From: Deltaproteobacteria bacterium
GTDB taxonomy: Bacteria > Myxococcota_A > UBA9042 > DTJE01 > S145-11
DNA length: 49,649 nt
Direction: 5' to 3'
Assembly: GCA_015493765.1 (NCBI GenBank)
Contig: WGCQ01000071.1
Location: forward strand, 1 to 49,649
The notes under the pieces were generated by a model that did no database searches, had not been told where the DNA came from, and saw only the letters and a program-made list of their open reading frames with translations. Positions within the stretch are counted from its first letter, which is position 1, and each line of letters opens with the position of its first letter. Both the position numbers and the translations under genes were made by a program. Of this stretch, positions 1 to 49,649 are shown in pieces.

Positions 1-216
1 CCGCCTGCGCTCCACAGTTCCCGTCACCACCACGAGCCACTCGGTCTCGGCCACGGTCAACGGCCACGGTCACGGCCAACGGCCACGGAAATGCCGGCAG
101 GATGCCGGCGATCCCAGGAGGCCGCCTGCGCTCCACAGTTCCCGTCACCACCACGAGCCACTCGGTCACGGCCACGGTCACGGTCACGGCCACGGCCAAC
201 GGTCACGGCAAGCCAC
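1..216. repeat. Hexamer/GC-module island with ~121-bp tandem duplication, cut by window edge
   Basis: CCGCCTGCGCTCCACAGTTCCCGTCACCACCACGAGCCACTCGGTC at 1 and again at 122. Confidence 0.85.
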
Positions 217-218
217 CA

Positions 219-2237
219 TCACCGCCCATTGCCAGCCTTGGTACGCACGGAATCCCAGTACAAAAACGCGCCCAGCAGGATGAATATCACCAGGCCCAGG
301 TAATTGCCGAATAACGTGGTATTGTTGTGCAGGTTCGGGATGATATGGACATGGAACTGGGCCTCCATAAACTTCAACAGTGCGGCCACGACCCCGATGA
401 TCGCACCGCCCGCGATCAGGCCGGATGCGATCAGCGTGCCCTTGTCGTGCCTGGCCTTGCGCAGGGCCTCGTCCTTTGTGGACCGGTTGACCAGCCAGGC
501 AACGAATGCGCCGGCCAGAATCGGGCTGTTCAGTTCGATCGGCAGGTACATGCCCAGGGCAAAGGCCAGTCCGGACACTCCCAGCATCTCGGCCATCACC
601 GCAACCACTGCGCCCACGCCGTACATCAACCACGGTGTACCCTTGCCACCCATCATGCCCTGGACCACTGCTGCCATGGCATTGGCCTGTGGCGCAGCCA
701 TGGGATGGGGATGGGCCTTGGTCAGGCTGAATCCATAGACGCTGTCCAGCAGGAACATGACCGCGGTCACCACGACCGCTGCCACCACGGAGGCCAGGAT
801 ATTGCTGATCTGGATCGTGGACGGCGTGGAGCCCAGCCAGTAACCAATCTTGAACTGGGTCACCAGGGACCCGGCCATGGACAGGGCCGTGCACACGACC
901 CCCCCGATCAGCAGTACCGCGATCATGCCGGACGTGCCGGTCAGGCCCAGCGCGGTCAGCAGCACCGCGGACACGATCAGGGTGGTCAGGGTCATGCCGG
1001 AAACCGGGGTCACGCTGATCATGGCCACTGCCCAGGCGGACACCCCGGTGAACAGGAAGGCCACGAACAGGGTCACGATGATCGAAATCGAGGACAAAAA
1101 CGTGGGATGTGCGGCCCTTGCCAGCACGGAATACCGGAAATATATCCACAGCAGGATCGTCAAGGCCACGAGCACGCCCATGATGATGCCCATGGACATG
1201 TCGCGTTCCGTCCTGACGCCCTTTTCGCCCGTGTCCTTGGGCCGGTGGAATATCTCGTCCACCACGTTTTTCATGGCATCCCGGATCACGCCGGACATCT
1301 TCAGGATCGAAATCAGGCCTGCCGCGAATATGCCGCCGATACCGATGTAACGCACGTAGTTATCGAATATCTGGTCAGCGGACATGGCTGCAAGCCCCTT
1401 GTGGCCACCGACCACCATGTTGGGTGGGATAAAGGCACCGAAATGTGCCACCACGGGCACCAGCACGAAGTACGACATCAGGGAGCCGGCCATGATGATC
1501 AGCGAGTAACGCACGCCGATCAGGTAGCCCAGACCCATGACCGCGGCCGTGGTGTCCAGGGAAAAGACCATCTTCACCTTGTCCGTCAGAAACGACAACC
1601 CCGGGATCAACCTGGTGGTGAACACCTCGCGCCAGGCGTTCATGGCCGGGCCCACAAAGTCCGTGACCATGGCGATGCCCATGGAGTACAGCAGCACCAC
1701 CGCCTGCTTGCCGCCCCGCTCGCCGGTCATCAGCACCTCGGTGGTGGCCGTGGCCTCGGGGAAGGGCAACTGGCCGTGCATCTCGGCCACGAAATAACGC
1801 CGAAACGGGATCAAAAACAACACACCCAGGATTGCACCTAACAAGGGCACCAGGAATATCTGGAAAAACGACGACTGGCCCTGCAGGTTCAGTATGAAGA
1901 TCGCGGGCATCACGAACACGGAACCGCCGACCACGATCCCGCTGGTCGCGCCGATGGACAGGATATTCACGTTCTCAATCAGCGTGGACTTGCGCCGCAT
2001 CATGGCGGACCAGCCGATCGCCAGGATGCTGATCGGGATCGCGGTCTCGATGCCCTGCCCCAGTTTCAACGCGATGTAACTGGCGGCGCCGGAAAATATC
2101 ACGGTCATGATCAGACCGAAGGTGATCGAACGGGCCGTGACCTCGGGCACGTGCTCGTTGGGGCCGATGACCGGCGTATAGACCTCGCCGGGCTTGAGTT
2201 CGCGATGTGCGTTTTCCGGTAGTGTTCGTTCAGCCAT
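219..2237 (-). CDS. OPT-family oligopeptide transporter
   Basis: 672 aa multi-TM protein; N-term PEVTARSITFGLIMTVIFSGAASYIALKLGQGIETAIPISILAIG is OPT-like. Confidence 0.88.
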   Translation of the reverse strand: MAERTLPENAHRELKPGEVYTPVIGPNEHVPEVTARSITFGLIMTVIFSGAASYIALKLGQGIETAIPISILAIGWSAMMRRKSTLIENVNILSIGATSGIVVGGSVFVMPAIFILNLQGQSSFFQIFLVPLLGAILGVLFLIPFRRYFVAEMHGQLPFPEATATTEVLMTGERGGKQAVVLLYSMGIAMVTDFVGPAMNAWREVFTTRLIPGLSFLTDKVKMVFSLDTTAAVMGLGYLIGVRYSLIIMAGSLMSYFVLVPVVAHFGAFIPPNMVVGGHKGLAAMSADQIFDNYVRYIGIGGIFAAGLISILKMSGVIRDAMKNVVDEIFHRPKDTGEKGVRTERDMSMGIIMGVLVALTILLWIYFRYSVLARAAHPTFLSSISIIVTLFVAFLFTGVSAWAVAMISVTPVSGMTLTTLIVSAVLLTALGLTGTSGMIAVLLIGGVVCTALSMAGSLVTQFKIGYWLGSTPSTIQISNILASVVAAVVVTAVMFLLDSVYGFSLTKAHPHPMAAPQANAMAAVVQGMMGGKGTPWLMYGVGAVVAVMAEMLGVSGLAFALGMYLPIELNSPILAGAFVAWLVNRSTKDEALRKARHDKGTLIASGLIAGGAIIGVVAALLKFMEAQFHVHIIPNLHNNTTLFGNYLGLVIFILLGAFLYWDSVRTKAGNGR

Positions 2238-2265
2238 GGGACCTCCTGAATCGGGTCTTCACCCG

Positions 2266-4428
2266 TCAATAAAAAGTCTGTTCAATGGCACCGTCATCGA
2301 TCGATACCTGCTGGACCTCGTCCGCACCCTGGTTGACCAGGTAAAAGACCCGCCCGCCCGGTGGGGCCACGGCCCTTACCGAATAACCGCCCGCAGCGGT
2401 GCTGATCGGGACCAGGTAATTGTTCGCAGTGAACCGGATCCGGGTGCCTGGTTTCGGACTGACAGCCGTTATGTTATACGCCTGGTCGATCGTACAACCA
2501 GGGAATACGTAAAAGGAAAACTCCATGTTCTGGAACTGTTTCCAATCGATTTCCGGGTCGCCCGGGTAAACAGGGCACGTGGTCAGTTTGGCCCCCTGTT
2601 TGGGCATGGACTGGACTACGCGGCCCTGCATGCCCTCGGCCTGGGGCCCCTGACGCCTGACGCACTTGCCGTCCCTGGAGTACCAGGGGTGCAAAAAACC
2701 GGTGATTGAGCCGACCAGCACCCACTGGTCATGTGCGTGGATGTAGTACGACAGGCCCTTGCCCAGGCAGGCCGTTTCAGGTTTCAGGTTCAGGGACACG
2801 CTATGCTCCAGCACAGCGGTGATCGTTGCAGTTTTTCCCTTCAGGCTGCAATCACCTGGCACCGCGGTAAACACAACGCGGTCGCCTTTTTCCACGCCGA
2901 GCGCGCAAAAGTCCTTTGCCAGGTCCGTCATGGTGCCGTCCGAATCCAGCACGCCGGACACGGATGCGGTATGCGGGATTCGGCCCTCGTAGGTAAGGTC
3001 CCACTGCTCGGTGGGGATCTCCAGGTTCGGCTGGTTGAATCGCACCCCGTAAAACGAGTACTCGTTGTCCGTATCAGGGATCAACGTGATCTCCTGAGGC
3101 CCCAGCGACGGATAGTCCACGTTCTCGCTGAAACCGCCCTCCACGGGCTTGTCCCCATCCAGCAATTGCGGGGTGCTGATGGCATCGCGTTCGCCCAGGC
3201 CGGAGTCCGTCAACACGTTTTTCACGCCCTTGTCGTCAGACACCTGGAATTTGACGACCCTGCCGTCCACCAGTGCGATCCACAGGTATGTCCCCTTGTC
3301 GTCCTTCACGATCACGCCTGTCCGGGGGTCCGAATCCAGCAACGCCCCCCGGATGCCCAGCGTATCCACCACGCTGGTGTTGGGTGCCTGGTTGATGTTC
3401 ACCACCGCGCCCGTGTCCGCATCCAGCACCATCACCATGGCCGGGTCCGTGCGCAAGACGTACAGGTATTTGCAATCAGGGCCGGCTACCAGTGCATTGA
3501 CGCGGTGGATCGGGTCGTGTGCCTCGCTGATGCCCAGGGGGTTGTAGCACGCGGGGTCATCCATGTCCGTGAGCCCGTCACCGTCGTCGTCCACGTGGTT
3601 GGAACAGGCCGCAGGCTGCACGGTTGCTATTGTGACATTTTTGTCAGACTGCGCGTCGTCCGATTCGTCGTTGTCGCCAGGTCCCGTGCAGCCGGGGTCC
3701 TGGTTGTCGGTCAGCCCGTCGTGGTCGTTGTCAATGCCGTCGCTGCATTGCCTGAACACGCCCACATCCCGGGCGTTGTTGCCGTTTGTGTCCATAAAGG
3801 TCAGGTTATATGTGCCCGTGTGCGTCAAAAACAAGCGATCCTTGCACCCGGCGATCCTGTACGGTCGTGTAACGGGTATCGTGGTTATTGCGCCCGGTTT
3901 GCCAAACGCATCCACGGGCATCTTCAGGATGCGGTCCGCACCCGGGCAGGTGATAAACAACGACTTCTCCAGCAGCACCATGTCCAGACCCCGGCAGGGC
4001 AGGGCCTGGGTTTTTACCTTGAAATCCGTTGTGCTGACCCTGAACAAGTCGGCCTCGGTGTAGTCCAGCACAAACACGTACCTGGAATCCGGCGTGGACA
4101 CGATGCGCTTCAACGAACCGGCAGGCACCTTCAAATACATGGGGTTGAAGGCCGGCGTTGACGGGTCAAAGTCCGTATCGTCCCCGTTCAGCAGGTTTAC
4201 AACGCCCAGTTCCGGCTGGTTGCCGCCCAGGATAAACCCGTACAGCGTGTGTTTTGAGCAATCCTTGTACGGCACTGGCTTGTCCCCGTCCATGCACACC
4301 AGGGCCATGTCCACAGGGTCCTTTACGTAGGGTATCCTGCGGTTGGTCTTGTCGGAGCATCCCGCCAGGCCTGCAAGCATCAAAACAACAATCATGAGGC
4401 AGCGGGACTTTGATATTGCGTAACTCAT
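2266..4428 (-). CDS. Secreted lipoprotein, beta-propeller-like, with Ca-binding-type DxDxDG repeats
   Basis: Start set at MSYAISKSRCLMIVVLMLAGLAGCSDK (lipobox LAGC); DNDHDGLTDNQDPGC and DDDGDGLTDMDDPAC loops; ATGA overlap with upstream gene. Confidence 0.75.
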   Translation of the reverse strand: MSYAISKSRCLMIVVLMLAGLAGCSDKTNRRIPYVKDPVDMALVCMDGDKPVPYKDCSKHTLYGFILGGNQPELGVVNLLNGDDTDFDPSTPAFNPMYLKVPAGSLKRIVSTPDSRYVFVLDYTEADLFRVSTTDFKVKTQALPCRGLDMVLLEKSLFITCPGADRILKMPVDAFGKPGAITTIPVTRPYRIAGCKDRLFLTHTGTYNLTFMDTNGNNARDVGVFRQCSDGIDNDHDGLTDNQDPGCTGPGDNDESDDAQSDKNVTIATVQPAACSNHVDDDGDGLTDMDDPACYNPLGISEAHDPIHRVNALVAGPDCKYLYVLRTDPAMVMVLDADTGAVVNINQAPNTSVVDTLGIRGALLDSDPRTGVIVKDDKGTYLWIALVDGRVVKFQVSDDKGVKNVLTDSGLGERDAISTPQLLDGDKPVEGGFSENVDYPSLGPQEITLIPDTDNEYSFYGVRFNQPNLEIPTEQWDLTYEGRIPHTASVSGVLDSDGTMTDLAKDFCALGVEKGDRVVFTAVPGDCSLKGKTATITAVLEHSVSLNLKPETACLGKGLSYYIHAHDQWVLVGSITGFLHPWYSRDGKCVRRQGPQAEGMQGRVVQSMPKQGAKLTTCPVYPGDPEIDWKQFQNMEFSFYVFPGCTIDQAYNITAVSPKPGTRIRFTANNYLVPISTAAGGYSVRAVAPPGGRVFYLVNQGADEVQQVSIDDGAIEQTFY

Positions 4429-5585
4429 TTCAAAAAGCCCTCCACCTGCATGGAGGTCACAGGGTTCGCCTTCCACTTCAAGACCCCGATGCTGCTGCCC
4501 CTGAAACACGCAACCACCACCTTCTTGCTGGCGGGCAGGACGCGCAACCCGTAAGGGTCCCGGCACAGGCGGATCCGTTTCATCACCTCGAACGTGTCCA
4601 TGGACACGATTGCAATGGACCCGTCATCGCTGCATGCCACCACCGCGTACCTGCCGTACACCGGGTCATCGATAAAGCCGAACCGGCCGGCCCCTGCGGG
4701 CAGGCCCAGGGACGTGACGAACAGCATCCGGGAGGGCATGGCGTCAAAGACCAGCATGGAGTCAGGCGAGCGGTACGTGGCGTACAGCAAATCCCCCTGC
4801 GGCGACAGTTGGAGCTGGCGGAAATAATCCCGCCTGCTGGATGTCATGGGCGCTGAAAAACCGAACGGACGGTTCAACTCCAGTTTTTTGTCCGACACGG
4901 TCACGTCCACCACGTCCACCAGGTTCGCAGTGCTGTGGCCCGCGTAAATACGCTGGTTTACACTGTCGCATGCCAGTGTGCCCACCCCCGGGTCCAGCAG
5001 TATGTGCCCCAGGTATGCGGGTTTGCCCTTTGATATGTCGTAGCCGGCCAGAAACGAATCGCTCACGGATGCGGCGAATAACACGGGGCCGATGCCCTTC
5101 ACATCCATGATGCACCCGCTGAAACCGTCCGTGCCCAGCCTGGGCAGCGTGTCCTTTTGCACCGGGTCGTACTCGCTTTTGTCGTACAGGATGTGGTCGT
5201 CGCCGCATGTGCGATCCTCACCCTTCTGGCCGCAATGCAGGCCCTTGTTATCCACGTCGAACGTGATGATCGAGGAATCCCAGCGCTGCATCAGGTATGC
5301 GTGCCTGCCACCCGGTCCCATCAGCAACGCCCCGCCATACGGTTTCACCCTGATTGCCTGTTCCGGCAGGATTTGCATCTTTTGCACGTCCAGGCCCGCA
5401 ATCCATCCGCTGCTGTAGTCCATGTCGAAGTCCGTGTCCACCACGTACACCCGGCTTTCGTCAGCAGCAGGCATTATGGCCAGCGGGAAGGTCAGGGTGG
5501 TGTAGTCGGGTGGGTCCCCGATCTCGTGCCTGGCGCAGCCTGCAATGCCGATAAGCAGGCTCAGAAATACGAGTCCCTGCCTCAT
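4425..5585 (-). CDS. Lipoprotein with beta-propeller-like repeats
   Basis: MRQGLVFLSLLIGIAGCARHE lipobox; repeated V(Y/F)VxDxxxD blade-like strings; overlaps ppdK stop by 4 nt. Confidence 0.7.
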   Translation of the reverse strand: MRQGLVFLSLLIGIAGCARHEIGDPPDYTTLTFPLAIMPAADESRVYVVDTDFDMDYSSGWIAGLDVQKMQILPEQAIRVKPYGGALLMGPGGRHAYLMQRWDSSIITFDVDNKGLHCGQKGEDRTCGDDHILYDKSEYDPVQKDTLPRLGTDGFSGCIMDVKGIGPVLFAASVSDSFLAGYDISKGKPAYLGHILLDPGVGTLACDSVNQRIYAGHSTANLVDVVDVTVSDKKLELNRPFGFSAPMTSSRRDYFRQLQLSPQGDLLYATYRSPDSMLVFDAMPSRMLFVTSLGLPAGAGRFGFIDDPVYGRYAVVACSDDGSIAIVSMDTFEVMKRIRLCRDPYGLRVLPASKKVVVACFRGSSIGVLKWKANPVTSMQVEGFLK

Positions 5586-8374
5586 TTGTCTCCCATCAGA
5601 CCGGCACGCCCCGCGGCCAGCCTGGCCACCGGGATTCGAAACGGCGACGCACTTACGTAATCCAGGCCGATCCTGTGGAATTTATAAATCGATTCCGGGT
5701 CACCGCCGTGCTCGCCGCACACGCCCAGGTGCAAATCGGGCCTGGCCTTGCGTCCCCGTTCCTTGCCCAGGCGCACCAGTTCCGCGATCCCGTCCTCCAG
5801 TGTCATAAACGGGTCGTACCCCAATATCCCCTTCTGGATGTAATCGCCGATGAACGTGCCGTAGTCGTCCCTGGACATGCCCAGGCCCATCTGGGTCAGG
5901 TCATTGGTCCCGAAACTGAAGAACTGGGCGTGCTGAGCGATCTGGTCGGCCATGACAGCGGCCCTCGGGATCTCGATCATGGTCCCCACCAGGAAGTCCA
6001 CCTCCATGCCCTTTTCCTTGAACACCCGGGCCGCGGTGTCGCGCACGATTTGCGCCTGGTTTTTCAGTTCATTCGGGTGACCGACCAGCGGGATCATCAC
6101 CTCCACGTGCACGTCGATACCCTTTTTCTTCACGTTGCACGCGGCCTCAAAAATGGCCCGTGCCTGCATCTCGGTGATCTCGGGGTACGTGATCCCCAGC
6201 CTGCAACCCCGGTGCCCCAGCATGGGGTTCGATTCGGACAGTTCCTTGATCCTGGCGTGTACCTCGTCCACGGATATGTCCATGGCCTTGGCCAGTTCCT
6301 GGATCGCGGCCTCGTTGTTCGGCAAAAACTCGTGCAGCGGCGGGTCCAGCGTGCGAATGGTTACGGGCCGCCCCTCCATGGCCGAAAACAGGTCCTCGAA
6401 GTCCGAGCGCTGAAACGGGATCAGCCCGGACAAGGCCTGCACCCTGTCCTCTTGCGTCTTGGCAAATATCATCTGGCGCATCTTCAGGATACGGTCCTCC
6501 TGGAAGAACATGTGTTCGGTCCTGGCCAGCCCGATCCCCTCGGCACCGAAGGCGATGGCGACCTTTGCCTCGCTGCCCCGGTCCGCGTTGGTCCTGAGCC
6601 CCAGTTTCCTGTACTTGTCAGCGGTTTTCATCAGGCGGTCGAACTGCTGGAACAACTTGGATTCCTCGGGCGCCATGGTCTTGTTGATCAGCACCGCGAT
6701 GATTTCCGAATCCTTCATCCGGATCTCACCCTCGAACACCTGGCCCGTAAAGCCATTCAGGCTGATTACATCGCCTTCCCGTAACACCTTGTCACCGAAC
6801 GTGACCGTGCGTTTTTCGTAATCCACGTTGGCCGTCTTGCAGCCCACCACGGCGGTCTTGCCCCGCTGCCTGGCCACCAGGGCCGCGTGACTGGTGCGTC
6901 CGCCGAACGCGGTCAGCACGCCCTCCGCAGCCATCATGCCAGCCACGTCCTCGGGCTTGGTGTCGTGGCGTACCAGGATCACCTTGGTGCGCGGGTCCTG
7001 CTCGGCCATGCGCCTGAGGTCCTTGTGCGTGGCGTTTGGATGGGCCTTGCGCAGTTCCTCCATCCGCTGCGCCAGCCACTGCGCGGCCTTGGGTTTCACC
7101 TCGTCCGCGAACATCACGATCCTGCCCACTGCGGCACCGGGACCCGCGGGCAGGCCCGTGCCCACCATGCGCCCCTGTTTCTCGGCCTCCTTCAGGGCCT
7201 TGAAATCGAACACGGGCCGCAGCAGGTGCGTGACCTGGTCCGGCTCCACCCTCAACAGGGCCTCTTTTTCGTCGATGATCCCCTCTTCCAGCATGTCCAG
7301 GGCCACCTTGACCGCTGCAAAACCGGTGCGCTTGCCGTTGCGCGTCTGCAGGATGTACAGCGTGGCCTTCTGGATCGTGAATTCCACGTCTTGCATGTCC
7401 CGGTAATGGCGCTCCAGTTTGTTGCGCACATCCAGCAATTCCTCGTACACCGCGGGCATGACCCGCCGCATCTCCTCGATGTCCATGGGCGTGCGCACGC
7501 CTGCCACCACGTCCTCGCCCTGGGCATTCAGCAGAAACTCGCCGAACATCTTGTTTTCACCGGTTGCAGGGCTGCGGCTGAACATCACGCCCGTGGCCGA
7601 GTCCTCGCCCATGTTGCCGAACACCATGGTCTGCACGTTCACCGCGGTGCCCCAGTCGTCCGAGATATGGTGCTCACGCCGGTATTCCTGGGCCCTTTCG
7701 TTCATCCAGGACATGAACACCGCGTCGATCGCCTTCATCATCTGGACCTTGGGGTCCTGCGGAAACTCCTGGCCGCCCCGCTCGCGCACAATCGCCTTGA
7801 AGCGGTTGACCACGTCCTTTAGTTCATCCACGTCCAGCTCGGAGTCGTACTGCTTGCCGGATTTCGCCTTCACCTCTTCCAGCGCTACCTCGAACGGGTC
7901 CTTTTCCGTCTTGGCCGGGTGGATACCCATGACCACGTCCGCGAACATGGCGATCAGGCGCCTGTAGGAGTCCCATGCAAAACGCGGGTTATTCGTTGCC
8001 GCTGCAATCCCCTCCACGGTCTGGTCGTTGAGCCCCAGGTTCAGCACCGTGTCCATCATGCCCGGCATGCTGATCCTGGCGCCGCTACGCACGGACACGA
8101 GCAACGGGTTTTCAGGGTCGCCGAACCCCTTGTGGTTGATGTCCTCCAGCCACTTCAGCGCGTCCTCCACCTGGGCGCGCAACCCTTCGACCCATTTCTG
8201 GCCGTTTTTGAAGAAATAAACGCATGCCTCCGTGGTGATGGTGAAACCCGGCGGCACCCTCAGACCCAGCCTGGACATCTCGTGCAGGTTTGCACCCTTG
8301 CCGCCCAGCAGGTCCCTCATGTCCTTGTTTCCTTCTGTCAGTTCCTTTGAGAACCGGTACACGTACTTACCCAT
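5582..8374 (-). CDS. ppdK: Pyruvate, phosphate dikinase
   Basis: 930 aa; LLGGKGANLHEMSRLGLRVPPGFTITTEAC, GGRTSHAALVARQRGKTAVVGC, GTNDLTQMGLGMSRDD, CGEHGGDP. Confidence 0.97.
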   Translation of the reverse strand: MGKYVYRFSKELTEGNKDMRDLLGGKGANLHEMSRLGLRVPPGFTITTEACVYFFKNGQKWVEGLRAQVEDALKWLEDINHKGFGDPENPLLVSVRSGARISMPGMMDTVLNLGLNDQTVEGIAAATNNPRFAWDSYRRLIAMFADVVMGIHPAKTEKDPFEVALEEVKAKSGKQYDSELDVDELKDVVNRFKAIVRERGGQEFPQDPKVQMMKAIDAVFMSWMNERAQEYRREHHISDDWGTAVNVQTMVFGNMGEDSATGVMFSRSPATGENKMFGEFLLNAQGEDVVAGVRTPMDIEEMRRVMPAVYEELLDVRNKLERHYRDMQDVEFTIQKATLYILQTRNGKRTGFAAVKVALDMLEEGIIDEKEALLRVEPDQVTHLLRPVFDFKALKEAEKQGRMVGTGLPAGPGAAVGRIVMFADEVKPKAAQWLAQRMEELRKAHPNATHKDLRRMAEQDPRTKVILVRHDTKPEDVAGMMAAEGVLTAFGGRTSHAALVARQRGKTAVVGCKTANVDYEKRTVTFGDKVLREGDVISLNGFTGQVFEGEIRMKDSEIIAVLINKTMAPEESKLFQQFDRLMKTADKYRKLGLRTNADRGSEAKVAIAFGAEGIGLARTEHMFFQEDRILKMRQMIFAKTQEDRVQALSGLIPFQRSDFEDLFSAMEGRPVTIRTLDPPLHEFLPNNEAAIQELAKAMDISVDEVHARIKELSESNPMLGHRGCRLGITYPEITEMQARAIFEAACNVKKKGIDVHVEVMIPLVGHPNELKNQAQIVRDTAARVFKEKGMEVDFLVGTMIEIPRAAVMADQIAQHAQFFSFGTNDLTQMGLGMSRDDYGTFIGDYIQKGILGYDPFMTLEDGIAELVRLGKERGRKARPDLHLGVCGEHGGDPESIYKFHRIGLDYVSASPFRIPVARLAAGRAGLMGDK

Positions 8375-8377
8375 ATC

Positions 8378-10477
8378 TTACCTCCTTGAGATCATTGCAA
8401 AATCAGCGAACCAGTTGAATACATTCAACACCTGGCCCAGTAATGCCAGGCGATTGGCCGCAACGGCCTGCGTTGGGGCGTCCAGCACCCTGACCGTGTC
8501 AAAAAAACGCTCCAGCACGTCCTGGTAGCCGTACATCAGCTCCAGCACGGCCACGAACTCGCGTTTTTCACGCAAATCGGCCACCCGTGTCATGTCCTTG
8601 CGGGCCTTTTCAAAGACCTCCTTTTCGAGGTCGCTGTCCAGCATGCCCTCATCGACCCCGTCAGCCGATTCCACGAGGTCTTTCGGCGCCTTGGCCCGGA
8701 TATTGGTCATGCGCTTGAACGCCAGCATGAGGTCACGGAAACCTGCGTGCGTTTCATAGACCTCCTTCAGCGCTGTCACCCGTTGCAGGGCCTCCTTAGG
8801 CGGCACGTTCGGGATCGCCAGCACCGCGTGCACGAAGTCCGCGGACACGGATACCGTCTCGCGCAGCAGTATGTCGAAGCGGTCCCGTATGAAATCCACC
8901 ACCCGCGGCCGCACATCGTCGGCCACAGGGATGTTGTTCTGTTTCAGCACCGCGGCCGCATGGTCCACCAGCGCCTCAACGGTCACGTACCTGTCCGCGG
9001 CCATCAGCAGCCTCAGCAAGCCCACGGCCTGGCGCCGCATCGCGTAGGGGTCCTTGCCACCCCTTGGCTCATAACCCCTTGAAAAACCGGCAACAATGCT
9101 GTCGATCCGGTCTGCAATGGACAGGACTGCCCCTGCCTTACTTTCCGGCAGGCGGTCCTCCGCAAACCTGGGCAGGTAGTGCTCCTTGATGGCCTTTGCC
9201 GCGGTCTCGCTGTAACCGGCTTTTTGCGCGTAGTACCCACCCATAACGCCCTGCAATTCCGCGAATTCCCCGACCATCTGGCTCATCAGGTCGGCCTTGC
9301 ACAGCCGCGCCGCATCGCGTAACGCATCCGGGTCCTTGCAGCCGAACATCGGCCCCAGCCTGTCCACCAGGGCCTGTAAGCGCACGGCCTTGTCCGCCAC
9401 GCTGCCCAGGCCTGCCATGAACACCCGCTCCCCAAGGGCCGCGTGCATGGCCTCGATCCCTGACTTCAGGTCCTGGTTCCAGAAGTAATCGGCGTCGTAC
9501 AGCCTGGCGGACAGCACGCGCTCGTTACCCTTCACCACCACGGCCATGTCCCGGGCCAGCGTGTTTGCAACCACGCCGAACACCGGGGCCAGGCTGTTGT
9601 CCTGCCTGCGAAACGTGAAGTAACGCTGGTGCCGGCGCATGGCCTCGATCAACACCTCAGCGGGCAGGGACAAAAAGCGCTCGTCAAAGTGCCCGGCCAG
9701 CACAAAGGGGTACTCCACCAGGTTCGCCACCTCGTCGAGCAGGGCATCGTCCTGGACCACCAAGGCCTCGTGTTTTGTTGCTATTTTTGAAAGACCCTGC
9801 AAAATCAAGGCCTTGCGCCTGTTTACATCCAGTTCCACACCGCGCTCGGCCATGACCTTCCCGTAGTCCTCGGCCCGCTCCAGGGCAACCGGCTCCGGGT
9901 GCATGAAAAAATGGCCCCGCACAACACGGTCCGCCTTCAGGCCAAATACCTCGAAGGGTATGACCTCGTCACCAAGCAGGCCCACTAAGTAGTGCACCGG
10001 CCGCACGAACGGCCCCTGTCCCTTGCCCCAGCGCATGGTGCGCTTGAATTCCAGTGTCGTGATGATACCTGGCAGGGACTCGGCCAGGATCGCGGATGCC
10101 CTGCGGCCCTTGACCTGGAGGGTCACGGATGCGACCTTGCCCTTTTTGCCCTCCACGGGCTTGAGCACCTCAGGCTCGACCCCGTGGGACCTGGCAAAAC
10201 CGATTGCAGCGCGGGTGGGCTTGCCTGAGGCATCAAAGGCCCTGTCCCAGGGCGGCCCCGTGAACACCTCGGTGCGGTCATCCTGCACGGCCTTGCAGCC
10301 CTCGACCATCACGGCCAGGCGCCTGGGCGTAAAAAAGGCCCTAAGCTGGGCATCGTCCCCGATCAACCGGTTTTCCGCGAGTACGTCCCTCACCCCGTTC
10401 GCAAGCGCGTCCGCAGCACGGGGTGCATCCCTTGCCGGTATCTCCTCGGTCCCAATCTCTATCAACAGTGTCTTCAT
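8378..10477 (-). CDS. glyS: Glycine--tRNA ligase beta subunit
   Basis: 699 aa; MKTLLIEIGTEEIPARD start and KRTMRWGKGQGPFVRPVHYLVGLL motif. Confidence 0.96.
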   Translation of the reverse strand: MKTLLIEIGTEEIPARDAPRAADALANGVRDVLAENRLIGDDAQLRAFFTPRRLAVMVEGCKAVQDDRTEVFTGPPWDRAFDASGKPTRAAIGFARSHGVEPEVLKPVEGKKGKVASVTLQVKGRRASAILAESLPGIITTLEFKRTMRWGKGQGPFVRPVHYLVGLLGDEVIPFEVFGLKADRVVRGHFFMHPEPVALERAEDYGKVMAERGVELDVNRRKALILQGLSKIATKHEALVVQDDALLDEVANLVEYPFVLAGHFDERFLSLPAEVLIEAMRRHQRYFTFRRQDNSLAPVFGVVANTLARDMAVVVKGNERVLSARLYDADYFWNQDLKSGIEAMHAALGERVFMAGLGSVADKAVRLQALVDRLGPMFGCKDPDALRDAARLCKADLMSQMVGEFAELQGVMGGYYAQKAGYSETAAKAIKEHYLPRFAEDRLPESKAGAVLSIADRIDSIVAGFSRGYEPRGGKDPYAMRRQAVGLLRLLMAADRYVTVEALVDHAAAVLKQNNIPVADDVRPRVVDFIRDRFDILLRETVSVSADFVHAVLAIPNVPPKEALQRVTALKEVYETHAGFRDLMLAFKRMTNIRAKAPKDLVESADGVDEGMLDSDLEKEVFEKARKDMTRVADLREKREFVAVLELMYGYQDVLERFFDTVRVLDAPTQAVAANRLALLGQVLNVFNWFADFAMISRR

Positions 10478-10496
10478 AGCGGTCTGTTTTCCTGTG

Positions 10497-11402
10497 TTAT
10501 TGCGGCCCCGGGCCTGCCACGGCCATTTGTTTCCCCTGCCTCACCAGCGGATAGCCCATGTTTTCCCGGACCTCCAAAAACGCCTTTGCCACGGCCCTGG
10601 CGATCTTGCGCACCCTCAGGATATAGGCCTGGCGCTGGGACACGCCAATGGCCCCGCGTGCGTCCAGCACGTTGAACACGTGCGAGCACTTCATGCAGTA
10701 ATCGTAGGCAGGCAAAGGCAGTTTCAGTTCTATCAGGCGAAAGGCCTCCTTTTCAAACGCATCGAACAACTGCAAATGTAGCGGCACGTCAGCCACCTCG
10801 AAGTTGTGACGCGAAAATTCCAGTTCGTCCTCCTGGTGGACCTCGCCGTACGTCACGCCCGGCCCCCATTGCAGGTCGTACACGTTGTCTATGCCGGACA
10901 AATACATGGTGATCCGCTCCAGCCCGTAGGTGATCTCGGCCGGGATCGGCGACAACTCGATGCCGCCGACCTGCTGGAAATAGGTGAACTGGGTCACCTC
11001 CATGCCGTCCACCCAGACCTCCCAGCCCAGGCCCCATGCGCCCAGGGTGGGGCTTTCCCAGTCGTCCTCAACAAAGCGGATGTCGTGGTCCTGCGGTGTA
11101 ATGCCCAAAAATGCCAGGCTTTTCAAATACAAGTCCTGGATATCGTCAGGTGCAGGCTTGATCATTACCTGGAACTGGTAGTAGTGCTGCAAACGGTAGG
11201 GGTTGTCCCCGTAACGGCCGTCCGCAGGCCGCCTGGACGGCTCCACGTAGGCCGCGGCAAAGGGTTCCGGTCCCAGTGAACGCAGAAACGTGTTCGGATT
11301 GAACGTGCCCGCGCCCTTTTCCATGTCATACGGCTGCATCAACAGACAGCCCTGGTTCACCCAGAATTCCTGGAGTTTCAGAATTACGTCCTGGAAGGTC
11401 AT
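10497..11402 (-). CDS. glyQ: Glycine--tRNA ligase alpha subunit
   Basis: 301 aa; [48 protein letters not shown]; directly upstream of glyS. Confidence 0.97.
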
Positions 11403-11466
11403 CTCATGCCTCCATACAAAGGCTCAGGTTACTTTAAAATGTATTTGCTGTCAATGTGTGTGGGAT

Positions 11467-11644
11467 CCCAAATTACCTGACTAAATTCGGAAGTCGTACG
11501 CCGCAAGCGGGCCATCTACTTTGTCGTTTGCACCCATTTGATGCTCAATGTGGCTCTACCACACCTGCGCTCAAACAGGCTTAACCCACTGTATCTGCAC
11601 CACTTTCTGCAACCTTTGTCCTGAAATTTGACATGCAATTTGGG
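11467..11644 (+). repeat. MITE-like element copy M1 (178 bp, terminal inverted repeats)
   Basis: CCCAAATTACCTGACTAAATTCGG ... GAAATTTGACATGCAATTTGGG; roughly 85% identical by eye to 47792-47966. Confidence 0.75.
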
Positions 11645-11708
11645 ATTTGGGATACAGGTATTGACAATCGGGTTTGGTACGTTTATTATTGCCTGGTCTT
11701 TGGTTCGT

Positions 11709-11781
11709 GGGCGAATAGCTCAGTTGGGAGAGCACCTGCTTTACACGCAGGGGGTCACAGGTTCAAGTCCTGTTTCGCCCA
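11709..11781 (+). tRNA. tRNA-Val (TAC)
   Basis: GGGCGAA/TTCGCCC acceptor, CCTGC-TTTACAC-GCAGG anticodon arm, GGTTCAAGTCC T arm. Confidence 0.95.
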
Positions 11782-11797
11782 CTGTTCTTTTAAGTTT

Positions 11798-11875
11798 GGG
11801 GTGGTAGTTAAGATTGGTTATAACGCCGGCCTGTCAAGCCGGAGGGCGCGGGTTCAAGTCCCGTCCACCCCGCCA
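11798..11875 (+). tRNA. tRNA-Asp (GTC), CCA encoded
   Basis: GGGGTGG/CCACCCC acceptor, CCGGC-CTGTCAA-GCCGG anticodon arm, encoded CCA. Confidence 0.95.
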
Positions 11876-11889
11876 CTTAAATATGGATG

Positions 11890-13596
11890 TTACTGACGGA
11901 TTTTCCCGGTGTACAGCCCTGCCAGGAGCAACAGGAGCAGCAAGAGTGTCCAGGACATGGGTTTGTTCCCTGCATCGCACCCACCAGAGGGTGACCTGTG
12001 GTTTGTCGTGGTATCCTTTTGGGTAACGACATCATTATGCCTGACTTCCTTGTGTTTGGGTGTATCCGGAATCGACTGATCAACGTACACGTCGTTCAGC
12101 AAATCAACGTATTCCTGGGTGTCAAATATATCATTAACTGAATCCATGCCCGAGTCCAGGTAATTCAGTTCCGAGGCATTGTCACTCGCAAGTTCCGGGG
12201 CAGGTTCAGACCCTTGCTCCACAATCGATTCCGATGTATTTTCATCCTCTTCCGCCTGGCCCTGGTCCGGGATGACTTCGGTTTCTGCAGCAGTAGTCCG
12301 GCAGGGATTTTCCGAGTCAGGCACGTGTTTTACGATGTCAAACTGGTCGATCAGTTTACGGTTACTGTCACTGGAACTCACTAATTGTTGTTTCGTACTC
12401 CAGACCTTGACATGCAACACGTTGTAGTCAATTTCCAGGCTGACATAGTGAAATTTGTCGGAACATACCTTGCTGCCCTTGGTGCCGGGACAAAACAGGG
12501 ATAAGACCTTCTGGTAGGTCATGGCGCCTGCCCCACCGGTGACGATGTAAATTGTTCCCTTTGACGGGTCGCCAACAGGTATGCCCTCCTTGGAATCGCC
12601 ATTACCCTTCAAAGGGCCTATGCGTTCGTACCAGTGATTGTGACCGCTGAAGACCATATCCACATGATGCTTGTCGAACACGGCGGTAAATGCCTTGTTT
12701 TGGCCTTCCTCGTTCGGTGGGTGGCCAATGTCTTTCCCCAGGATCTTTGCGTTGCTGGTGTAACAAGGCCTGTGGAAGAACACGAATTTCCACATCCTGG
12801 GGTGGTCACTCAGCACCTGGTCAAGCCAGTCGGCCTGCATGGAAAATTTCGGGTTTCCCCCTTTGTATGACTCTGTTGACAGGCTTACAAAGATCGCATT
12901 GGCCGTAGTAAAATAGTAAAAGTCCTCGGTATGGGTTACATCGTTACGTGGAAGGGTGAACACCTGGTTGTAATTTGCCGGGTCCCCTTCGGAGGGGCCG
13001 TTGTCGTGATTGCCGGGGCAGGTCATCAGGGGCGTATTCGCGATAACGGAGGAACTGGCCTCCAGAAAATGTATCCACTGGCCCACGTCCGAACCCTTTT
13101 CAACGATGTCACCGGTATTCAACACAAAATACGGGTGTTCGTTGGTAACCGCATCCTGCAGGATTGGGTGCCATTTGTTGGACGGCCCGTAGGTATCGTC
13201 ACTGCGGTCATCGCCCAGCACCACGAACCTGAGCGGTTTGCATACATCCACCGGCGTGGTTCTAAACGTATGGTCCCGGCTCCAGTCGTTAGGTGCCCCT
13301 ACCCTGTAATGGTACAGCGTGTCCGGTGACAAACCCTCCAGGATTGCCTCGTGTGTGGCCTTGAGCGCACCGTTGGCCATGAATACCGAACCGGTCACGA
13401 AGTGTCCATAGGCGGTGGTAGGGCCGTATTCCACCATGGTGGGTGTGCCAGGTGAGTCCGTGTTCCACGTGACAGCCACGGATGTGGTGGTATCACGTTG
13501 GTAGGCGACACGTACATACCTGGGTGAATCCTTTGCCCAGGCAGTCAAGGTACATGCTGCAACCAGGAACGCAATGACAGAAAAGTATTTCAGCAT
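11890..13596 (-). CDS. Purple acid phosphatase-like metallophosphoesterase with C-terminal sorting-type tail
   Basis: PRYVRVAYQRDTTTSVAVTWNTD (PAP N-domain-like), GDDRSDD, NTGDIVEKG, CPGNHDN, FSGHNHWYER; C-term GGCDAGNKPMSWTLLLLLLLLAGLYTGKIRQ. Confidence 0.88.
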   Translation of the reverse strand: MLKYFSVIAFLVAACTLTAWAKDSPRYVRVAYQRDTTTSVAVTWNTDSPGTPTMVEYGPTTAYGHFVTGSVFMANGALKATHEAILEGLSPDTLYHYRVGAPNDWSRDHTFRTTPVDVCKPLRFVVLGDDRSDDTYGPSNKWHPILQDAVTNEHPYFVLNTGDIVEKGSDVGQWIHFLEASSSVIANTPLMTCPGNHDNGPSEGDPANYNQVFTLPRNDVTHTEDFYYFTTANAIFVSLSTESYKGGNPKFSMQADWLDQVLSDHPRMWKFVFFHRPCYTSNAKILGKDIGHPPNEEGQNKAFTAVFDKHHVDMVFSGHNHWYERIGPLKGNGDSKEGIPVGDPSKGTIYIVTGGAGAMTYQKVLSLFCPGTKGSKVCSDKFHYVSLEIDYNVLHVKVWSTKQQLVSSSDSNRKLIDQFDIVKHVPDSENPCRTTAAETEVIPDQGQAEEDENTSESIVEQGSEPAPELASDNASELNYLDSGMDSVNDIFDTQEYVDLLNDVYVDQSIPDTPKHKEVRHNDVVTQKDTTTNHRSPSGGCDAGNKPMSWTLLLLLLLLAGLYTGKIRQ

Positions 13597-13710
13597 GGTT
13601 CACCCGGAGTTTTTATAAATAATTGAGATACATCATTAAGGTACATCCTTTCACCTTATCCAGACAAAAGTATAAAAAAACACAAGATAAATGGCAAATC
13701 CGATAGGATA

Positions 13711-13808
13711 CCCAGGGTTACCTGTCACATTTGAGAATAAAGTGCTGAAATTGCTGCAAATACAAGGAGATAAGCCTGTTTAAGCACAGGCGTAATAGGC
13801 GTCGTACC
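13711..13808 (-). repeat. Truncated copy of the CCCAAATTACCTG MITE-like element (M8)
   Basis: CCCAGGGTTACCTGTCACATTTGAG...ATAAGCCTGTTTAAGCACAGGCGTA matches the left ~95 bp of the 35637 copy, then gives way to hexamer repeats. Confidence 0.55.
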
Positions 13809-13814
13809 GGCCTT

Positions 13815-14030
13815 TCCGAGACCGAGGCCGTTGGCCGTGGCCGAGACCGAGGCCGTTGGCCGTGACCGTGACCGAGGCCGTTGGCCGTTGGCCGAGACCG
13901 AGGCCGTTGGCCGTAGCCGAGACCGTGGCCGTGTGATCCCGGTGAAAACGAAAGCCGTGGAGCGCAGGCGGCCTCGCCTGCTTGTTTCGCGGGCGACCCG
14001 CCCGCCTTCCCGTGACCGTGAATTCAGGAA
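13815..14030. repeat. CGGYCA-type hexamer repeat island with conserved GC-rich module
   Basis: GACCGAGGCCGTTGGCCGTGGCCGAGACC... then GTGTGATCCCGGTGAAAACGAAAGCCGTGGAGCGCAGGCGGCCTCGCCTGCTTGTTTCGCGGG, reverse complement of module in 48668-49085. Confidence 0.8.
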
Positions 14031-14241
14031 GAACCAATAACATCACATCGAAGATGCATCAAGGTGTTTTGGGCCTTGACAAACAGGGCATAAAAACTAT
14101 ACTCCTGTAAAGGATTTGGAAACAGGCAGTGATGCATGGGTATGGATATGTACCGTTAAAATAATAGTACGACAATCTTTTTTGCCGTATTCCCCTGGGT
14201 TTATCGCGTATGGCCGTGCCGCTGCTTTATGGAGGAGATCT

Positions 14242-16707
14242 GTGCGTAATATTTTGATATTAGTGCTGTTTTCCCTGGTGGCGTGCGGCAACGGCAGCAC
14301 TACGCAAACCATGCCGGATGCGTCCGTTCCTGATTCCACACACAAAGGTGAGTGTACGTCTGACCGGGACTGCGCCCACCTGGCTGTGTCGGCCTGCGAA
14401 AAGGGTGTATGTAATGCCGAGCATCGCTGCGTGATCCAGGCGCTCGACCAGGTGCCCTGCGACGACCACAATGCCTGCACCAGGAACGATACGTGCATAC
14501 GAGGTTTGTGCAAGGGCACGGCATTTACATGCCCCGCACCCAAGGACCAGTGCAAGGTGGCAGGTGACTGTGACCCGCAAAAAGGCTGTGTTGTGCAGGA
14601 CGCGCCTGACGGGACCCCGTGTGATGACCAGGACCCTTGCACGGACAACGACGTATGCCGGGACGGCGTATGCCAGGGTACGGCCAAGACCTGTGATGAC
14701 GGGCTGAAGTGCACGTCGGATGCGTGCAGTAGCGGCAGTTGCGTATCCACGCCACAAGAGGGCTGGTGCGTAATCGATGGAAAATGCTACAAGACCGGTG
14801 ATGCCAGCCAGGACGACCCGTGCAAATACTGCGACCCGGGCAAGACACAAAAAAACTGGTCCGACAGACCTCAGGGTTACAAGCCGGGTAATGGCGTGGT
14901 GTGTCAGGGGGGATCGGCTTGTACACCGGATTGCACGGACAAGGAATGCGGTGACGACGGATGCGGTGGTTCCTGCTGGACAGGCCAGGGCGCTGAATGT
15001 AACGACGATCTGGACTGTACCACGGACCGGTGTAACAATGGCAAGTGCGGCCATGATCTGGTCACTGACCACTGCCTGATAGACGGTAAATGCGTGGCCA
15101 AGGGTCAGACCAGCCAGAAAAATCCATGCCTCGCCTGTGACCCCGCCAAGGACCAGCATACCTGGTCCCCCATGCCGGACCGGACCCAGCTGGATTTTGG
15201 TAAGGTCTGTTACCAGGGCAAGGTGTGCACACCGGACTGCACCGGCAAGAAGTGCGGTTCAGACGGGTGCGGTGGCACTTGCGGGACTTGCGGGTCAGGG
15301 ACATGCTGCAAGGTGGGCAAATGCGTTTCCCCGTTTCTGTGGGCCGTGGATTTTGGTGTCAAGGGGAGCGACAGGCCACTGGACATCGTACGTTGGCCTG
15401 GTGACATGGGCGACGGCGTGGTGGTGGGCGGTGTATTCAGTGATGGGGAACTCACCGGTACATTTGCCCCGCCGAGGGGTGATGCGGGATACGCCGAGTT
15501 CTTTGACAGCAACGGCAATATCATGAACACGGTATCAGTGGACGACAAGGACCCGAATACGTATTATGCCCAGAATGTCTGTTGCATGGCAGTATCCCAG
15601 GACCACCTGTACCTCGCGGGAAGGGTGGAAAAAAATCTTTCAATAGATGGTACAGCGGTTTTGACGGATTCGGACAGCATGACATCATACATTGCATCCA
15701 TGGACAAGGATTTGAGCCTGAAGTGGGTGCATGTACTGGGCACCACCACCGGACATAGCACGGGTGACAATACACTCAGGGGCCTTTACTGGGCTCAAAA
15801 AGACCTTTTGCTTACAGGTGATTTCGAGACCTTTATTTCGTATGGCACCACCACTTTGACCAGTACACACTCGGATATATTCGGGATACGCATCAAGACG
15901 GATACCACGGGCGTCAGCGCCGGTGCCTTTGGAGGCAGCGATGACATGTATGGCATACTGCGACCTGATACGGGTTCAGGTTACTGGCTTATAGGCGGAT
16001 TCAGCGGTACGTTCAGCATGGGCGGCAGTTCGTTCACGGCATCCGGTGATTCTGATGCAATCCTGGCCCGGGTCAACCAGGGTATGGGCGTTGTTATGGC
16101 CCAGGCGAGCAGCAGTCCAGGTGCAACGTTTGTGATAGGTTCCGCATTATCTCCAACGGGCTCCCTGTTTGTCAGTGGTATTTATACCAAGGCGTTCACT
16201 TATCATGGTCACAAGTTTACAGGGCACAGCGGATTCGACAGCATGCTGATGGCCTTTGACAAAAACGGTAACCTGAAATGGACCAGGGACATGCATGCCT
16301 TCTGGGGCGGCATGTTCCATGACCACCAAAACGTATTACCCTTGCTGTATTTTGGCGATGACGGAAATTTGTGGCTGCTGGGGTCCGGTGCAAACAGTGC
16401 GGACCTGGGATGCGGACCTGTCGGCCCCCACGGCCCTGGCATGACGATGGTGGTGGTCCGGCTGGACCCGGCAAGCGGTAAGTGCCTGGGACAGAAGGTC
16501 TTGGCACGTGGACCTGACATCGATTCAGGCGTTATACCGGCAGGTATGGTCATAAACGACGGTGTTTTGTATATTACGGGTGAACTCAAGGCCAAGACGC
16601 AGTTCGACACCCAGGACCTCGAACCCCATAAGGACTCTACAGGGGCGTACAACTGGGATTCCTTCCTGGCCGCTTACGACCTTGCCTGTATGGAGGCGGT
16701 TCAATGA
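14242..16707 (+). CDS. Cys-rich modular lipoprotein
   Basis: GTG start after GGAGGAGA; VRNILILVLFSLVACGNGS lipobox; CTPDCTDKECGDDGCGGSC and CTPDCTGKKCGSDGCGGTC repeats; C-terminal propeller-like region. Confidence 0.8.
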   Translation: MRNILILVLFSLVACGNGSTTQTMPDASVPDSTHKGECTSDRDCAHLAVSACEKGVCNAEHRCVIQALDQVPCDDHNACTRNDTCIRGLCKGTAFTCPAPKDQCKVAGDCDPQKGCVVQDAPDGTPCDDQDPCTDNDVCRDGVCQGTAKTCDDGLKCTSDACSSGSCVSTPQEGWCVIDGKCYKTGDASQDDPCKYCDPGKTQKNWSDRPQGYKPGNGVVCQGGSACTPDCTDKECGDDGCGGSCWTGQGAECNDDLDCTTDRCNNGKCGHDLVTDHCLIDGKCVAKGQTSQKNPCLACDPAKDQHTWSPMPDRTQLDFGKVCYQGKVCTPDCTGKKCGSDGCGGTCGTCGSGTCCKVGKCVSPFLWAVDFGVKGSDRPLDIVRWPGDMGDGVVVGGVFSDGELTGTFAPPRGDAGYAEFFDSNGNIMNTVSVDDKDPNTYYAQNVCCMAVSQDHLYLAGRVEKNLSIDGTAVLTDSDSMTSYIASMDKDLSLKWVHVLGTTTGHSTGDNTLRGLYWAQKDLLLTGDFETFISYGTTTLTSTHSDIFGIRIKTDTTGVSAGAFGGSDDMYGILRPDTGSGYWLIGGFSGTFSMGGSSFTASGDSDAILARVNQGMGVVMAQASSSPGATFVIGSALSPTGSLFVSGIYTKAFTYHGHKFTGHSGFDSMLMAFDKNGNLKWTRDMHAFWGGMFHDHQNVLPLLYFGDDGNLWLLGSGANSADLGCGPVGPHGPGMTMVVVRLDPASGKCLGQKVLARGPDIDSGVIPAGMVINDGVLYITGELKAKTQFDTQDLEPHKDSTGAYNWDSFLAAYDLACMEAVQ

Positions 16708-19700
16708 AAATCGGTATTAGTACGAAAAATTGCGTTCCCCTGGTTCTTTTGGGCCTGGTACTGGCGTGTGGAGGCTCGTCCAAGGGGCCAGATACCCAGG
16801 TCGATACCGGTGGGACCCCCAAACAGGGCTGCACAAAGGACGATGACTGCAAGGCATTGCAACTGGGGCCGTGTACGCTGGGCGTGTGTGACCCCCGGAC
16901 TCATGAGTGCGTGCGCAGGCTGGTGCCTGATGGCACGGCCTGTAACGACAGCAACGTGTGCACGGACAACGACCAGTGCCAGGGTGGCGTATGCCAGGGC
17001 ACCCGCGTCAGTTGTCAGCAACCGGAGGATTCCTGCCAGAATGCATCGTGTGTCCAGGGAAAGGGGTGCGTGATAACCAATAAACTGGACGGTTCGCAAT
17101 GCGATGACAACGACCCGTGCACGGTTAAGGATACATGCCAGGCCGGGCATTGTAAGGGACAGCCCATGTCCTGCGACGATGGGCTGGACTGTACGGCCGA
17201 TAGTTGCGAAGGCGGGCAATGCATACACAAATTGATCGCCGGGAATTGTAAAATAGACGGCAAGTGTTTCCAGAATGGTGCTGCCAACCCGGACAATGCA
17301 TGCGAGGTGTGTGATACGAAATATTCGGACAAGGAATGGAAGGTCCTGAAAGACAGGACATCGGTAGGTGGAACCGCGATCTGCTACAAAGGTAAGGTAT
17401 GCGACCCTGCACAAAACTGCCAGGGCAAGGATTGTGGTGATAATGGCTGCGGCGGGACATGCGGCAAGTGTGGTACACATTACCAATGCGAGCAAGGGAA
17501 ATGCGTGTACCAGGCGTACTGCGGTGACGGGACCTGCGATGCGGCCAAGAACGAAAACTGCGAATCCTGTCCGGACGATTGCAACTGTGGTGACGGACAG
17601 GTGTGTTATCAGCAGGCGTGCTGCACACCCTCGTGCCAGGGCAAGGAGTGCGGTGCGGACGGATGCGGCGGCACGTGCTGGAAAGATTCAGGCACAAAGG
17701 AGTGTTCGGACAAACTGGATTGCACGGATGATACGTGTGATTCGGGCAAGTGCAATCATACCTTGCAATCCGGCCACTGCGTGATCGACCAGCAGTGTTA
17801 CAACAAAAATCAGCACAAAACTGACAACGACTGCCTGGTGTGTAACACGACGCTGGATACTACCGGGTGGAGTAATGTAAAGGATAATACACTGTGCCAG
17901 GACGGCAAGGGCAAGTGTATCAAGGGGGCTTGCTGTATCCCAATGTGTGAGGACAAGGAGTGTGGCGACGACGGGTGCGGTGGTTCATGCTGGAACGGTG
18001 ATCCGAGCAAGACCTGCGATGACGGTAAGGTGTGTACCACGGACAGCTGCAACAAGGATGGGAAATGTAATCACCAGGTGGTATCGGGCTACTGCGATAT
18101 AGGTGATACATGTTACAAAAACGGTGAGCCAAACCCAGGCAATCCTTGCCAGTACTGCCTGGCATCCAAGGACCAGTACCACTGGAGTACAAGGTCGGAT
18201 GAATACAAACTCACCAATGGCAAGGTATGCTACCAGGGCAAACCATGTGACCATGCGACCCACTGCTCGGGCAAGGAATGTGGTGACGACGGATGCGGGG
18301 CCGACTGTGGCACATGCAAGGCCAGTTACATATGTAATGCCAATCAGGAATGCCAGTACCAGGCATCCTGTGGAAACGGCATATGTGATTCCAACGAGAA
18401 TTGTGGGTCATGCGCCCAGGACTGCAAGTGCAAAAGCGGCCAGGTGTGTTACAACGGGGAGTGCTGTACACCAAAATGCGACGGCCGTGAATGCGGGGAT
18501 GACCAATGCGGGGGCGTGTGCGGGACTTGTGACTCTGGTGAGGCATGCGACCAGGCAACAGGGAAATGCCTGGGCAAGATCCTGTGGACATATGGCCTGG
18601 ATGCATACACGCCTTATCCGCCGGCCGTGGGCGACAATGGGGTGCTGTACGCGGGTACTTATTGCGCAAAACCAACAGGAAACAAGGAATGTCCTGATGA
18701 CGGTCCTGCCGAATTAATCGCACTGGACCCGTCAAAGGGCGACCACCCGGTTCTGTGGAAAACAAACATGGATTCGGCGATCAACGGGGCCGTGGCGATC
18801 GGAAAATCCGGGTGGATATACTTTGCTGACAACAAAAATTACGTGTACGCGTATAAAAGCAACGGGGCCCCCGCATGGCAGCATACCAGTGGTTACGACG
18901 GCTATTATGGAGCCTCAGTGGGGCTAAGTGCAACCGATGTGTTCCCGGTGGACCATGACGGACACGCCGAAGACCTCTATGCAACCGACGGAAAGGACCA
19001 CGATATACGCTATTTTATTGCCGGACCCAGCAATCGCGTAACGGTCTTGCTGAATGGGGCCCAGGAACTGTTTGGTTCGTGGGATGGTCGCTTTAACTGG
19101 GTGTCCATATCGAACGGGAAATACTCGGATCAAAATAGTTATAGATATGAGATAGGCAGTAACAATGTATCAGGTATATCCGTGGCGACCCTGGGTTTCC
19201 TGGACCCGGTTGCCTGTATGACCATCGGCAACCTGTATTGCTATGCCCATTATACGAAGTCTCCCGAGTGTAACTTTTTCAGCGGTGGCAATTACGACTC
19301 AAGAAGCGGCATGGTGCTGGACATGGTGCCCGGTAAAAACAATGCGGCCTACGGCTATTTCACAGCGTCCATATGGACATCCACGTCCGCTCAGAACGGC
19401 ACCTATTTGCACAGGGCGTTGATTGAAGACGGTCACGAACAGGACAAGGTCCTGGCCCAGGTGGCGGGCAGTACCTGGAAACCACCAACCCTGCTCGCGG
19501 ATGGTCAGGTACTGTTCAGTGCTGGCGACTGCCTGTACGATTACAAGGTGAATGGCGACAAGGCAACTCTTTTGTGGCGACAATGCCTGGGCGGTTTTGG
19601 TGTCCTGAGGTGGTCGATTGGCTCAGCCGCAGTACCAGGCAAACTCAACGGTGAGAACGTTGTGTTCTTCATGGCCAACATTCCTGGCATGAGTTCCAGG

Positions 19701-19814
19701 GTATATGCCGTTCGTACCTTACAGACCCTGCGCAAGGCACCATGGCCGTACCAGTACCACGACCCCAAAAACACGGGGTACTTCAACGGTAATAACGGCG
19801 GGACCCCATGGTGA
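16704..19814 (+). CDS. Cys-rich modular lipoprotein with C-terminal PQQ-like propeller region
   Basis: MKIGISTKNCVPLVLLGLVLACGGSSKG lipobox; five CxPxCxxKECGxDGCGGxC-type repeats; ATGA overlap with previous CDS. Confidence 0.82.
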   Translation: MKIGISTKNCVPLVLLGLVLACGGSSKGPDTQVDTGGTPKQGCTKDDDCKALQLGPCTLGVCDPRTHECVRRLVPDGTACNDSNVCTDNDQCQGGVCQGTRVSCQQPEDSCQNASCVQGKGCVITNKLDGSQCDDNDPCTVKDTCQAGHCKGQPMSCDDGLDCTADSCEGGQCIHKLIAGNCKIDGKCFQNGAANPDNACEVCDTKYSDKEWKVLKDRTSVGGTAICYKGKVCDPAQNCQGKDCGDNGCGGTCGKCGTHYQCEQGKCVYQAYCGDGTCDAAKNENCESCPDDCNCGDGQVCYQQACCTPSCQGKECGADGCGGTCWKDSGTKECSDKLDCTDDTCDSGKCNHTLQSGHCVIDQQCYNKNQHKTDNDCLVCNTTLDTTGWSNVKDNTLCQDGKGKCIKGACCIPMCEDKECGDDGCGGSCWNGDPSKTCDDGKVCTTDSCNKDGKCNHQVVSGYCDIGDTCYKNGEPNPGNPCQYCLASKDQYHWSTRSDEYKLTNGKVCYQGKPCDHATHCSGKECGDDGCGADCGTCKASYICNANQECQYQASCGNGICDSNENCGSCAQDCKCKSGQVCYNGECCTPKCDGRECGDDQCGGVCGTCDSGEACDQATGKCLGKILWTYGLDAYTPYPPAVGDNGVLYAGTYCAKPTGNKECPDDGPAELIALDPSKGDHPVLWKTNMDSAINGAVAIGKSGWIYFADNKNYVYAYKSNGAPAWQHTSGYDGYYGASVGLSATDVFPVDHDGHAEDLYATDGKDHDIRYFIAGPSNRVTVLLNGAQELFGSWDGRFNWVSISNGKYSDQNSYRYEIGSNNVSGISVATLGFLDPVACMTIGNLYCYAHYTKSPECNFFSGGNYDSRSGMVLDMVPGKNNAAYGYFTASIWTSTSAQNGTYLHRALIEDGHEQDKVLAQVAGSTWKPPTLLADGQVLFSAGDCLYDYKVNGDKATLLWRQCLGGFGVLRWSIGSAAVPGKLNGENVVFFMANIPGMSSRVYAVRTLQTLRKAPWPYQYHDPKNTGYFNGNNGGTPW

Positions 19815-19819
19815 TGGCT

Positions 19820-19850
19820 CCCGGTTTGTCTGACTAAATTCGGGAGTCGT
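19820..19850 (+). repeat. Degenerate left end of MITE-like element (M7)
   Basis: CCCGGTTTGTCTGACTAAATTCGGGAGTCGT vs CCCAAATTACCTGACTAAATTCGGGAGTCGT. Confidence 0.5.
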
Positions 19851-19901
19851 TCATTTGCCTTTTTGGCGTAATTACGTAAAAATACAATAGGGAGGTACTC
19901 G

Positions 19902-22112
19902 ATGAAGTACAAAATAATAGCCCTGGGCATCCTGACAATGTTGTTTTTTTACGGTTGCAGCAAAGGGAGTTTCGGTAAGGATATTGCCAAGATCGAAATC
20001 GACCCCCAGGAGCAGGATGTCAAGATCCAGGAGGGCGTTGTTGCCAAGGGCCAGACATACGATTACGTGATACATGTAAAAAACGTTGGCACCCGTGACC
20101 TGGTGGTAAAGGGGATTGACCATACATACCATGGCTGCAAGGCCGACAAGGGCGATGCCCTGAAACTGGACGTGGAAAAGGGCGTTAAGTTTCCGGTTAC
20201 TATCGTGCCCGTGGGCTCGGGCGAAGGCCGCGAGGATATGACCATAACCGTGCATTACACGCGTCCTGACGACACCTGCGCGGGCCGGTACATGGATATT
20301 ATTATACACAACACCAGCGCTGACGAGGCCCTGCGTGAATTCAAGATTCATGTGGAGGTGGAAAAGGCCGTGCCCAGGATCGGGGCCACGCCTGCAACCG
20401 TGGATTTCGGCCAGGTCCTTGCCGGGACACAAAGGAACGTGGACCTGGAGGTAAAAAATATAGGCACGGGCGACCTGATCATGAACAAGATTATTTGTCG
20501 GGCGGACACGGAAGGGTTTTCCTTCAAGGTCAAACTGCCGAACAAGGAGGAAAAGGTATATCCAATCCCCGGTGGTGACTCCATGACATTGAAGTTTGAC
20601 CCGCCCCTGGAATTGTGGGACTACCAGTCGATCACGTTCCACATGGTTTACAAGGCCGCCACCAATGACCCTGCTACGGGCCAGATCATTTTTATGACCA
20701 ACGACAAGGACTTCCCGCCGCCGGACGGTTTTATTGTAAAAATCCAGGCGAACGTGGGGGGGCCGTGCCTGAGGGCGGAGCCTGCAAACGTGGATTTCGG
20801 GGCCGTGACCAAGGGCAGCCTGGGGGTCCAGGTCGTAAAACTGACCGGTTGCGGTGACCAGGACGTATCGATCACGTCGATCGCCCTGTCCAAGGACTCC
20901 AGCAAGGACTTCAGCCTGGACCTTTCGGGCCTGGACAATGTGCCGTCGGAAAAGAATCCCCTGGTTGTGCAGCCCAAAATGAGCCAGAAACTGGTGGTGA
21001 AATACCTGCCGTTGAAGGTGGACAAGGATGCACACGGCGGGATCGTACCGGACCTGGGTGCCATTTTGATCAAAAATTCTTCACCCCTTAGCACGATCAA
21101 GGTCGGGGTCAAGGGAATGGGGGTCGATGCCAGCGCGCCGATCGCCGATTTTTCCATGGAGGCACGTATTTGTGACCCGCCGAACTGTAATCCCTCGCCG
21201 GGCGACATGAAAAACTGTGTAACCAAGGTGGTGAAGGACGGGGATACCGTGCCGCCCCAGACGAACATCCAGATGCATGACCTCAGCACGGACCCGACCC
21301 CTGGTGGTGGCATATCGCACTGGCAGTGGGCCGTGGCCGGTCCGCCGGAAGGCAACGCAATCTACAGGCCCACCGCGGAATTCCCCGAGCCCCAGATATG
21401 CCTGAACGTGGCAGGCGATTACAATTTCATGCTAACCGTGCTCAGCAAGTCCGGTATGCCCAGCAAGACCACGCAAAAGTCATTAAAGGTATCGTCCGGT
21501 CAGGGCCTGCACATCGAGTTGACCTGGCATACGCCCAACGACCCGGACGAAACCGATGAATGCGGCAAGGACAAGAACTGCGGTTCTGACATGGACCTGC
21601 ATTTCCTGCATCCCAATGCATACGGCCAGGGCGTACCACAGCAACTCCAGGGTGTAACCAATCCTGGTTACTTTGCCCAGCGCGGAGGCGAGGACAACCC
21701 GGGATGGGATTGCTACTGGAACAACCCGCACCCCATGTGGGTCAAGCCCGACCAGGCGCCCCCGGGACAGGACCCGAATCCGAACCTGGACCGGGACGAT
21801 ACGGACGGCCTGGGTCCGGAAAACCTGAACCTGAAAAATCCCCAGGTTTTCCAGAACGGTGCCTGTTACAGGGTGGGCGTGCATTACTTCGATGACCATG
21901 GGTTTGGTACGAGTTTTGCAACGGTCAAGATCTACGTAAACGGTAAATTGGTATGGAAAAACCCGAACCCGGTGGCAATGGATGGTCTTGACTTGTGGGA
22001 CGTGGCTGAAATCTGCTGGGCAGATTCCGTGGACAAGGTCCAGATCAAACCCATCAAACCCCCTTCAGGCCAGGGCTACGTGATATACCACCAGGTCAAA
22101 AGCATGTTCTGA
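19902..22112 (+). CDS. Lipoprotein with choice-of-anchor D (ASPM/SPD-2/Hydin-like) repeats
   Basis: MKYKIIALGILTMLFFYGCSKG lipobox; repeats PATVDFGQVLAGTQRNVDLEVKNIGTGDL and PANVDFGAVTKGSLGVQVVKLTGCGDQDV. Confidence 0.8.
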   Translation: MKYKIIALGILTMLFFYGCSKGSFGKDIAKIEIDPQEQDVKIQEGVVAKGQTYDYVIHVKNVGTRDLVVKGIDHTYHGCKADKGDALKLDVEKGVKFPVTIVPVGSGEGREDMTITVHYTRPDDTCAGRYMDIIIHNTSADEALREFKIHVEVEKAVPRIGATPATVDFGQVLAGTQRNVDLEVKNIGTGDLIMNKIICRADTEGFSFKVKLPNKEEKVYPIPGGDSMTLKFDPPLELWDYQSITFHMVYKAATNDPATGQIIFMTNDKDFPPPDGFIVKIQANVGGPCLRAEPANVDFGAVTKGSLGVQVVKLTGCGDQDVSITSIALSKDSSKDFSLDLSGLDNVPSEKNPLVVQPKMSQKLVVKYLPLKVDKDAHGGIVPDLGAILIKNSSPLSTIKVGVKGMGVDASAPIADFSMEARICDPPNCNPSPGDMKNCVTKVVKDGDTVPPQTNIQMHDLSTDPTPGGGISHWQWAVAGPPEGNAIYRPTAEFPEPQICLNVAGDYNFMLTVLSKSGMPSKTTQKSLKVSSGQGLHIELTWHTPNDPDETDECGKDKNCGSDMDLHFLHPNAYGQGVPQQLQGVTNPGYFAQRGGEDNPGWDCYWNNPHPMWVKPDQAPPGQDPNPNLDRDDTDGLGPENLNLKNPQVFQNGACYRVGVHYFDDHGFGTSFATVKIYVNGKLVWKNPNPVAMDGLDLWDVAEICWADSVDKVQIKPIKPPSGQGYVIYHQVKSMF

Positions 22113-22127
22113 GCCTTTTCGAGGGTT

Positions 22128-23150
22128 TCATCCGAATGTCAGCATCCACACGGCGGCTGCGATCAGCCCTGTGACCAGGGCCACGGCCTTTACGAACACG
22201 AAATCTCTCCACGATTCCGCAATCAAGGGCAGCAGCCCGTGCCCGTCTTGCACGATGGAATTGGCCAGAAGCGGGGTAAAGGGAAGGGCATGGTCATGGT
22301 ACATGAAAACCAACACCATGTGCGGGCCGGATTCCGGTATTATGCCCAGGGTTGCCGCAGCCAGGGTTACCAGCCAGGGATTGTCCCGGGCCAGGGTCTT
22401 CATGTGTATCAAGGGAACCAGGAAATGCAAAAACAGCAGGGCACCGAGGGTCCACAAAAATATCCTGGGCACGTGTTCCCGAAACAGGTGATGCCACAGG
22501 TGCTGCTCCAGGAAGTGCCGTGGCACGGTAACAACGACCCACAAGGCAAAGACCAGGCTGAACACGGCGGTCCACTTGACCCAGTTCCAGTGTTCGGGCC
22601 CGATACCACCCAGTACAAGCATCAACAGCACTATGAAAATGACGGCCATCATCACACCCCGAAACGGCGAACAGTGCACGCAGTGTTCCTTGACCTCGTG
22701 CAGATCAGGCAGCAGGGACAACTGTTGCTTGTGCACGGGGAGTCCAGTATGGCAGGTCTGGTAGTACCTGGAGCCTGTCGGTAACACGAGGTCCACGATT
22801 ACACCGACCACGATACCCAGTACGAACAGCCCCACGGTCAGAAAGGCCGCGGTTTTGGGTATCAACGCAAACATCACGAAGGCCTCGTCGCCCGTGGTGG
22901 CCACCATGGAGGATACCAATGCGCCACGGCTGATCAGGCCGTGGGAATAGAGCGCCACGCTGGTAAAGGCGCCCAGGCAGCCCGGCGTTGCACCCAGAAA
23001 CGAGGCTGTCACGTACTGGAGCCACGGCTTGGCTTGCAGTCCGGGTACGGCCTTCCCCTTGGTGAGCACGTTGAAGTACTCAACCAACAGCATCATCACT
23101 GCCACGAAGGTAGTAACGGTCAGTGCTTGTGCCAGTACCTTTGCCAGCAT
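22128..23150 (-). CDS. Putative 10-TM heavy-metal/manganese exporter (ArsP_2-like permease)
   Basis: 340 aa polytopic; FLGATPGCLGAFTSVALYSHGLISRGALVSSMVATTGDEAFVMFALIP. Confidence 0.7.
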   Translation of the reverse strand: MLAKVLAQALTVTTFVAVMMLLVEYFNVLTKGKAVPGLQAKPWLQYVTASFLGATPGCLGAFTSVALYSHGLISRGALVSSMVATTGDEAFVMFALIPKTAAFLTVGLFVLGIVVGVIVDLVLPTGSRYYQTCHTGLPVHKQQLSLLPDLHEVKEHCVHCSPFRGVMMAVIFIVLLMLVLGGIGPEHWNWVKWTAVFSLVFALWVVVTVPRHFLEQHLWHHLFREHVPRIFLWTLGALLFLHFLVPLIHMKTLARDNPWLVTLAAATLGIIPESGPHMVLVFMYHDHALPFTPLLANSIVQDGHGLLPLIAESWRDFVFVKAVALVTGLIAAAVWMLTFG

Positions 23151-23202
23151 ATTAAACCTCGAAACAAATATGGTACCTCACGGCCTGTTGTCAATAAAAA
23201 CT

Positions 23203-24729
23203 TCAGATTCCTATCCGTTGGGCCGTGTTAAGGTGATGCATGGACAACAGTATCGATCGTGCCAGCATTACTGCGGTCTGCTCGCCGGAAGCCGGGGCAG
23301 GTGCATGCCTGAGCGCACGCCTGGCCCCCTGGTAATTACCCATCATGGCGCGGGCCACAGCCAGCCATGCCCACCCAACCTGCAAGTGAGGGGCATGCCT
23401 GGTCACGGGTTCGACCACTGAGGCCGCTGCCTTGTAGCGTTTTGTGCGTACGTACAACTCGGCCAGGCCCAGCCGTGCACCCATGCTTTGTGGGAAGTAA
23501 CGTATTTCCTGTTGCAGGATGGTTTCAGAGGACCCCCATTGGGTCGTCCTCAGTGCGGTCAAGCCGCCGAACACCACTGCCAGTAATACGGCCAACACAT
23601 TTACCACTCCCCTTGCATCCATACGCAAGGCAATCCTGCGCATGCCTGCCACCAGCACCAGCAAGGCGCCGGCCAAGGGTATGTACAGGAAACGCTCGGC
23701 CATGGCATCAAAAAACGGCACCACATGGCTGACAGGGAACAGCCCCAGCAGGAAAATAACCAGTCCGATGAACAGTATGCGCGCACGCCTGGCCGACAGG
23801 ACTAAACCCAATACAAACGCCAATAGAAGGATAATCCCTGCAATGACCTCGGGGTCAGCAACGCTGCGAGGTATGCCCAGTATCCACCAGTCATAAAACG
23901 GAGTCAGGGGCCAGGGAATGAGGACCAGACGTACGTACCTGTAAAATATCTTGAGTCCTGTCAATGCCTTGGTGCCAGTACTCATACCGGCAAAGAAATC
24001 GTACATGCCGTGGCTGCTCACGGTCAGGTGGGCAATACCGTATGCAGCCACAAGTATTACACCAGGCAGGTACCCGCGCAGTAAAACCCGCTTTGACAGC
24101 CTGTGCATGATGATGTCCAGGGCCGGTATGATCAACACGAATGCACCGGCCGTCTCCTTTGATAAAAGTCCCAGCAACAGCAACACCGCCGCCAGTATCC
24201 CCCGGCCGGTTCCGTATTCCCCCGGCCGCAGGTGGATATAAAGTGCCCAGAAACCGAACAGGCCGGCCATGAGCGTGGTCCTGTAACAGATGACGTTCAC
24301 CGCCTCCGTATGCACCGGATGCAGCCCGAACAGCACGGCCAGGGCCAGGGCTGACAAAGGTGAAAGCCCCAGCCTGACCGCCAGCAACGCCAGCAGGAAT
24401 ACCATGGCCGCGTGCCACAGTATGCTGTCCAGGTGAAATACCCAGGCCCTGCCGTGGCCCAGGGCGTAATCGATCGCAAAGGATGTTTCGGCCAGTGGCC
24501 GCCAGTATGGCCTGTTCTGGCGTGCCCCGGTTGTGTAACTCGTGCCCGCGGACCAGGGTTTGGTAAAAAACTGCGGCAGGTTGCTCAGCGAGCGGATTGC
24601 CTGGTTGTCCTTGATCAGGTAACCGTCGTCCCATTCAAACCCATGCCACAACGCAGGCGAATATACAACGGTTGTTATGATTGCCGCAATGAGTCCTGCC
24701 CGTACAGGTGTGAGACGCACATTCACCAT
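23203..24729 (-). CDS. TMTC-like / GT39-like multi-TM protein with C-terminal TPR-like segment
   Basis: WHGFEWDDGYLIKDNQAIRSL, RPYWRPLAETSFAIDYALGHGRAWVFHLDSILWHAA, LFGLHPVHTEAVNVICYR are TMTC/DUF1736-like motifs. Confidence 0.78.
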   Translation of the reverse strand: MVNVRLTPVRAGLIAAIITTVVYSPALWHGFEWDDGYLIKDNQAIRSLSNLPQFFTKPWSAGTSYTTGARQNRPYWRPLAETSFAIDYALGHGRAWVFHLDSILWHAAMVFLLALLAVRLGLSPLSALALAVLFGLHPVHTEAVNVICYRTTLMAGLFGFWALYIHLRPGEYGTGRGILAAVLLLLGLLSKETAGAFVLIIPALDIIMHRLSKRVLLRGYLPGVILVAAYGIAHLTVSSHGMYDFFAGMSTGTKALTGLKIFYRYVRLVLIPWPLTPFYDWWILGIPRSVADPEVIAGIILLLAFVLGLVLSARRARILFIGLVIFLLGLFPVSHVVPFFDAMAERFLYIPLAGALLVLVAGMRRIALRMDARGVVNVLAVLLAVVFGGLTALRTTQWGSSETILQQEIRYFPQSMGARLGLAELYVRTKRYKAAASVVEPVTRHAPHLQVGWAWLAVARAMMGNYQGARRALRHAPAPASGEQTAVMLARSILLSMHHLNTAQRIGI

Positions 24730-24776
24730 GAAAATTTAGACGTTCCTGTGATCCATGTCAATCTAAAATGGTGAGC

Positions 24777-24800
24777 CCCGAATTACCTGACTAAATTCGG
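24777..24800 (+). repeat. Truncated left end of MITE-like element (M6)
   Basis: CCCGAATTACCTGACTAAATTCGG, followed 14 bp later by a short GGCCGTTGACCGCGGACGTGACCGTGG stretch. Confidence 0.6.
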
Positions 24801-24862
24801 CAGTCTGGTAAGCCGTGGCCGTTGACCGCGGACGTGACCGTGGCAGGCTTACTGGTCAGTCC

Positions 24863-25705
24863 CTATACCTCGGTTAATTCCACCGTTACCACATTGCCTT
24901 CGTTTTCCTGAAAATGGACCCTGATCACGTCCATGTCGAACTCGTGTTCATACTGAAATATTTTGATCTCAGTTGCAATATTGTGCCCTATGCACTCCGT
25001 GGTCGAGTGCTCCTCTTCCCCCAGGATCTTTACGTCCTCCGGTTTCAGCACGATCCTGCGGCCCTTCCATGCGAATTCGACCTTGTCCGGGGTTTGTTCC
25101 AAATCCCCCGTCTCCGGTTCCCCGGGCAGGATCGTTTTGTGGTCGAACGTCTTTATGAGGTCGTCCAAAAAGGCATTCAGGGCTTCCTTGACCTTTAACG
25201 CCTGGCCGTACGGCGAATAGAATTCCACGTGCAGGATAAAGTCGTGCCCGTGCATGGGCTCCTCGAAATCCTCGTTCAGCACCATGTGCACCGCGGAAAA
25301 ACGCCTCGGCCCCAGCGTAACCCGGACCCCGTAATCGAACGGGCTGTACGTGCACGAGGACGTGGGTGTCTCGTACACCGTGACACTGACCAGGCGGGTC
25401 AGTTTTGACCACAATTTATTGTAAATAAAACGGGCGATGTTTTCCGATGTCGGCACATCCAGGCCTTCGATTTCATTGAGGTACTTGTGGTCCAGCAAAT
25501 CGTGCACCTCCTGGGCTGCATCGGCCATTTCGCCGAAGTCCATGACCCAGCCCTTTTCCGGGTTCAAATCCCCGGTGATCGTAAACAACACACGGTAGGT
25601 GTGGCCATGCATGTGCGAGCACTTGTGGCTCCCGGGCAGGCTTGTCAAACTGTGTGCCGCGTGAAACGTAAATTCCCTGGTCAATTCGTATGACATTTTT
25701 GTCAC
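24863..25705 (-). CDS. Tandem-domain 6-pyruvoyl/6-carboxy-tetrahydropterin synthase family protein (QueD/PTPS-like)
   Basis: Domain 1 FTFHAAHSL..HKCSHMHGHTYRV; domain 2 FSAVHMVLNEDFEEPMHGHDFILHVEF with second LDHK-like FDHKTIL. Confidence 0.88.
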   Translation of the reverse strand: MTKMSYELTREFTFHAAHSLTSLPGSHKCSHMHGHTYRVLFTITGDLNPEKGWVMDFGEMADAAQEVHDLLDHKYLNEIEGLDVPTSENIARFIYNKLWSKLTRLVSVTVYETPTSSCTYSPFDYGVRVTLGPRRFSAVHMVLNEDFEEPMHGHDFILHVEFYSPYGQALKVKEALNAFLDDLIKTFDHKTILPGEPETGDLEQTPDKVEFAWKGRRIVLKPEDVKILGEEEHSTTECIGHNIATEIKIFQYEHEFDMDVIRVHFQENEGNVVTVELTEV

Positions 25706-27081
25706 CCCCTTGTTTCCGAGTTAATTTCCCCGTTATTGTCCGCAAGACCCAGGCGTTCCATCTTGCGGTACAACGTCCTGCGGTTTATGCCCAAAATCCG
25801 GCTGGCCCGCAGTTTATTGCCATTCGTATATTTTAGCACCCTGCGGATATAATCCGCCTCCATTTGTACCAGGCTGACAAAGTGTTCACGCCTGGCCTTG
25901 GCATGGTTGCGGACCCTTTCCGGCAGGTCATCCACGTCCAGGACCTCCTTTGGGCTCAACACCACCAGGCGTTCCACCATGTTTTCCAGTTCCCTCACAT
26001 TGCCCTGCCATTCGTATTGCATCATCACCTCAACGGCCCCGACCGTGAACTTTTTCAATGCCTTGCCCTGTTCCCGGGAGAATTTTTCCGTAAAATACGC
26101 AATCAGCAGGGGGATGTCCTCCTGGCGTTCCCCCAGCGTGGGCAGCCGGATCGGGATCACCGCAAGCCTGTAATACAGGTCCTGCCGGAATTGGCCCTGC
26201 CTGACAGCCTCTTCCAGGTCCTGGTTGGTGGCCGCAATAATCCTGGCCTTTACCGGGAACGACTTGTCGCTGCCCACGGGCCTGACCACCTTTTCCTGGA
26301 GCACCCTCAGCAACTTGGCCTGGACGGACATGGTTAAATCCCCGATCTCGTCCAAAAACAGCGTACCACCTTCCGCCTCCTTGAACAGCCCCCGCCTGGT
26401 TGCATGCGCGCCCGTAAACGCGCCTTTTACGTGGCCGAACAGTTCGCTTTCCAGCAGCGTATCCGGGATCGCCGAACAGTTGACCGGCACGAACGGTCCG
26501 TCCTTGAATCGGCCCGAAAAGTGGATCGCCCTGGCTACCAGTTCCTTGCCCGTACCTGACGCCCCGGTAATCAATACGCTGGATGGTGAATCCGCGACCA
26601 TGGCAATGCGCGCGAATACATCCTGCATGGCCTTGGATTTCCCGATGATATTGGCGAACGAGTGCCGTTCCTGCAACTGCCTGCGCAACAGTCTGTTTTC
26701 GCGCCTGACCCGACTGACCTCGGATGCCTGTTCCACAATGGTTTTCAACTCGTTTAACTTGAAGGGCTTTTTCACAAAATGAAACGCCCCGGACTTCATG
26801 GCCTCCACTGCGCTGTCCACGGTGCCGAACGCGGTCATCATCACCACCGGCACGTTCATTTTCCTATCCCTCAACTGTTTCAACAGGCCCATACCGCCTA
26901 TACCGGGCATACGCATATCGGTCAGCAGGCAGTCGAACTCGGATGCGTCGAGTTGTTTTATGGCCTGCTCCGCGTTGTTTACCGTGACCACGTCAAAACC
27001 CGAGTCCGTAAAGTATTCCTGCAGAATATTGCACATCTCCTGCTCGTCGTCCACTACCAGCAATTTGATAGCCACATCCAT
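25702..27081 (-). CDS. Sigma-54-dependent response regulator (NtrC family)
   Basis: Receiver LLVVDDEQEM..LLTDMRMPG; AAA+ GASGTGKELVARAIH, GAFTGA; HTH ASRILGINRRTLYRKMERLGL; start at MDVAIKLLVVDDE. Confidence 0.95.
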   Translation of the reverse strand: MDVAIKLLVVDDEQEMCNILQEYFTDSGFDVVTVNNAEQAIKQLDASEFDCLLTDMRMPGIGGMGLLKQLRDRKMNVPVVMMTAFGTVDSAVEAMKSGAFHFVKKPFKLNELKTIVEQASEVSRVRRENRLLRRQLQERHSFANIIGKSKAMQDVFARIAMVADSPSSVLITGASGTGKELVARAIHFSGRFKDGPFVPVNCSAIPDTLLESELFGHVKGAFTGAHATRRGLFKEAEGGTLFLDEIGDLTMSVQAKLLRVLQEKVVRPVGSDKSFPVKARIIAATNQDLEEAVRQGQFRQDLYYRLAVIPIRLPTLGERQEDIPLLIAYFTEKFSREQGKALKKFTVGAVEVMMQYEWQGNVRELENMVERLVVLSPKEVLDVDDLPERVRNHAKARREHFVSLVQMEADYIRRVLKYTNGNKLRASRILGINRRTLYRKMERLGLADNNGEINSETRG

Positions 27082-27099
27082 GGGGCAATTATACACGAT

Positions 27100-27120
27100 T
27101 ATGTGGCAAAATGCCACATA
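27100..27120. promoter_or_regulatory. Inverted repeat upstream of the NtrC-type regulator gene (candidate operator)
   Basis: TATGTGGCA-AAA-TGCCACATA, 9-bp perfect arms, ~19 bp from the ATG at 27081 on minus; TATAAT lies between it and the ATG. Confidence 0.5.
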
Positions 27121-27128
27121 AAAAATCC

Positions 27129-28535
27129 CTAAATCTTACCAAATGCCTTGCTGTACTGCTCATCAAAGCGGTCCTTGCCCGCGATCAGTATGCTGCACAG
27201 GGGAAAGGCCTCCTTCACCTGTCTCAGTAACTGCGTGCTGATGTTGCGTATGTCCCACTGGGCGTGTTTGTCCATGCGCAGCCTGGCCACGTGGTAGGCC
27301 TCGCGCAGGTTCATGGTGCCGATTACGGTCCTGCGGTGGGCGTTGGTCAGGATGTAGTCCGCGACCGGGCCGAGGGCCTGCATCGCCTGCCACGCGGATT
27401 GTGAGGCCTCCATGGCCCGCTCAAACAGGGACACGGCATCAGCAGCCTCTATCACCGGCGGCATGGTCCGGCCCAGCACAGGCGCGTAAGGGCCTGCGCT
27501 CAATGATACCAGGCGGTGCCTCTTCATCTGGGCAAAAGCGGACGCGGACATCACGGCCTGAAAGGTAAAGACAGCGTGTTCAAACTCGCGTGGCATTGGA
27601 TCGTATGCCTTTATCCCATCGAGTACTGCCCGCACAAAGGCCGCAAGTTCTGTTTCAGGCACATTTTTCAAGGTTTCGGGCAACACGGGCCGGCCGGTCA
27701 CGCGCTGGGCCATGGCGGACAAGACCAGCAGGTCCCCGTCAGTCGTGTGATTCAACAGCCGCACATCCGTGTCCGAAGCCCTTTCGGGTACAGGCAACAC
27801 GGGAAACGCAGCGTTTCGGATGCGGATGTCGTATGGGGACGGCTCTGTGTACCTGATCAAACTGGGCGCCACTGAAAATGCGGGCTCATGCAGCATGTGT
27901 GCAAGCCTGCGTACCTCCGCAAGCCTGCTTGCGGCCAGGGCCTTTATCGTGTATTCCAGGGTGCGGGCATTCATGGTCATACCCAGTTGGGCAAACGTGG
28001 CCATGGGCAGCACGTAGCGCGCATCCTCCTTGGCCCGGTGCACGGCCATCTTTTCGTCCCTTGCCTGGCCGGTTTGAATATAATACCGGCTGATACGCTC
28101 CAGCAACGCCCGGTAGGTTGCAAACAGGGTCTCCGCGGTCTGCCGAAACAGGGACTCGAACCGCGTACCCAGAACCTCCTCAGGCACCAGGAAGTCCCTC
28201 TCCAGCCTCACGTAGCGCTGGGACTTTTCGGTAAAGGACGCAAAACGCCTGGCTTCCAGCGTCTCCACGGCCAGCCTGGAGATGTCCAACACGTCGAAAT
28301 TAAATACTGCGTGCTCCGCCACCGAGGCATGCCCCAGCCCAAACACGATCCGCTCGTTGCTCTTTCTGGCCGCATCCACGGCCCCGGCTGCCTGTTTCCT
28401 GAGTTCGGGTATGGGTTCGGGCCGCCTGGATATGCGTGCATAGGCCGCGCTGATCGTTTCAGGGGTCAACGCATCTTTTTGTGTTGATTCAATCTGGGAT
28501 ATGTCGATATTGAAGCCGGCTAAGATGACCTGCAT
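27129..28535 (-). CDS. Two-domain FAD-dependent thymidylate synthase (ThyX)-like protein
   Basis: IVFGLGHASVAEHAVFNFDV, ARRFASFTEKSQRYV in domain 1; RHRLVSLSAGPYAP and NAHRRTVIGTMNLREAYHVARLRMDKHAQWDIR in domain 2. Confidence 0.82.
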   Translation of the reverse strand: MQVILAGFNIDISQIESTQKDALTPETISAAYARISRRPEPIPELRKQAAGAVDAARKSNERIVFGLGHASVAEHAVFNFDVLDISRLAVETLEARRFASFTEKSQRYVRLERDFLVPEEVLGTRFESLFRQTAETLFATYRALLERISRYYIQTGQARDEKMAVHRAKEDARYVLPMATFAQLGMTMNARTLEYTIKALAASRLAEVRRLAHMLHEPAFSVAPSLIRYTEPSPYDIRIRNAAFPVLPVPERASDTDVRLLNHTTDGDLLVLSAMAQRVTGRPVLPETLKNVPETELAAFVRAVLDGIKAYDPMPREFEHAVFTFQAVMSASAFAQMKRHRLVSLSAGPYAPVLGRTMPPVIEAADAVSLFERAMEASQSAWQAMQALGPVADYILTNAHRRTVIGTMNLREAYHVARLRMDKHAQWDIRNISTQLLRQVKEAFPLCSILIAGKDRFDEQYSKAFGKI

Positions 28536-28538
28536 CGA

Positions 28539-29147
28539 TCAGTAGAAGCGGCGTGGATCGAAATCTGACACCAGTTCCTCCATCTTGTTCCAGATGTAGG
28601 AAACGTCGTTCGCCAGGATGATCAGGTCCTGCTTGTTGCCCTGGATGTCGCGGACATGGCCTTTGAGCACCGCTTCTTTTTCAAAGCCCAGGCGCTCGAA
28701 TGCCTTGCGTGCCGAGTGCTGGTTTTCCATGACCATGGCAATGATCTTGTCCAGCCCGAAGTCGATTGCATGCGCCACCATGTTCTTTACCATGGCCTTT
28801 CCCAGGCCCTTGTGCTGGAAATCAGCGGCCACAACCACGCGGATTTCGCCCACGTGCCTGGACCAGCCCAGCTTGTCCATGTGCAACGTCGCATCGCCCA
28901 CCACGCGGCCGTCATACCATGCCAGCACCGGGAGTATGGTCTCGAAGTCCATTCCGTCAATCCACCTCTGGATCACGTTGGGGTCCTGCACGTCCTCCTT
29001 CAGGAACAACTTGTCCTTTTCAGGCAGGTCCTGAAAAAATTTCAACAAGGCCGCCTTGTCGCCTTCGTGGAGCAAACGCAGTTCTATTTCCTCACCGCTC
29101 TTAAGCACCACGGTACGAGGATACCCTTCGATCTTTTTATTCGCCAT
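28539..29147 (-). CDS. GNAT-family N-acetyltransferase
   Basis: IRVVVAADFQHKGLGKAMVKNMVAHAIDFGLDKIIAMVMENQHSARKAFERLGFEKEAVLKGHV. Confidence 0.9.
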   Translation of the reverse strand: MANKKIEGYPRTVVLKSGEEIELRLLHEGDKAALLKFFQDLPEKDKLFLKEDVQDPNVIQRWIDGMDFETILPVLAWYDGRVVGDATLHMDKLGWSRHVGEIRVVVAADFQHKGLGKAMVKNMVAHAIDFGLDKIIAMVMENQHSARKAFERLGFEKEAVLKGHVRDIQGNKQDLIILANDVSYIWNKMEELVSDFDPRRFY

Positions 29148-29181
29148 GATCAGCCTCCCGGAGTTTAAGTCAATCTGAACT

Positions 29182-29742
29182 TTATTTATTATCCAACAAA
29201 TTGCGGCCGTATTCAAGCCCTTTTTGGAAGGCGCTCAGGTTAAGTTTCTCCGTGCCCTTCGGTACGGACGCGAGCACGGCCTTTTCCATGCTCTCGGGGC
29301 TGACCACGCCGGCCACCGCAGCAAAGAATCCCATCATCACGATGTTTAACACGATCCTGCGGCCCAGTTCCTCGGCAAACGCCGTGGCAGGGATGCCGAA
29401 ATACCGGATTTTACGGCGTTTGAGGTCCTCCTCGTCAATGGGCACGAGGTCCTTTTCGTACAGCAGCATGCCGCCGTCCACCAGACGAGGGCCGTATTCC
29501 TTGTATGCGCCCCTGGCCATCACCACCAGGATGTTCTGGTTCACCACGTAGGGATAGCCCACGGGTTCCGTATCGATTACCAGTTCGGAACTGGCAGCAC
29601 TGCCCCTGGCCTCCGGACCGAAGGACTGCGTCATGGTCGCGTACTTGCCGTCATAGATAGCGGCCGCCCTGCCGATGATGATGCCCGACAGGATCACGCC
29701 CTGGCCGCCCAGGCCGCCGATTTTTATCTCATACTTCGCCAT
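29182..29742 (-). CDS. 2-oxoacid:ferredoxin oxidoreductase gamma subunit
   Basis: MAKYEIKIGGLGGQGVILSGIIIGRAA..TQSFGPEARGSAASSELVI; start overlaps beta-subunit 3' end. Confidence 0.93.
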   Translation of the reverse strand: MAKYEIKIGGLGGQGVILSGIIIGRAAAIYDGKYATMTQSFGPEARGSAASSELVIDTEPVGYPYVVNQNILVVMARGAYKEYGPRLVDGGMLLYEKDLVPIDEEDLKRRKIRYFGIPATAFAEELGRRIVLNIVMMGFFAAVAGVVSPESMEKAVLASVPKGTEKLNLSAFQKGLEYGRNLLDNK

Positions 29743-38207: not shown

Positions 38208-41033
38208 ATGAAACGCCTTGGTTTGTATGCTTTGTCCTTGATTTTTGTCGTGTTTTTTGCCTGCGGCGGGGAGTTGCCCGTGTCAGGGGACCTGGTGGTG
38301 GATACGGTGCTGGATCACAGCAAGGTCATTGCCGGGGGGACGACGCACGTGAAATGCGTGGTTCATGATGTTTACGGGAACCAGGCAAACGCGCCCACGG
38401 ACGTGGTGTTCCAGACGCCAAAGGGTGTGGATGCCCCTGACGTGGACAAGGGCGCCTTTGTGTTGACCAAAAGCGGGATCTACCACGTGGCATGCAGGCT
38501 GAAGGACACGAAGACCACGGACGACAGCCCTGCGGAGTTGACAGTGCTGGCAGGGCCACCGGTAAAGACCGTGACAATCGTGGACCCGGACCATGTGAAG
38601 GCCGGGGAAGCGGCAACGGCAAGGTGCACGGCGCTGGACAAGTACAATAACCCGGTGATGGATGCAAAGGTGGTACTGGACCCTGTGAAAAACCTGGACA
38701 TAGAGGGGATGCAGGTGAAATCCAAGGTCCCGGGCAAGTACGAAATCGGCTGCTCCGTGCAGGGGACAAAGATAGAGGACAAAACCACCGACACATTAAC
38801 GGTGAGCGCCGGCAAGCCCGTACGCGTGAAACTTACGGCCAAACCAATGAAAAAGGTATATAACGTACATAACAAGGTGACATTGACATACACGGTCTAT
38901 GACGCGTTCAACAACGTGGTGCCGGGGATACACGGCGAAATCACGGCGCCGGCCAAGGACATAAAAGCCCTGGGAAAGGACCAGTACCAGTTCATGGCGG
39001 AGGGTACGTTCAAATTCACGGTCACACTGGAGGACCCGTACTCGGAGGTCAGTGACTCCCTGACCTTGATTTGCGATATGGGACCCCCTGTCATCACGAT
39101 TACGAACCCGGACCGTGGCATGACGTTCATGGGAAAGGCGTCGTTGGACGTGCAGGGGACGGTGACGGATGCAGGAGCGGGCGTGAAGTGGGTCAGGGTC
39201 AACGGCAATGACGTGAGCCTGGACGAAAAAGGCGCTTTCGATTACGTGATCCAATCCGTGCATGGCCTGAATCCGATCCTGGTACAGGCCATGGACAAAG
39301 TGGGTAACAAGGCCAAGGTGACCCGCGGGTACTATTATTCAACGGATTACATACCATACGCGAACAACACCAAGATCGATGACGTGGTGCTCAGCGACGG
39401 GGGAATGCTGTACATGGGGCAAAAGGCCCTGGATGACGGCAACCACGACCCGTCGCACATCAACGACCTGGCCACGATCGTGGAGGTCTTGCTGGCAAAT
39501 ATCGACTACGGCCAGTTGCTGGGGCAGTTGCCGCCCATGCGGTACACGATACCCAATGTGATCAACTTCACGGTTCCGGGATTGAACCTGGCCGGGGTAA
39601 AGGTGGGCGTGACTGGTGACCTCACGCTGGAGGCAAAGGTCACGAACATCGTGTTCGGCCAGCCCCACGTAAGCCTGCAACTGGAGGACGGCGGCATCAA
39701 CAGTGAGATCACCTTGCAGCCGGTCAGCGTCTCCCTGGAGATTACCGCAACGATTACAAACGGTTATGCCGGTCTGCAGGTGGGCGGCAAACAGGTCTGG
39801 GGCGTCGGTCTGGAGCCCAGCGGCACCACACAGGGGTCTGCCACGATTGGAAAACTGCTGGTGGACACCGATGTCATGATTTCAAAGCAGCCATCCGATC
39901 CCAAGACCAAATTCGAGATGAAGAACTTCCACGTGGAGACCCAGGACATCGACATCCAACCGATCACGTCGTTTGTGATCGACCTGGGCACGCTGAAAAT
40001 ACCGCCTCCGGTGGACAAACTGGTCGGCACCAACACGTTGCAACTGGGCCAGGTTGACCTGACAAAATACGTGGGTGGACTGAGCAAACTGATTGCTGAC
40101 AAGGTGATCAATCCCCTGTTGAACAGCCAACTTACCAAGGCCCTATCGAAATTCATGGAGCCGCTGGTGGCAAAGGTGATGACCCTGGCATTCGGAAAAC
40201 TGATCAACATGCTGGTGCTGGACAAGACCTTTGACCTGCCACTGGGGCCGTTGGGTAAGCTGCCGCTGCATATCAAAACCAGCCTGTCAACCGTGGAATT
40301 TACGAAGATTGCCGCGACTATTGGCCTGAATATCGGGACGCTCACCAAGAAGAATGTCAAGCGTGACCCGTTGGGTTCGATTTTGCGTGACGGGTGCCTG
40401 AGTCGCGAAGGTGAGGCACCGTTCAAGTTCCACAAGGACCCGTCGATCCAGTTGGGTGGACGCTATGACTTCATCAACGAGGTGATATTTACGGCCTGGT
40501 GGAGCGGTATGCTGAACCAGACGTTCGACCTGGGCAAACTGGGCGGTGGTGGCAACAGCGGCAAGGGCATGAGCCTGGACGGCACGGTGATTACGCCCAA
40601 TTTCCTGCTGCCGCCTATCCTGGACGATTGCAATCCCGACGGGGCTCAGGAAATCCAGGTCGGCGACCTGTATCTGGACCTGAAACTGGACATCAACGGG
40701 TTCAAGCCCCACGTGGGCATGTGGGTGCAGGCCAAGGCGGATGCAGAGATCGCGGCGCATGGCAACGAGATCGGCATCAAGATCAACAAGATTACGTATA
40801 TTGAAACCGAGATCTTTGACCTGGGCGGCCTGGGGCCGTTCAAGGGCATCCTGGATTCACTGGTCCCCATGCTGAAGAGCCAGATCCAGGGCAAAGAATT
40901 CACGTTCCCGATTCCGCCGATAGACCTGGGCAGCATGATTCCAGGCCTGCCGCCAGGCAGCAAATTGCAACTGGGCAACATGACATCCTATCACGAACAC
41001 GGATTTGGCACCGTGGGCGGCGATTTACAGTAA
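38208..41033 (+). CDS. Large lipoprotein: N-terminal Ig-like domains plus a possible TULIP-like C-terminal region
   Basis: MKRLGLYALSLIFVVFFACGGELP lipobox, SD TGGAGG upstream; repeated xAGxxxxxxCTxxDxYxNP domains; C-terminal amphipathic repeats (fold is inference). Confidence 0.72.
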   Translation: MKRLGLYALSLIFVVFFACGGELPVSGDLVVDTVLDHSKVIAGGTTHVKCVVHDVYGNQANAPTDVVFQTPKGVDAPDVDKGAFVLTKSGIYHVACRLKDTKTTDDSPAELTVLAGPPVKTVTIVDPDHVKAGEAATARCTALDKYNNPVMDAKVVLDPVKNLDIEGMQVKSKVPGKYEIGCSVQGTKIEDKTTDTLTVSAGKPVRVKLTAKPMKKVYNVHNKVTLTYTVYDAFNNVVPGIHGEITAPAKDIKALGKDQYQFMAEGTFKFTVTLEDPYSEVSDSLTLICDMGPPVITITNPDRGMTFMGKASLDVQGTVTDAGAGVKWVRVNGNDVSLDEKGAFDYVIQSVHGLNPILVQAMDKVGNKAKVTRGYYYSTDYIPYANNTKIDDVVLSDGGMLYMGQKALDDGNHDPSHINDLATIVEVLLANIDYGQLLGQLPPMRYTIPNVINFTVPGLNLAGVKVGVTGDLTLEAKVTNIVFGQPHVSLQLEDGGINSEITLQPVSVSLEITATITNGYAGLQVGGKQVWGVGLEPSGTTQGSATIGKLLVDTDVMISKQPSDPKTKFEMKNFHVETQDIDIQPITSFVIDLGTLKIPPPVDKLVGTNTLQLGQVDLTKYVGGLSKLIADKVINPLLNSQLTKALSKFMEPLVAKVMTLAFGKLINMLVLDKTFDLPLGPLGKLPLHIKTSLSTVEFTKIAATIGLNIGTLTKKNVKRDPLGSILRDGCLSREGEAPFKFHKDPSIQLGGRYDFINEVIFTAWWSGMLNQTFDLGKLGGGGNSGKGMSLDGTVITPNFLLPPILDDCNPDGAQEIQVGDLYLDLKLDINGFKPHVGMWVQAKADAEIAAHGNEIGIKINKITYIETEIFDLGGLGPFKGILDSLVPMLKSQIQGKEFTFPIPPIDLGSMIPGLPPGSKLQLGNMTSYHEHGFGTVGGDLQ

Positions 41034-41045
41034 GGCCGCGTCCAT

Positions 41046-41702
41046 TTATCCCCATACACCAAGCGCCGGGTAATTTGCCCTGATACTGACGTATCCCTGC
41101 GTACCCACCACCACGTGGTCCAGCAGGGATAATCCCAGGATTTCGGCCCCCCATAAAAGGCGTTTGGTCAAGGTCGTGTCCTGGATACTCGGTTTCGGGT
41201 CACCGGACGGGTGATTGTGGACCAGGAAAAAACGGGAGGCCCCCTCTTTCATCGCCAGCGTGAACAGTGCCTTGGGCTCGATGCGGCAGGAATCCACACC
41301 ACCCACGGCCAGCCTGTAGCGTCCAAGTAAACGGTTTTTAGTGTTCACCGTGAGCAGGATGCATTCCTCCATGGGCTTGTGCGCAAGGTCCTTGACCGCG
41401 GCGAACACATCGTTTGGCGTGTTCAACACGGGACCATCTGGGGTGGTGATGCTGGCGCGCCTGCCCAGTTCCACGGCCGCCAGGACCCTGCACGCCTTTG
41501 CCGTACCCATACCAGGCAGCCTGGCCAGTTCGCCCGGCCTCCGCTGGACCAGGTTCTTCAGGCCTCCGCAAGACTGGAGTACCATGTCGGACAACATGGC
41601 ACCAGACATCTTTCCGTTGCCCGGTGTCAGCAGGATCTGTAACAATTCGTGGTCGCTGAGTGCATCCGCACCCAGGTATAACAATCTTTCCCGAGGCTTC
41701 AT
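41046..41702 (-). CDS. radC: RadC-like JAB-domain protein
   Basis: MKPRERLLYLGADALSDHELLQILLTPG; FFLVHNHPSGDPKPSIQDTTLTKRL..LGLSLLDHVVVG. Confidence 0.93.
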   Translation of the reverse strand: MKPRERLLYLGADALSDHELLQILLTPGNGKMSGAMLSDMVLQSCGGLKNLVQRRPGELARLPGMGTAKACRVLAAVELGRRASITTPDGPVLNTPNDVFAAVKDLAHKPMEECILLTVNTKNRLLGRYRLAVGGVDSCRIEPKALFTLAMKEGASRFFLVHNHPSGDPKPSIQDTTLTKRLLWGAEILGLSLLDHVVVGTQGYVSIRANYPALGVWG

Positions 41703-41813
41703 GCGGGATGTAAAAGGCAAACAACGTGCCAAAATCGGAATGCTTTTGTGTTTTGAATAAGTTATTGATTTTGTGTCTATTTTTGACCCTGGCTTCCAAG
41801 GATACCAAATAAA

Positions 41814-41868
41814 AACAGTCCGGTTTTTCGGACACCTGGTCCGGAGGAGTCCGGATTTCCGGACTGTT
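41814..41868. repeat. 55-bp GTCCGG palindromic element, copy 2 (flipped relative to copy 1)
   Basis: AACAGTCCGGTTTTTCGGACACCTGGTCCGGAGGAGTCCGGATTTCCGGACTGTT; its reverse complement aligns best with copy 1. Confidence 0.85.
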
Positions 41869-41976
41869 ATCATTTTATGCGTGATTATGCATGGATAAGC
41901 AACCTATTGATTTTGCAGCATTATAGGGGTTTCCATGAGCGCTGTTTCATTTGGTATGCAAATTGCCTTGAGAGCA

Positions 41977-42140
41977 GTTGTCCCGATTGGGACGCTTGAC
42001 AGGACAACCGCGGTGGTCAAACAGCGCGCGCGGGGTTTAAGACCCCAGACCTTTGGTGGTGGAACAGGTCTGTCCTCGGACCTGGATTTGGCTCGGCGTG
42101 CCGGCGGGGGAGGGCCCATGCGTTAGCCCGGCCTCTGCCC
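41977..42140 (+). repeat. 164-bp conserved structured core, copy 2 (candidate ncRNA; strand assumed)
   Basis: GTTGTCCCGATTGGGACGCTTGAC...GCGTTAGCCCGGCCTCTGCCC; see copy 1. Confidence 0.8.
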
Positions 42141-42203
42141 CCGACAGTTCCCCCGCAGTGGCAGGCGCCTGAATTGCATCCTTTACCCAGGCTAATTCCG
42201 GAA

Positions 42204-45200
42204 TTACTTCGGCAAGGGTGCGCTCTGCGCGGTTTTTGGAAAGAACGGGCAGTTTCCGTGCTCCATGCACGGCGAATCCAGAATAAAATTCCCTTTGGAA
42301 TCAACGGGGTCGCCGTGGGTGAACATCCAGTAGGCCACCACGTTGGTCATGTAGAAATTGACATCAAAACAATGGTCCCGGGTCTTTGCGTCCTTGCAGC
42401 GGTCCGGCTCTGGGATGTCGAATCCATGCCTGTCGCCTTCCGCGTGGTAGGGCATGCGGAACAACTCGAATCCGCCCTTCCATGGTATGGTTTCACGCAG
42501 GGGCGGATTCACACGGGTGACCTGGGTGTTGGGGTCGTGGCCGTTCGACAGGTTGTCCGGATCGGGCGGCATGCCGTAAAGCCTGTCGATCGGGTCCACC
42601 GCGTGCAGTTTGATCATCAAATCGTTCGGGTTCGTGATCCCCAGTTTCGGCCACGACTTGTGCGATGCCTTGAACAGCGCATCCGGGATACCCGCCAGCC
42701 TGGCGTCCTTGATGTTATCGAAAATGTCCAGGATACCCGTGGTCCTGGCCATTGCGATCTCGGTATTCACAGGCACGTTCATATCGCCTGCCGTTGAAAC
42801 CACCATGACCCTGGTGTCCATGATGTGGGTATTCCTGCGATGCGGGTCTATGCCCGGCTGCTTTACCTTGTAGTAATGTCCCATGTCATCGGGCAGTTTG
42901 TCCTCGTACGAAAAATCCAGGCTGTCCCGGAAGAAGTAGTTGCTGAACGCACCTGGGTCAGCGGCCTCTATAATGAACGCTGCCGTGGACATCATTTTGC
43001 GCAAATCGTGCGTCTGGCGCAGGTACCCCATGCCCTTTTGGACCGCCACCATTTGTGAACCCCTTGGAAACAGCGCACCCTGCCACAACACGTCGCGGTC
43101 GAAGTGGTCGATTACTTCTTTAACCTGGTCGCTTGTGCTCCTGTACACCGTAATTCGCAACGGGTCACCTATGGCCGCAGGGTCCTTTACCGTGACCGGC
43201 ACGTTGGAATTGTCGTCCAGCATGCCCAGGGGCGCCCGTTTTTCCGTGGCGGACAGGGCATCCGCAGGCACCGCGAACCGAAACGTCTCATCCGGCGGCA
43301 CGATCACGTATGCGGTCTTGCCGTTGTGCAGGTTTTTCAGCACCAGACGATCGCCGGGGCGGACCTTCGTGGATGTGTAAAACGGGACCACGGCCTTCTT
43401 AATAATATCGTGGAGCAGGAATTCGAACTGGACCTCGTTATCACCAACCGGATGGCCCATGATGATCGGTCCCAGCAAGGGCATCATCACGGCCTCGGGC
43501 ACACCGGCATTTTCGCTGCGGATCGCAATATCCGTCAGCCCTGCGCCGCCTGACACCGGTGCAACCGTTTTCACCGCAGGCTCCACCGCGGCCAGCAACG
43601 CCGCAATGAATCCACCCAGGGACTGCCCCCACGCACCGTAAACGTGTGTGGGACCGCCCAAATCAGGCACTCCGTCACCATCGAAGTCCCCGGCCGGATT
43701 GGCAAACCCGTCGTCGTCCGTGTCCGCTGCCCACGTGTTCCTGCCGTTGAAACTGCGCAGGACCCGGATGAATTGCATGTAATCCACCAGCGTCTGCCGG
43801 ACCACGTCCCGGGTGTGGAACAGGTCGGAGGTCCAAAAGTCACCGCCGATGTCCGGTACGCCGTCGTTGTTCAGGTCCCTGGCCCGTCCAGGGGACAGCG
43901 CCTCCCACGTGGGCCACAGGTGATAACTCCTCAGGATCTTTTTGACCATATCAACTTCCTGGTTCATGTCAGGCGGCAGTGCCAGGCCGTGTCCCATGGC
44001 CTCGATACCACAGGATGCAATGCCGAAACCTGCCATCCGGCCGGCAAATCCCAGTTGCTCAAACAACAGCCCCAAATAGCCGTGCGCGTACAAGACCACG
44101 GGAAACGGCTGCTTGCCCTCCGATTTTTTGGGGATCGTGCACATGTAACCGACCCACTGGCCGCCAACCACGGCCCTCCCGGTCAGGGGATTCATGTCAA
44201 AGGACTCGTCATCGTCCGCAGGGTAGTGTTTCGTGGCCACGCCATCCTTGTCCACCAGGAAGTAGGGCGAATAGAACTTGCCTATCACCACGTGATCGAT
44301 GTTGCGCAGGTCCTCCACGAGTTTTTTGGGGCCCCTCGGGTTGTCCGGGCTGCTGAACAGGGGCAAAAACGGCTCCAGGGCCGCCAACAGTTTGTCCATC
44401 TTGATATAGTACGGGTTTGCCCCGGCCTCGTCCGTGACCACTGCGGGATAAACCTTGGATACCGGGAATCGTTTTGACAACCAGGCCATGGTGCCAAAGC
44501 CGTACAAGCCCTTGCGGATTGCCTCCAGGTCCTGCGTCAGGCTCTGGGTGGTAAACGACCAGGCAAACGCGATATCATCCACGCTGAGCCCGACCTTTGG
44601 CAGTATTTCGCGCAGGGGCTTCAGCGCCTGCGTCTGGTCCAGGGCGTTTACGTACGGAAACGGCGACACCACTGGGTGGCCTTGCTTGTCCCTTACGCGT
44701 TTGGTGATCACCACGGCGTACTTGCTGTGCTGGTCCAGGGGCATCAGCGGCTTGATGATCAGGGTATTGGTTTCCCGCTCATAACAGGTCAACAAATGAG
44801 CCACCATGCATGTATCGTATGCCTTTCGAGCCTTTGCAATGGCGTCCGAATTATTGCCCAGCAGGGCCTGGCGCAGCGTATCGCGCTGGGTGTCGCATGC
44901 ATTCAGCGGGTAGATATTCGGTATGTCCAACTGGTGGTCGAAGTCCGTGTCCTCGCCCGGGTCCAGTATCCCGTTGTGGTTCACGTCCTCGTTGCGTTCC
45001 TCGAACAGCACGTTGTTGTCCCATGCGTGCACGTCCGCCTTGGCCATGTACGGGTATTTGCCGTCCGAAAAGAACAGGTCCTGTTTCCCTGTCTTTGTCA
45101 GGGTTACGGGGTAGTTGCCATGGCAGATGTCCAGGGGCACGAACGTGCCGTAGTATTTCGACTTCGGGTCCACGTTGATCACGAATACCGCGTCGTCCGC

Positions 45201-45569
45201 AAATCGCGTGTTGGAATGGCGCTTGAGCAGGTCGCCCAGGTCGATCAGGCGGTCGAAACTGACCGTGATCGGTGAAAACACGCCGAATCCGTCGATCTTG
45301 TCCACCTTGGCCCTGGTGTCCGATTCGATCAGCGTGGGAGCGATCTCGCTGATGTTCACGCGCAGCCCCGTGTTCGTGGAGTGGTCAACCACAGTGGCCG
45401 CATCGTTGGGCAGGGGGATCTCGGGCAGGGGCTTTGCGGCCAGGTCGAACACCACGTGCGGACCCGGCCCGGGTATGGTGGGTGCAAGCCCCTTTGCAGC
45501 CGGGCCGCAGGCCCAAAACGCCACTGTCAGCACCAATATCAAAAGTCTAAATATTTCAAGGTGTTTCAT
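42204..45569 (-). CDS. Large lipoprotein with alpha/beta-hydrolase domain (VolA/Pla-type extracellular lipase-like)
   Basis: LLILVLTVAFWACGPAAKG lipobox; YAHGYLGLLFEQLGFAGRMAGFG; nucleophile elbow YGAWGQSLGGFIAALLAAVEP. Confidence 0.75.
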   Translation of the reverse strand: MKHLEIFRLLILVLTVAFWACGPAAKGLAPTIPGPGPHVVFDLAAKPLPEIPLPNDAATVVDHSTNTGLRVNISEIAPTLIESDTRAKVDKIDGFGVFSPITVSFDRLIDLGDLLKRHSNTRFADDAVFVINVDPKSKYYGTFVPLDICHGNYPVTLTKTGKQDLFFSDGKYPYMAKADVHAWDNNVLFEERNEDVNHNGILDPGEDTDFDHQLDIPNIYPLNACDTQRDTLRQALLGNNSDAIAKARKAYDTCMVAHLLTCYERETNTLIIKPLMPLDQHSKYAVVITKRVRDKQGHPVVSPFPYVNALDQTQALKPLREILPKVGLSVDDIAFAWSFTTQSLTQDLEAIRKGLYGFGTMAWLSKRFPVSKVYPAVVTDEAGANPYYIKMDKLLAALEPFLPLFSSPDNPRGPKKLVEDLRNIDHVVIGKFYSPYFLVDKDGVATKHYPADDDESFDMNPLTGRAVVGGQWVGYMCTIPKKSEGKQPFPVVLYAHGYLGLLFEQLGFAGRMAGFGIASCGIEAMGHGLALPPDMNQEVDMVKKILRSYHLWPTWEALSPGRARDLNNDGVPDIGGDFWTSDLFHTRDVVRQTLVDYMQFIRVLRSFNGRNTWAADTDDDGFANPAGDFDGDGVPDLGGPTHVYGAWGQSLGGFIAALLAAVEPAVKTVAPVSGGAGLTDIAIRSENAGVPEAVMMPLLGPIIMGHPVGDNEVQFEFLLHDIIKKAVVPFYTSTKVRPGDRLVLKNLHNGKTAYVIVPPDETFRFAVPADALSATEKRAPLGMLDDNSNVPVTVKDPAAIGDPLRITVYRSTSDQVKEVIDHFDRDVLWQGALFPRGSQMVAVQKGMGYLRQTHDLRKMMSTAAFIIEAADPGAFSNYFFRDSLDFSYEDKLPDDMGHYYKVKQPGIDPHRRNTHIMDTRVMVVSTAGDMNVPVNTEIAMARTTGILDIFDNIKDARLAGIPDALFKASHKSWPKLGITNPNDLMIKLHAVDPIDRLYGMPPDPDNLSNGHDPNTQVTRVNPPLRETIPWKGGFELFRMPYHAEGDRHGFDIPEPDRCKDAKTRDHCFDVNFYMTNVVAYWMFTHGDPVDSKGNFILDSPCMEHGNCPFFPKTAQSAPLPK

Positions 45570-45579
45570 CGCCTCCCCC

Positions 45580-47124
45580 TCAGAATATCAGGTCGAACCT
45601 GGCCCTGGCCTTGTACACGTTACCCAAAGCCTTGCCCTGGCTGGTGTTAAACGCATTGCCCGGTATCAGCATGCCCAGGTCGCCGCCCAAAGCCACGTTG
45701 AGGTACTGGCTCAGCGGCAGTTTCCACGTGAGCCCGTAATCCAGTTCGGTCCCCAGGTACCTGCCCGTGCTGCCCCGGTATGACACCGGGAAGCCGCCGT
45801 TCGCCGCAGTGTTGTACGGGCTGTAAATCCGGGCCGGTGCCATGGCGATCAGTATCAACGCGGTCATGGACAGCCCCCTGGTCGCCTGCCATCGCACGGA
45901 CGGGGCCACGTAAAAGGCGTTGGTGATGCTGCCGTTCGTGGCTGCCATGTCGTAGCCCTTGGGCGGCGTCTGCACCAGGTTAGGGTCAGCCACCCGGTCC
46001 GCTGCCCTGGCGCTCATGCGTGCCACGACCTCCGGAAACAGTATCATGCCCACGTGGTAATCCGGGTCAAAGGAAAACGAGCGCACCGTGCCGTCCGACG
46101 GGTCATTGTCCCCGGATGCAAACCCCAGTTCCAGTTTCGTGGTCAGCCTGGCCTTTTTTATGTGCCACGTGGTGCGCTGGATGAAACCGAATGCCGTGAC
46201 ATTTACCTGGTTCGGGCTCTGCAAAAACACCACGTGATTGGTTGTGCCCGCCAGTGCGGTGCCCTCGAATGCGACCTGCAGGTCCGACCATCCCAGGTCG
46301 AAATACTTGCGTCCGTACAGGTCCACTGCGGTCACCGACAACTTGTCCCCGCCCGCGTAACGCTGGTGCCGGTACGCGGTGTAAACGCCCAAAAAATCCC
46401 TGGCCGTCTTGTAGAACAGGGCCGCTATCGCCTCGTACGCCCTGTCACCATCGCGGACATTGGCGTTTTCGTCGCGGTAAACGGAATCGAAACCCAGGGC
46501 CAGGTACAGGTTTTGCGCCCACTTTGCATCCGTGAATGGCGCGGCAGGTTTCGTTGCAAACATCACCCGGTCCACCAGGTCGCCGAACCGGCTGTCATAA
46601 AACCTGGACTCCCGGTCCCCGCCGCCGTTCGCCAGCATACCCAGTCCCCAGGTGGACGTCATCTGGCCTATGCGCCACATGCCTATGGGCGAAAGCCACT
46701 CGATATAACCCTGGCGGAAGGCCGCCTGCTTGTAGCCCCGGTTCGACGAGCGCGGCCACAACAGCACGTCGGCACCCACCATGGTGGTGTCGCCCGCGAT
46801 CTGGCCGGTCAATGCGTCGAATTCCGCCACGAATTTCAGCGATTTGATGGGGTGCAACACGGGCCGGATACGCAGGCGGTGGTCCAGGTACCAGTGCAGG
46901 CCGTCCCGGGTACCCAATTCGTCCAACCGAAAATTCGTCACGTGGTTGTAGTGTAGCCAGTAGGACCCGTGGATCGTAAACACGTTGTCCGGGGACTGCC
47001 CCTTGGGGGTCCAGTAGTCCAGGGCTTCCACGGGTTTGGCGGCTTTTGCCTGGTGCTTGGCGTCCCTGGCCATGGCGCCAGCAGACACGAGCAATACCAC
47101 AAGTCCCAGAGCAATGTGTTTCAT
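45580..47124 (-). CDS. Outer-membrane beta-barrel-like protein, TIGR04551-like
   Basis: MKHIALGLVVLLVSAGAMA signal; alternating beta strands; GQMTSTWGLGMLANGGGDRESRFYDSRFGDLVDRVMFATKP. Confidence 0.7.
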   Translation of the reverse strand: MKHIALGLVVLLVSAGAMARDAKHQAKAAKPVEALDYWTPKGQSPDNVFTIHGSYWLHYNHVTNFRLDELGTRDGLHWYLDHRLRIRPVLHPIKSLKFVAEFDALTGQIAGDTTMVGADVLLWPRSSNRGYKQAAFRQGYIEWLSPIGMWRIGQMTSTWGLGMLANGGGDRESRFYDSRFGDLVDRVMFATKPAAPFTDAKWAQNLYLALGFDSVYRDENANVRDGDRAYEAIAALFYKTARDFLGVYTAYRHQRYAGGDKLSVTAVDLYGRKYFDLGWSDLQVAFEGTALAGTTNHVVFLQSPNQVNVTAFGFIQRTTWHIKKARLTTKLELGFASGDNDPSDGTVRSFSFDPDYHVGMILFPEVVARMSARAADRVADPNLVQTPPKGYDMAATNGSITNAFYVAPSVRWQATRGLSMTALILIAMAPARIYSPYNTAANGGFPVSYRGSTGRYLGTELDYGLTWKLPLSQYLNVALGGDLGMLIPGNAFNTSQGKALGNVYKARARFDLIF

Positions 47125-47723
47125 TTCGCCTCCTTGGTGCCGATACAACGCCCGGCCAGGCAGTGGTCATCGGTGGTATCCGGGTCGTGGTCGTCGCATT
47201 TCAGGCCGTCGTCATTTGAGAATGCATACCTGGTGACCTCGGGCACGCAGGCCATGCACTGGTTGTCGGGTGAAACGGTTCCGGCCTTGACGCACTGGCT
47301 GTCGATCAGGCAGTACCCGTGTTTCACCGTGTACCTGCAATCACCGTTGCCCAGGCACTGGCCTATGACGCAGGGCTTGCTGCTGTTGCACGAGTACGCC
47401 GTGCCCTTGCATACGCCCTTTGTGCACCTGTCGCCGTAGGTACACGGGTCGTAGTCATCGCACTGTTTGCCCTCGAGGCAGCCCGACGACACGGTTTCCC
47501 GGGTATCCACGCCCGTGTCCGCCTGGTACACGTCCGGCATACTGTGCTGCCAGACCTCGGCACCCTCCACGCACATCAAGGTTTCCGGGTTGCAGTACCA
47601 CCCCAGCGGGCATTCCGAGTCGCTGCGGCAGTGCTGGTCAGGGGCAGGTCTTTTCGGGTTGACACAAGTGGCAAAAAACAGTGATATGACCGGCAGGGCC
47701 AATAAAAGGGGGTTGTGCCTCAT
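47121..47723 (-). CDS. Small Cys-rich lipoprotein
   Basis: MRHNPLLLALPVISLFFATCVNP; CDDYDPCTYGDRCTKGVCKGTAYSC, shared with the 14242 and 16704 proteins. Confidence 0.75.
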   Translation of the reverse strand: MRHNPLLLALPVISLFFATCVNPKRPAPDQHCRSDSECPLGWYCNPETLMCVEGAEVWQHSMPDVYQADTGVDTRETVSSGCLEGKQCDDYDPCTYGDRCTKGVCKGTAYSCNSSKPCVIGQCLGNGDCRYTVKHGYCLIDSQCVKAGTVSPDNQCMACVPEVTRYAFSNDDGLKCDDHDPDTTDDHCLAGRCIGTKEAK

Positions 47724-47791
47724 GGTTCCTCCCTGTTGTCTGGCAATTAGTCTAACACAATTGATGTGGTTTAACAACTAAACGAAGTTAC

Positions 47792-47966
47792 CCCAAATTA
47801 CCTGACTAAATTCGGGAGTCGTACGCCGCAAGCGGCTAACCTACTTTGTCGTTTGCACCCATGTATGCTCAGTGGCCCTACCACACCTGCGCTCAAATTG
47901 GCTTAACGCCTTGCACCTGGACCACTTTCAGCGTCCTTTGTACTCAAATTTGACAGGTAATTTGGG
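47792..47966 (+). repeat. MITE-like element copy M2 (175 bp, terminal inverted repeats)
   Basis: CCCAAATTACCTGACTAAATTCGGGAGTCGTACGCCGCAAGCGG...CTCAAATTTGACAGGTAATTTGGG. Confidence 0.8.
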
Positions 47967-48018
47967 ATCCCGGATCCAGGTTGAGTATCCGGAAAAAATG
48001 TATTAACCTGGGTTAGCA

Positions 48019-49649: not shown

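Follow-up and report, generated by a model that had tools for sequence, protein, structure and literature searches.

Ends of a mobile, non-coding repeat family lie 14-15 bp upstream of predicted -35 hexamers in a draft bacterial genome

Three similar intergenic sequences in this stretch of DNA raise the question of what they are and why they lie where they do. The window, by which we mean the whole stretch analysed (49,649 nucleotides), is contig C71 of a draft genome of 3.57 Mb in 279 contigs, which is 97% complete and is the sole genome of its own family among the relatives compared. The best matches to its GlyQ protein, at 73-78% identity, come from metagenome genomes of Myxococcota and 'Deltaproteobacteria', and this protein comparison would place the host in or close to Myxococcota, in a lineage with no cultured members. 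The sequence-only reading had described three near full-length copies of a MITE-like family that have both ends in common and lie before glyQ and tRNA-Val, upstream of tadA, and between divergent genes at 47.8 kb. The copies are real: they align end to end with a mean column identity of 83% between unrelated flanks (Table 1), have CCCAAATTACCTG in common at both ends, and stand in the contexts described, with glyQ identified by PF02091 and the tadA-like gene as a deaminase by PF14437/PF00383. More members of the family are present in the window than had been described, namely two solo ends and one mini-element.

Table 1 Features of the repeat family and adjoining predicted promoters. Positions without a prefix are those of the window; d, distance in bp from terminal repeat to -35-like hexamer.
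Feature	Location	Strand	Remarks
MITE copy, 175 bp	47792..47966	+	between divergent genes; predicted promoters 14 bp off both ends; no target duplication visible
Left terminal repeat CCCAAATTACCTGACTAAATTCGGG	47792..47816	+	25 bp, near-palindromic
Right terminal repeat CCCAAATTACCTGTCAAATTTGAGT	47942..47966	-	
Predicted promoter, leftward gene	47749..47777	-	consensus match, score 8.3; -35 TTGTTA 47772-47777, 17-bp spacer, -10 TAGACT 47749-47754; 14 bp from element
Predicted promoter, deoxynucleoside kinase gene (dNK family)	47981..48009	+	score 6.7, weak; -35 TTGAGT 47981-47986, -10 TAACCT 48004-48009; 14 bp from element
MITE copy, 178 bp	11467..11644	+	between glyQ promoter (d = 12) and tRNA-Val promoter (d = 16)
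Predicted glyQ promoter	11426..11454	-	-35 TTGACA 11449-11454, -10 TAACCT 11426-11431, score 11.9
Predicted tRNA-Val promoter	11661..11689	+	-35 TTGACA 11661-11666, -10 TATTAT 11684-11689, score 15.2
MITE copy, 165 bp	35637..35801	-	exact 5-bp duplication TTTAA; d = 14 to tadA-like promoter
Predicted tadA-like gene promoter	35594..35622	-	-35 TTGAAA 35617-35622, -10 TAAAGG 35594-35599, score 7.4
Mini-element, 37 bp	36560..36596	.	two ends fused, no interior; d = 9 to leftward promoter
Solo terminal repeat (CCCGAATTACCTGACTAAATTCGGC)	24777..24801	+	d = 15 to TTGACA 24756-24761, leftward gene 23203-24729
Solo terminal repeat	38113..38137	-	upstream of gene at 38208; adjoined by a second, degenerate end at 38138-38149
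Other mini-elements	L072:4323-4364; L060:8970-9010; L095:7558-7623; L088:15906-15971; L073:5986-6051		
Subfamily copies, 222-224 bp	L060:12692-12915; L076:17597-17821; L095:13245-13467		
GGACTCGTAATAAATCAAAA repeat	L087:4240-4360; L132:1-184; L088:2100-2260; L133:7550-7600		

A genome-wide search for the end brought up many further copies beyond the three first noted, with 640 sites for CCCAAATTACCTGWC at up to 2 mismatches versus 6 for the reversed pattern as control; the family is therefore not a product of chance. The element is about 178 bp long and far too short to encode a transposase, and carries terminal inverted repeats that are perfect over 13 bp and imperfect over about 25 bp. Inward of the common CCCAAATTACCTG the ends diverge (left CCCAAATTACCTGACTAAATTCGGG, right CCCAAATTACCTGTCAAATTTGAGG), and the 25-bp end is near-palindromic in itself. 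Counts from nhmmer were merged per element, because the palindromic element is otherwise counted twice. At least 40 copies span most or all of the element in a genome search in which the best 40 of 466 candidates were scored. Pairwise identities among the aligned full-length copies run from 72 to 99% with a median of 83%, and the copies are thus of various ages. Paired ends lie mainly 171-178 bp apart, with variants of 37-72 bp and 202-322 bp, partial copies grade in series from the full element to the solo end, and within the sample solo ends are more numerous than paired elements. Most ends are intergenic.

Several variants were observed within the family. Mini-elements of 37-72 bp have both ends and little or no interior, and several of them adjoin promoters; a subfamily of 222-224 bp is lengthened by about 45-50 bp of inserted sequence behind the left end (TGAAACTTCGCCTGACGGCTCGTTGTCACGGCCTGCGGCCTTAGG). 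The terminal repeat occurs in CCTG and CCGG versions (alignment A2, columns 12 and 168) that are mostly matched within one element, as if both ends of an element change together. Other repeats lie nearby. A second, GC-rich family (GGCCGTTGACCGTGGCC-type) of about 300-450 bp has a very high copy number (up to ~125 overlapping matches in 1.1 Mb), is often found at contig ends (for example L068:200-600) and nested with the MITE, and occurs in the window at 48650-49100 and 32400-33200. A third repeat (GGACTCGTAATAAATCAAAA...) is sometimes joined directly to the same terminal repeat and is perhaps a MITE subfamily or a sister element. At 49153-49647 the minus strand of the window holds a glycine-rich, low-complexity ORF (GGxGG repeats) that runs off the window end.

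Target-site duplications (TSDs), which the sequence-only reading had proposed to look for, are present and exact, at 4-7 bp, in 22 elements, 14 of them with 5 bp. In a smaller set, in which many elements entered the count once for each orientation, 5-bp duplications numbered 20 versus an expectation of 0.36 from re-pairing. One copy (C192:594-771, TSD ATATA) splits an IS4-family transposase gene; removal of this copy and one duplicate yields a single ORF, the match of the NCBIfam profile crosses the junction, and the joined flanks represent, judged by homology, an empty site. Given these duplications and this occupied and empty junction, the element is mobile DNA, and the MITE-like character first proposed is borne out by its short length, terminal inverted repeats, TSDs and copy number: the repeats of the window are copies of a non-autonomous DNA transposon (MITE) of high copy number. 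By comparison with other genomes, the family appears restricted to its lineage. The 25-bp end pattern was not matched exactly in any of the 84,980 species of genome_contigs (from which the source genome itself may be excluded), and the 15-bp end gave only stray single sites with one mismatch in 52 relatives, never repeated. At 15 of 16 glyQ loci of relatives the end is absent, and one match with up to 3 mismatches was found in a Nitrospirae MAG (L185).

The copies had been called mostly promoter-proximal, which understates their placement: ends stand at a fixed 14-15 bp upstream of sigma70-type -35 hexamers of predicted promoters. Promoters here are consensus predictions from a generic sigma70 matrix, genes were called with a simple coding-score caller, and d is the number of bp that separate the terminal repeat, at its outer edge, from the first base of the -35-like hexamer. 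We sampled 1.62 Mb of the genome, of which 0.75 Mb are contigs picked regardless of hits; another part was picked for having hits, and the unselected part gave the same result. Among the 123 promoter-facing ends of the first sample, d was exactly 14 or 15 in 52, and 40 contigs outside the discovery set replicated this (15 of 31); over the combined sample the ratio is 77/171. Simulated even insertion placed 20% of ends at 4-20 bp versus 80% observed (first sample). A test free of the matrix, using TTGACA with up to 1 mismatch, found 54 of 230 start-facing ends at the spacing versus 3.2 expected (binomial p ~1e-48). Seen from the promoters, 56 of 141 strong predicted ones in the unselected contigs (40%) are preceded by an end at no more than 100 bp, and for 27 of these the distance is 14-15 bp. 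This spacing puts the end at roughly position -50. Only its length is constant, with no conserved bases seen in the spacer between end and -35, and the outward -35 and -10 hexamers both lie in unique flanking DNA. Inspection of the minor distances by eye gave no helical periodicity clear enough to claim.

We consider that transposition of this MITE is aimed at promoters and that its end may afterwards have been retained as part of the promoter, and we give this reading a probability of roughly 0.6. Several observations favour aimed integration. The crowding of ends at 4-20 bp exceeds what even insertion would give, and the spacer bases vary. Copies with the 14-15 bp spacing include TSD-bearing ones (8 of 22 elements), and the peak at 14-15 bp is sharpest for the most consensus-like copies. 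Where ends abut, the gaps are mostly 3-8 bp and chiefly 4-6 bp, the gap in four cases is an exact copy of the newer element's TSD, and the intact copy is on the promoter side; the same insertion point was therefore used twice. Core promoters with and without an element have similar scores, with no weakening beside the element, and 20 downstream genes form a functional mixture (GTPase Der, PanD, a lipoyl-synthase-like enzyme, a kinase, a transporter and others). Under this reading, the transposase would have been guided to its position either by RNA polymerase sitting on the promoter, through direct contact, or by the -35 region, through recognition, making staggered cuts ~12 bp upstream of the -35, and reuse of the same point would have stacked new copies between the old end and the promoter.

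What happens after insertion is suggested by weaker evidence. The distal part may decay while the promoter-side end is often kept, and this end may now contribute to promoter function, either as an upstream site or by binding a protein. Truncated copies retain the start-facing end at 26:10, solo ends face the start at 34:17 and partial copies at 14:2; in solo ends about 20-32 bp survive, and the sequence past them is random. In intact copies the gene-facing end is better conserved only as a trend (16:7, p = 0.09). Such retention is weaker evidence for later use of the end, because deletions that have to spare the promoter would also tend to spare the near end. Some observations count against targeting. 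A sizeable share of copies lies away from recognisable promoters, some of them within genes and others directed at 3' ends, and among in-gene copies, for which selection at a promoter is unlikely, only one has a TTGACA at 14 bp. At several divergent promoter pairs, including the one around the window copy at 47792-47966, both distances are 14-15 bp and no TSD is seen, which targeting alone does not easily predict, and the failure to find a transposase with these ends also weighs against this explanation.

Alternatively, insertion could have been unbiased; a host activator, or else a domesticated transposase, would bind the end, and selection could have kept only the copies at the right distance and helix face (-50 to -75, as for a class I activator), the MITE having thereby spread an operator over hundreds of promoters. 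The near-palindromic end, the preferential retention of the gene-facing end, the solo ends with nothing kept beyond them and the divergent pairs spaced alike on both sides would all fit an operator. We nevertheless regard this as somewhat unlikely, as recent TSD-bearing copies are already spaced, harmless insertions farther upstream, which unbiased insertion should leave, are rare, core promoters with the end are not weaker, the downstream genes have no regulon theme, and no degenerate or graded motif was seen in element-free promoters. Aimed integration and selection on unbiased insertions may also both act. The terminal repeat could instead be an ancient promoter element of the lineage, from two of which, with a spacer, the MITE was later built; the excess of solo over paired ends in the sample and the end at 40% of strong predicted promoters in unselected contigs point that way. 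An ancient element is nonetheless improbable in view of a motif that is either nearly intact or absent with nothing between, of the series of partial copies, and of the 25-bp pattern that occurs in no other species of genome_contigs and the 15-bp end that is repeated in none of the 52 relatives.

A structured RNA or an attenuator conserved at orthologous sites, which the sequence-only reading had named among the findings that would overturn its proposal, could account for a long fold-back over the entire element, in which compensatory changes affect both partners of 14 of 41 predicted pairs in one sequence or more, in some pairs in 9-17 of 32 sequences, and position 12/168 within the terminal repeat is one of the pairs affected. 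Copying between arms or matched progenitors may explain the matched arms as well, which are no proof of a functional RNA. The copies lie upstream and not downstream of adjoining promoters, they inserted with target duplication, the window has no Rfam match besides tRNAs, and glyQ loci of Myxococcota-type relatives are without the element, all of which makes an RNA very improbable. That an ordinary MITE simply piled up in intergenic DNA as in-gene insertions were lost agrees with the intergenic position of the majority of ends; short of a general failure of the promoter predictions, it leaves the spacing precision of one to two bases unexplained, and we give it hardly any credence.

IS4, IS1634 and IS1380 form a group of DDE insertion sequences that make 5-6 bp duplications. 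This length fits the present family, and the genome has IS1634-family and IS4-family transposase genes, but none in the genome is flanked by a pair of MITE ends. Among six transposase Pfam families searched genome-wide, PF01609 had four matches and PF00872 one, while PF13701 (IS1380-type), PF00665, PF13586 and PF01610 had no match in the genome; none of these five places in the 279-contig draft lies between a pair of ends, and none is on the window's contig. Three candidates for an autonomous parent were rejected: end pairs 0.7-2.7 kb apart enclose host genes, the IS1634-family ORF on C12 lies at the edge of its contig and has a single, poor match to the MITE end, 400 bp upstream of it, and the IS4-family ORF on C192 is the victim of insertion and not between matching ends. 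The autonomous partner may be extinct in this genome.

Ty1 and Ty3 integrate at a set distance from RNA polymerase III promoters through contact with the transcription machinery, and offer an analogy for the mechanism proposed here, although they are yeast retrotransposons with no homology to this MITE, for which we only infer machinery contact. Known prokaryotic MITEs such as Correia/NEMIS are short and non-coding, have terminal inverted repeats, TSDs and high copy number, and often lie upstream of genes and alter their expression (PMC10969869). The present family is likewise short and non-coding, with terminal inverted repeats, TSDs and many copies; whereas Correia elements contain promoters themselves, or an IHF site (PMC10969869), the promoter here is in host DNA at a fixed distance and not within the element. 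In Caenorhabditis, expansion of the CERP2/CELE2 MITEs, with HIM-17, seeded promoter elements at about one-third of germline-specific promoters, and truncated copies remain (PMC9757741). That case is similar in the spread of a MITE to many gene promoters with truncated copies persisting, but is eukaryotic and has promoters made from the MITE, whereas here the core promoter is outside the element. Searches confined to open-access text brought up no bacterial MITE described as keeping a fixed spacing to a -35 hexamer.

A fuller account can be put forward tentatively, as one that may well fail in part: that this is a promoter-tethered transposon family of near-nucleotide precision, that its ends afterwards stayed on as upstream components of promoters, and that one invasion re-equipped between a fifth (fixed spacing) and two-fifths (any nearby end) of strong promoters. 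Yeast has transposons that find promoters by way of the transcription machinery, and nematodes have promoter networks built from MITEs; if true, a bacterial case with a 14-15 bp spacing would join targeting of the one type to networks of the other. It would also give a natural system for promoter-targeted insertion, and would make testable whether one MITE burst can rewire the promoters of a bacterial genome. Solo ends of such elements resemble the operator sites of a global regulator, which is a warning for the reading of similar motifs. For the host itself, the MITE may have altered the control of many genes.
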